Part shown: piece by piece, positions 1-34,326 of the stretch
Numbering within the stretch: position 1 is the first letter of the stretch
Layout: each line of letters opens with the position of its first letter
DNA from: a virus
Virus record (IMG/VR): IMGVR_UViG_3300042922_000274
Span: 1 to 34,326 of that record
Direction: 5' to 3' (one strand)
Length of the DNA: 34,326 bases
Notes under the pieces: generated by a model
Databases searched by the model: none
The model's input: the letters and a program-made list of their open reading frames with translations, nothing else
Told to the model about the DNA's origin: nothing
Position numbers and translations under genes: made by a program

Positions 1-185
1 GCCGTATACATGTCAACTGTTGTCCATCCATTTTGCAAAGTAGCTGTAATCCAATCTTCTTGTACTTTATTAGCTTTATTGGCATCCAAAGAGTTAATTT
101 GTGCCCTAATATCAGAGTGAGCTGCAACGTCAACATTATGATCTTCTATCCTTTTCTTGGCCAGAATATAACTTAAAATATCCAT
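1..185 (-). CDS. Phage tail fibre or appendage protein, N-terminal part (runs off the window)
   Basis: The first 61 residues are visible and the gene continues beyond base 1. The start ATG (185-183) overlaps the stop of the upstream gene as TAATG, which suggests translational coupling. The stretch HNVDVAAHSDIRAQI (residues 17-31) resembles the HNxxxxAHxDIR segment seen near the start of many phage tail fibres, and WITATLQNGWT follows at about residue 46. Being downstream of the large distal tail gene also fits an appendage or receptor-binding role. The family is inferred from these short motifs only; it could also be a baseplate accessory protein. Confidence 0.6.
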   Translation of the reverse strand, partial: MDILSYILAKKRIEDHNVDVAAHSDIRAQINSLDANKANKVQEDWITATLQNGWTTVDMYT

Positions 186-490
186 TATATCACCACCCAT
201 CCAGTTCCATCCCACATAGATACTGATATGGTATCTATCTCAAAGTAAGTGGACCCTACTATAATATTAGAAGTCGGCTTTAAATCAGTCGACTTGCCGT
301 AATACTCCATGTTTGCTTTCTGTACTAATTTTGACAGGTCAACTGGATTGCCGTCAGCGTCATACAATACGGCTCTATTTGCACCATTAGACCCCTGGAG
401 CACCTCATATGTATCAGTTACTGGATTATAATATTGAGGTATTGGTTTTTGATTTAAGTCTTTTACAATGCTTTTAGTATTAAATGCCAT
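185..490 (-). CDS. Small phage tail or baseplate accessory protein (101 aa)
   Basis: A strong AGGAGG lies upstream of the ATG at 490. The protein is soluble, has no transmembrane segment and ends in a WDGTGWVVI motif, of the W-D-G-T-x-W type common at the C-termini of phage fibre and baseplate accessory proteins. The segment YYNPVTDTYEVLQG (residues 20-33) also recalls tail accessory proteins. It lies between the big distal tail protein and the tail fibre gene, in one operon with both. The exact role is unknown; assignment as a structural protein rests on context. Confidence 0.55.
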   Translation of the reverse strand: MAFNTKSIVKDLNQKPIPQYYNPVTDTYEVLQGSNGANRAVLYDADGNPVDLSKLVQKANMEYYGKSTDLKPTSNIIVGSTYFEIDTISVSMWDGTGWVVI

Positions 491-502
491 TATATCAACC
501 TC

Positions 503-3076
503 CTAACTATTTAATATTACTGTGTACATGAACTTTGTATTTTCACCTGATACAGTAAAGCTTGGTAATTTATTATTTATTGACAAAAGTGTTGGTGTAG
601 CATAGTTTTCAAGCTGCGTTACTAACACATCAAAGTTAAGACCTCTAAAGTAATCTGGAAGAACTATCTGTTTTTGAGTTGTCCCGGTAAGTACTTCATC
701 TTTACGGATATAGGTAAAATCATTATAAGCCTTTGTACCTTCTTCATACCCTACAATAATGCTTTCGTTTACATCTAACTCATACACGATGTCATCAAAG
801 TATGCATACATAATGTCATCTATGTTTATTGTTTTATTGGTATCAAAGTTGTCTGAAGCAGACATAACCACACGAATCCTATAAGTATGGTGTCCTGTTA
901 AAAATGCCGAAATAGATGTCCACGCTGTGCTTGATAATGTGAATTCCTGTATCGGCTCACTTGGATAGTCCACATCCTCTATAATTAATTTTCCTAAAAA
1001 TCTTGTTGGAACTCCTGACACCTTATATTTTAATGAAAATGTAGTATCTTTGGTCGGCATATAATTGAGAAAAACGCAATTAATATAGGTGTAATAGTAC
1101 CCGGTATAAAGATGTGTGTCCGGATTATAATTTGTGAGAATTAAACCTACTGCCGGGGTTCTTACTTGCAGTCCATAGGTTCCAGCATACTTCTGAGCGC
1201 TTGTAATTGTAATGTAATCTGCAGCGCTTCTGACCTGATTATTCTCAGCTTCTGACTTAGTTAAATCAACTCTAGTGTCTGCTAACAATCCTGTTTCAAA
1301 GTCATCAATTATATCTGTACCAGTTGGTACGTCTTCAAAAATTGGTATGCTGAACAGTCTCATAATGCCTCTACCGTCAATAACAGTATGCGAGCCATCA
1401 GCGTGCTGCACCAGTATCGAACCATCCCCCATTTGAGCATGTCCGCCATTTGCGAAATTAACTCTAATACCTGAAACAGTATCTATTGTTGCACCTTTGT
1501 ATGATACTGTGGATTTGATTACCGTTGGATCATTAAGAGTAAACACCGTTCCATCATATGATAATAAATTTTTAAAATTGAATGTGCCATCATCTAGATT
1601 TATCCAAGTACTATCATCCTCAGAAGATAATATGCCAGTCTTAACCATATCAGCAGTTATTATATTTGCTGCAATAATCATTGCTACTATTGTACCATCA
1701 GCTGATATTCCAGTTGTATATGGACCTGATACACCAGTTGAGCTGTACCCAAATCCACCTATACCCCACTTCCATACCTTTTGAGTCAGGTTAATATCTG
1801 GATTATCAGCTATGTATAATGCTTCATCAGTTTTTACAACATAACCACCAAGCATGTTAGCAATCAGCTCTGTTACATTTAATTGAGCCTGTTCCAGGGA
1901 AGTAAGTTTATCTCCTATTTCTTTTTCTACTTTACGTATTATGCTTGCTATTTTTTTATTTGTAGAACCTTTATATCCTTTAGCCCTTAAAGGAAGACCT
2001 TTAGCTGATAAGGTGCTTGCGCCTCTATATTTATAGCTGCTATATGTCACAATAGTATTTAATATATTTCCATCCCTATCAATTTGTGTTAATGCATCTC
2101 CGGCTTCTAAAGCCGGATTACCTTGCCATCTACTCTCATAAGGTGTAAATATTGTGTCTTTTACATTGTCAAATATGTTAGGCAAGACTGTTTCATAACT
2201 ACCTTGCAAAAGCGGATTATCACTTAAGTCAACAGCATAGTCATCTGTTCCGGTTAAATATGTAACCTCTTCTCCATTTTCATCTGTTACAGTGGACATT
2301 ATACCTTTTATTTGAACAAGATCTTCACGAGGTTTAAAATCAAATCGATTCGCAGGACTTAAAGTTAGTCCTGTTGATGTATACCATTTTATTTCAAGAG
2401 CGCCATACCTGTTTATCTTAGCAAAACAACCAGCTAATTCAGCAACATATCCTATAATATCCCTGAAGGTATAATCACCTTCTGGTCTATTTTGTACAAC
2501 ATAATCTTTGTTAGGAAAGTTAACTGTACCAGGTTGAACATCACAAACACTGCAGGCATTTAGATAAATCTGATATAGATTAGCTGGGTAAGATAATTGA
2601 GACAGACTATAAGGCTTATCAAATTCAACCATATTGTCTATTGCTTTAAGCCTTATAGTATTTCTTGATTTAACAGGCTCGTCTATATTAAATCTTCCTA
2701 ATGGCGCGTACTCATAGCTTTCCGTTTCAAATTCTAAAGGCTGGGAAGTATTTAAAAAATATACTTCCGAGAGAACTTCACTGCTTTCTTCTGATAACAT
2801 TAATCCAACTTGTGGTATTACAGTTGCACCTTCAAAAGTAATTAAATCATGTTCAGGCTTTCTGAATAATTCAAATTCAAATGTACTTGCTACGGTGCCT
2901 CCAATTGTAAAATTATCACCTGTCTGAGTACTTTCTGCAAAAATAATAGAGCCCCCAACTATATCTTTGTCAGAAAGCTCTAGTGTTCCGGTAGAATGTT
3001 GTATTTGAACTAATAACTTAAATGTTCTTGTTGTTTCTTTAATTTTATTTTGAAATTCTGTAGTTACTGGATACAT
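503..3076 (-). CDS. Distal tail / tail-associated protein (857 aa)
   Basis: This large gene follows the tape measure and a small tail gene, the usual place of the tail tip or tail-lysin-like protein of Firmicutes siphophages. The N-terminal ~230 residues (from MYPVTTEFQNKI) look like a baseplate hub domain. Residues ~440-560 hold the pattern found in this family, with ITADMVKTGILSS and a following INLDDGTFNF. The C-terminal ~300 residues (about 590-857) are beta-rich and could be a carbohydrate-binding or receptor-binding region. No peptidase or hydrolase catalytic motif is recognised. The start at 3076 has a moderate GGCGGTGA ribosome binding site. Confidence 0.8.
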   Translation of the reverse strand: MYPVTTEFQNKIKETTRTFKLLVQIQHSTGTLELSDKDIVGGSIIFAESTQTGDNFTIGGTVASTFEFELFRKPEHDLITFEGATVIPQVGLMLSEESSEVLSEVYFLNTSQPLEFETESYEYAPLGRFNIDEPVKSRNTIRLKAIDNMVEFDKPYSLSQLSYPANLYQIYLNACSVCDVQPGTVNFPNKDYVVQNRPEGDYTFRDIIGYVAELAGCFAKINRYGALEIKWYTSTGLTLSPANRFDFKPREDLVQIKGIMSTVTDENGEEVTYLTGTDDYAVDLSDNPLLQGSYETVLPNIFDNVKDTIFTPYESRWQGNPALEAGDALTQIDRDGNILNTIVTYSSYKYRGASTLSAKGLPLRAKGYKGSTNKKIASIIRKVEKEIGDKLTSLEQAQLNVTELIANMLGGYVVKTDEALYIADNPDINLTQKVWKWGIGGFGYSSTGVSGPYTTGISADGTIVAMIIAANIITADMVKTGILSSEDDSTWINLDDGTFNFKNLLSYDGTVFTLNDPTVIKSTVSYKGATIDTVSGIRVNFANGGHAQMGDGSILVQHADGSHTVIDGRGIMRLFSIPIFEDVPTGTDIIDDFETGLLADTRVDLTKSEAENNQVRSAADYITITSAQKYAGTYGLQVRTPAVGLILTNYNPDTHLYTGYYYTYINCVFLNYMPTKDTTFSLKYKVSGVPTRFLGKLIIEDVDYPSEPIQEFTLSSTAWTSISAFLTGHHTYRIRVVMSASDNFDTNKTINIDDIMYAYFDDIVYELDVNESIIVGYEEGTKAYNDFTYIRKDEVLTGTTQKQIVLPDYFRGLNFDVLVTQLENYATPTLLSINNKLPSFTVSGENTKFMYTVILNS

Positions 3077-3088
3077 ACATTCACCGCC

Positions 3089-3445
3089 TTAATATTCTGT
3101 AAGATTACAACTTACATCCCAACGAATTTTATTATAATCATCATTGTACTTAACCATTTCAATATTTCTATCGCCGGCATACATTGTCTTAGTAACAAAT
3201 CCTACTTCAGTTAGTATTGTTGCTTGAAAATTATCAGGAGTTGTAGCAGATTTAATCGTAGAAAGTTGAGAGCTTGTTATAGCTTTCCATTCTACTTCTG
3301 CCTTAAATATACCTTGTCTTACTCGATCTCTTTGAAATACACCTAACTCATTTCTATTAGAATCCTCTGAATCTAAATCAAAATTAGGTATTTTAAATTT
3401 AGAAGGTGAAGGAAGATCCACACCATCAATATTAATTAATGCCAT
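3089..3445 (-). CDS. Small tail protein, DUF6711-like (118 aa)
   Basis: It starts with a strong GGGAGGTG ribosome binding site. The N-terminus MALINIDGVDLPSPSKFKIP matches the pattern of small tail proteins in which a short strand is followed by G-V-x-L-P-x-P-x-x-F, and an internal VEWKAIT strand also fits (DUF6711-like). It lies between the tape measure and the distal tail protein, so it is probably a tail-tip or distal-tail adaptor. The family call is from memory of the pattern, not from a search. Confidence 0.65.
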   Translation of the reverse strand: MALINIDGVDLPSPSKFKIPNFDLDSEDSNRNELGVFQRDRVRQGIFKAEVEWKAITSSQLSTIKSATTPDNFQATILTEVGFVTKTMYAGDRNIEMVKYNDDYNKIRWDVSCNLTEY

Positions 3446-3457
3446 CTCTGCACCTCC

Positions 3458-5761
3458 CTATACATCTACTACAGTTTTTCCGTTTATTCGAGATTGTCTG
3501 TTTATACCCGATACTACTTTATCAAGTATAGTATCTTCACCAAATTTTACATTTAGGTATATATCTCCGCCACCTACATTCCCAACAGCACTATTAACCG
3601 CTGTGGTTATCATTCCAAGTAAATCATCAAGAGGAGAAATAACTTCTCTCTGTGTCCTATTATCGCCTACCACAGCCATAAATGGGTTGTTTACGTCTGT
3701 AATGGCACCTGTTGCCAGTCTTGGTATATTTGGAATATCTACACCCCAAGTTTTTCCACCAAAGCCTGGAACCCAACTTGGAACATCTATACTTAGACTA
3801 TTTAAGCCATCTATAATTCTATTAACTGCATCTATTATTAGATTTAAAGGAGTCTTTGCAATCTCCCAGAGAGTTCCAAACGTCCCTTTAAATATAGTTC
3901 TAATACCTTCCCAGGCCTTTCTCCAGTTAGCAGTAAATACTCCCGTTATAAAAGTAATTAAGCCATCAAACGAAAGCTGCAGTCCTTCTATTATCGACTT
4001 TATAGACTTACCTATAAACTCAAACACTGGCTTGAATGTACTGCTCAGCCATGTTGTAATTGGTTTTAATACGTTATACCAAAGAAATTCAAAAGTCTTT
4101 ATTACAGCTTCTACTGAAAACTTTAATATATTAATAAGTAACTTAGCCAAAGCTTCAAAAATTGGAGAAAGAACTGATAGTATGAACTTTCCTAAAGGCT
4201 CTAATACATATTCCCATAACCATTTAACTGAGTAGGAAATGCCATCAAAAGCTGTTTTTAATACATCAATTAACACTGCAGCCACAGGAAGAATTACACT
4301 CTGCCACAGCCAAGTTAAAACATCACCTAATGTTTGAATAACAGGAGTTAGTGCTGTTTTTATTTTCTCCCAGATTTTGTCAATACTTGCCCTGAATTCA
4401 TCATTTGTCTTATACGCAGTTATAAAAGCACCTACTAAGGCACCAATTGCTGCGGCAACAGCAATCATTGGATGTGCTAATAAAGTTGCCCACGCTAATT
4501 TTACTGTTGTCATTAAAACCTTAAATGAAGCTGCTAGACCACTAATTCCGTTATAAGCTGCAAGTCCAACTAAAGCTCCTACTATTGCGCCTATAGCTGG
4601 GAGTATAATATTTTTATTCTCAACAATAATATTTTTCATATTTGTAAATGCAGTTCTTATTTTTTCAGCTGCTTCTGCTGCCTTAGTAGCCATCTGTCCC
4701 ATAGCACCGCCAGTACCATCATCAGATTGCGCTACTAATGGATTTTCAATACCTTCTAAACCGCCAGCTACAGCTCCTGATCCATCATCAACTTTACCTA
4801 ACTTATTTATTTCATCAAATCCAGCTAATGCTCCTTTTGCTTTTTTACCAGCTTCTTCGGTTGCATCTCCTAGATCTGTTACAGCTGCGGATTGTGATTG
4901 TGTTTGTTTTGTTTGTACTTGAGAAGACTTTCCAAACAATGCCTGAGTAAATGCTGCTAAACTTGCAGTAATACTCTCTAATTTGCTGGCCAAGGAAGTT
5001 AAAGCCGGTAAGGCTATATTGTAAATAGGCAAAAATGCCTGTCCTAAATTTAGACGTATGTTTTTTAATGTGGCAAGGAACATCTGTTGTTTTGTTTGAG
5101 TTGTCCCGGCAAGACTATTGCCATATTTTGTGTTTGCCTGTTCAAGAATAGCCATTAAACGTATTTGTTGCTGCTCCTGGAAGGTTAACTGTTGCCAACT
5201 ACGACCGTTTGCAAACTGTTTAAAAGCCTTAGTTGACTCCAACATTGCAACATTAACATTAATTCCAAGGTCTTCTATTGATTCTGTATTGCCTAGCAAA
5301 CCGGATCTAATACGCTCCATAGTATCTTCAATAGTTCTTCCGGTTGCACTTGCCACAACAGCTGATGCCTTTAACAAATCTGTTGTATATTTTTCTGTTT
5401 CTGCAGCTCCGGATGTGAAAGTGTTTATTAAGTTACTATATGTAGCTCCGTATTTATAAGCTTCTTCTCTAGCCATACCAAATCCTTTTGACTGGGTTTT
5501 CGCCCAAACGTTGAACGTGGCAGCATTTCCTTGCATTGTGCGCTGAATTTGTAGTATAGAACTTTCAACGGTCATTGCAGCCTTTGTACTGTCTTTTATA
5601 CCTTTGCCAATTGCAAGTGTTCCTATTGCAAATTTTATTCCAGCCATTGCTTTATTAATACCAGATTGGAATGAGCTCATTTTTTGCTGAGCTTTATTAA
5701 ATTCTTTATATAATCCACTGAAATCACCGCCACCGCGGACAATAAAATTTGATTTTGCCAT
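3458..5761 (-). CDS. Tail tape measure protein (767 aa)
   Basis: This long gene between the tail chaperones and the distal tail genes is the expected tape measure. The N-terminal third is alpha-helical and Gln/Ala-rich. Residues ~385-450 hold two hydrophobic Gly/Ala-rich stretches (IGAIVGALVGLAAYNG and AAAIGALVGAFITAY). A series of W/F-x-x-V-L-x-P repeats follows at ~475-620. A start with AAAGGAGGTGAATAT supports position 5761. By the known rule of roughly 1.5 angstrom per residue, the tail would be about 110-115 nm long; this is an inference. It is preceded by a terminator belonging to the neighbouring cargo gene, so its mRNA must come from read-through. Confidence 0.92.
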   Translation of the reverse strand: MAKSNFIVRGGGDFSGLYKEFNKAQQKMSSFQSGINKAMAGIKFAIGTLAIGKGIKDSTKAAMTVESSILQIQRTMQGNAATFNVWAKTQSKGFGMAREEAYKYGATYSNLINTFTSGAAETEKYTTDLLKASAVVASATGRTIEDTMERIRSGLLGNTESIEDLGINVNVAMLESTKAFKQFANGRSWQQLTFQEQQQIRLMAILEQANTKYGNSLAGTTQTKQQMFLATLKNIRLNLGQAFLPIYNIALPALTSLASKLESITASLAAFTQALFGKSSQVQTKQTQSQSAAVTDLGDATEEAGKKAKGALAGFDEINKLGKVDDGSGAVAGGLEGIENPLVAQSDDGTGGAMGQMATKAAEAAEKIRTAFTNMKNIIVENKNIILPAIGAIVGALVGLAAYNGISGLAASFKVLMTTVKLAWATLLAHPMIAVAAAIGALVGAFITAYKTNDEFRASIDKIWEKIKTALTPVIQTLGDVLTWLWQSVILPVAAVLIDVLKTAFDGISYSVKWLWEYVLEPLGKFILSVLSPIFEALAKLLINILKFSVEAVIKTFEFLWYNVLKPITTWLSSTFKPVFEFIGKSIKSIIEGLQLSFDGLITFITGVFTANWRKAWEGIRTIFKGTFGTLWEIAKTPLNLIIDAVNRIIDGLNSLSIDVPSWVPGFGGKTWGVDIPNIPRLATGAITDVNNPFMAVVGDNRTQREVISPLDDLLGMITTAVNSAVGNVGGGDIYLNVKFGEDTILDKVVSGINRQSRINGKTVVDV

Positions 5762-5783
5762 ATATTCACCTCCTTTGAGGTAT

Positions 5784-5810
5784 TAAAAAAGCACCTACTA
5801 AGTAAGTGCT
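5784..5810 (-). terminator. Rho-independent terminator after the cargo gene
   Basis: On the - strand, AGCACTTAC (5810-5802) pairs with GTAGGTGCT (5798-5790) around a 3-nt loop, with one G-U pair. Six T residues follow. The hairpin overlaps the stop codon of the 148-aa gene and lies just before the tape measure ribosome binding site. Confidence 0.88.
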
Positions 5811-6255
5811 ACAAGATTAAATTATTATCTGTTTCTATAAACTTGTTTATTTCTTTTGCAAATTTATCAAAATTAGCAGCCCACTTATCTTCTAAAATAA
5901 CAATGCTTTTATTTGAATCGTAAGTGATTACTAATATCCTAAAATCTTTTTTCTTTTTCTTACTTCCTATTCCTGTCATTCCACCAACTATAGTCCCTAA
6001 TGGACCAGCTATTAGAGTTCCTATTACTGCTCTACCAACTATACTTTTATCCTTTTCAACAATTTCTTTTTCTGTAAATATTCTTACACTATTTATTTTG
6101 TTTAGACTTAATTCAGCTGTTTTTTTCTTGTCCGTTACCGATTTAAACACAATATTGCTTTCTTCAACATCAGCTTGAATTATTTCTTCTTGGCCGTATA
6201 AACTTATACCTTCAACGTGAGAGCCTATTAATATAGTCCTACCAAACAGTGACAT
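5809..6255 (-). CDS. Glycine-zipper cargo (moron) protein, 148 aa
   Basis: This gene interrupts the tail operon between the tail chaperones and the tape measure, where structural operons normally have nothing. It has a strong AGGAGGT ribosome binding site, its own promoter-like sequence (6285-6313) and its own terminator (5790-5810), the hallmarks of a moron expressed from the prophage. The first ~65 residues are beta-rich. Residues ~72-96 form a Gly-rich, possibly membrane-active segment (RAVIGTLIAGPLGTIVGGMT) followed by a GSKKKKK basic cluster. A beta-alpha C-terminus follows. Similar proteins with a G-x-x-x-G stretch and a Lys patch occur in Firmicutes chromosomes. Function is unknown; superinfection exclusion or host-surface alteration is a guess from context. 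Confidence 0.75.
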   Translation of the reverse strand: MSLFGRTILIGSHVEGISLYGQEEIIQADVEESNIVFKSVTDKKKTAELSLNKINSVRIFTEKEIVEKDKSIVGRAVIGTLIAGPLGTIVGGMTGIGSKKKKKDFRILVITYDSNKSIVILEDKWAANFDKFAKEINKFIETDNNLIL

Positions 6256-6264
6256 AAAATACCT

Positions 6265-6305
6265 CCTAAGAATTAATTACTTATATTGTATATAACATTC
6301 TTAGG
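6265..6305 (-). repeat. Perfect 9-bp inverted repeat overlapping the ribosome binding site of the cargo gene
   Basis: CCTAAGAAT at 6265-6273 is matched by ATTCTTAGG at 6297-6305. The arms flank the -10 element of the putative cargo promoter. On the - strand RNA the 3' arm ends in AGG, the first three bases of AGGAGGT (6267-6261), so folding of a long read-through mRNA would partly hide the ribosome binding site. Confidence 0.7.
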
Positions 6306-6313
6306 AATTACAA
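6285..6313 (-). promoter_or_regulatory. Putative promoter of the cargo gene
   Basis: On the - strand a -35-like TTGTAA (6313-6308) is followed by a 17-base spacer and a -10-like TACAAT (6290-6285, five of six matches to TATAAT). A transcript would start near 6278, about 23 bases before the start codon at 6255. The -35 overlaps the end of the upstream coding region. Confidence 0.55.
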
Positions 6314-6645
6314 GTAATAACTTCTCCACCAAATATTGCATTTAGGGCTTTAACTTTTTCAAACATCTGTTCATCAGACATTTCTTTCTTTTGCTTTTCT
6401 GTGTTCAATATTTTTTCGATATCAACTTTCTTTTGCCATACCCAACGGCTAATTAAATATGCTTGATATATGCTTGTTTTCTGTACCAATTTCTTTTCAT
6501 CCATATAGGCTTTAGCATACACATTTAATATTTTGGGAGTTATTTTCAAAAAATCAAAATAATTAATCCCTATACGGGCAGCTGCTTTTAAGCATTCTTC
6601 TTCATAGTCGCATTCGCTTATTTCTTCTTCGCTGCCCTCTGCAAG
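6301..6645 (-). CDS. Tail assembly chaperone, gpT-like extension made by -1 frameshifting
   Basis: This frame has no good start of its own with a ribosome binding site. It is entered by a -1 shift from the upstream chaperone gene at an A-AAA-AAC heptamer (6651-6645), giving a fusion of about 217 residues (103 from the first frame, 114 from this one). The extension reads CLKAAARIGINYFDFLKITP near its start, which fits the gpT pattern of an aromatic-D-F/W-x-x-x-TP motif followed by a helix. The pair corresponds to lambda gpG/gpGT, which bind the tape measure and recruit tail-tube subunits. The stop at 6303-6301 overlaps the promoter region of the cargo gene. Confidence 0.85.
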   Translation of the reverse strand, partial: LAEGSEEEISECDYEEECLKAAARIGINYFDFLKITPKILNVYAKAYMDEKKLVQKTSIYQAYLISRWVWQKKVDIEKILNTEKQKKEMSDEQMFEKVKALNAIFGGEVITCNS

Positions 6646-6651
6646 TTTTTT
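6576..6651 (-). promoter_or_regulatory. Programmed -1 ribosomal frameshift site: slippery heptamer plus downstream stem
   Basis: The heptamer AAAAAAC (6651-6645) is in the correct phase (A AAA AAC). Seven bases later GGGCAGC (6637-6631) can pair perfectly with GCTGCCC (6582-6576), leaving a 48-base loop that could hold further structure or a pseudoknot. The zero-frame stop TAA lies at 6620-6618, inside this loop. Confidence 0.85.
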
Positions 6652-6953
6652 GCGCGATCTTTTTCATCCGCTTCTTTTCCATACGTTTCTTCCATTAATG
6701 GTTGCAATACTTCAATTGCTCCTTTTACACCTATATGCTTGTCTATTAATTCAGTTGTTTTTTCTAATGTCAACTCTTTGTCTTCATGAATTAAAGCACA
6801 ATGAATAATAGCCGGCATATAATCTTCCATGTCTTCATTTTCATAATCAAGTTTTGCAAGACTTTTCCCAGTTATTTTTTTAAAAAGTTGCAATCCTTGA
6901 AACCCTAATAAAAGATTGCGTGTTTTGTCTAATTCAATTGGTATGTAAATCAT
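6618..6953 (-). CDS. Tail assembly chaperone, gpG-like (111 aa)
   Basis: This is the short, major product of the chaperone pair. It starts with AGGAGGGAACGAT before the ATG at 6953. The acidic, helical sequence includes LGFQGLQLFKKITGKSLAKL (residues 17-36), typical of the small tail chaperones of Firmicutes siphophages. It ends ...QRAAKKK, just after the slippery site. It is located directly between the tail-tube and tape measure genes, as in lambda and its relatives. Both the short and the frameshifted product are expected during tail assembly and are absent from the virion. Confidence 0.88.
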   Translation of the reverse strand: MIYIPIELDKTRNLLLGFQGLQLFKKITGKSLAKLDYENEDMEDYMPAIIHCALIHEDKELTLEKTTELIDKHIGVKGAIEVLQPLMEETYGKEADEKDRAKNLQRAAKKK

Positions 6954-6973
6954 ATCGTTCCCTCCTAATTTAA

Positions 6974-6999
6974 AATAAAAAGCCAGGTTATCCTGGCTT
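6974..6999 (-). terminator. Terminator hairpin after the tail-tube gene
   Basis: On the - strand AAGCCAGG (6999-6992) pairs perfectly with CCTGGCTT (6987-6980) around a 4-nt loop, followed by TTTATTTT. It overlaps the stop codon of the tail-tube gene. Partial termination here would raise tail-tube mRNA relative to the downstream chaperone and tape measure genes. Confidence 0.88.
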
Positions 7000-7423
7000 A
7001 TACAGTTATTGTTAACGTTGGTTTTCCAGAAACTTTAATTGTAGCACTAAATGCTAAAGGATCTTCTAGGTCAGCACTTGTGCTAAACCCTGTAACGACA
7101 CCTTTAAAGTCCCATGTTGCTTTAAGTTCAGTAGGAAATACTATCTGAAAGTCAGATACTGCTCCACTTTCAAATAGGTCATAGAGTTCCTTTTGTCCTT
7201 TACCGGTTGTTGGATCAAATAATCCCTCTAAAGGAACTTCGCCACCGTCTTTAAATCCACCAATAAATTCTCGATAGCCACCTTCACTATCAAGGGTTGT
7301 TACATCCATAGTATCAGCAGATAATTCCAAACCTCCTATAGATGATAAATTACCTACTGGTACAGGTGATGGAGTTGGACCTTTGCCTATATTAAATTTA
7401 GTGCCTAAAGCTCTAATTTTCAT
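6998..7423 (-). CDS. Major tail tube protein (141 aa)
   Basis: The gene lies between the tail terminator gene and the tail chaperones, the canonical position of the tail tube gene. The protein is beta-rich with the pattern of lambda gpV-like tubes: LELSADTMDVTTLDSEGGYR (residues ~33-52), GGFKDGGEVPLEG, and a C-terminal SATIKVSGKPTLT strand. The strong-stem terminator immediately downstream fits a protein needed in hundreds of copies. The ribosome binding site is AGAGAGGAA. Confidence 0.9.
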   Translation of the reverse strand: MKIRALGTKFNIGKGPTPSPVPVGNLSSIGGLELSADTMDVTTLDSEGGYREFIGGFKDGGEVPLEGLFDPTTGKGQKELYDLFESGAVSDFQIVFPTELKATWDFKGVVTGFSTSADLEDPLAFSATIKVSGKPTLTITV

Positions 7424-7440
7424 ATTTTATTCCTCTCTTT

Positions 7441-7824
7441 CTAAATATAAATTGTAAAATCAATAATTCCTCGGTTTATGCCAAGTTCATTTTCCCATGT
7501 CTCATCAATGTTATTTATGTCTATATCCTCAACAAAAAACTTTGTCAAGCTGCCGATTTCTCGTTGAGCCATCCCAATAAGTAATTCTTTGACTTGTTTT
7601 CTAATCCTTACCATGTCTGAATACTTAACAGCCATGACCGAAAACATATAGCTTATAGACTCTTTGTTTGTGTACCCTTCAAGTGTTTTAATAGGCTTAG
7701 TGCTAATTCTTGCATATACTAGATACGGTCCAGTAGCTCCCTCAGGTGCGTTGGTAGGGTAGATTTTGTCTTTGATATCAATAATGTTTGTATTTAATTC
7801 ATATTTTAAAGCTGTTTCCATCAC
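7441..7824 (-). CDS. Tail terminator / completion protein, DUF3168-like (126-127 aa)
   Basis: The gene lies between the HK97 gp10-like and tail-tube genes. The fold pattern is of the tail-terminator family (gpU / DUF3168): an N-terminal helix, TNAPEGATGPYLVYARIST with the conserved P-Y-V/L-V-Y strand, then a long helix RIRKQVKELLIG, and a C-terminal beta strand GIIDFTIYI. It would cap the tail tube and bind the head connector. GTG (7824) and ATG (7821) are both possible starts; GTGATG overlaps the upstream stop. Confidence 0.75.
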   Translation of the reverse strand: MMETALKYELNTNIIDIKDKIYPTNAPEGATGPYLVYARISTKPIKTLEGYTNKESISYMFSVMAVKYSDMVRIRKQVKELLIGMAQREIGSLTKFFVEDIDINNIDETWENELGINRGIIDFTIYI

Positions 7825-8081
7825 TTCAACCCCCTGAGTTCATCAAAACCAAATCCACAAAGCACTCTTTTCCCCAACTCTTTTTTTAATTGCTTATTTA
7901 TATTCTCTTCTAAACTTGTGCCTATTTGAATATCTACCAGATTAATAGATATATGGGGTTTTACGATTTTTGAGGGCGAAGTCAAGGCCATAACTCCACA
8001 AGCTACCATTCTTTTATTATCACAATTATCTTTATGTTTACATTTTTCACAACTTTCGTGTAGTTTGCTGAATCCCATCAC
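7821..8081 (-). CDS. Small Cys-rich protein of the head-tail connector region (85-86 aa)
   Basis: I do not recognise the family. The N-terminus carries a Cys cluster, C-x2-C-x5-C-x7-C (CEKCKHKDNCDNKRMVACG), which could bind zinc. The rest is helical with a basic C-terminus. The genes on both sides (gp10-like and tail terminator) are overlapped by GTGATG/TGA junctions, so it is translated as part of the connector block. A structural or assembly role is inferred from position only. The start is GTG at 8081 or ATG at 8078. Confidence 0.6.
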   Translation of the reverse strand: MMGFSKLHESCEKCKHKDNCDNKRMVACGVMALTSPSKIVKPHISINLVDIQIGTSLEENINKQLKKELGKRVLCGFGFDELRGLK

Positions 8082-8542
8082 TTCAACCCCACTTTCGCAA
8101 TTTCTGCATCAATTTTAGTTTTCATAGTGCTAACTATGGTTTTTTCTATCTTTGCTGTATTCTCAGTCAAACTGTCGCTGATGAAGCGGTACCCAGGAAT
8201 ATAACGGCCATTCTTTGCAAAAAAACCGTACTCTTGAGATACCGGATAGTAACCTGTAACCTTGCCATCTGCATTTTTCTTTTGAAAAACATCGTTCATA
8301 GCTCTGTCAAATACAATTCGGTATACTTTTTTGCCTTTTATCATTGACCGTTCACCGGCAAGGATAATGCCTTTTTTTAGTTGCCCAGTATCATAAGGAG
8401 CATTGGCTCTTGAGTCCTTTAAAGCTATATTCATCCCTTTTTTAGAGCTTGAAGTAACATGTTTTTGCGGTACCTTGCCGAGTTTTTTCAGCGACCTGTT
8501 AAGCTCTTCCATGCCTTCGATTTTAAATTTAAGCTTAGCCAT
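8078..8542 (-). CDS. HK97 gp10-like head-tail joining protein (154 aa)
   Basis: The sequence has the family's early segment IEGMEELNRSLKKLGK and the signature APYDTGQLKKGI (residues ~53-64, A-P-x-D-T-G-x-L+). It also has the later VSQEYGFFAKNGRYIPGYRF segment, which matches the E-x-G...R-x-x-P-x-P-F region of the family. The start ATG overlaps the upstream stop as TAATG. The product acts at the head-tail interface and is sometimes called a tail completion protein. Confidence 0.88.
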   Translation of the reverse strand: MAKLKFKIEGMEELNRSLKKLGKVPQKHVTSSSKKGMNIALKDSRANAPYDTGQLKKGIILAGERSMIKGKKVYRIVFDRAMNDVFQKKNADGKVTGYYPVSQEYGFFAKNGRYIPGYRFISDSLTENTAKIEKTIVSTMKTKIDAEIAKVGLK

Positions 8543-8868
8543 TAACTCACCTTCTCAGCGGTTATTTCAATCCATTCATTGCTGAAATTGTAGTTATCAA
8601 TATAGATAATATTATATTTATCACCCTTGAAATCAATTTTCATGGTAGTATCAATAACCTTTTTAGTGTAACGTATTAGAAAGCTTGTTACGACTTTACT
8701 AAAAGGTGTAGCAGCCTTAAATTGCTCTGAACCGCTTTTATTTTTTACACTTGCCCAGCATTCATGGACAGTCTCCGGAACGTCAAGAGGATCTCCATAA
8801 TCATCACCACCTGGTGCGGTTTTAAATATCTTTATTCTCTTATTTAAGTCACCTGGATTCATACTCAT
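8542..8868 (-). CDS. Head closure (head-tail joining) protein (108 aa)
   Basis: The N-terminus MNPGDLNKRIKIFKTAPGGD (from residue 3) matches the phage head-tail adaptor pattern of G-x-L-x-x-R-I-x-I. This is the SPP1 gp16-like fold, with the typical WASVKNKSGSEQFKA segment and TMKIDFKGDKYNIIYIDN strands. The gene sits between the gp6-like connector and the gp10-like gene, as in HK97-type phages. The start overlaps the upstream stop (ATGA). Confidence 0.85.
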   Translation of the reverse strand: MSMNPGDLNKRIKIFKTAPGGDDYGDPLDVPETVHECWASVKNKSGSEQFKAATPFSKVVTSFLIRYTKKVIDTTMKIDFKGDKYNIIYIDNYNFSNEWIEITAEKVS

Positions 8869-9239
8869 ACTATGCCACCAGCTTGAATTAAAATATCCTT
8901 GGCTTTGTTTATACTAATTACAGGATCTATATCAAAACTTAAAGCAACTTTTATTAATGAAATTACAGCTTCATTATATTCGATATCTGCATACTTTAAT
9001 TGAGTAATTATGCTATCTAAGCTAAATGCGATTTTTTTATCAGTCTTGCCAATAATGCTTCTGTTGTCATACCAATGCCCTACTAATAACTTTATGGCAA
9101 TACCATATAACTCGCTATTATTTACTATTACTCCTGCATTAATTAGATATAATTCTGCTGCTAAATGTAATCCTAGTATTAATTCATTTTCGTCATCTTC
9201 ATCTTTTTTCAAATATAGTTTTAATTCGGCTAATTCCAA
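8865..9239 (-). CDS. Head-tail connector protein, gp6-like (124 aa)
   Basis: The TTG start (9239) has AGGAG eight bases upstream. The N-terminus MELAELKLYLKKDEDDENEL, followed by LLVGHWYDNRS (residues ~51-61), is the pattern of the phage connector family in which L-x-x-x-L-x-x-D-x-D-D is followed by a Y/W-x-x-R segment. The C-terminal ~35 residues are an extension beyond this core. The product would form the ring under the portal. Confidence 0.78.
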   Translation of the reverse strand: MELAELKLYLKKDEDDENELILGLHLAAELYLINAGVIVNNSELYGIAIKLLVGHWYDNRSIIGKTDKKIAFSLDSIITQLKYADIEYNEAVISLIKVALSFDIDPVISINKAKDILIQAGGIV

Positions 9240-9249
9240 TTAATCAACT

Positions 9250-9280
9250 CCTTAAAGAAAAGGAGCTTAAAAGCTCCTTT
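9250..9280 (-). terminator. Terminator hairpin after the major capsid gene
   Basis: On the - strand AAAGGAGCTT (9280-9271) pairs perfectly with AAGCTCCTTT (9268-9259) around a tiny loop, followed by TCTTT. The hairpin begins within the capsid stop codon region. It parallels the terminator after the tail-tube gene and would enrich capsid mRNA over the connector genes. Confidence 0.88.
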
Positions 9281-10484
9281 ATACTGTAACAGTAACTTCG
9301 CCTTTTACTACAGCTTCATCATCAACTGTTTTTATATCAAGTCTTTCTCTTACTTTCACACCTGTCAAATCCTTGCCCCATAGATCTCCTGCTTCTGTAG
9401 AGAATTCAATTGATAGTGTTTCTCTGTCGAAAAGAGTTATTGCTTCTTTAAAATCACCCATGTATAGAGGATATTTGTATCCTGTAGGCAATTCCACTGG
9501 TCCAACAACAGTAGAAGCTAACACCTTATTAGAAACTACTACGACAGGATATCTGCCAAATAATAATTTTTGTGTAGCATTAACTGGGTTAGGTTGCAAA
9601 ATGTATTTACCATCAAGGTCCTTTAATTTATCTAACCAATTAAAACCGTCTTGGTTTGTCAAGACCTTTGCACCAAGAGCAATAGCCGGATCCAAAGTTA
9701 CATTGAAAACATCTTTTAAATCGTCTATATCAGAGATAGCTATAGGTGAAGTTCCGAAACTTGTGTTAAGTTGTGATAAAATAAGAAAATTTCTTGTTGT
9801 TTTAGCTTTTTTTGCTATCCATCTTCTTAAGTAACCAAGTATGTTTTCAGCTGTGTCCTGGAGCAACTCTCTTGTTACTTTTAAAATGCCGCCTTTTTTC
9901 TTAACCTTATAGTCAATAGTTTCAAATTGTGGAGTAGAAACATCAGGAAATTGTGCTGCTTCTTCTACATTGTCAAAAGGTACCTGATCTGCATTAACTT
10001 CAATAACTCTTGAGCCAGTCAAAGTTGATACAGGCTCAACGTTAACAAGATTTTCAAGAGCATCTTCACTTCTTCTAAGTTCTTTAATTTGAGTTCTTAT
10101 GTCTTTTGGTACAGTTACGCCACCATCAGATACACCAACAACAGGATCTGCTTCATTCATCTGATTCAGAATTTCAACATCCTTTTCACTTGCCGGTCTT
10201 TTCAATATTCCAGCTTTAATAACATTAACAAAAGCATTAACAATACCGACTTTTTTATCAGTTACTTCCTTCATTTCATCATTGTTGATTTTATCTTCAA
10301 CTTCTTCCTTTTCTTCATCGTACAGATCTTTTGCAATGTCAAAAGCTACCTGCATTTGTTCTAATTCTGTTTTTGCTGCTTTTGCTTCGTCAATTTTGCC
10401 CTCGTCCAAGAATCTTTTTGCCTCAGTTTTCTTTGCGTTAATTTTGTTAAGCATTTCTTGTAGTTTTTTATTCATAGTTTTCAT
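9279..10484 (-). CDS. Major capsid protein, HK97 family, with N-terminal delta (scaffold) domain
   Basis: The product is 401 residues, or 398 if it starts at the second ATG (10475), which may fit the GGGAG site better. Residues 1-~75 form a charged coiled coil, the delta domain used as scaffold and removed by the prohead protease. The remaining ~300 residues have the HK97 fold, with DGGVTVPKDI (start of the mature part), RSEDALENLVNVEPVSTLTG and the IVTNQDG-like segment VLTNQDGFNWLDKL. The C-terminal half includes LYMGDFKEAITLFDRETLSI. It follows the ClpP-like protease gene and carries its own terminator. Confidence 0.94.
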   Translation of the reverse strand: MKTMNKKLQEMLNKINAKKTEAKRFLDEGKIDEAKAAKTELEQMQVAFDIAKDLYDEEKEEVEDKINNDEMKEVTDKKVGIVNAFVNVIKAGILKRPASEKDVEILNQMNEADPVVGVSDGGVTVPKDIRTQIKELRRSEDALENLVNVEPVSTLTGSRVIEVNADQVPFDNVEEAAQFPDVSTPQFETIDYKVKKKGGILKVTRELLQDTAENILGYLRRWIAKKAKTTRNFLILSQLNTSFGTSPIAISDIDDLKDVFNVTLDPAIALGAKVLTNQDGFNWLDKLKDLDGKYILQPNPVNATQKLLFGRYPVVVVSNKVLASTVVGPVELPTGYKYPLYMGDFKEAITLFDRETLSIEFSTEAGDLWGKDLTGVKVRERLDIKTVDDEAVVKGEVTVTV

Positions 10485-10494
10485 TTCTCCCTTT

Positions 10495-11247
10495 CTAAAT
10501 TAATTCGATTTCTAATAATAATTTTGCTTTTTCTACTTCAAGATTGTCTTGTGGTAGTTCTTCTCCCTTAATTTCCTCTGAAGCTTGATCTATTTGGTTT
10601 TTCTCTTTCCCAGAAAAAATATTAGGAACATTTTTAAAATTTTTAAGTAATGATGTGTCAAACTTAGCAGCAACTTGCTTTTCATCTATAACTTCATCAC
10701 ATAATCCGTAGTCAAGGCACTCTTGAGCTGTAAGCCAAGACTCTTTATCCATTAAATCAGCTATAGTTTCATCCTCAAGCTTATCGCCGGCTTTATTCAA
10801 ATAGGCTTGTCTGATAGATATGTTGACTTTGTCAAGCATATCAGCTGCATCTCTCAATTCCTTAGAATTGCCATATGTATACATCCAGCCATTGTGAACC
10901 ATCATCATTGTGTTACTAGGCATGATTACCTTAGTTCCTGCCATAGCAATAACAGAGGCTATACTTGCTGCCAAACCGTCTACATACACATTTAATTCAC
11001 AGCTTTTGGCTTTCCTTTTTAGCATATTATAGATAGCATTGCCTTCAAACACGTCTCCGCCAGGTGAATTAATATAAACGTTTAGCACTTTTATTTCTCC
11101 TAATGCATCTAATTCACGTTTGAAACTTTGAGCTGAATGTGCGTAACCTCCTCCACCCCATGAAGCAATCTCTATATATAAGTACAAATCTGCTTCATCT
11201 TTAGCTTTAGCCTTAAATTCCCAGTACTTTTTATTCTTCTCCGGCAC
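10495..11247 (-). CDS. ClpP-like prohead maturation protease (250 aa)
   Basis: I place the start at the GTG at 11245-11247, because AAAGGAGG lies eight bases upstream and the product begins MPEKNKKYWEFKAK as in related proteases. An open frame extends to 11310 but without a signal. The catalytic Ser is S95 in DGLAAS and the His is H118 in MMMVHN, with substrate-binding YINSPGGDV before them. An acidic tail (~215-250) may act in head assembly. It overlaps the portal gene by 17 bases and precedes the capsid gene. It cleaves the delta domain of the capsid protein. Confidence 0.92.
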   Translation of the reverse strand: MPEKNKKYWEFKAKAKDEADLYLYIEIASWGGGGYAHSAQSFKRELDALGEIKVLNVYINSPGGDVFEGNAIYNMLKRKAKSCELNVYVDGLAASIASVIAMAGTKVIMPSNTMMMVHNGWMYTYGNSKELRDAADMLDKVNISIRQAYLNKAGDKLEDETIADLMDKESWLTAQECLDYGLCDEVIDEKQVAAKFDTSLLKNFKNVPNIFSGKEKNQIDQASEEIKGEELPQDNLEVEKAKLLLEIELI

Positions 11248-12514
11248 CTTCTGAGCCTCCTTTCTTGATATATTGAGTCCCAACCATTTCAATTGGAATG
11301 TAATTACCATTCATTACAAGTTTATCCCCTCCTTTTTTATAAGGTTTATCTAAATATTCTCTTGCTTCATTCGGCGTATATATGCCGTTATTGACTGCCT
11401 TAGATAATGATTCTATCTGGCTCTTACTGTCAGTACGTAATATTACTTTTTCGTTAAATTTAAAAAAGAACCCTTGTTCGAGTTCTTGTTCTGTAAGCGT
11501 CTTGTAATTTACTTCTTCCTCATATTGTTTTAATATGAATAACTCTGTATCTACATAAAAACTTAACTGCTGCATTTCACTGTTGGCATAAGATGATTTC
11601 TCATAATCATTTATTTGATTAGGTTTAATACCGAAAGCACCGGCGATCTGTAGCGCACTGAATTTTTTAAGTTCAAAGAACTGACTATCTGTAAGCTTTA
11701 TGTCAAGTGGAACAAGTTTCATACCTAATGGTACCGGAATGATTTTACCAGTATTTGCTGAACCATTAGCAAAACTTTCAAATCCTTCAACAAGCTTTTT
11801 CTGTGCTTCTTTGTTTAAATCACCTACGTATTCTAGTACAGCCTTTGCTGTTAACCCGCTTTTATATAAATTATTCATGAAGTTTTGACTTTCAAGGCCA
11901 CCTTCTACAGTAGCTTTTAAAATATCCTTTACAGGTACTCCAAGAATTCCATCAAAGCTATAAGAAGTTTTAAAATGCATTACTTCATCTGGCCTAAATA
12001 CATAACTTTTTCCAGAATATTTATCAGTATAATTGTACCAAATAGATCCATGATTGCCAAAAACACCGATATCGTCAATCAGTACCCTTACACAATCTGA
12101 AGGCATTAACCAAAAATCTTTTATTTCATAGCTCCCTCCGTATTTAGCCCTTATAAATTGTCTTCTAATCCAAACATAAGCATTTCCATAATGATTTCTA
12201 TTCTGTTCAACAGTTGCCCAGAATATAGACGGTGTCATCAAAGGATTTGGTCGGATACTCAAAAGTTTATGTGCTGCATTAGACTTTGTTTTTTTTACAC
12301 CGTCATTAGTATTTTGATAAAATTTCAATGGCATCTTCCCAAGTGTTTCTGATAACATCTTTAGACATGTGAAATATGTAACTTCACTTACCAAACTTTT
12401 AGGAGTTTGACTTATGCCAAGCCATTCCAAAAGTTCTGTACTTTGCATATCTGCAGTAGTACTTGTACTAATTAAATTCATTATCTTGCTTTGTATTTTT
12501 TTAAATACATTCAA
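11231..12514 (-). CDS. Portal protein, HK97 family (427 aa)
   Basis: It starts at TTG (12514) with AGGAGGTGACAAA upstream. The family pattern is clear: TCLKMLSETLGKMPLKFYQN near residues 49-68, PNPLMTPSIFWATVEQNRNHYGNAY, the wing segment, then FALQIAGAFGIKP-like (SALQIAGAFGIKPNQIND) and YFDTELFILKQYEEEVN-like (FYVDTELFILKQYEEE) helices. It forms the dodecameric DNA channel at the capsid vertex. It is located between terL and the protease gene, as in the HK97 gene order. Confidence 0.93.
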   Translation of the reverse strand: MNVFKKIQSKIMNLISTSTTADMQSTELLEWLGISQTPKSLVSEVTYFTCLKMLSETLGKMPLKFYQNTNDGVKKTKSNAAHKLLSIRPNPLMTPSIFWATVEQNRNHYGNAYVWIRRQFIRAKYGGSYEIKDFWLMPSDCVRVLIDDIGVFGNHGSIWYNYTDKYSGKSYVFRPDEVMHFKTSYSFDGILGVPVKDILKATVEGGLESQNFMNNLYKSGLTAKAVLEYVGDLNKEAQKKLVEGFESFANGSANTGKIIPVPLGMKLVPLDIKLTDSQFFELKKFSALQIAGAFGIKPNQINDYEKSSYANSEMQQLSFYVDTELFILKQYEEEVNYKTLTEQELEQGFFFKFNEKVILRTDSKSQIESLSKAVNNGIYTPNEAREYLDKPYKKGGDKLVMNGNYIPIEMVGTQYIKKGGSEGAGEE

Positions 12515-12526
12515 TTTGTCACCTCC

Positions 12527-14263
12527 TTACCATCCCATCATTTTAAGATAATCCTCAGTTCCTTTAATAGAGTCAAATTCATTCCAATGCTGCATACCTA
12601 ATTTGTGAGCAAATATTGAACTTGCCACTGGATCTATTCTCTTAAACTTGCTTTTCTTGGATATTTTTATTTCTCCAAAGCTATTGCTATCTGTTTCTGC
12701 ATTGTTCATGGACCAAGTTAATAGCTTATTTCCGTCATGCACTATTTGTTGAACCATGATTAAATCTCTGTAATTGACAGTAGCCTCATCAAGTTTTGCA
12801 CAACTTTGTGCTATTTGAACACACTCATGCCCACGATTTTCTAATTCTGATACCAACATTGATGCGTTATGTGCATCATAACCAATTTGTCTAATATTTA
12901 AATCAAATTCCGTCTTAAGAGACTCAATATAAAATAGCATCGCCCAGTAATCAGTGATTAAACCCTCATTTGCTGTGGTCGCTGTAAGTAATCCCTTTTT
13001 AATCCATAAATCGTAATTTGCATTATCCGTTTTCATTTTTTCAATTACTACTTTTTCGGGAATAAAACTGTGAGAATGAATAAAATATTTTCTTAGTTCT
13101 TCTTCAATAAACGGGAATTCAAAGCTACATGATGTTAAGTCACCTGACTTAGATAAATCTATACCCACATAACAATCTTGACCCCTAAACTTTTCAATAT
13201 CAATATTTCTTATACATTTTTTCCAATAAGAAATATCTAAATATTTCTTCTCGCCACCAGCAACCCATATATTACAGTTTTTTGTTTTAAATTCTAAAAG
13301 TTTATTTTCATCAACAGATTCTTTTGCAAGTTTTGCATTATCAGCCATTGATTTAATACCTTCAGGGTATGTGCACAAAACAGGATTAGCCTTAATCCAT
13401 ACTTCAGGATCAAAAGGATTGTCCTCTTTTTCAAGTTCACAAATCATTACAAAGTATGATTCGTTTTCTATAGTCTCATCAAGTATATTACAACAGTCTT
13501 GATATTCTGAATAACATGCAGTTTCTTCATAGTCAAGTCCTGCAGTAGTTATTATTACAATTAATGGTTCTTCCCTGGCCATCATACCTGATTTCATAAC
13601 ATCATACATTTTGCTATCTGGATGTGCATGGTACTCATCAATAATAGCCATTTGTGGATTTTTTCCATCACCTGTTTTGCCAGCTTTTTTACTTAAATGC
13701 CTAATAAAACTTTTACTTTTCTTATGTCTTATTTCGGTTTGAATTATATCAAATTTCTTTTTAAGAGGTTTTGTAAGCATTAAATCAACTTCATCAAATA
13801 CAATTCTTGCCTGCTCTCTCTCAACTCCTAAAGTATATACCTCAGCTGCAGCATATCCTTTTGCTCCGCATTCATAGCTTCCCATTCCTGCTTCTAACTG
13901 AGATTTTGAATTTTTTCTTGCCACCTGTATATAAACATATCTGAATCTTCTGTTATCAGTATCTTTGTGTTTCCAAGCTTCAATATTACATACAACAAAT
14001 TTTTGCCATGGATTAAGTATTATAGGTTTTCCTTCAAGCGGTCCTTTGCTGTGTTTACAGTATGAATACCACTTAACTATTTTTCTTGCTGCTTCCTCAT
14101 CCCAGTAATAGTCATATTCATCAGATTCCATAGCCTTAAGATTGTTAAGAAATCTTTGACAAGCTTGTTTATGTCTTAAACATGCGACTATCGTTCCATT
14201 GATGATATCATTGGAATAATCAATTAATTCAGCAAGTATTGTATTATAAACTTTCGAACTCAT
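12527..14263 (-). CDS. terL: Terminase large subunit (578 aa)
   Basis: The packaging motor. The Walker A-like motif is ARKNSKS (residues 115-121), Walker B is MAIIDE (205-210), and motif III is IITTAG (about 236-241). The C-terminal nuclease has VGIDLSKSGDLTS (with catalytic Asp) and QIGYDAHNA plus VASSIFAHKLG-like acidic/His motifs. The family is the phage HK97/P27-associated TerL. It overlaps terS by 20 bases; AAGGATG lies before the ATG at 14263. Confidence 0.95.
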   Translation of the reverse strand: MSSKVYNTILAELIDYSNDIINGTIVACLRHKQACQRFLNNLKAMESDEYDYYWDEEAARKIVKWYSYCKHSKGPLEGKPIILNPWQKFVVCNIEAWKHKDTDNRRFRYVYIQVARKNSKSQLEAGMGSYECGAKGYAAAEVYTLGVEREQARIVFDEVDLMLTKPLKKKFDIIQTEIRHKKSKSFIRHLSKKAGKTGDGKNPQMAIIDEYHAHPDSKMYDVMKSGMMAREEPLIVIITTAGLDYEETACYSEYQDCCNILDETIENESYFVMICELEKEDNPFDPEVWIKANPVLCTYPEGIKSMADNAKLAKESVDENKLLEFKTKNCNIWVAGGEKKYLDISYWKKCIRNIDIEKFRGQDCYVGIDLSKSGDLTSCSFEFPFIEEELRKYFIHSHSFIPEKVVIEKMKTDNANYDLWIKKGLLTATTANEGLITDYWAMLFYIESLKTEFDLNIRQIGYDAHNASMLVSELENRGHECVQIAQSCAKLDEATVNYRDLIMVQQIVHDGNKLLTWSMNNAETDSNSFGEIKISKKSKFKRIDPVASSIFAHKLGMQHWNEFDSIKGTEDYLKMMGW

Positions 14264-14753
14264 CTTCTACATCCTTATCTTCTTCAGAGAGCTCAGGAGT
14301 ATTGTCATCTATAATCTTAAGTCTGGCACTTGGAGTCAATCCAAAATCATTTGAAATTTTTCTAACTAAATTTCCATAATCAATTTGTACTGTAATAAGT
14401 GGATTTTTCTGTTTACTCTCTCCACCCTTATTATTGATATAAGTCTCAACATAGTCAGCGTTATGCAAATCTATGGTACACTTTATATATTTGTCCATTG
14501 CGTCTGCAAGTATGGCAAGGTTGTAATTGTCGATGTTTGCAAGTAACTGTATTGCTTCAAGTTCCTTCACAGTATCTTTAAACATTTTTTTTGCTCTTGG
14601 AGATAACCAGGCAGGCGGTTTAATTTTATCCGATGCCAGCTTGGACAATTTTTCTTCTTTGCTTTTTCTTTCTTCAATTTCTTCTTTGGTCAAATGACTT
14701 TTATTGCCTTTTGCAAGAATTGCTTCAACAGACATCTTTTTTCTTCCGGCCAT
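14244..14753 (-). CDS. terS: Terminase small subunit, P27 family (169 aa)
   Basis: I choose the ATG at 14753 (MAGRKKMSVE...) because AGGAGGT lies right upstream; an in-frame ATG at 14777 lacks one. The order is a basic N-terminus (GRKKMS), a charged helix (EEIEERKSKEEKLSKL), PPAWLSPRAKKMFKDTV at ~50-66 (P-x-x-L-x-x-x-A+x-x-W/F pattern of P27 TerS), and the C-terminal DFGLTPSARLKI motif at ~140. It recognises the packaging site. The HNH gene is just upstream, as in HNH-assisted cos phages. Confidence 0.93.
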   Translation of the reverse strand: MAGRKKMSVEAILAKGNKSHLTKEEIEERKSKEEKLSKLASDKIKPPAWLSPRAKKMFKDTVKELEAIQLLANIDNYNLAILADAMDKYIKCTIDLHNADYVETYINNKGGESKQKNPLITVQIDYGNLVRKISNDFGLTPSARLKIIDDNTPELSEEDKDVEDEFESL

Positions 14754-14777
14754 GTCAAAAACCTCCTTTCGTTTCAA

Positions 14778-14855
14778 AAACCGAATTTAGTTTGTGTGGA
14801 GATGGATACGTGGTATTGGAAGGGGTTTCGCATACTTTTTTCATACCCCCTACCC
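14778..14855 (-). other. Candidate packaging (cos) region between the HNH and terS genes
   Basis: These 78 bases between the HNH and terS genes are non-coding and unusually G-rich on the - strand (GGGGTAGGGGGTATG near 14856-14842), followed by an A-run and GCGAAACCCC (14831-14822). Phages with HNH-P27-TerL packaging modules usually cut at cos in this interval. The exact cut site cannot be read from the sequence. Confidence 0.4.
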
Positions 14856-15299
14856 CTATTTAAGAGTTAACTCACTAATCCATTTGTTTCTTAAATCAAT
14901 CAATAACCTTTGCATCTTGACTTTGCTTTCTTTGCTTTCTTTATATGCTGCATGTATTATCTGATGGCTCATATCTGATACAGGAATAAGATTGTCAATG
15001 TTCAACCTCTTGTCCCATTGTTCTTTAACTTCATGAATATGATGTACAAGAGTAGCCGGTATGATTTCTTTGTTAACATAGTATGCATAAACATCAACGT
15101 GACTAAACTTGTTTTGTATTACTTCCCTTGTCTTAATCCATTCATCAGAATTATAAAACATCGCTGTCTTTTTATTACGTCTCAAGTTGTCATAAGTTTT
15201 ATATCTCTCTTTAGGATCATGCTTATGTTCATCACAATATGTTTCTGTAAAGTTTATTAACTTATGACATCCCATTTGATTACATATTTTCTTAGGCAA
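14856..15299 (-). CDS. HNH endonuclease of the packaging module (147 aa)
   Basis: It starts at TTG (15299) with GAGGTGAT upstream. The N-terminus has a Cys/His cluster (CNQMGCH ... YCDEHKHD), a probable zinc site. The HNH core reads LVHHIHEVKEQWDKRLNIDN (about residues 84-103), then LIPVSDMSHQIIHAA, with His, Asn and His in the expected spacing. HNH proteins beside terS/terL are known to help cos cleavage in this phage type. It is probably the first packaging gene of the late operon. Confidence 0.9.
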   Translation of the reverse strand: MPKKICNQMGCHKLINFTETYCDEHKHDPKERYKTYDNLRRNKKTAMFYNSDEWIKTREVIQNKFSHVDVYAYYVNKEIIPATLVHHIHEVKEQWDKRLNIDNLIPVSDMSHQIIHAAYKESKESKVKMQRLLIDLRNKWISELTLK

Positions 15300-15473
15300 G
15301 TAATCACCTCAAATTTTGCAAGATTACGTTTCAAAACTTGCATGGAGTTTATTATAATCTATATTGTGTTAAACTCGTGCATTATTAATTTTTATTTGTA
15401 TTTCAATGGTTAAACAAATTATAAATATTTAATTTAACACCTACTCGTTATGTGAAATTAAATAGATAAAAAA
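15300..15473 (-). promoter_or_regulatory. Intergenic region with a possible late promoter upstream of the HNH gene
   Basis: A 174-base AT-rich gap between the recombinase and HNH genes. On the - strand it holds a perfect TATAAT (15356-15351), 52 bases before the HNH start, without a good -35, as expected of an activator-dependent promoter. The sequences GTGTTAAA (about 15366) and TTTAACAC (about 15432) form a widely spaced inverted repeat. No gene is seen. Confidence 0.4.
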
Positions 15474-16025
15474 TCAGATATTAAAGTCCATACCTTTCAT
15501 CAGTTTATTAAAATAGCTTTGCTCAATGCCTATATATCTTAAGGTAATGCTGGGATCAGTATGATTAAATAACTTTTGCAAAGACACGATATCTTTATAT
15601 TTCATATAAAAATGATACCCAAAAGTTTTTCTAAGGGAATGAGTTCCTATTGATTCAAGGCCAAACATTGCTCCTACTTCACTAAGTATGTTGTAAGCCT
15701 GTTCTCTAGTGATAGGTTTATTCAATCCTTCTCTTGATTTAATAAGATATTCATTAGAGTCTTTATCTGAACAGTATGTTTTTAGTTCCCTCTTTAAATT
15801 ACTGTTTATAGCAAATGATTTTAACTTCTTAGTTTTAATTTCTTTTATTGTTATAGAGTCTCTGTTCTTAACATCTCTTACTTTCAGTTTCAGAATATCG
15901 CTTATTCTAAGCCCAGAATATATTCCTATTGCAAACAAGATATAATTCCTAGTACTAGTATTTTTGAGATACTTTGCAATTTCTTCAATTTTGTCTCTGT
16001 CTCTAATCGGCTCTACATAGTTCAT
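15474..16025 (-). CDS. Tyrosine recombinase, catalytic domain only (183 aa)
   Basis: All catalytic residues of a tyrosine recombinase are visible: R40 (YSGLRISD), the beta-hairpin Lys in KTKK (65-68), H129/R132 (HSLRKTFGYH), H155 (FNHTDPS) and Y164 (LRYIGI). The N-terminal core-binding domain is absent or very short, as in many such proteins found upstream of terminase genes in Firmicutes phages. Since the phage integrates with its serine integrase, this one probably has another job, such as genome resolution or late control. It overlaps the upstream 60-aa gene by four bases. Confidence 0.88.
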   Translation of the reverse strand: MNYVEPIRDRDKIEEIAKYLKNTSTRNYILFAIGIYSGLRISDILKLKVRDVKNRDSITIKEIKTKKLKSFAINSNLKRELKTYCSDKDSNEYLIKSREGLNKPITREQAYNILSEVGAMFGLESIGTHSLRKTFGYHFYMKYKDIVSLQKLFNHTDPSITLRYIGIEQSYFNKLMKGMDFNI

Positions 16026-16204
16026 TCATGTCGCACCTGCCTCCACGATCCATGATGACGCTTGTATGTTGGAGCATCCTCCATGAGCCGTTTAAAATCA
16101 ACCTTTTCTTCATAAACTTTCTTTTCTTTGCTGAATTTCGTAAGCTTTATTAATTGCTTATATACATCCGGTTGTTGCTTTTGAATTATCTCTCCAATAG
16201 TCAA
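16022..16204 (-). CDS. Small phage protein before the recombinase (60 aa)
   Basis: I place the start at TTG (16204) with AAGAAGGTGA upstream. The open frame continues upstream to 16324, but that part is the tRNA-like element read as protein. The product begins MTIGEIIQKQQPDVYKQL and ends in a basic MEDAPTYKRHHGSWRQVRHE segment. A D-x-P-x-Y-K-R-x-x-G-x-x-R-Q-V ending is seen in small proteins upstream of similar recombinases. Its function is unknown. Confidence 0.65.
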   Translation of the reverse strand: MTIGEIIQKQQPDVYKQLIKLTKFSKEKKVYEEKVDFKRLMEDAPTYKRHHGSWRQVRHE

Positions 16205-16231
16205 ATCGTCACCTTCTTTTTTAAAAGTTGT

Positions 16232-16320
16232 CTTGCAGATAAGGATTTGCACCCTACATAACTTCATGTCTGAACCGAGAAGTCTTAGTTTTAAGCGTCT
16301 ACCTATTCCGCCACTGCAAA
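16232..16320 (-). tRNA. tRNA-Leu-like element, probably degenerate
   Basis: On the - strand the acceptor arms TTTGCAG (16320-16314) and CTGCAAG (16238-16232) pair over seven positions (one T-G), followed by A as discriminator. After T8-G9 comes GCGGAATAGGTAGACGC, almost the standard tRNA-Leu D arm. The T arm TAGGG-TGCAAAT-CCTTA pairs, and its loop differs from the consensus at one base. The 89-base length fits a class II tRNA with a long variable arm. However, no good five-pair anticodon stem can be drawn, one extra T separates T stem and acceptor, and CCA is not encoded. A CTTAAAA string like the Leu(UAA) anticodon loop sits directly after the D arm. It is more likely a pseudogene or tRNA mimic than a working tRNA. 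Confidence 0.5.
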
Positions 16321-16379
16321 GCATAATACATCGGAATGGATGCTCATTTTTTATGGAGGTTTCGCACCCCTGAAGTTCA

Positions 16380-16409
16380 AATTAAAAAGGCATCCGCTCT
16401 GGATGCCTT
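16380..16409 (-). terminator. Terminator closing the early operon
   Basis: On the - strand AAGGCATCC (16409-16401) pairs perfectly with GGATGCCTT (16395-16387) around a 5-nt loop, followed by a T-rich tract. It lies 50 bases after the late regulator gene and separates early from late genes. Confidence 0.92.
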
Positions 16410-16460
16410 GTCTCAATGTAAAGAACCTTTATTAAATTTTTGTATCTTGGTACTTTATCA

Positions 16461-16931
16461 TTATATTACATTTGCTATACCCATTTCATCCCCTTCTTTT
16501 TGTTTCTTATAAATTCTTTCAAAGATATGGTTTACTCCACCTTTTGAATAATGTAATACGTCTGCAATACGCTGATTTGAATAGCCTTTTATTCTCAACA
16601 TAATGACTTTTTTTTCAATATCTCCTAGATCATTGATAACTTTTTCAATTTCATCTCTCTGTTTATATAAAGAATTCAATTCATTTTTCAAATCCTCCAG
16701 CTCAGTATTTAAATCGTGAAGTTTTATGCATACTGTTGTTAATGACTCCTGACAAAATGATGTTTGTACAGTAGGCTTACTATAATCAATAGCTCCTAAA
16801 TCATTAGGCTTAAATGCCTTGATTTCTTTATTTATATCTCTTTCCGTCGATATTATACAGCTTTTTATTACTGCAATATCTTCTGTCAATTCTCTGTATT
16901 CTTCAATTATCGTCTTTTTCTTTATTGTCAT
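16461..16931 (-). CDS. Late gene transcriptional regulator, sigma-70 region 4-like (156 aa)
   Basis: The N-terminal two thirds are a long coiled coil (LHDLNTELEDLKNELNSLYK at ~92-111). The C-terminus has a helix-turn-helix of sigma region 4 type: DIEKKVIMLRIKGYSNQRIA followed by DVLHYSKGGVNHIFERIYKK (~103-142 in the domain's order). Such proteins (ArpU/RinA-like) activate late operons in Firmicutes phages. It is the last gene of the early operon, directly before the terminator and the late genes. The start (AGGAGGCATA ATG) overlaps the upstream stop as TAATG. Confidence 0.85.
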   Translation of the reverse strand: MTIKKKTIIEEYRELTEDIAVIKSCIISTERDINKEIKAFKPNDLGAIDYSKPTVQTSFCQESLTTVCIKLHDLNTELEDLKNELNSLYKQRDEIEKVINDLGDIEKKVIMLRIKGYSNQRIADVLHYSKGGVNHIFERIYKKQKEGDEMGIANVI

Positions 16932-17221
16932 TATGCCTCCTTGATCAAGTCCGGTTCTTTGTAATAATCAAATTTTGTTATGGTTGCTCTCAGCATTTCG
17001 CCAGATTTACTCTGATACTCGAAAACGAAGAAATATTTTGTTTGTTGAATTAGCTTAGCCTCTCTAATCATTATAATTTTGAACTTCTTAGTTACATTTC
17101 CCTTTTCAGTTTCAACCTTTTCTAATTTTTCTTCTGTTCCCTCGACTATTTTTATTTTGTATGTTTGTCCAATATTTAAATTCATGTCTGTAAATACTGT
17201 TTCAGGTATTAGTCTCCCCAT
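16931..17221 (-). CDS. Phage protein of unknown function (96 aa)
   Basis: Not recognised. It is a beta-rich soluble protein with a basic middle (NVTKKFKIIMIREAKLIQQT) and no transmembrane segment. It lies between SSB and the late regulator. AAGGAGGCAGC precedes the ATG at 17221. A role in early-to-late control or DNA metabolism is only suggested by position. Confidence 0.75.
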   Translation of the reverse strand: MGRLIPETVFTDMNLNIGQTYKIKIVEGTEEKLEKVETEKGNVTKKFKIIMIREAKLIQQTKYFFVFEYQSKSGEMLRATITKFDYYKEPDLIKEA

Positions 17222-17230
17222 GCTGCCTCC

Positions 17231-17638
17231 TTAGAAAGGTATGTCTTCATCGTCTACTGGCGTAAATATATCTTCGTCTTCTTGCTGATGAGCCTGTCCA
17301 CTGCTTCCTATAAATTCAACTCTGTCTGCAATGACTTCTGTTATGTATCTCTTTTCCCCAGACTGTGTTGTGTAGCTTCCAGTTGATATTCTGCCATGTA
17401 CAGCGCATTGCTTACCTTTTGCTAGGAATGTAGCTGCATTCTCTGCCATTTTCCCAAATGCAGTGATGTTTATAAAATCAGCTGTCTGCTTTCCTTGGCT
17501 TGCTGCTTCTTGTTTCTTGTCTTTTGGTAGTTCTTTATCAACTGCCAGTGTAAATTTAGTTACTGCCATTCCAGTTGAAGGAACAAACCTCAGTTCAGGA
17601 TCTCTGGCCAATCGGCCTATAAGTACAACGCTATTCAT
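17231..17638 (-). CDS. ssb: Single-stranded DNA-binding protein (135 aa)
   Basis: I use the ATG at 17638 (MNSVVLIGRLARDPELRF), preceded by GAGGAGGCTGACA; the upstream in-frame codons overlap the previous gene. The OB fold is complete: N-terminal VVLIGRLARDPELRF, AVTKFTLAVD, DFINITAFGKMAEN, and GRISTGSYTTQSGEKRY. The C-terminus DDEDIPF is the classic acidic tail that recruits partner proteins. It covers the lagging strand during phage replication. Confidence 0.96.
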   Translation of the reverse strand: MNSVVLIGRLARDPELRFVPSTGMAVTKFTLAVDKELPKDKKQEAASQGKQTADFINITAFGKMAENAATFLAKGKQCAVHGRISTGSYTTQSGEKRYITEVIADRVEFIGSSGQAHQQEDEDIFTPVDDEDIPF

Positions 17639-17942
17639 TGTCAGCCTCCTCAATCAATGCCCTTAATATCAGCAAATAATTAATGCTGTCAGTTATTTTT
17701 TCATTCCATGTATCCATGTTCCTATCAATTTCTTTTGCCATGCTCATGTCGTAGACGCTTACTGTGTGTTTTGCCATCATGCCAGCCAGGGCTTGTACAG
17801 GTGTTTCGTCTTTTAATACTGCTGCTACTTTGAAGTTGTGAAGTCTGTCATTTGTTGCGTATTCCTTTGCCTTTACCACTAATACGTCCAGGCTTCTTGA
17901 TATTTGTTCATTTATGATTTCATTGAATTGTTCTGTTTTCAT
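17631..17942 (-). CDS. Phage protein, possibly MazG/DUF1599-like (103 aa)
   Basis: All-helical small protein with a conserved-looking core: KAKEYATNDRLHNFKVAAVL (residues 24-43), ALAGMMAKHTVSVYDM, and a C-terminal KITDSINYLLILRALIEEA helix. The pattern of an E-Y-...-R-x-x-N-F motif followed by KH and D-x-x-N-Y recalls nucleotide-related helical proteins encoded by phages. I cannot confirm the family. It overlaps ssb by eight bases. Confidence 0.65.
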   Translation of the reverse strand: MKTEQFNEIINEQISRSLDVLVVKAKEYATNDRLHNFKVAAVLKDETPVQALAGMMAKHTVSVYDMSMAKEIDRNMDTWNEKITDSINYLLILRALIEEADNE

Positions 17943-17943
17943 A

Positions 17944-18165
17944 TTATGCCTCTACCTTTCTTGGTCTTCCACGTTTTTTAAGTTCCTCAAACTTTGATAC
18001 GTTGCCTCTATTTAACCCTTCAAGATTCTCATGTTCGTTGAAGCTTTGCATTCCGTTGTCGTATGTAATTCTGCCATTTTCAACATTGTATGTTTGACCT
18101 TTTGTTGTTCCTTTACCTGGATTAAACTCATCAACACATTTTACTTTTGAACTCCAATCGCTCAT
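17944..18165 (-). CDS. Small protein with an AT-hook-like tail (73 aa)
   Basis: Hydrophilic 73-residue protein ending KKRGRPRKVEA. The RGRPRK core is the AT-hook motif that binds the minor groove of AT-rich DNA. The remainder (KVKCVDEFNPGKGTTKGQTY) is short and Gly-rich with no known fold. The start overlaps the upstream stop (ATGA) and it precedes the 103-aa gene by one base. Confidence 0.65.
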   Translation of the reverse strand: MSDWSSKVKCVDEFNPGKGTTKGQTYNVENGRITYDNGMQSFNEHENLEGLNRGNVSKFEELKKRGRPRKVEA

Positions 18166-19097
18166 ATTTTCATCAACTCCTTTGGAAACTCCCTCAACAT
18201 ATTTTCTTCGCCGACAATTGGAATTAAACTGTTTTTCATGAAAATTGGAATTTTATATTTTTGGCATTGTATAACAAACCTATCAATCCATTCTTTTTTT
18301 AATTCTACTTTATTTTTACGGTTTCCAGTTTCGGCTCCTATAATGATCCAGTCAATACTTGCTTTTAAATCTTTATCGTTGTTACTTTCCCATTCACAGT
18401 CTTCGCAATAATATTTAGTGCGCCCTACAGCTGTATATGGATTATCTTCATATACTTCAATTGAACCGCATTTAGGACATCTATTGAAATTTATATTGAA
18501 TTGAATCGGACCAAGTATAGGCTCTATGCTTAAAAATCTGTGTCCTTCTGGTAGCTCCTGAAGCTTATCTGCCTTATAAACATCATCTTGATTTGTAATA
18601 GATACTCCAAACCAGAAATTTTTAAAGAATTCAATACTATCCTGACTTCCTCTGTCTTCACACGCAAAGTTATCAATTGCTCTTTCATAACCTTTTGCAT
18701 TCTTTGTAAGAAATAAATAATTATGTTGATGTGCATTGTCGCAAGCTTCGAACACTTTATTTATCCATTCTTGCGGTACCCATTCGCCGAATAAGTCTGC
18801 CATACTGCAAACAAATATATTTTGGCCTTTATCTTTATTTGAAGGTTCGTTCAATCTATACTTATGAAATGTTGGTTCAAATCCATATGGATAAGGATCT
18901 ATCTTTACATCCATACATTTTGTATAAGAATCAAAAGGTTCTTCTAAAACTTCTAAGCCTTCATAGTTTTTTAAGCCTTTATGTTCTCTACCAAATCTTT
19001 CAGCAATCTTCCTTGCATAACAGTATTCACATCCATGTAAACATCCTGTTACTGGATTCCAAGTACTATCACACCATTCAATTTTTGTTTTATTCAT
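18162..19097 (-). CDS. DUF5131 (phage Gp37/Gp68) radical-SAM-like protein (311 aa)
   Basis: The N-terminus KTKIEWCDSTWNPVTGC, then HGCEYCYARKIAERF, is the DUF5131 signature. Cys19, Cys23 and Cys26 form C-x3-C-x2-C, the iron-sulfur ligand pattern of radical SAM enzymes. Further core motifs are FVCSMADLFGEWVP, YLFLTKN and GHRFLSIEPILGP. A four-Cys zinc ribbon (CPKCG ... CEDC) is inserted at ~206-240, and IDWIIIGAETGNRKNK follows. The start is one of three consecutive ATGs (19103, 19100, 19097); I choose 19097. The substrate is unknown. It is coupled to a zinc-ribbon gene and an ASCH gene upstream. Confidence 0.88.
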   Translation of the reverse strand: MNKTKIEWCDSTWNPVTGCLHGCEYCYARKIAERFGREHKGLKNYEGLEVLEEPFDSYTKCMDVKIDPYPYGFEPTFHKYRLNEPSNKDKGQNIFVCSMADLFGEWVPQEWINKVFEACDNAHQHNYLFLTKNAKGYERAIDNFACEDRGSQDSIEFFKNFWFGVSITNQDDVYKADKLQELPEGHRFLSIEPILGPIQFNINFNRCPKCGSIEVYEDNPYTAVGRTKYYCEDCEWESNNDKDLKASIDWIIIGAETGNRKNKVELKKEWIDRFVIQCQKYKIPIFMKNSLIPIVGEENMLREFPKELMKI

Positions 19098-19266
19098 CAT
19101 CATTTTCCTCGCTTTCATCAATCTCAATTACAGCTACCCTTACTTGACAATTATCACATTTTGCTGAGCCATCTGATTTATAAGTCAATTTATCCTCACC
19201 ACATAGCGGACAAAAATTAATTGAATTATGGCTACTATAACCTTCAAAATACCCTATATTATCCAT
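19090..19266 (-). CDS. Zinc-ribbon microprotein (58 aa)
   Basis: The start is the ATG at 19266, which overlaps the stop of the ASCH gene as TAATG with GAGGGCAGC upstream. The product has two Cys pairs (NFCPLCGEDKLTY and AKCDNCQVRV), a classic zinc ribbon, and an acidic tail ESEENDDE. Its stop overlaps the start of the DUF5131 gene. Zinc ribbons of this type bind nucleic acid or serve as protein adaptors; here it may be a partner of one of its neighbours. Confidence 0.75.
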   Translation of the reverse strand: MDNIGYFEGYSSHNSINFCPLCGEDKLTYKSDGSAKCDNCQVRVAVIEIDESEENDDE

Positions 19267-19796
19267 TAGCTGCCCTCTTTGTTCTCCCAATTCCACAATC
19301 TCTGTTGTCCTTTCGCCGGTATTGGATCTGAAAGAATCTTTATGTTTGCAAATTCCCAAGCGTAACGTCCAGGTGTCCAGTCTCCGAACAACATTTCCTG
19401 TTCTGTCGGAACCATATATTTTTGAAAATCAGGATGATGTTTCGGTACATCTAGTTCTGCACCTATCTTAATATGCTTTGCAACATCAATATCTGGTCCA
19501 GGATGATATACAATATGCCAACAGTTCACAAGCTCCGCCGTTGCTATAATATGTCCTTGAACTTCTTCCATTAGCTTTTGTGAACCGCTCTCTATTTTGT
19601 ATGCTTTATAAAATGCTGCAAAGACACCGCTTACTACATCGAAAGGCAAATCACCCATTATTTTATAAACATCTTTTTTTGCTGCATGTATCGCAATTGG
19701 TCCTCTGTAATCTGTTTTCCATGAACGTGTTTCATATTGTTTAGCACCACAGGCCAACAATGAAGCCCATGGCTGCCATATTGTTATTGCTTTCAT
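19266..19796 (-). CDS. ASCH-domain protein (176 aa)
   Basis: The N-terminus MKAITIWQPWASLLACGAKQ, then YETRSWKTDYRGPIAIHAAK, is the ASCH signature, with W-Q-P-W-A and K-x-x-E-x-R-x-W followed by the RGPI-x-I-H-A strand. The C-terminus W-x-x-E-F-x-N (YAWEFANI) also fits. The ASCH fold is related to PUA and binds RNA or modified nucleosides; E. coli YqfB, an ASCH protein, hydrolyses N4-acetylcytidine. AGGAGGCAGTTAA precedes the start. It is likely to act on RNA or nucleotides during infection; the substrate is not known. Confidence 0.9.
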   Translation of the reverse strand: MKAITIWQPWASLLACGAKQYETRSWKTDYRGPIAIHAAKKDVYKIMGDLPFDVVSGVFAAFYKAYKIESGSQKLMEEVQGHIIATAELVNCWHIVYHPGPDIDVAKHIKIGAELDVPKHHPDFQKYMVPTEQEMLFGDWTPGRYAWEFANIKILSDPIPAKGQQRLWNWENKEGS

Positions 19797-19807
19797 TTAA
19801 CTGCCTC

Positions 19808-20008
19808 CTATAGAACACCTTTTATCCATTGTTTAACATTTAAGTATATTGAAATTGCAATGATAGTTCCAATAATATTATCAACTTTTCTTGGTTGAAT
19901 TTCGCCATATAAAGTTATCTCTAAACCTTGCCACAATAAACATACCATTGACCACAAACCAATCGTTATTAAATATCTAACTGCATAAAGCTTTATATCG
20001 TGTCTCAC
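19808..20008 (-). CDS. Small membrane protein (66 aa)
   Basis: It starts with GTG (20008), overlapping the upstream stop as GTGA, with GGAGG upstream. Two hydrophobic segments are visible (residues ~11-28, VRYLITIGLWSMVCLLW, and ~44-57, IIGTIIAISIYLNV), separated by a short loop. It is probably an inner-membrane protein. The function is unknown; such small early phage membrane proteins often inhibit host processes or exclude other phages, but nothing specific is seen here. Confidence 0.65.
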   Translation of the reverse strand: MRHDIKLYAVRYLITIGLWSMVCLLWQGLEITLYGEIQPRKVDNIIGTIIAISIYLNVKQWIKGVL

Positions 20009-20370
20009 TTTTCAACCTCCATCTCAAAATATTTCAATCCTTTTTTCTCGCAGAATTCTTTATACTCAGGCCACTCAAAGATGTTTTCATTCGTGCATTC
20101 CATCATGATTTCAGCAAGCCTCTGTATTACCTTCTCCTGCTTGTCCTCACCTATATGAAGCGTCTCGTATAGGCTTGTACTCATTACCGGAAGGAGAAGC
20201 GTTATTGCTCTTTTAGTTGCATTGCCTTCTGCATTCTGTCTTATTTTTTCGATTTCATCATCGTAGATCTTGTGATATTTCTCTATTTCTGCATCCAACA
20301 AAGGCTTATACTTCTTATTCGCTGCCTCGTTGAATTCTTTTTTATTATTGAAATGATAAGGATTTTTCAC
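20005..20370 (-). CDS. Phage protein of unknown function (121 aa)
   Basis: It starts with GTG (20370) behind AAGGAGGTTGAAAG. The first half is a charged helix (PLLDAEIEKYHKIYDDEIEK at ~25-44), probably a coiled coil. The second half (ITLLLPVMSTSLYETLHIGE) carries a short hydrophobic helix. No family is recognised, though similar helical proteins are common in early regions of Firmicutes phages. Confidence 0.7.
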   Translation of the reverse strand: MKNPYHFNNKKEFNEAANKKYKPLLDAEIEKYHKIYDDEIEKIRQNAEGNATKRAITLLLPVMSTSLYETLHIGEDKQEKVIQRLAEIMMECTNENIFEWPEYKEFCEKKGLKYFEMEVEK

Positions 20371-20382
20371 CTTTCAACCTCC

Positions 20383-20556
20383 TTAAATCATTTTTTTAAC
20401 TCTCATGTATCCATCCCAGCCGACACTGTTACATCTATCTTCACGTTCTTTATTATTCACTGATCTGCACTGTGCTTTAAAGGCTTGATATTTTTCACAA
20501 CTGTCATGGCATCCAAGATACCTTTCTTTACAATCTTTACAAGTTGAACTTTTCAT
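20383..20556 (-). CDS. Cys-rich microprotein (57 aa)
   Basis: This gene runs from ATG (20556) to TAA (20383), with GAGGCTTATCA upstream. The N-terminus MKSSTCKDCKERYLGCHDSC has a C-x2-C-x6-C-x3-C array, followed by CRS and RCNS. It probably binds zinc. Small proteins of this STCKDC/GCHDSC kind are common in Firmicutes phages, of unknown function. It overlaps the start of the following gene region by none and the end of the helicase gene by four bases. Confidence 0.7.
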   Translation of the reverse strand: MKSSTCKDCKERYLGCHDSCEKYQAFKAQCRSVNNKEREDRCNSVGWDGYMRVKKMI

Positions 20557-21767
20557 TGATAAGCCTCCTGGAAGGTCTGAGTTACACCATGAAAATCAAA
20601 TTTGATTTTTCCGGTCATGCCTGTCTTGTTTTTGGCAATAATACAATCACGGAATTGTTTATTTAGATCTTCATTTTCGATTTCTGCAGGATTGTGCATC
20701 AACAATATGACATCAGCATCTTGCTCTATCTGTCCGGACTCTCTCAGGTCGCTCATTGTAGGCTCTTTTCTGTCTGTTCTTTTCAGCTGAGCCAGAGCAA
20801 TGACAGTTACCTTTTCTTTTTGTGCAAATATGTGCAAATCTTTAGAGATATTTGATGTTTGTTCATATAAGCTTTTTCCTTGGGCCGAAAGCAATTGCAG
20901 ATAATCAATAACTATTATGTCTGCCTTGTCTTGCAGAGCAATTGAAGTTATGTCCTGAACACTCATGCCGGCTGCTTCAATAACATTCAATTTGTAGCCT
21001 GTTACACTGTTTGCTGTGGTTAAAAGATTTTTGTAATCATCATCAAGCATATTTTTATTTTGAATTTTATTAATGCTGATTTTTGCAGTACTTGCAGCAA
21101 TCTTTCTAAACACCTTCAATGCATTTGTTTCTAAGCTGAAGAAATCAACATTGTATTCTGCAGCCATATTCATCATCATGTTAATAGCAATAGTTGTTTT
21201 CCCGGAGCTTGGACGTCCTCCAATTATTATGTAATCACCTCTGTCAATGAGAACATACTTGTCCAACTTCTTAAACCATGTCTTTATATACTCAGTCTTG
21301 CTTTCTAGATCATCAAGCAGCTCACTGAAACCTTGCGTTATGTTTATTTTTCTTACCTTCTCTTCTTCGTTAAAGAGCTTGCATATTTCTAAATAAGCAT
21401 CCTGAATTTCCTGATTATTGTTCAATTCATCTTTTTCAATTTTTAATATCAATTCTTTTGTCTTAGTCATTGCTTGTCTTTTGTTATAAGCATTTTTCAG
21501 TAAACTTATGTATTCGTCTGTGTTTGGCTTATTTATAAGAGACACATCAGATAACATGACAATCAAATTCATATATTCATTCCCTAAATCTGCCACTATG
21601 ACAACAGGATCTATCTCTTTATTTGATTGATAGAGTTTTACACACTCTTTGAACACCGTTCTGTATTGTCCTGAGAAATGCTTTTCGCTCAAGCCTTTAA
21701 AAATTAAATGTCTTTCTTGTGGGTAAATTAATATTATTGACAGTAAAACTTTTTGTATATCTTCCAA
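20553..21767 (-). CDS. dnaB: Replicative DNA helicase, DnaB-like (404 aa)
   Basis: I place the start at TTG (21767), six bases after AGGAGG; the frame extends upstream but inside the initiator gene. The N-terminal helical domain (EDIQKVLLSIILIYPQERHLIF) is followed at ~180-390 by a RecA-like core: GGRPSSGKTT (Walker A), VDFFSLETNA, ADIIVIDYLQLL (Walker B), VIALAQLKR, and ESGQIEQDADVILLMH (arginine finger region). It unwinds the fork. The initiator gene precedes it by ten bases and the candidate origin lies within that gene. Confidence 0.95.
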   Translation of the reverse strand: MEDIQKVLLSIILIYPQERHLIFKGLSEKHFSGQYRTVFKECVKLYQSNKEIDPVVIVADLGNEYMNLIVMLSDVSLINKPNTDEYISLLKNAYNKRQAMTKTKELILKIEKDELNNNQEIQDAYLEICKLFNEEEKVRKINITQGFSELLDDLESKTEYIKTWFKKLDKYVLIDRGDYIIIGGRPSSGKTTIAINMMMNMAAEYNVDFFSLETNALKVFRKIAASTAKISINKIQNKNMLDDDYKNLLTTANSVTGYKLNVIEAAGMSVQDITSIALQDKADIIVIDYLQLLSAQGKSLYEQTSNISKDLHIFAQKEKVTVIALAQLKRTDRKEPTMSDLRESGQIEQDADVILLMHNPAEIENEDLNKQFRDCIIAKNKTGMTGKIKFDFHGVTQTFQEAYQ

Positions 21768-21777
21768 TTCAAACCTC

Positions 21778-22578
21778 CTATAACTGTTTATATATACTTT
21801 GTGGGGATTGCTGTTTATTAACCTTTTCAACTTCCTCTGCTGTAGAGTTTCTCATTATGCCATAGCAATAGTTTTCTTTCTTATCATGATATTTGGGATT
21901 ACTTACATAAAGATTTAATGCGTAGAGCACTTTAGGTTTAGAAAACTTCTCCCACTCTTGATAGATTTTTAAAAGTACCGAATCTGCAATCTTACCATTC
22001 TTTCGTGTCCACTTAAGTATGTCCAGGTATGCATCAATGCTTTTAAGTTCAATACTATCGTACCGTTGACGCAAATTTCCAATTTGCAGAGGTATGTCTT
22101 CTTTCTGTTCTTGTTCTTCTTCCTGTTCTTCTTCTCTGTTCTCTGTTCTTTGTTTCTCTTTATTGTCGTTACACTCTGTTACATCATCGTTACATTGTAA
22201 CGCTAACTGCTTTTGATTATCCCTGAAACGCCTTACTCTTTCAGCACTTTCAGTCTCTTTCCCAGTCATGCTGGCAACCTGAGTTAAAAATATAGTGCCG
22301 TCATCAAGTTTTTGTATTAAACCTAAATTGCAAAATATTTTTACTGCGGATCTAACAATATCAATATTCGTATCAGTAATTGAAGCTAACATTTCTTCAT
22401 TATATGGCACCAAATCGGAAAACCTTAAATGTCCAACAGTTTCAATACTTCTAAGCATTAGTGATAAATAAAAGAGAACATAATCTTTGCCATTAGGCAT
22501 AGCTTTAATTACTTTCATGTGTGGACTTTCAAGAAAATCCTTGTCAAGCTTCAGCCAATATCGTTTCTTTTCTGCCAT
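21778..22578 (-). CDS. Phage replication initiator / replisome organizer, DnaD-like (266 aa)
   Basis: The N-terminus KKRYWLKLDKDFLESPHMKV is the phage replisome organizer signature (Phage_rep_org_N type), with a winged helix up to ~115. Residues ~140-170 are a low-complexity linker rich in Glu and Gln. The C-terminus carries DAYLDILKWTRKNGKI and a Y-x-x-x-P-x-Y-like segment (LYVSNPKYHD), matching a DnaD-like loader. It binds the origin and brings in the helicase encoded next to it. The linker DNA also contains GTTACA repeats (see the origin entry). Confidence 0.88.
   Translation of the reverse strand: MAEKKRYWLKLDKDFLESPHMKVIKAMPNGKDYVLFYLSLMLRSIETVGHLRFSDLVPYNEEMLASITDTNIDIVRSAVKIFCNLGLIQKLDDGTIFLTQVASMTGKETESAERVRRFRDNQKQLALQCNDDVTECNDNKEKQRTENREEEQEEEQEQKEDIPLQIGNLRQRYDSIELKSIDAYLDILKWTRKNGKIADSVLLKIYQEWEKFSKPKVLYALNLYVSNPKYHDKKENYCYGIMRNSTAEEVEKVNKQQSPQSIYKQL
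22080..22202. other. Candidate phage replication origin inside the initiator gene
   Basis: Three direct GTTACA copies (22168, 22178, 22189) sit 10-11 bp apart, one helical turn, and an inverted copy TGTAAC follows (22196-22201), giving a perfect 15-bp palindrome around base 22195. To the left is a purine/pyrimidine-skewed repetitive tract (about 22100-22165). Origins in lambdoid and many Firmicutes phages lie within the initiator gene. Confidence 0.5.
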
Positions 22579-22592
22579 TCAAAAGCCACCTT

Positions 22593-22617
22593 CCTTAAAG
22601 GGGGAATAAATCCCCCT
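22593..22617 (-). terminator. GC-rich hairpin between early genes, weak terminator or attenuator
   Basis: On the - strand AGGGGGA (22617-22611) pairs perfectly with TCCCCCT (22605-22599) around a 5-base loop, followed only by TT and AAGG. The T tract is too short for an efficient terminator. It lies between the 245-aa gene and the initiator gene and may tune or pause transcription. Confidence 0.5.
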
Positions 22618-22621
22618 GTTG

Positions 22622-23359
22622 TTATGCAATTACCACTACGCTGCCTGCTTCTATTTCACTTGACAATGCCATTGCCAAATATTCTTTGATAGATTTCTTT
22701 GCAGTAAGTCTCCATGCTCCTCCATCCGCTTCAAAAAGTGCTACATAACCGCCTTCTTTGAGTCTTAGCAGGAATTCACTTGCCGGCTGTTCTACTTCCA
22801 AGAAGGTTCTGTATGGCTGCAGTGTAACTCTAGGCTTCGTGTTAATATTCTGTACCATTGCAACACCTTTTCTTACCTGAATAGACTGAGTTATTCCATC
22901 ATCATTGCTTTCAAGAGAATTTTGGTCAGTTATTGAAGCCAGGAGCGTAAGCAGATAGCTTATATCTTCATTCTCAATGAACTTGCTCCTGAGTGAAATC
23001 ATGAAATCTTCATGCTCAATAAATTGATTGAAATTGATTCTAGGAAGTTCAGCTTTTGCTTGATACATATAATCTCTTGAGCAGTCTTGGTCTTCGTGAT
23101 ATGTCGTAAATGCTTCAACGCATTCAGGGCTTGTTACTTTAACAAACAGAGGTGTTGTTGCTTTGCGAAGCTCAACTTTGATAATGTCAACTAAGCTGTC
23201 AAGTGTGTTAAGCTGAACTTCACCAGGCCTATAATATACTCTTGGCACTTTTGTTAGCTGCCTTGTAGAATAGGTTTCTCCGTTTAATTCAATTACATCT
23301 GCCTCTGAATCTCTTACCAATTCTTCAATTTTTTCAATAGCTTGTTTTAATCCTTCCAT
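22622..23359 (-). CDS. Phage protein, possibly DUF2303 (YfdQ)-like (245 aa)
   Basis: AAAGGAGAAACAA precedes the ATG at 23359. The protein has a helical N-terminus (residues 1-30), a middle beta-rich part with FVKVTSPECVEAFTTYHEDQ (~98-117), and a C-terminal segment ASEFLLRLKEGGYVALFEAD, then GGAWRLTA. The ordered F-x-x-x-E-x-D-G-G-x-W-x-L motif recalls DUF2303, but this is from memory. It lies with the 124-aa gene and the initiator, suggesting a role in DNA metabolism. Confidence 0.55.
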   Translation of the reverse strand: MEGLKQAIEKIEELVRDSEADVIELNGETYSTRQLTKVPRVYYRPGEVQLNTLDSLVDIIKVELRKATTPLFVKVTSPECVEAFTTYHEDQDCSRDYMYQAKAELPRINFNQFIEHEDFMISLRSKFIENEDISYLLTLLASITDQNSLESNDDGITQSIQVRKGVAMVQNINTKPRVTLQPYRTFLEVEQPASEFLLRLKEGGYVALFEADGGAWRLTAKKSIKEYLAMALSSEIEAGSVVVIA

Positions 23360-23379
23360 TTGTTTCTCCTTTATGTTTT

Positions 23380-23754
23380 TTAGTTTGATTTAACTTTTGA
23401 AAAATTAATTATTACCGGTTGCGGAGCTACTGCTCCATCAATTTTCATTTGTCCTGGAATGTCTTCCATTAGTTCCACTGCTGTCATTTGTCCGTTTTCA
23501 TCTGAACCTGCATATATACTTGTTGCAATAGGATTGATAGGTCTAAGTTTAGGACTTGTATTGTAGGTGACGTTGATTTTCTTTCGTCTGTCATCTGCAG
23601 GGGTAAGACTTACTTTTATTACCAGCTCCCTCTTTTTCAGATCAGTGTTCGGATTTTTGATATTCAGCAGAATTTCCGCAACATTCTCGTTTATAATCTC
23701 TGTTACACCACCCTGGACCATGTCCAGAATACTTTTTTCTTTTTCATTGCTCAT
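23380..23754 (-). CDS. Phage 'replication terminator protein'-type protein (124 aa)
   Basis: The segment NVAEILLNIKNPNTDLKKRE (residues 24-43), then ELVIKVSLTPADDRRKKINV, matches the pattern of a small phage family commonly labelled replication terminator protein, in which I-x-D-P-N-T-D-x-x-K-x-R-K/E-L is followed by a long strand. The label is historical; I know of no proof that they stop replication. AGAAAGGATAAATC precedes the ATG. It forms a pair with the 245-aa gene. Confidence 0.65.
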   Translation of the reverse strand: MSNEKEKSILDMVQGGVTEIINENVAEILLNIKNPNTDLKKRELVIKVSLTPADDRRKKINVTYNTSPKLRPINPIATSIYAGSDENGQMTAVELMEDIPGQMKIDGAVAPQPVIINFSKVKSN

Positions 23755-23938
23755 GATTTATCCTTTCTTGTATAAATATTTATTTTTTATTGAATTTTGA
23801 GTGTTTTAAATAAAGGGTAATGATTTTATGTATTTAAAATCATGATCCTGAATACTAAGTATTAACTTTTCATTACGCTTTAGCTGCTATCAAAAATCAT
23901 ATTTACTCCTTGTCTTTTATGAATTTTTCTGATATGCT
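23755..23938. other. AT-rich intergenic region with palindromes and a six-codon minigene
   Basis: This 184-base stretch has no sizeable gene. It holds a hairpin (ATGATTTTA 23820-23828 with TAAAATCAT 23835-23843) lacking a T tract, and a 13-bp palindrome AATACTAAGTATT (23851-23863). On the - strand there is an AAGGAG ribosome binding site followed by a six-codon frame, M-I-F-D-S-S (start near 23899). These could be regulatory; no function is established. Confidence 0.4.
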
Positions 23939-24094
23939 TTAGTTGATAAAAATATTTTTTCGTGCAGATCGCTTCTGTTGGCGCAGGGCGGTCTTTTTCT
24001 TTTTTGCACACTTTGGACATATATAATTTTTTTTATTAAGCTTCTTTACACTTATTTGCCAGGGCTCCCGGCATTCAATGCACTTAAGGTTCAT
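23939..24094 (-). CDS. Zinc-ribbon microprotein (51 aa)
   Basis: The frame runs from ATG (24094) behind GGAGGTTGT to TAA (23939). Two Cys pairs (LKCIECRE and YICPKCAKKKK) frame a 20-residue loop, and the C-terminus is very basic (KKKKTALRQQKRSARKN). This is a nucleic-acid-binding zinc ribbon by pattern. It directly follows the radical SAM gene in the same operon. Confidence 0.7.
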   Translation of the reverse strand: MNLKCIECREPWQISVKKLNKKNYICPKCAKKKKTALRQQKRSARKNIFIN

Positions 24095-24102
24095 ACAACC
24101 TC

Positions 24103-25092
24103 CTAAAACAAACTTATCTGACTATTGTAACTGTCCTTAATTTTCTTCCATGGCTCATATTTTTCAAAATCAGGCACTGTTTTGTAAATCATTGAATCAA
24201 TCCATCTGGTAAATTTATTAAGCCTTTCGTCATCGTTTTTTTCGTTATATTTCATTACGTATGGCCTGATACCTAATTCATCCAACTTTCTAAACCTATA
24301 CATATCTTCTTCAAAAGTAGTGTTGAAACCAACTAACATAAAGCACATATGATTATAAGTTTTAATATGTTTTGATAGGGTTTTTATACCTTTTAATACT
24401 TGGTCTTCAAATCCCATCAGGTCCCATGCATAATGTATTGACCTTAAATGCTTTACTTCAGATAAAGCTTTTGCGATATCTTCATTCATTAATCGCACGT
24501 CACAGCCTTGATTTATATCTACAATGAGATTTCTGTCTCTAATTTCGTGCAGCTTGTCAATGCAATATGGATCTGCAGTTAAGTTATTATCATGAAGTAT
24601 CAGCACATTCGACCTTGGATTGATTAAATCCTTTATTTCTGCAATGTCTCTAAAACTTCCTTCCTTAGTTGGCACGAAGCAAAAGCCACAATTTCTAATG
24701 CAACCTCTACTTGTAAAACCCATACCAGCATTTATTATCTCTTTAGCCTTTTCTAGCTTGCGTACTTTGGTCATTATTCCTTTCATTCTTGGAGCTATGT
24801 CTGAAACTTTGTATAAATCATAGTCAGGTTTCATACTTTCAATTACATCCGGCAACTCTTTTTTTATGTCCCATCCAGTGCCGCCAATTTCAATTTTTTC
24901 TCCGTAGTAATCCTTTAACTTTAAACAATCGCTGTATGATCTGGTAAAAATTGCACTTGCGTAAATCCTATCGTAATCATTACCGGATTGCACAAATTCA
25001 ACACTGCACCCGTTTTCTTTGTAAAAGCTGCTTATCTTCATCAGAGCCAAGTTCGGAAGTTTGCCGTCAATGTCTATTAATCCCATTCTCAT
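24103..25092 (-). CDS. Radical SAM enzyme (329 aa)
   Basis: The iron-sulfur motif is CIRNCGFC (Cys131, Cys135, Cys138; C-x3-C-x2-C), inside GMGFTSRGCIRNCGFCFVPT. It is followed by a radical SAM barrel: NVLILHDNNLTADP, DINQGCDVRLM, LRSIHYAWDL and HMCFMLVGFN. The N-terminal ~120 residues (LIDIDGKLPNLALMKISSFY and IYASAIFTRSY) resemble the Rossmann-like domain of B12-type radical SAM proteins but lack a clear D-x-H-x-x-G. It is coupled to the HNH gene by ATGA. The substrate is unknown; a role in nucleic acid modification is an inference from the neighbouring methyltransferase. Confidence 0.9.
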   Translation of the reverse strand: MRMGLIDIDGKLPNLALMKISSFYKENGCSVEFVQSGNDYDRIYASAIFTRSYSDCLKLKDYYGEKIEIGGTGWDIKKELPDVIESMKPDYDLYKVSDIAPRMKGIMTKVRKLEKAKEIINAGMGFTSRGCIRNCGFCFVPTKEGSFRDIAEIKDLINPRSNVLILHDNNLTADPYCIDKLHEIRDRNLIVDINQGCDVRLMNEDIAKALSEVKHLRSIHYAWDLMGFEDQVLKGIKTLSKHIKTYNHMCFMLVGFNTTFEEDMYRFRKLDELGIRPYVMKYNEKNDDERLNKFTRWIDSMIYKTVPDFEKYEPWKKIKDSYNSQISLF

Positions 25093-25712
25093 TTTGATTT
25101 TTTCCTTCTTTCGCTTACTTTATAGTTTAAATCAGCTATTACAATTCCTATACGAGTTAGTTCTGCGTCATTTTGAATCAAGCTGTTCCTGTTCAGTCCT
25201 AACATCTGTTTTTTTGAAACAAGAATTAAATTATTTAAATCAAAATTTCGCTTATCTCCATCACCAAATATTATATTATGTCCTTCTGGCACTGGACCGT
25301 TATGCTCTTCCCAGATTAAGATATGTTTGCCTTTCCAATTCTTCTGGAATTTGCCTTCCTGAATTTTGATTTGTATATAACCATCTTTAGTTATTCGCTC
25401 TGATCCAATCGGCACCCAGTTGTGAGGCCTATGACCTTGCTTGAATTGAGTTTCTTCGCCACCTTTCCATGATTTCTTTTTCCCTTTATTCCAAGCGATT
25501 TGACCTTTTTTGAATTGCGTTGGTTCCCAACCTGTTAAGCATGTATTTCTTCCATTATGCAAACCGTGTCTGTCAGCTAGTGAAATAATTGTAGATATTT
25601 TCAATTCCATGCTAAACCTTTTATTAAACATTTCTGTTAATTCCTTAAAGCTTGTACCGCCGATGTTTTCTCTTAAAAAATCAACATGCTCCTGAGAATA
25701 CTTACAATTCAT
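25089..25712 (-). CDS. HNH endonuclease-like protein (207 aa)
   Basis: The N-terminal ~50 residues look like a helix-turn-helix (SFKELTEMFNKRFSMELKIS). A repeated basic motif follows (TQFKKGQIAWNKGKK and TQFKQGHRPHNW). The nuclease core at ~128-175 reads HILIWEEHNGPVPEGHNIIF, then GDGDKRNFDLNNLILVS. The usual second His of HNH_3 proteins appears replaced (NIIFGDGD), as in a phage subfamily. It could be a homing endonuclease inserted between the 78-aa gene and radical SAM gene. GGAGGGATAA precedes the ATG. Confidence 0.8.
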   Translation of the reverse strand: MNCKYSQEHVDFLRENIGGTSFKELTEMFNKRFSMELKISTIISLADRHGLHNGRNTCLTGWEPTQFKKGQIAWNKGKKKSWKGGEETQFKQGHRPHNWVPIGSERITKDGYIQIKIQEGKFQKNWKGKHILIWEEHNGPVPEGHNIIFGDGDKRNFDLNNLILVSKKQMLGLNRNSLIQNDAELTRIGIVIADLNYKVSERRKKSK

Positions 25713-25949
25713 TTATCCCTCCAGCATTTTTGGTAGTTTTGCATCAGCATTCATTTTGTCATTATTATTAATCATTTTTTGAGCATCTAATACCAAAGAA
25801 GCATTATCTATGATTTGTTTAGCTATAAAGCCTATTGATTTTGCTCTTTCCATTTCTTCTTTCAATTTTTCACCTTTTAAATCTTCATCGCCTAACCGCT
25901 CCATTTGTGCAAATAAGTGATTGTTTAAATCTCCGAGAGTGTTTCTCAT
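25713..25949 (-). CDS. Conserved-type phage protein of unknown function (78 aa)
   Basis: I choose the ATG at 25949, eight bases after AGGAGG; an upstream GTG overlaps that site. The product, MRNTLGDLNNHLFAQMERLG then DEDLKGEKLKEEMERAKSIG, is helical and charged. The R-N-T-L-G-D-L-N-N-H-L-F-x-Q-x-E pattern is a familiar unannotated one in Firmicutes phages. It may be a coiled-coil adaptor. It lies between the methyltransferase and HNH genes. Confidence 0.75.
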   Translation of the reverse strand: MRNTLGDLNNHLFAQMERLGDEDLKGEKLKEEMERAKSIGFIAKQIIDNASLVLDAQKMINNNDKMNADAKLPKMLEG

Positions 25950-25961
25950 AAAAGCCACCTC

Positions 25962-27596
25962 CTATATTGCGATATTTTCATATATTTTTTCTTTATAGTT
26001 TGCTCTTACTAAAGCTGCAGCCAGTGGCGGACATACGCTATTTCCTACCTTTGCCACCTGGTCCACTATAGGATATGGATTGCCTTTACTGTCTCTGTCT
26101 ATTATGTAATCATCCGGGAAACCTTGTGCTTTATAAAGTTCGTGAGGTTTCAACATCCTCATTCCTATATCAATGATTTGATAATCTTCTCCATGCACTG
26201 TTACTATACCGAAACGGTCCTTTGTAGTAATGGTATGTAACGGACTATTGACTGTTTGACCTATATCAGTACCGTAATATTTTAAGAGAAAAGCAGTTAC
26301 TAAGTTTGATTTATTAACAGTTGTTGAAGTTGCTAACGGTTGACTTAGTTCATGACCGACACCTGTTTTAAATTGTCTGCTTATGAATGCTGTACACAGT
26401 GCTTGACCTTGTCTTGCAGTAATAGTATTTAAAGGATCATCTAAACATGATGCAACAGATCTACTGGTTTCAATTCCATAGTATTTTGATATAAATGCAG
26501 TCACTAATCCGAATCTATTAGCCGTTGGTATTGTTGCAACAGGCTCATTCATACCGCTTGCTCGTATCTCTTCTCCTTGCTGACCATAATAGTGCTGCAG
26601 GAAAGGAGTTACCAGTAAATGTTCAGCTTTTGAAACTATTGTTGATAGTGGTTCTTGTATGTCGTGAAGCCTATCGCCTCCACCAGTCTGTCCTATTTGA
26701 GATACAACAGGAGCTACAAGATAATGTTTTGCACTTGATACAATGGTTCCAAGAGGTTCATTTATATCATTTACACGTGGTTTCTGTCCTTCTCTTTCAC
26801 CATATCCTATTGGAATAATAAATGGTTCAGGATTATCAATAACAAACTTCTGTATTCCTCTTGCGATTCTACGCAAAGTATTTTCAGCAAGTGGTTTCTT
26901 TCTGTCAAATATACTTGGACAAGGAATATTCCAATCTATGCATTCTGATGCTGTTCTCCATGGCTTTAATAGTCCGCATCTTACCTCTAATCCTTCAGGA
27001 TCTCCATGAGTTGGTTCTGGCCAAACAATTTGCTCACCGTCACATCTTGCTATCATGAAAAATCTTTTTCGAGTTGTCGGTGCTCCATAATCGCAAGCTC
27101 TCAACTCTCTAAATGACACTTTATATCCTTGTTTTTCTAATGCCTTTATGAACAGTTCAAACGTCTTTCCCTTTTTTTTAGGATCAGGATATAAATCTCC
27201 TTTTTCATCCTTCACAAGTGGTCCCCAAGTCCTAAACTCTTCGACATTTTCAAGAATAATCACTCTTGGATGGACTGCTTTGGCCCACTTTACAGCTACC
27301 CATGCAAGCCCTCTGATTTTCTTATCAACTGGTTTTCCACCTTTAGCTTTACTAAAATGTTTACAATCTGGACTGAACCAGGCTAATCCGACAGGTTGTC
27401 CCTGAGTTGCTTCTAAAGGATCCACATCCCACACATCTTCAATGTAATGCTTTGTATGTGGATGATTCACCTTATGCATTTTAATTGCTTTTTCATCATG
27501 GTTGATTGCTATATCTACCGCACGGCCTATTGCCATTTCAATTCCTGTTGATGCTCCACCGCCACCGGCGAAGTTGTCCACTATTAGTTCTTTCAA
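25962..27596 (-). CDS. dcm: DNA cytosine-5 methyltransferase with a six-repeat recognition region (544 aa)
   Basis: It starts at TTG (27596) with GGAGGCAATT upstream. Motif I is DNFAGGGGASTGIEMAIG (7-24), motif IV is FSPDCKHFSKA with catalytic Cys78, motif VI is ENVEEF (116-121), motif VIII is RKRFFMIA (176-183), and motif X is AKVGNSVCPPLA. The C-terminal half is enlarged: six imperfect ~30-40-residue repeats occupy ~258-468, each with a D-x-x-x-P-L-x-T-I core and a L-V-T-x-F-x-x-x-Y-Y-G unit. These lie where the target recognition domain is expected. No partner nuclease is present, so it is an orphan enzyme, probably protecting phage DNA from host restriction. Confidence 0.93.
   Translation of the reverse strand: MKELIVDNFAGGGGASTGIEMAIGRAVDIAINHDEKAIKMHKVNHPHTKHYIEDVWDVDPLEATQGQPVGLAWFSPDCKHFSKAKGGKPVDKKIRGLAWVAVKWAKAVHPRVIILENVEEFRTWGPLVKDEKGDLYPDPKKKGKTFELFIKALEKQGYKVSFRELRACDYGAPTTRKRFFMIARCDGEQIVWPEPTHGDPEGLEVRCGLLKPWRTASECIDWNIPCPSIFDRKKPLAENTLRRIARGIQKFVIDNPEPFIIPIGYGEREGQKPRVNDINEPLGTIVSSAKHYLVAPVVSQIGQTGGGDRLHDIQEPLSTIVSKAEHLLVTPFLQHYYGQQGEEIRASGMNEPVATIPTANRFGLVTAFISKYYGIETSRSVASCLDDPLNTITARQGQALCTAFISRQFKTGVGHELSQPLATSTTVNKSNLVTAFLLKYYGTDIGQTVNSPLHTITTKDRFGIVTVHGEDYQIIDIGMRMLKPHELYKAQGFPDDYIIDRDSKGNPYPIVDQVAKVGNSVCPPLAAALVRANYKEKIYENIAI
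26193..26825 (-). repeat. Six imperfect repeats encoded in the methyltransferase gene
   Basis: The units begin near residues 258, 296, 331, 367, 403 and 435 of the protein. The shared pattern is a short hydrophobic start (P/A-F-I/L), often YYG, a polar linker, then a P-L-x-T-I and a L-V-T ending. The repeats are similar in protein but not identical in DNA. Confidence 0.8.
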
Positions 27597-27606
27597 AATT
27601 GCCTCC

Positions 27607-27780
27607 TCAATGTTTACATTTTTCTAACCTTACTGGCCTTTTCTCACCTGCACGGTTAAGTCTGGTCTTAAGCTTATGGCCGTAAAATCCGCAAAAGTAA
27701 CCATTTAATATACTGTGTTCCAGTCCACCACAAGTTTTAGGACAATTCTCTTTGTTTTTGTGAAACCACATTCTTCCCAT
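27607..27780 (-). CDS. Small Cys/His-containing protein (57 aa)
   Basis: The ATG at 27780 has GGAGGATTTA upstream and overlaps the previous stop as TAATG. The product has a Cys set (NCPKTCGG and YFCGFYGHKL, plus a final EKCKH) that could bind zinc, and is basic (LKTRLNRAGEKRPVRLEK). It lies 10 bases upstream of the methyltransferase gene and may be co-expressed with it. Its function is unknown. Confidence 0.65.
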   Translation of the reverse strand: MGRMWFHKNKENCPKTCGGLEHSILNGYFCGFYGHKLKTRLNRAGEKRPVRLEKCKH

Positions 27781-27866
27781 TAAATCCTCCAAATCACTAT
27801 GAACATCATCAAGTAAAACGCAATAAACAGTAAATACTTAGCTACCCAGAGCTCTAACGGATCCAT
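27780..27866 (-). CDS. Possible membrane microprotein (28 aa)
   Basis: A short frame from ATG (27866) to TAA (27780) encodes MDPLELWVAKYLLFIAFYLM then MFIVIWRI, almost entirely one hydrophobic helix. The stop overlaps the next start as TAATG, which favours real translation. No strong ribosome binding site is visible, so its start is uncertain; it may extend upstream. Confidence 0.42.
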   Translation of the reverse strand: MDPLELWVAKYLLFIAFYLMMFIVIWRI

Positions 27867-27891
27867 AAACTTTTCAATTAATCTCTTCCTA

Positions 27892-28056
27892 TTACAACCT
27901 CAATTCTATTGCATACATATCCCAGTCTGCCTTCTCGTTGTTGTCTTGTCTGTATGCTTGCCTTGTCCTAAATATTGCTTGTTTTTGGTTCTTTGCCGTT
28001 ATGTCCTTGCTGAAACTGTAAATATCTTTAGTAATATAAACTCTAAACTTCTTCAT
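27892..28056 (-). CDS. Small phage protein (54 aa)
   Basis: The frame has a very strong ribosome binding site (TTAGGAGGAAACG) before the ATG at 28056. The product, MKKFRVYITKDIYSFSKDIT then AKNQKQAIFRTRQAYRQDNN, is basic and soluble, with a beta-alpha pattern typical of small proteins in the early region of Firmicutes phages. Its function is unknown. It starts within the end of the upstream small gene. Confidence 0.65.
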   Translation of the reverse strand: MKKFRVYITKDIYSFSKDITAKNQKQAIFRTRQAYRQDNNEKADWDMYAIELRL

Positions 28057-28213
28057 CGTTTCCTCCTAATTTTAAAGCTTGTTTTATTTGTTCAATCACT
28101 CTATCAGCCCCTTCACAATTCAAAGATTCAATTCTTATAATTGGTTTCCCATTTTTTAATATAAAAATACTGCTTGATAATTGTGAATTTACATTAATTT
28201 CTATGTTACCCAT
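28043..28213 (-). CDS. Small phage protein (56 aa)
   Basis: The frame from ATG (28213) to TAG (28043) encodes MGNIEINVNSQLSSSIFILK, then NGKPIIRIESLNCEGADRVI, a soluble beta-beta-alpha pattern. The ribosome binding site is weak (AGGATGTGAAAG), but the gene fills the gap between two others and overlaps the next start by 14 bases. Its function is unknown. Confidence 0.55.
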   Translation of the reverse strand: MGNIEINVNSQLSSSIFILKNGKPIIRIESLNCEGADRVIEQIKQALKLGGNDEEV

Positions 28214-28220
28214 TTAACTT

Positions 28221-28448
28221 TCACATCCTATTTTTGAATGGATTTAAAACTTTAAATGTTTCAAACTTAAGTTTGGACTGTCCATTATTAAGGTGATTAC
28301 AAATCACTTTAGCGTATTTTTCATCTTCAAATAATAAAGCTTCTTCAAAGGTTTTTACGCCTATATAATGTTCATTTTCTTTATCTGTGCTTATGTAAAC
28401 TCTGGAACCTGCAGTTTTTATTCCGTAAAGAATATCTTTATTTTTCAT
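28221..28448 (-). CDS. Small phage protein (75 aa)
   Basis: AGGAGGTCGG precedes the ATG at 28448. The product has a beta strand start, SRVYIS (15-20), then GVKTFEEALLFEDEKYAKVI (30-49) and a helix with ICNHLNNG. The pattern of a short strand followed by E-A-x-x-F-E-D-E-K-x-A is frequent in phage proteins of this type. Its function is unknown. Confidence 0.7.
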   Translation of the reverse strand: MKNKDILYGIKTAGSRVYISTDKENEHYIGVKTFEEALLFEDEKYAKVICNHLNNGQSKLKFETFKVLNPFKNRM

Positions 28449-28524
28449 CCGACCTCCTGAAGAATTCTATTAAAACACTTGCCATACAAATAGCTGCTAT
28501 TGCTTTCCAATCTAGCTCAACCAT
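28438..28524 (-). CDS. Possible membrane microprotein (28 aa)
   Basis: The frame from ATG (28524) encodes MVELDWKAIAAICMASVLIE then FFRRSDEK, one hydrophobic helix with a charged end. It overlaps the start of the 75-aa gene by 11 bases and fills an otherwise empty gap. No strong ribosome binding site is seen, so expression is uncertain. Confidence 0.4.
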   Translation of the reverse strand: MVELDWKAIAAICMASVLIEFFRRSDEK

Positions 28525-28540
28525 CAGGACATAAAACAGA

Positions 28541-29059
28541 TTAAATTTCATTGGCATCCTCCACTACCCAAACATCAGCCTGTCCTATTCCGGCTTCTAA
28601 TGCTGCAGCATGGCTGTCCATAAAAACATCTAATCTGTTACCTTTAATTGCACCCCCTTTATCTTCTACAGTCCTGAACCCTATACCTTCTATGAATATT
28701 TCTGTTCCTGGTGAAAGCATGGTCCAGTCTGCTGCAACTGTTATACCTTCCTGAGCAAATGTTCCTGAAGCTGTAATACCATCAGTCTTACCACAGCATT
28801 CAGTACAACTGCAGTAATATGTAACAGTGAATTCACCGGCAAATGTTTCTTTTGCCACAGGTTCCTCTTGATGTTCCAAGATGATTTCAAGTACTTCTAT
28901 TTGTTCTTCTCGATCCTGGATGATAGCAGCTTGTCTCTCTATTTTCTGCTCATAAGCATCTACTTGTGCAGCTCCTTCAATTCCATAAACAAGGTGCATC
29001 ATCATGCTTAAAGAAAGAAGTATTATCAATGAGGTTCTTTGCTTTTTTAAGGTTCTCAT
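28541..29059 (-). CDS. Membrane-anchored 3D-domain protein (172 aa)
   Basis: Residues ~8-28 (SLIILLSLSMMMHLVYGIEG) form an N-terminal membrane anchor or signal. A coiled coil follows (~35-62). The 3D domain spans ~75-168 with EFTVTYYCSCTECCGKTDGI, ITVAADWTMLSPGTEI and, after EDKGGAI, the triple-Asp region NRLDVFMDSHAAALEAG. Such domains occur in cell-wall lytic proteins with a double-psi beta-barrel related to lytic transglycosylase MltA. An early-region location is unusual for a lysis gene; it may remodel the wall or act outside the cell. The start overlaps the upstream stop (ATGA). Confidence 0.85.
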   Translation of the reverse strand: MRTLKKQRTSLIILLSLSMMMHLVYGIEGAAQVDAYEQKIERQAAIIQDREEQIEVLEIILEHQEEPVAKETFAGEFTVTYYCSCTECCGKTDGITASGTFAQEGITVAADWTMLSPGTEIFIEGIGFRTVEDKGGAIKGNRLDVFMDSHAAALEAGIGQADVWVVEDANEI

Positions 29060-29346
29060 ATTTCATCAACCTCCATGCACTCCGCAACTTCATATCCAAA
29101 GCTGAAACCTTGCTTAAATGCTTCGCGTTCAGCGTCTAATATAATTCTAGAAAACTTGTGTACAAGATCATTATTATCTTCAGTTGAAAGGGGTAATGCT
29201 TTTATAAAATCACTCACTTCATTAATGTTGCAGATTAGTTCTTCTGTCCTTTTAACTTTCAAATTGTTTTCTTTGATAAATTCATCATTAACAATTGCTG
29301 TGGATTTTACTTCCGTCATATTCGGAAACTCTAATACTTTGCTCAT
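29056..29346 (-). CDS. Phage protein of unknown function (96 aa)
   Basis: AGGAGGCATAAGAT precedes the ATG at 29346. The N-terminal third is polar; the C-terminus has a helical segment, FSRIILDAEREAFKQGFSFG then YEVAECMEVDEI. An A-F-x-x-G-F-x-F-G-x-x-L/V motif at the end is a recognisable pattern in small phage proteins next to antirepressors. Its function is unknown. Confidence 0.7.
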   Translation of the reverse strand: MSKVLEFPNMTEVKSTAIVNDEFIKENNLKVKRTEELICNINEVSDFIKALPLSTEDNNDLVHKFSRIILDAEREAFKQGFSFGYEVAECMEVDEI

Positions 29347-29349
29347 ATC

Positions 29350-30105
29350 TTATGCCTCCTTCTTTTGTTCTTTTTCAATAACAGGGATAGTTCCATTTTC
29401 TTTGAGTAGGTTATAAATAAAAAGTCTGCCTTTTTGAGTCCATTTGGTGTTCATCTTTACATCTGGTCTTCCGTCTTTTCTAACTATATCTACTGTTTGA
29501 GAATGAGTATAACCCTTATCATGATACTTTTGATAAAGCAGCCATTGATTACTTTGTCTATACTGCACTCCTAATGAATGAAGCAGCTCATTCATTGCAT
29601 TTCCGCTCATTCCATAGTCCTTGGCTATTTGAGTGATTGTAACAAGCCCCTTATTTTGTAATATTCTATCTGTATAATCTGCTCTAGGTTTAAGCTCTCC
29701 AATGATCTGCTGCTGTTGTTTATTTTCAAGTTGCAAGATATTTATTGTTTTATCTGCTATCTTTAATGCTCTTGCCATTACCTTTTCAGGACTGTTAAAT
29801 TCCTTCTCAACTTCAATGAAATATTTTCTTACTTGCTTACCCTTTTCAACTTTAGATAGCATACATAATTCTTTAGCCATATCAGTAGTCAGAATATATT
29901 CTATGCGTGCTCTAGGTGTTGAAATATCACAATTCCCCTTGAATGTGGTGTAGTCTACATTCTCTTCAAAGCCATATGAGTCGTTTTCTGTGTAGGTCTT
30001 TATCCAGTCACTAAAATCTTTTTTTATTTCTAAGAATTCATGTAACTCTCTTGCGCTTACTGTTATTCTTTCATTTTCAAAACTGATTTTTATTAGTTCG
30101 TTCAA
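29350..30105 (-). CDS. Phage antirepressor, AntA N-terminus plus KilAC C-terminus (251 aa)
   Basis: It starts at TTG (30105) with AGGAGGAAAAATAT upstream. The AntA domain is in residues ~8-105 (VSARELHEFLEIKKDFSDWI, then NVDYTTF and YILTTDMAKELCMLSK). The KilAC domain (~140-240) includes ITQIAKDYGMSGNAMNELLH, a helix-turn-helix, and WLLYQKYHDKGY. Antirepressors relieve the phage repressor. A leader with three hairpins precedes it, suggesting post-transcriptional control. Confidence 0.92.
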   Translation of the reverse strand: MNELIKISFENERITVSARELHEFLEIKKDFSDWIKTYTENDSYGFEENVDYTTFKGNCDISTPRARIEYILTTDMAKELCMLSKVEKGKQVRKYFIEVEKEFNSPEKVMARALKIADKTINILQLENKQQQQIIGELKPRADYTDRILQNKGLVTITQIAKDYGMSGNAMNELLHSLGVQYRQSNQWLLYQKYHDKGYTHSQTVDIVRKDGRPDVKMNTKWTQKGRLFIYNLLKENGTIPVIEKEQKKEA

Positions 30106-30231
30106 ATATTTTTCCTCCTCTGTGGAATATTTTTAAATCTACCGAATAAACTGGTAGGTTAAGGACTTTGTCCTTATAAAATGTTTTTATAAAAGAGCTT
30201 GTGGCTCTTCTTATCCTTAGTTATTTAAAGG
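30106..30231 (-). promoter_or_regulatory. Leader of the antirepressor gene with three consecutive hairpins
   Basis: In - strand order: AAGAGC (30209) with GCTCTT (ending 30193), loop CACAA, then TTTTAT, a weak terminator; TAAGGAC (30176) with GTCCTTA (ending 30160); and CTACC (30157) with GGTAG (ending 30139). All three stems are perfect. The ribosome binding site follows about 20 bases later. The 126 bases contain no gene. Confidence 0.6.
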
Positions 30232-30465
30232 TTACTTTTTTGGGTATAAATCGCTTAATAATTTTTCCTTTAAATTCTCTCTTCTTTGAAGTTCTAGTTT
30301 TAAACCTTGAATGTACTCTTCCATTTCCTCATCTTTTTCAGGGAGAGACTCACATCTTTTAATTTCATCTTCTGTGCTTAAAATCGCAGAAATTATTGAA
30401 AATCTTAATTCAACCATTTCTACCTGTGTAAATGTAATCGTAGTTTTCTTCTTCTTTTTATCCAT
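30232..30465 (-). CDS. Small phage protein (77 aa)
   Basis: The ATG at 30465 overlaps the upstream stop as TAATG, with GGAGAG upstream; a longer frame exists only inside the preceding gene. The product starts MDKKKKKTTITFTQVEMVEL, then is helical and charged to the end (LQRRENLKEKLLSDLYPKK). No family is recognised. Confidence 0.6.
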   Translation of the reverse strand: MDKKKKKTTITFTQVEMVELRFSIISAILSTEDEIKRCESLPEKDEEMEEYIQGLKLELQRRENLKEKLLSDLYPKK

Positions 30466-30776
30466 TAATACCACTCTCCATTTGGCATATAATGCAGCCA
30501 TTGATTGTTGAAAAAATGCACTTCTACATATGTCTTGTGTTCCTTTACTGATTCTGGTATCCAGCAATGATTGTCTCTAAGTCCAACAGTTGTATTGTGT
30601 CTTTTATATACATTTATGAATACTTCTTTTGCTCTTTCTGATAAATTTTCAAATCCTGCTACCTTGGTAAAATCAATATCCATATAAAACAAACCACTTT
30701 CTTGAACAAACTTACAACCTTGCTTTTCTGCAAATTTTTCAATATCTTCTTTGCTATAATAATGTACTTTAAACAT
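30465..30776 (-). CDS. Phage protein of unknown function (103 aa)
   Basis: GAGGCAAGTTAA precedes the ATG at 30776. It is a soluble protein with aromatic-rich beta segments (MFKVHYYSKEDIEKFAEKQG, then YVEVHFFNNQWLHYMPNGEW). No motif or transmembrane segment is recognised. Confidence 0.65.
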   Translation of the reverse strand: MFKVHYYSKEDIEKFAEKQGCKFVQESGLFYMDIDFTKVAGFENLSERAKEVFINVYKRHNTTVGLRDNHCWIPESVKEHKTYVEVHFFNNQWLHYMPNGEWY

Positions 30777-30989
30777 TTAACTTGCCTCCTCTTTACCGTA
30801 TTTCAATTCCATCTTCTTGTTTATTTCTTTTTTATCTTCATCTGGCAAAGCATCCCAAGCACGTGACATTATTTCATTTAAATTATCTAATTGTTCATCT
30901 GTTATATTTTCTCCGCCATTCCAATGAACAATGTCACCATTTGGAAGTACGTCTGTATACTTATATGTTTTGCCATCTATTGTTTTCAT
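30777..30989 (-). CDS. Small acidic early protein (70 aa)
   Basis: I use the ATG at 30989 (MKTIDGKTYKYTDVLPNGDI) with AAGGAG eight bases upstream; an in-frame ATG at 31019 lacks a site. The middle is acidic (ITDEQLDNLNEIMSRAWDAL). It is the second gene of the early operon after the Cro-like gene. Its function is unknown. Confidence 0.6.
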   Translation of the reverse strand: MKTIDGKTYKYTDVLPNGDIVHWNGGENITDEQLDNLNEIMSRAWDALPDEDKKEINKKMELKYGKEEAS

Positions 30990-31167
30990 CCACATCACTC
31001 CTTTCAATAATGTATTCAATTATGCTTGTACCTGCTACTTATCTTTATCCACTCTGAGTTGAGTTAATCTTTTGTAACATAACATATGCCAAACAGTAAA
31101 AAGGAACTTATACCCAATTTCGAAAAAATATTTTTTATAAATTACATATTGCTTTTCTTAGCTATCT

Positions 31168-31407
31168 CTACAGCTTAGATAGTTCGTGTTTCTGAACTTT
31201 TAATTTAAAAAAATACATTGGAATTTCTTCTGTGTTTATACCTAAAATGTTGCAAGCTTTATGAATCTCATCTTGAGAGAAATCAAGTATATTATTTAAT
31301 CTTTGACTTAACGAAACTCTTCCAATGCCTAAGGCCATTGCAAAATTGTCTTGTGTTCCATAAACTTCTTTAATTTTTCCTCTTAGTTTGCTATAATCAA
31401 ATGCCAT
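31168..31407 (-). CDS. Cro-like helix-turn-helix regulator, DUF739 family (79 aa)
   Basis: GGAGGTGAAAAA precedes the ATG. The product begins MAFDYSKLRGKIKEVYGTQD and holds the helix-turn-helix NFAMALGIGRVSLSQRLNNI (~21-40), then FSQDEIHKACNILGI and an EIPMYFF ending, the DUF739 pattern. As the first gene transcribed divergently from the repressor, it is the likely Cro counterpart. One copy of the operator-like repeat lies in its own 3' end (31189-31199). The 148 bases downstream (31020-31167) hold no clear gene. Confidence 0.9.
   Translation of the reverse strand: MAFDYSKLRGKIKEVYGTQDNFAMALGIGRVSLSQRLNNILDFSQDEIHKACNILGINTEEIPMYFFKLKVQKHELSKL
31189..31199 (+). repeat. Operator-like repeat copy inside the cro-like gene
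   Basis: TTTCTGAACTT, identical to the three intergenic copies and in the same orientation; the flank GTG before it also matches the copy at 31441. It may be a silencer or looping site for the repressor. Confidence 0.6.
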
Positions 31408-31440
31408 TTTTTCACCTCCATTTTAGAATCTTAGTTTGTG

Positions 31441-31547
31441 TTTCTGAACTTATGATAGCATGTACTTTTTTTAATGTCAACAGTTTAATTTCGCTTTTCT
31501 GAACTTTTTTTATTTTACATTAAAATTATGTTGTATTTTCTGAACTT
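31441..31547 (+). repeat. Three operator-like direct repeats in the switch region
   Basis: TTTCTGAACTT occurs exactly at 31441-31451, 31496-31506 and 31537-31547. The first covers the expected start of early transcription, the second lies just upstream of the early -35, and the third is near the repressor start. Each contains the small palindrome TTC-T-GAA. They are probable binding sites of the repressor and Cro-like protein. Confidence 0.8.
31452..31480 (-). promoter_or_regulatory. Early lytic promoter (PR-like)
   Basis: On the - strand a perfect TTGACA (31480-31475), 17-base spacer, and TATCAT (31457-31452) preceded by TGC (extended -10). Transcription would begin near 31445, inside an operator-like repeat, and reads into the cro-like gene. 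Confidence 0.88.
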
Positions 31548-31578
31548 TTATGCTATTTTTAGTATGAGGTGATTGCAA

Positions 31579-32196
31579 ATGGCTACAATAGCCGAAAGAA
31601 TAAAGGAAGCTCTAGATTTAAGAGGAATGAAACAGTCTGAATTAGTAGAAAAAACAGGTATAGGAAAATCTTCAATAAGTACTTATATTTCAGGAGAATA
31701 TGAGCCTAAACAAAGAAATATTTATAAAATTGCTAAAGCTTTAGATGTAAATGAGTCTTGGTTAATGGGATTTGATGTTCCAATAGAAAGAGAAAAGATT
31801 TCCACTGGAGCAATAAAAATCAATAATAAAGTTTTTAATTCAGATAAAATTGTAGCTGCTATTGCAAAAGCATTGACAGAATCAAAGAAAGATACGGATA
31901 GTGTAGATAAATTAGTTCATCAGATATCAGATGAAATATTGAAAAAAGTTATTTTGATTGATGAGAATCTGACAAATCCTAAACTGGAAGTAATAACAGA
32001 AAAAAATGAAATTTTATTAGTAAAAAATTATAGACAGTTGAACTTTAAAGGACAGCACGAAGCATCTAAGAGAGTAGAAGAACTAACCTATATTGATAAA
32101 TATATAAAAGAAGTACCCAACTATATACAGCCAGTAGCAGCGCACCTTGACGGTGAGCTTACGGATGAAGTAAAAGATTTTATAGATAAATTTTAA
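31579..32196 (+). CDS. XRE-family phage repressor (205 aa)
   Basis: The start is the ATG at 31579, six bases after GAGGTGA. The helix-turn-helix is in residues 1-65 (MKQSELVEKTGIGKSSISTY, then GEYEPKQRNIYKIAKALDVN and ESWLMGFD). The C-terminal part has no Ser-Lys S24 peptidase motif, so it is not self-cleaving like lambda CI. The ImmA-like peptidase gene follows directly, suggesting cleavage or release by that protein. It is the probable lysogeny repressor. Confidence 0.9.
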   Translation: MATIAERIKEALDLRGMKQSELVEKTGIGKSSISTYISGEYEPKQRNIYKIAKALDVNESWLMGFDVPIEREKISTGAIKINNKVFNSDKIVAAIAKALTESKKDTDSVDKLVHQISDEILKKVILIDENLTNPKLEVITEKNEILLVKNYRQLNFKGQHEASKRVEELTYIDKYIKEVPNYIQPVAAHLDGELTDEVKDFIDKF

Positions 32197-32222
32197 GCAC
32201 ATATAATATAGGGGTATATAAT

Positions 32223-32705
32223 ATGACATATGAACAATTAGCACAATTTGCAGAAGACGAAAATATAGAATTTATCGAAATGACTTTCCCAGGAGACTTA
32301 AAAGGATTGTGTAAAGCAAATAAAATAGGCATTGATAGAAGATTAAATGCTAAGGAAAAAAAATGCGTTCTTGCAGAAGAATTAGGGCACTACTATATGA
32401 CTGTAGGTAATATTACAGACTTAAAAAATATTTGTAATCAGAAACAAGAAATAAAAGCTAGGAAATATGCAATTGAAAAATTAGTACCTCTTAAAAACTT
32501 AATCAAAGCTTCATATAATAACTGCACAAACTTATATGAATTAGCTGAATACCTTGATGTGACGGAAGAATTTTTAAAAGATACATTAAGGTATTACGAA
32601 AGAAAATATGGATTATACGCTGAGATTGATAATTATTGTATTTATTTTAATCCTCTTACAGTATGCCATTATAATTTTAAAAAGCCAGGAGATAGTGATC
32701 TATGA
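32223..32705 (+). CDS. ImmA/IrrE-like metallopeptidase (160 aa)
   Basis: The sequence has KKCVLAEELGHYYMTVGNIT at ~56-75, where the usual HExxH is read as EELGH: the last His is kept and the first His is replaced by Glu. This variant occurs in phage-type members. The C-terminal part is helical. In the ICEBs1 system ImmA cleaves the ImmR repressor; by position this one would act on the XRE repressor just upstream. It overlaps the integrase by ATGA. Confidence 0.85.
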   Translation: MTYEQLAQFAEDENIEFIEMTFPGDLKGLCKANKIGIDRRLNAKEKKCVLAEELGHYYMTVGNITDLKNICNQKQEIKARKYAIEKLVPLKNLIKASYNNCTNLYELAEYLDVTEEFLKDTLRYYERKYGLYAEIDNYCIYFNPLTVCHYNFKKPGDSDL

Positions 32706-34162
32706 AATGGTCAAGAATATGTATATATTTGAGAAAATCGAGAAAAGATAAAGATAAACCAGATGAGTCAGAAGAAGAAACGCTTAGAAGACATGAAACG
32801 ACACTTTTGGCATATGCGAAAGAGCATAAACTTCATATTGTTGCTGTAAAAAAAGAAGTTAAGTCTGGAGAAAGCCTTGCCAAACGTCCATATATGATTG
32901 AAATGCTTGAAGAAATTGAAGAAGGCAAATACGATGCTGTATTAGTTATGGATATTGATAGGCTTACCAGAGGTGAAATGCTGGATCAGGGAATAATAAT
33001 CAGCACATTCAAACGTAATAATGTTCAAATCATTACTCTTGAAAAAACATATAATTTAGACGATGATCTTGATGAAGAAATGGTTGATTTTAATGCATTT
33101 TTTGCTCGTAAAGAATTTAAAACAATAAATAAAAGACTTAGCCGCGGAAGATTGAAAAGTCTCGAAGAAGGTAATTATATAGGTGGATATCCCCCTTATG
33201 GATACACATATGATAAAGGAAAAAAGTGTTTATTCGTTAATGAAAAAGAAGCAGAAAATGTTAAATTGATATATGACATGTATATCAATCAAGAAATGGG
33301 TGATACCAAAATTACTTATTTCATGAGAGACAATAATATTAAAACAAACTTAGGCAAAACATGGAATGCTACAATGACTAGAAGAATATTAACTAACCCT
33401 CTTTATATTGGTAAAGTAACATGGTCAAAGAGCACAAATAATCCTAAAATATTCAAAGGTAATCATGAACCTATTATTTCGGAGGATATATTTAATAAAG
33501 CTCAAATAATAGCAAAAGAGAGATATAACCCTCGGATAAAAGAAGGACTTGAAATTAGAAACCCACTAATGCAATTGATAGTATGTTCAAATTGTAATAT
33601 AAAAATGGGAATGAGAGTAAATAAAAATGAAAAAGATGGTATTAGATGTAAGTATCCATGTGGTAATAAAAGCAGCTATATTGAAAATGTAGAAAAAAGG
33701 CTGGTTGACATTACTTATCAATATCTTTTAGATATAAAACTAGGATTTAATTATAAAACAAAGAAAAAAAAAGGTATAAACATTATTGAAAAAACAATAG
33801 AAAATATAAACAAAGATTTGAATAAAAATTATGAACAAAAAAACAAATTGTTTGACTTGTTGGAACAGGGTATTTATGACAATAAAACTTTTTTAGAAAG
33901 AATGAATGTATTGACTGTAAAAATAAATGATTTAGAAAGTAATTTAGAAAAAGTTCAAAACAAACTTTCTGAAGAAAAGGTTGAAAAAAAAATAGATATT
34001 CCAATGGTTTTGGATGCTATAGATTTTATAGAAAATATTTACTATAAAAGTTCGGCTAAAATAAGAAATAAATTTCTAAGAGAAATTGTTGATTATGCAG
34101 TTTATACCAAAACAGAAAAAGGGTTAGACACGTTCAAACTTGAGGTAATTTTTAAACTCTAA
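32702..34162 (+). CDS. int: Large serine recombinase / integrase (486 aa)
   Basis: The catalytic Ser13 is in IYLRKSRKD, with further conserved LVMDIDRLTRG (81-91) and R-rich helix E. The recombinase domain follows (GGYPPYGYTYDKG at 161-173), then the zinc ribbon with Cys295, Cys298, Cys316 and Cys320, and a coiled coil (~350-430). This is the full domain order of phage integrases such as those of TP901-1 or phiC31. It lies next to the host junction. It is the enzyme that inserted the phage into the subtilase gene. The start overlaps the ImmA stop. Confidence 0.95.
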   Translation: MKWSRICIYLRKSRKDKDKPDESEEETLRRHETTLLAYAKEHKLHIVAVKKEVKSGESLAKRPYMIEMLEEIEEGKYDAVLVMDIDRLTRGEMLDQGIIISTFKRNNVQIITLEKTYNLDDDLDEEMVDFNAFFARKEFKTINKRLSRGRLKSLEEGNYIGGYPPYGYTYDKGKKCLFVNEKEAENVKLIYDMYINQEMGDTKITYFMRDNNIKTNLGKTWNATMTRRILTNPLYIGKVTWSKSTNNPKIFKGNHEPIISEDIFNKAQIIAKERYNPRIKEGLEIRNPLMQLIVCSNCNIKMGMRVNKNEKDGIRCKYPCGNKSSYIENVEKRLVDITYQYLLDIKLGFNYKTKKKKGINIIEKTIENINKDLNKNYEQKNKLFDLLEQGIYDNKTFLERMNVLTVKINDLESNLEKVQNKLSEEKVEKKIDIPMVLDAIDFIENIYYKSSAKIRNKFLREIVDYAVYTKTEKGLDTFKLEVIFKL

Positions 34163-34205
34163 TTTTTTTAAGTCGTATAGGTATCATTTAATTAGATATG
34201 TCATT
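34163..34205 (+). other. Probable right attachment site (attR)
   Basis: Between the integrase stop and the recognisable protease sequence lie ~28-40 bases with an imperfect dyad (GTATC 34181-34185 against GATAT 34195-34199). Serine integrase sites are usually ~40-50 bp with a 2-bp crossover. The exact core cannot be set without attL or the empty site. Confidence 0.6.
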
Positions 34206-34326
34206 TCCGTAGGAGCATTAGATGACGGGCGCACAATTGAAACAAATGACGATTCTATAGCAGAATTTTCAAGTAGGGGTCCAACCCTTGACAGGGTAAG
34301 AAAGCCTGATCTCATAGCTCCCGGAG
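34191..34326 (+). pseudogene. Host subtilisin-family (S8, AprX-like) serine protease, interrupted by the prophage; middle part only
   Basis: Frame from 34191 reads RYVISVGALDDGRTI, then AEFSSRGPT and KPDLIAPG. These are the conserved region before the catalytic Ser of AprX-like subtilases (V-I-x-V-G-A, F-S-S-R-G-P-T, K-P-D-L/V-x-A-P-G). The catalytic Ser lies beyond the window and the N-terminal half with Asp and His should be left of the prophage. The base composition is higher in GC than the phage part. The split gene is presumably inactive while the prophage is present. Confidence 0.88.

Follow-up and report, generated by a model that had tools for sequence, protein, structure and literature searches.

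A prophage cargo cassette preceding a tail tape-measure gene and its probable read-through-activated translational lock

Read-through protection of the IS10 type exists, and gp15 of phage HK97 was reportedly described as a moron by Cumby in 2012. Leaders that sequester the ribosome-binding site (RBS) have been described for the T4 genes I-TevI, I-TevII, I-TevIII, segB, e and soc, as well as for mobE of Aeh1 (PMC2988022). In I-TevI and genes like it, the structure over the RBS is formed only on transcripts that were started upstream, whereas the mRNA from the gene's own promoter is too short to form it and is translated (PMC2988022). Among morons, HK97 gp15 acts in superinfection exclusion (PMC10883804). 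In the HK97 genome (NC_002167), this gene occupies the slot between the frameshifted tail chaperone and the tape measure, has an annotated terminator, and encodes a short, predicted membrane-bound protein. The Tab moron of JBD26 and Ltp of TP-J34 are expressed from the prophage, and their target is the tape measure of infecting phages (PMC10884400, PMC10883804). The Tab gene is located between terminase genes, and phages counter Tab with an anti-Tab protein instead of a leader switch (PMC10884400, PMC10883804).

Here we report the analysis of a cargo cassette located between the genes for the tail-assembly chaperones and the tail tape-measure protein (TMP) in a stretch of viral DNA of 34,326 nucleotides (IMG/VR record IMGVR_UViG_3300042922_000274), the whole of which is called the window below. 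A first-pass annotation of this locus had described a gene with its own promoter and terminator, and with an inverted repeat that could hide its RBS on read-through mRNA, keeping the gene on in the lysogen and off during late expression. The observation as a whole was confirmed; its structural core is supported, and its interpretation is partly supported. We consider it likely that the cassette is a prophage moron whose translation is locked by read-through, the cargo being made in the lysogen but not in the late phase. In the lysogen, a sigma-70-type promoter of the cassette would give rise to a short mRNA with its 5' end about 22 nt before the AUG, which would be devoid of the 5' arm of the repeat, expose an open RBS and stop at the cassette terminator. 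Late transcription through the tail operon would produce an mRNA carrying the promoter DNA as RNA, on which the segment between -35 and -10 would pair with the RBS, and this pairing would keep the cargo off during virion production. At the level of sequence comparison, we document the cassette anatomy, its presence and absence in relatives, the conserved promoter form, a covarying helix and a predicted difference in RBS accessibility, and we infer promoter activity in the lysogen, translational silence late and the function of the cargo.

The features of the cassette are collected in Table 1. The promoter, the terminator, the repeat and the AGGAGGT sequence were all found at or next to the positions originally proposed for them on the minus strand. 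The cargo promoter reads TTGTAA-17-TACAAT (6313-6285, minus strand) with a spacer of 17 nt. The inverted repeat is perfect over 9 bp (CCTAAGAAT, 6305-6297, and ATTCTTAGG, 6273-6265, minus strand) and extends to 11 pairs, one of them G-U (TTCCTAAGAAT, 6307-6297, and ATTCTTAGGAG, 6273-6263, minus strand), with its 5' arm including the stop codon of the upstream tail-chaperone ORF. The terminator is kept in L003, L008, L056, L075, L166 and other relatives. A slippery A AAA AAC is present at about 6651-6645 (minus strand) in the gpG-like ORF, from which the -1 frame stays open into the gpT-like ORF, and the window's tail chaperones are predicted from these two features to be expressed through a programmed frameshift. 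The region 31573-34162 (plus strand) contains a repressor-like helix-turn-helix gene and an ImmA-like gene, both recognised by eye, as well as a large serine recombinase (Pfam Resolvase/Recombinase); these genes are consistent with a temperate phage.

Table 1. Positions of the cassette features and their neighbours in the window
Feature	Position	Strand	Basis or remark
Cargo ORF, 148 aa	5809..6255	-	ORF list; phrog_17658, E 4e-17
-35 element TTGTAA	6308..6313	-	Overlaps the chaperone ORF at its end; TTG identical in all 14 leaders of the alignment
-10 element TACAAT	6285..6290	-	Within the loop of the hairpin formed on read-through; TA...T identical in all 14 leaders of the alignment
Predicted start of the short cargo mRNA	6278 (approximate)	-	Inferred from the position of the -10 element
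Hairpin 5' arm	6297..6307	-	Perfect core 6297-6305; upstream of the predicted start; covariation
Hairpin 3' arm	6263..6273	-	Overlaps the Shine-Dalgarno sequence
Shine-Dalgarno (SD) sequence AGGAGGT	6261..6267	-	Computed opening cost 1.6 kcal/mol (short RNA) vs 6.2 kcal/mol (long RNA)
Intrinsic terminator at the cargo/tape-measure junction	5784..5810	-	Stem 5810-5790 and T run; -10.6 kcal/mol
gpT-like ORF, downstream portion of the -1 frameshifted tail-assembly chaperone	6301..6549	-	-1 frame open across the gpG end
gpG-like tail-assembly chaperone	6618..6953	-	phrog_2115 (tail), E 4e-5; phrog_183 (tail chaperone), E 0.02; position
Tail tape-measure protein (TMP) gene, downstream border of the slot	3458..5761	-	phrog_1535, E 1e-116

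In the window alone, just the terminator (energy z = -3.6) and the complementarity between promoter and leader (perfect stem, shuffle p = 0.005) stand out from chance, whereas the promoter score and the fold energy do not. Promoter matches of 9/12 were no rarer than in shuffled sequences (2 found versus 4.6 expected), and the hairpin by itself had z = -1.06, with 27 of 200 shuffles equally good. Since the promoter and the hairpin are not above chance in the window, the claim was judged by comparison with relatives, in whose sequences conservation and covariation establish the remaining elements.

Alignment of TMP N-termini and scanning of viral contigs yielded 80 relatives; where a chaperone ORF could be recognised, it mostly overlaps or abuts the TMP gene. 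The slot between gpT and TMP was empty, with the genes abutting or overlapping, in 36 of 63 relatives and carried a cargo cassette in the other 27; gap values for L066, L124 and L126 were omitted as artefacts of misassigned ORFs. On a tree of the 63 TMPs, the filled state requires five changes, at least three of them on well-supported branches. As in a moron, the inserted unit is missing from close relatives and has its own terminator and its own, predicted, promoter, the form of which is conserved in 25 cassettes; the relatives with an empty slot bear out the earlier view of a self-contained cargo gene. A second scan, for a terminator shortly before the TMP start, added about 22 filled slots, which were chosen for being filled and are therefore used for no frequencies. 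The cargos comprise a PH-like protein with a zipper (window and L003), TM2 with a zinc ribbon (L008), DUF4352 (L056), tRNA_anti-like (L076), lipoprotein-like (L136) and TM-only proteins (L142, L155), and a 53-aa zinc protein (L090), and the promoter form and the terminator recur across the cassettes despite these different cargos.

Several further observations concern the slot and its contents. Most slot cargos (L137-L163, L056, L075 and L076) start with MG[LAV][YH]GSP[DE] followed by a transmembrane segment, whatever their later domains. L075 and L076 are nearly identical in TMP and cargo and differ in their leaders, each of which has its own hairpin, and L138 has the L076 leader with another cargo and another TMP; these three sequences suggest a modular exchange of leaders and cargos. 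In Paenibacillus phage PG1 (L133, about 3890-4007), a terminator-like hairpin with a T run is located at a chaperone-TMP junction without a cargo gene, and this terminator may tune tape-measure dosage or be the scar of a lost cassette. A DNA pattern for the terminator alone matched mostly unrelated loci, a pattern combining the promoter and the arm matched three loci, for which a tail relative was demonstrated only in the L008 contig, and class-wide and phylum-wide genome searches added few loci.

In the nearest relative, L003 (82% protein identity), the promoter, both arms exactly and the terminator are kept, with a loop that is 12 nt longer. Among 27 lined-up leaders, nearly all have TTGnnn, 17 nt and a -10 element, with a spacer of 16 in L150; the leaders of L136 and L153 were added later by hand. 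The core cassettes, a set picked after sequence inspection, have the 5' arm between -35 and -10, where it holds the chaperone stop codon, and a 3' arm that covers or abuts the RBS. In every core cassette, as had been proposed for the window, the 5' arm precedes the predicted start, which restricts folding to read-through RNA. The arms themselves differ in sequence, for example CCTAAGAATATAC/GTATATTCTTAGG in L137, CCTAGGAATATTCT/AGAATATTCCTAGG in L142, CCTTAGGAATAT/ATATTCCTAAGG in L144 and TTAGAAATATT/AATATTTCTAA in L056. A lack of conservation of the repeat had been named beforehand as a reason to abandon the idea; the outcome favoured the idea, as the repeat is exact in L003 and is maintained by compensatory changes in many other cassettes.

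A first shuffle test, in which RNAduplex was run against the last 22 nt, gave a Fisher p of only 0.001-0.005, since any T-rich promoter will pair with an RBS, and it gave way to three others, based on swapping, covariation and accessibility. All 25 non-redundant cassettes, core or not, entered the swap and accessibility tests. The cassettes' own promoter/leader duplexes averaged -14.9 kcal/mol, compared with -9.7 kcal/mol for swapped leaders (z -8.7), and the 13 non-core cassettes also passed (-11.8 versus -8.3 kcal/mol). From a structure-blind alignment of 14 leaders, RNAalifold recovered the helix by itself. In this alignment, 95.4% of cells are paired, compared with 88.5% after shuffling, and five pairs have double (compensatory) changes, compared with 1.9 after shuffling; none of 500 shuffles was as good in either respect, counts that overstate significance owing to shared ancestry in the helix alignments and do not amount to phylogeny-aware covariation. 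In slid registers, the paired cells fall to 33-56%. The predicted cost of opening the SD was higher on the long than on the short RNA by a mean of 4.6 kcal/mol in the 25 cassettes, compared with 0.5 kcal/mol in 161 other genes of the same contigs taken as controls (p 8e-11). The gain is just 0.9 kcal/mol in L003, and a clear SD-pairing helix was not found in L008, L090 and L161. In L008 (7418-7500), the partner of the 5' arm is not the RBS but a stretch within the first codons of the cargo (ATTCTTAGG, which specifies FLG in the TM2 motif), and the resulting helix of 13 pairs surrounds the start region.

The cassette stems are short and AU-rich. Counting against the lock, translation that ends at the chaperone stop codon would unwind the 5' arm; as this stop would be reached only by ribosomes that underwent the -1 frameshift, few ribosomes would do so. 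This stop codon, which lies inside the 5' arm in the core cassettes, also speaks for a different role of the hairpin, either as an RNA structure for mRNA processing or stability or as a block to re-initiation on the cargo by ribosomes finishing the chaperone, with no switch between lysogen and late phase. Hairpins at operon junctions can be processing sites. However, the stems are mostly 9-14 bp, which is short for RNase III, the pairing is centred on the SD or the start codon and reduces accessibility, and a block to re-initiation would amount to a version of the same lock, with no different outcome, so that we regard this explanation as unlikely.

The same covariation would be expected of a DNA operator with a changed binding specificity, in which a dimeric repressor bound to arms around the -10 element would control transcription from the cassette promoter. 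The arms flank the -10 element and in many cassettes match perfectly or nearly so, and the L156 leader has a separate perfect 20-bp palindrome, TTACATATAATTATATGTAA, that is centred on -10 and looks like an operator. Nevertheless, G-U is tolerated within the helix and is commoner than other non-pairs, whereas G-T in a DNA dyad is a mismatch; the arms are 21 to 35 nt apart in the core and farther apart in the myophage set, with no fixed helical phase; and the 3' arm tracks the RBS, or the start codon in L169 and Jimmer1. An operator is thus quite unlikely to account for the repeat. It is very improbable that the repeat is a functionless complementarity, arisen by chance or inherited, of a conserved promoter and a conserved RBS. 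The fold energy of the window and the general complementarity of T-rich promoter DNA to GA-rich RBSs, with shuffled duplexes reaching -8.5 kcal/mol, would agree with such an origin, but the cassettes' own arms pair far better than swapped ones and show compensatory changes, control genes of the same contigs are without the effect, and members of the cargo family away from tape measures mostly have no hairpin, so that a functionless complementarity is strongly disfavoured. An invertible promoter was dropped as a candidate, as the loop is just about 23 bp and the -35 element is outside it.

An AlphaFold2 model of the cargo based on an alignment of 22 sequences reached a pLDDT of 70.8 (an earlier model was poor, with 54). 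The predicted structure is a PH-like barrel of seven strands capped by a C-terminal helix, with a helical hairpin inserted between strands 5 and 6, and matches PH/PTB domains with Z of about 11, the top matches having 2.4-3.6 A over 86-97 residues. The inserted segment is the conserved glycine zipper KSVVGRAxxGTLLxxGxLGTIVGGMSGIGxKK, a region modelled with low confidence. The zipper noticed in the first-pass annotation is present, but the product is not a bare zipper protein. Pfam bPH models gave no match above the cut-off for the cargo, and defence-gene models gave none. By analogy with HK97 gp15, which is in the same slot, and with Ltp and Tab, the cargo is probably a membrane-associated exclusion factor or a host-modifying factor.

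A scan of viral contigs with the window cargo as a single protein found no relatives, whereas an alignment-based scan found homologues in 45 viral contigs. Eleven of them, including Jimmer1, directly precede other types of tape-measure gene, which were identified by length, position and sequence by eye, and by annotation in Jimmer1, and most have their own long hairpin. In Brevibacillus phage Jimmer1, gp23 has a cargo domain 33% identical to that of the window and lies directly upstream of an unrelated tape-measure gene. Jimmer1 gp23 and its myophage relatives L175, L176 and L180 have hairpins of their own, with stems as long as 17 bp, that cover the RBS or start codon, for example TCCTCTCCCTCTT/AAGGGGGAGAGGA in L176, ATCTCTTCCTCCAT/ATGGGGGGAGAGGT in L180 and a 17-pair helix in L175, and several myophage leaders have TATAAT in the hairpin loop, like the core set. 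They differ from the window cassette in an N-terminal transmembrane segment and in tail type, and the promoter is less clear in Jimmer1. The gain in opening cost had a median of +10.4 kcal/mol before tape measures, compared with +0.8 kcal/mol in 27 homologues elsewhere (p 0.003). L173, L192 and L198 are exceptions with little gain, and L179 and L181 show a gain without a tape measure directly downstream; the association between lock and tape measure is strong, not absolute. The tail operon of Jimmer1 (L002) has annotated transcriptional regulators and an anti-repressor in its middle (2899-4638), ahead of the cargo homologue.

The recurrence of the same design with differing sequences and cargos in dozens of phages suggests a common way of keeping prophage genes on in the dormant phase and off in the virion phase. 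On balance, we favour a widespread and modular class of locks, in which diverse cargos preceding the tape measures of sipho- and myophages would have an anti-RBS arm inside their own promoter, making the late read-through RNA untranslatable and leaving the lysogenic transcript active, and in which the lock would pass from one cargo to another and arise anew with a different sequence. Prophage cargo genes are often within late operons, where massive expression is expected on induction, and such products could stop the phage from injecting its own DNA or assembling its tails. An anti-RBS arm embedded in the promoter would need no regulator and would work wherever the cassette lands, and would thus answer how such genes stay lysogen-specific. 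It also provides a sequence signature by which cargo expressed in lysogens can be found, and a simple way to build expression cassettes that are insensitive to read-through.

Compared with the described systems, the window cassette resembles the I-TevI type of T4 in having an RBS structure that is predicted to be limited to upstream-started RNA; as in that type, the helix over the SD or start codon is conserved via compensatory change, and the 5' arm precedes the cassette's own predicted start. Unlike the T4 lock, which in a lytic phage silences genes early and releases them late, the lock proposed here would leave the cargo on in the lysogen and turn it off late in a temperate phage, and its 5' arm is embedded between the -35 and -10 elements of the cassette promoter and is reused for unrelated cargos. 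With HK97 gp15, the window cargo shares the genomic slot. Sequence homology to the gp15 family was not found, as tblastn against a phage collection including HK97 matched only Brevibacillus phages, and HK97 gp15 differs in having only a 5-bp SD hairpin, with no gain in SD opening cost beyond -28. Tab and Ltp are unrelated to the window cargo in sequence, as far as searched, and differ in location. A literature search returned no paper on such a lock in prophage morons, which is weak evidence of novelty since most subscription papers were outside its reach. The mechanism class is known from I-TevI and segB of T4, and its use in prophage morons appears to be new.
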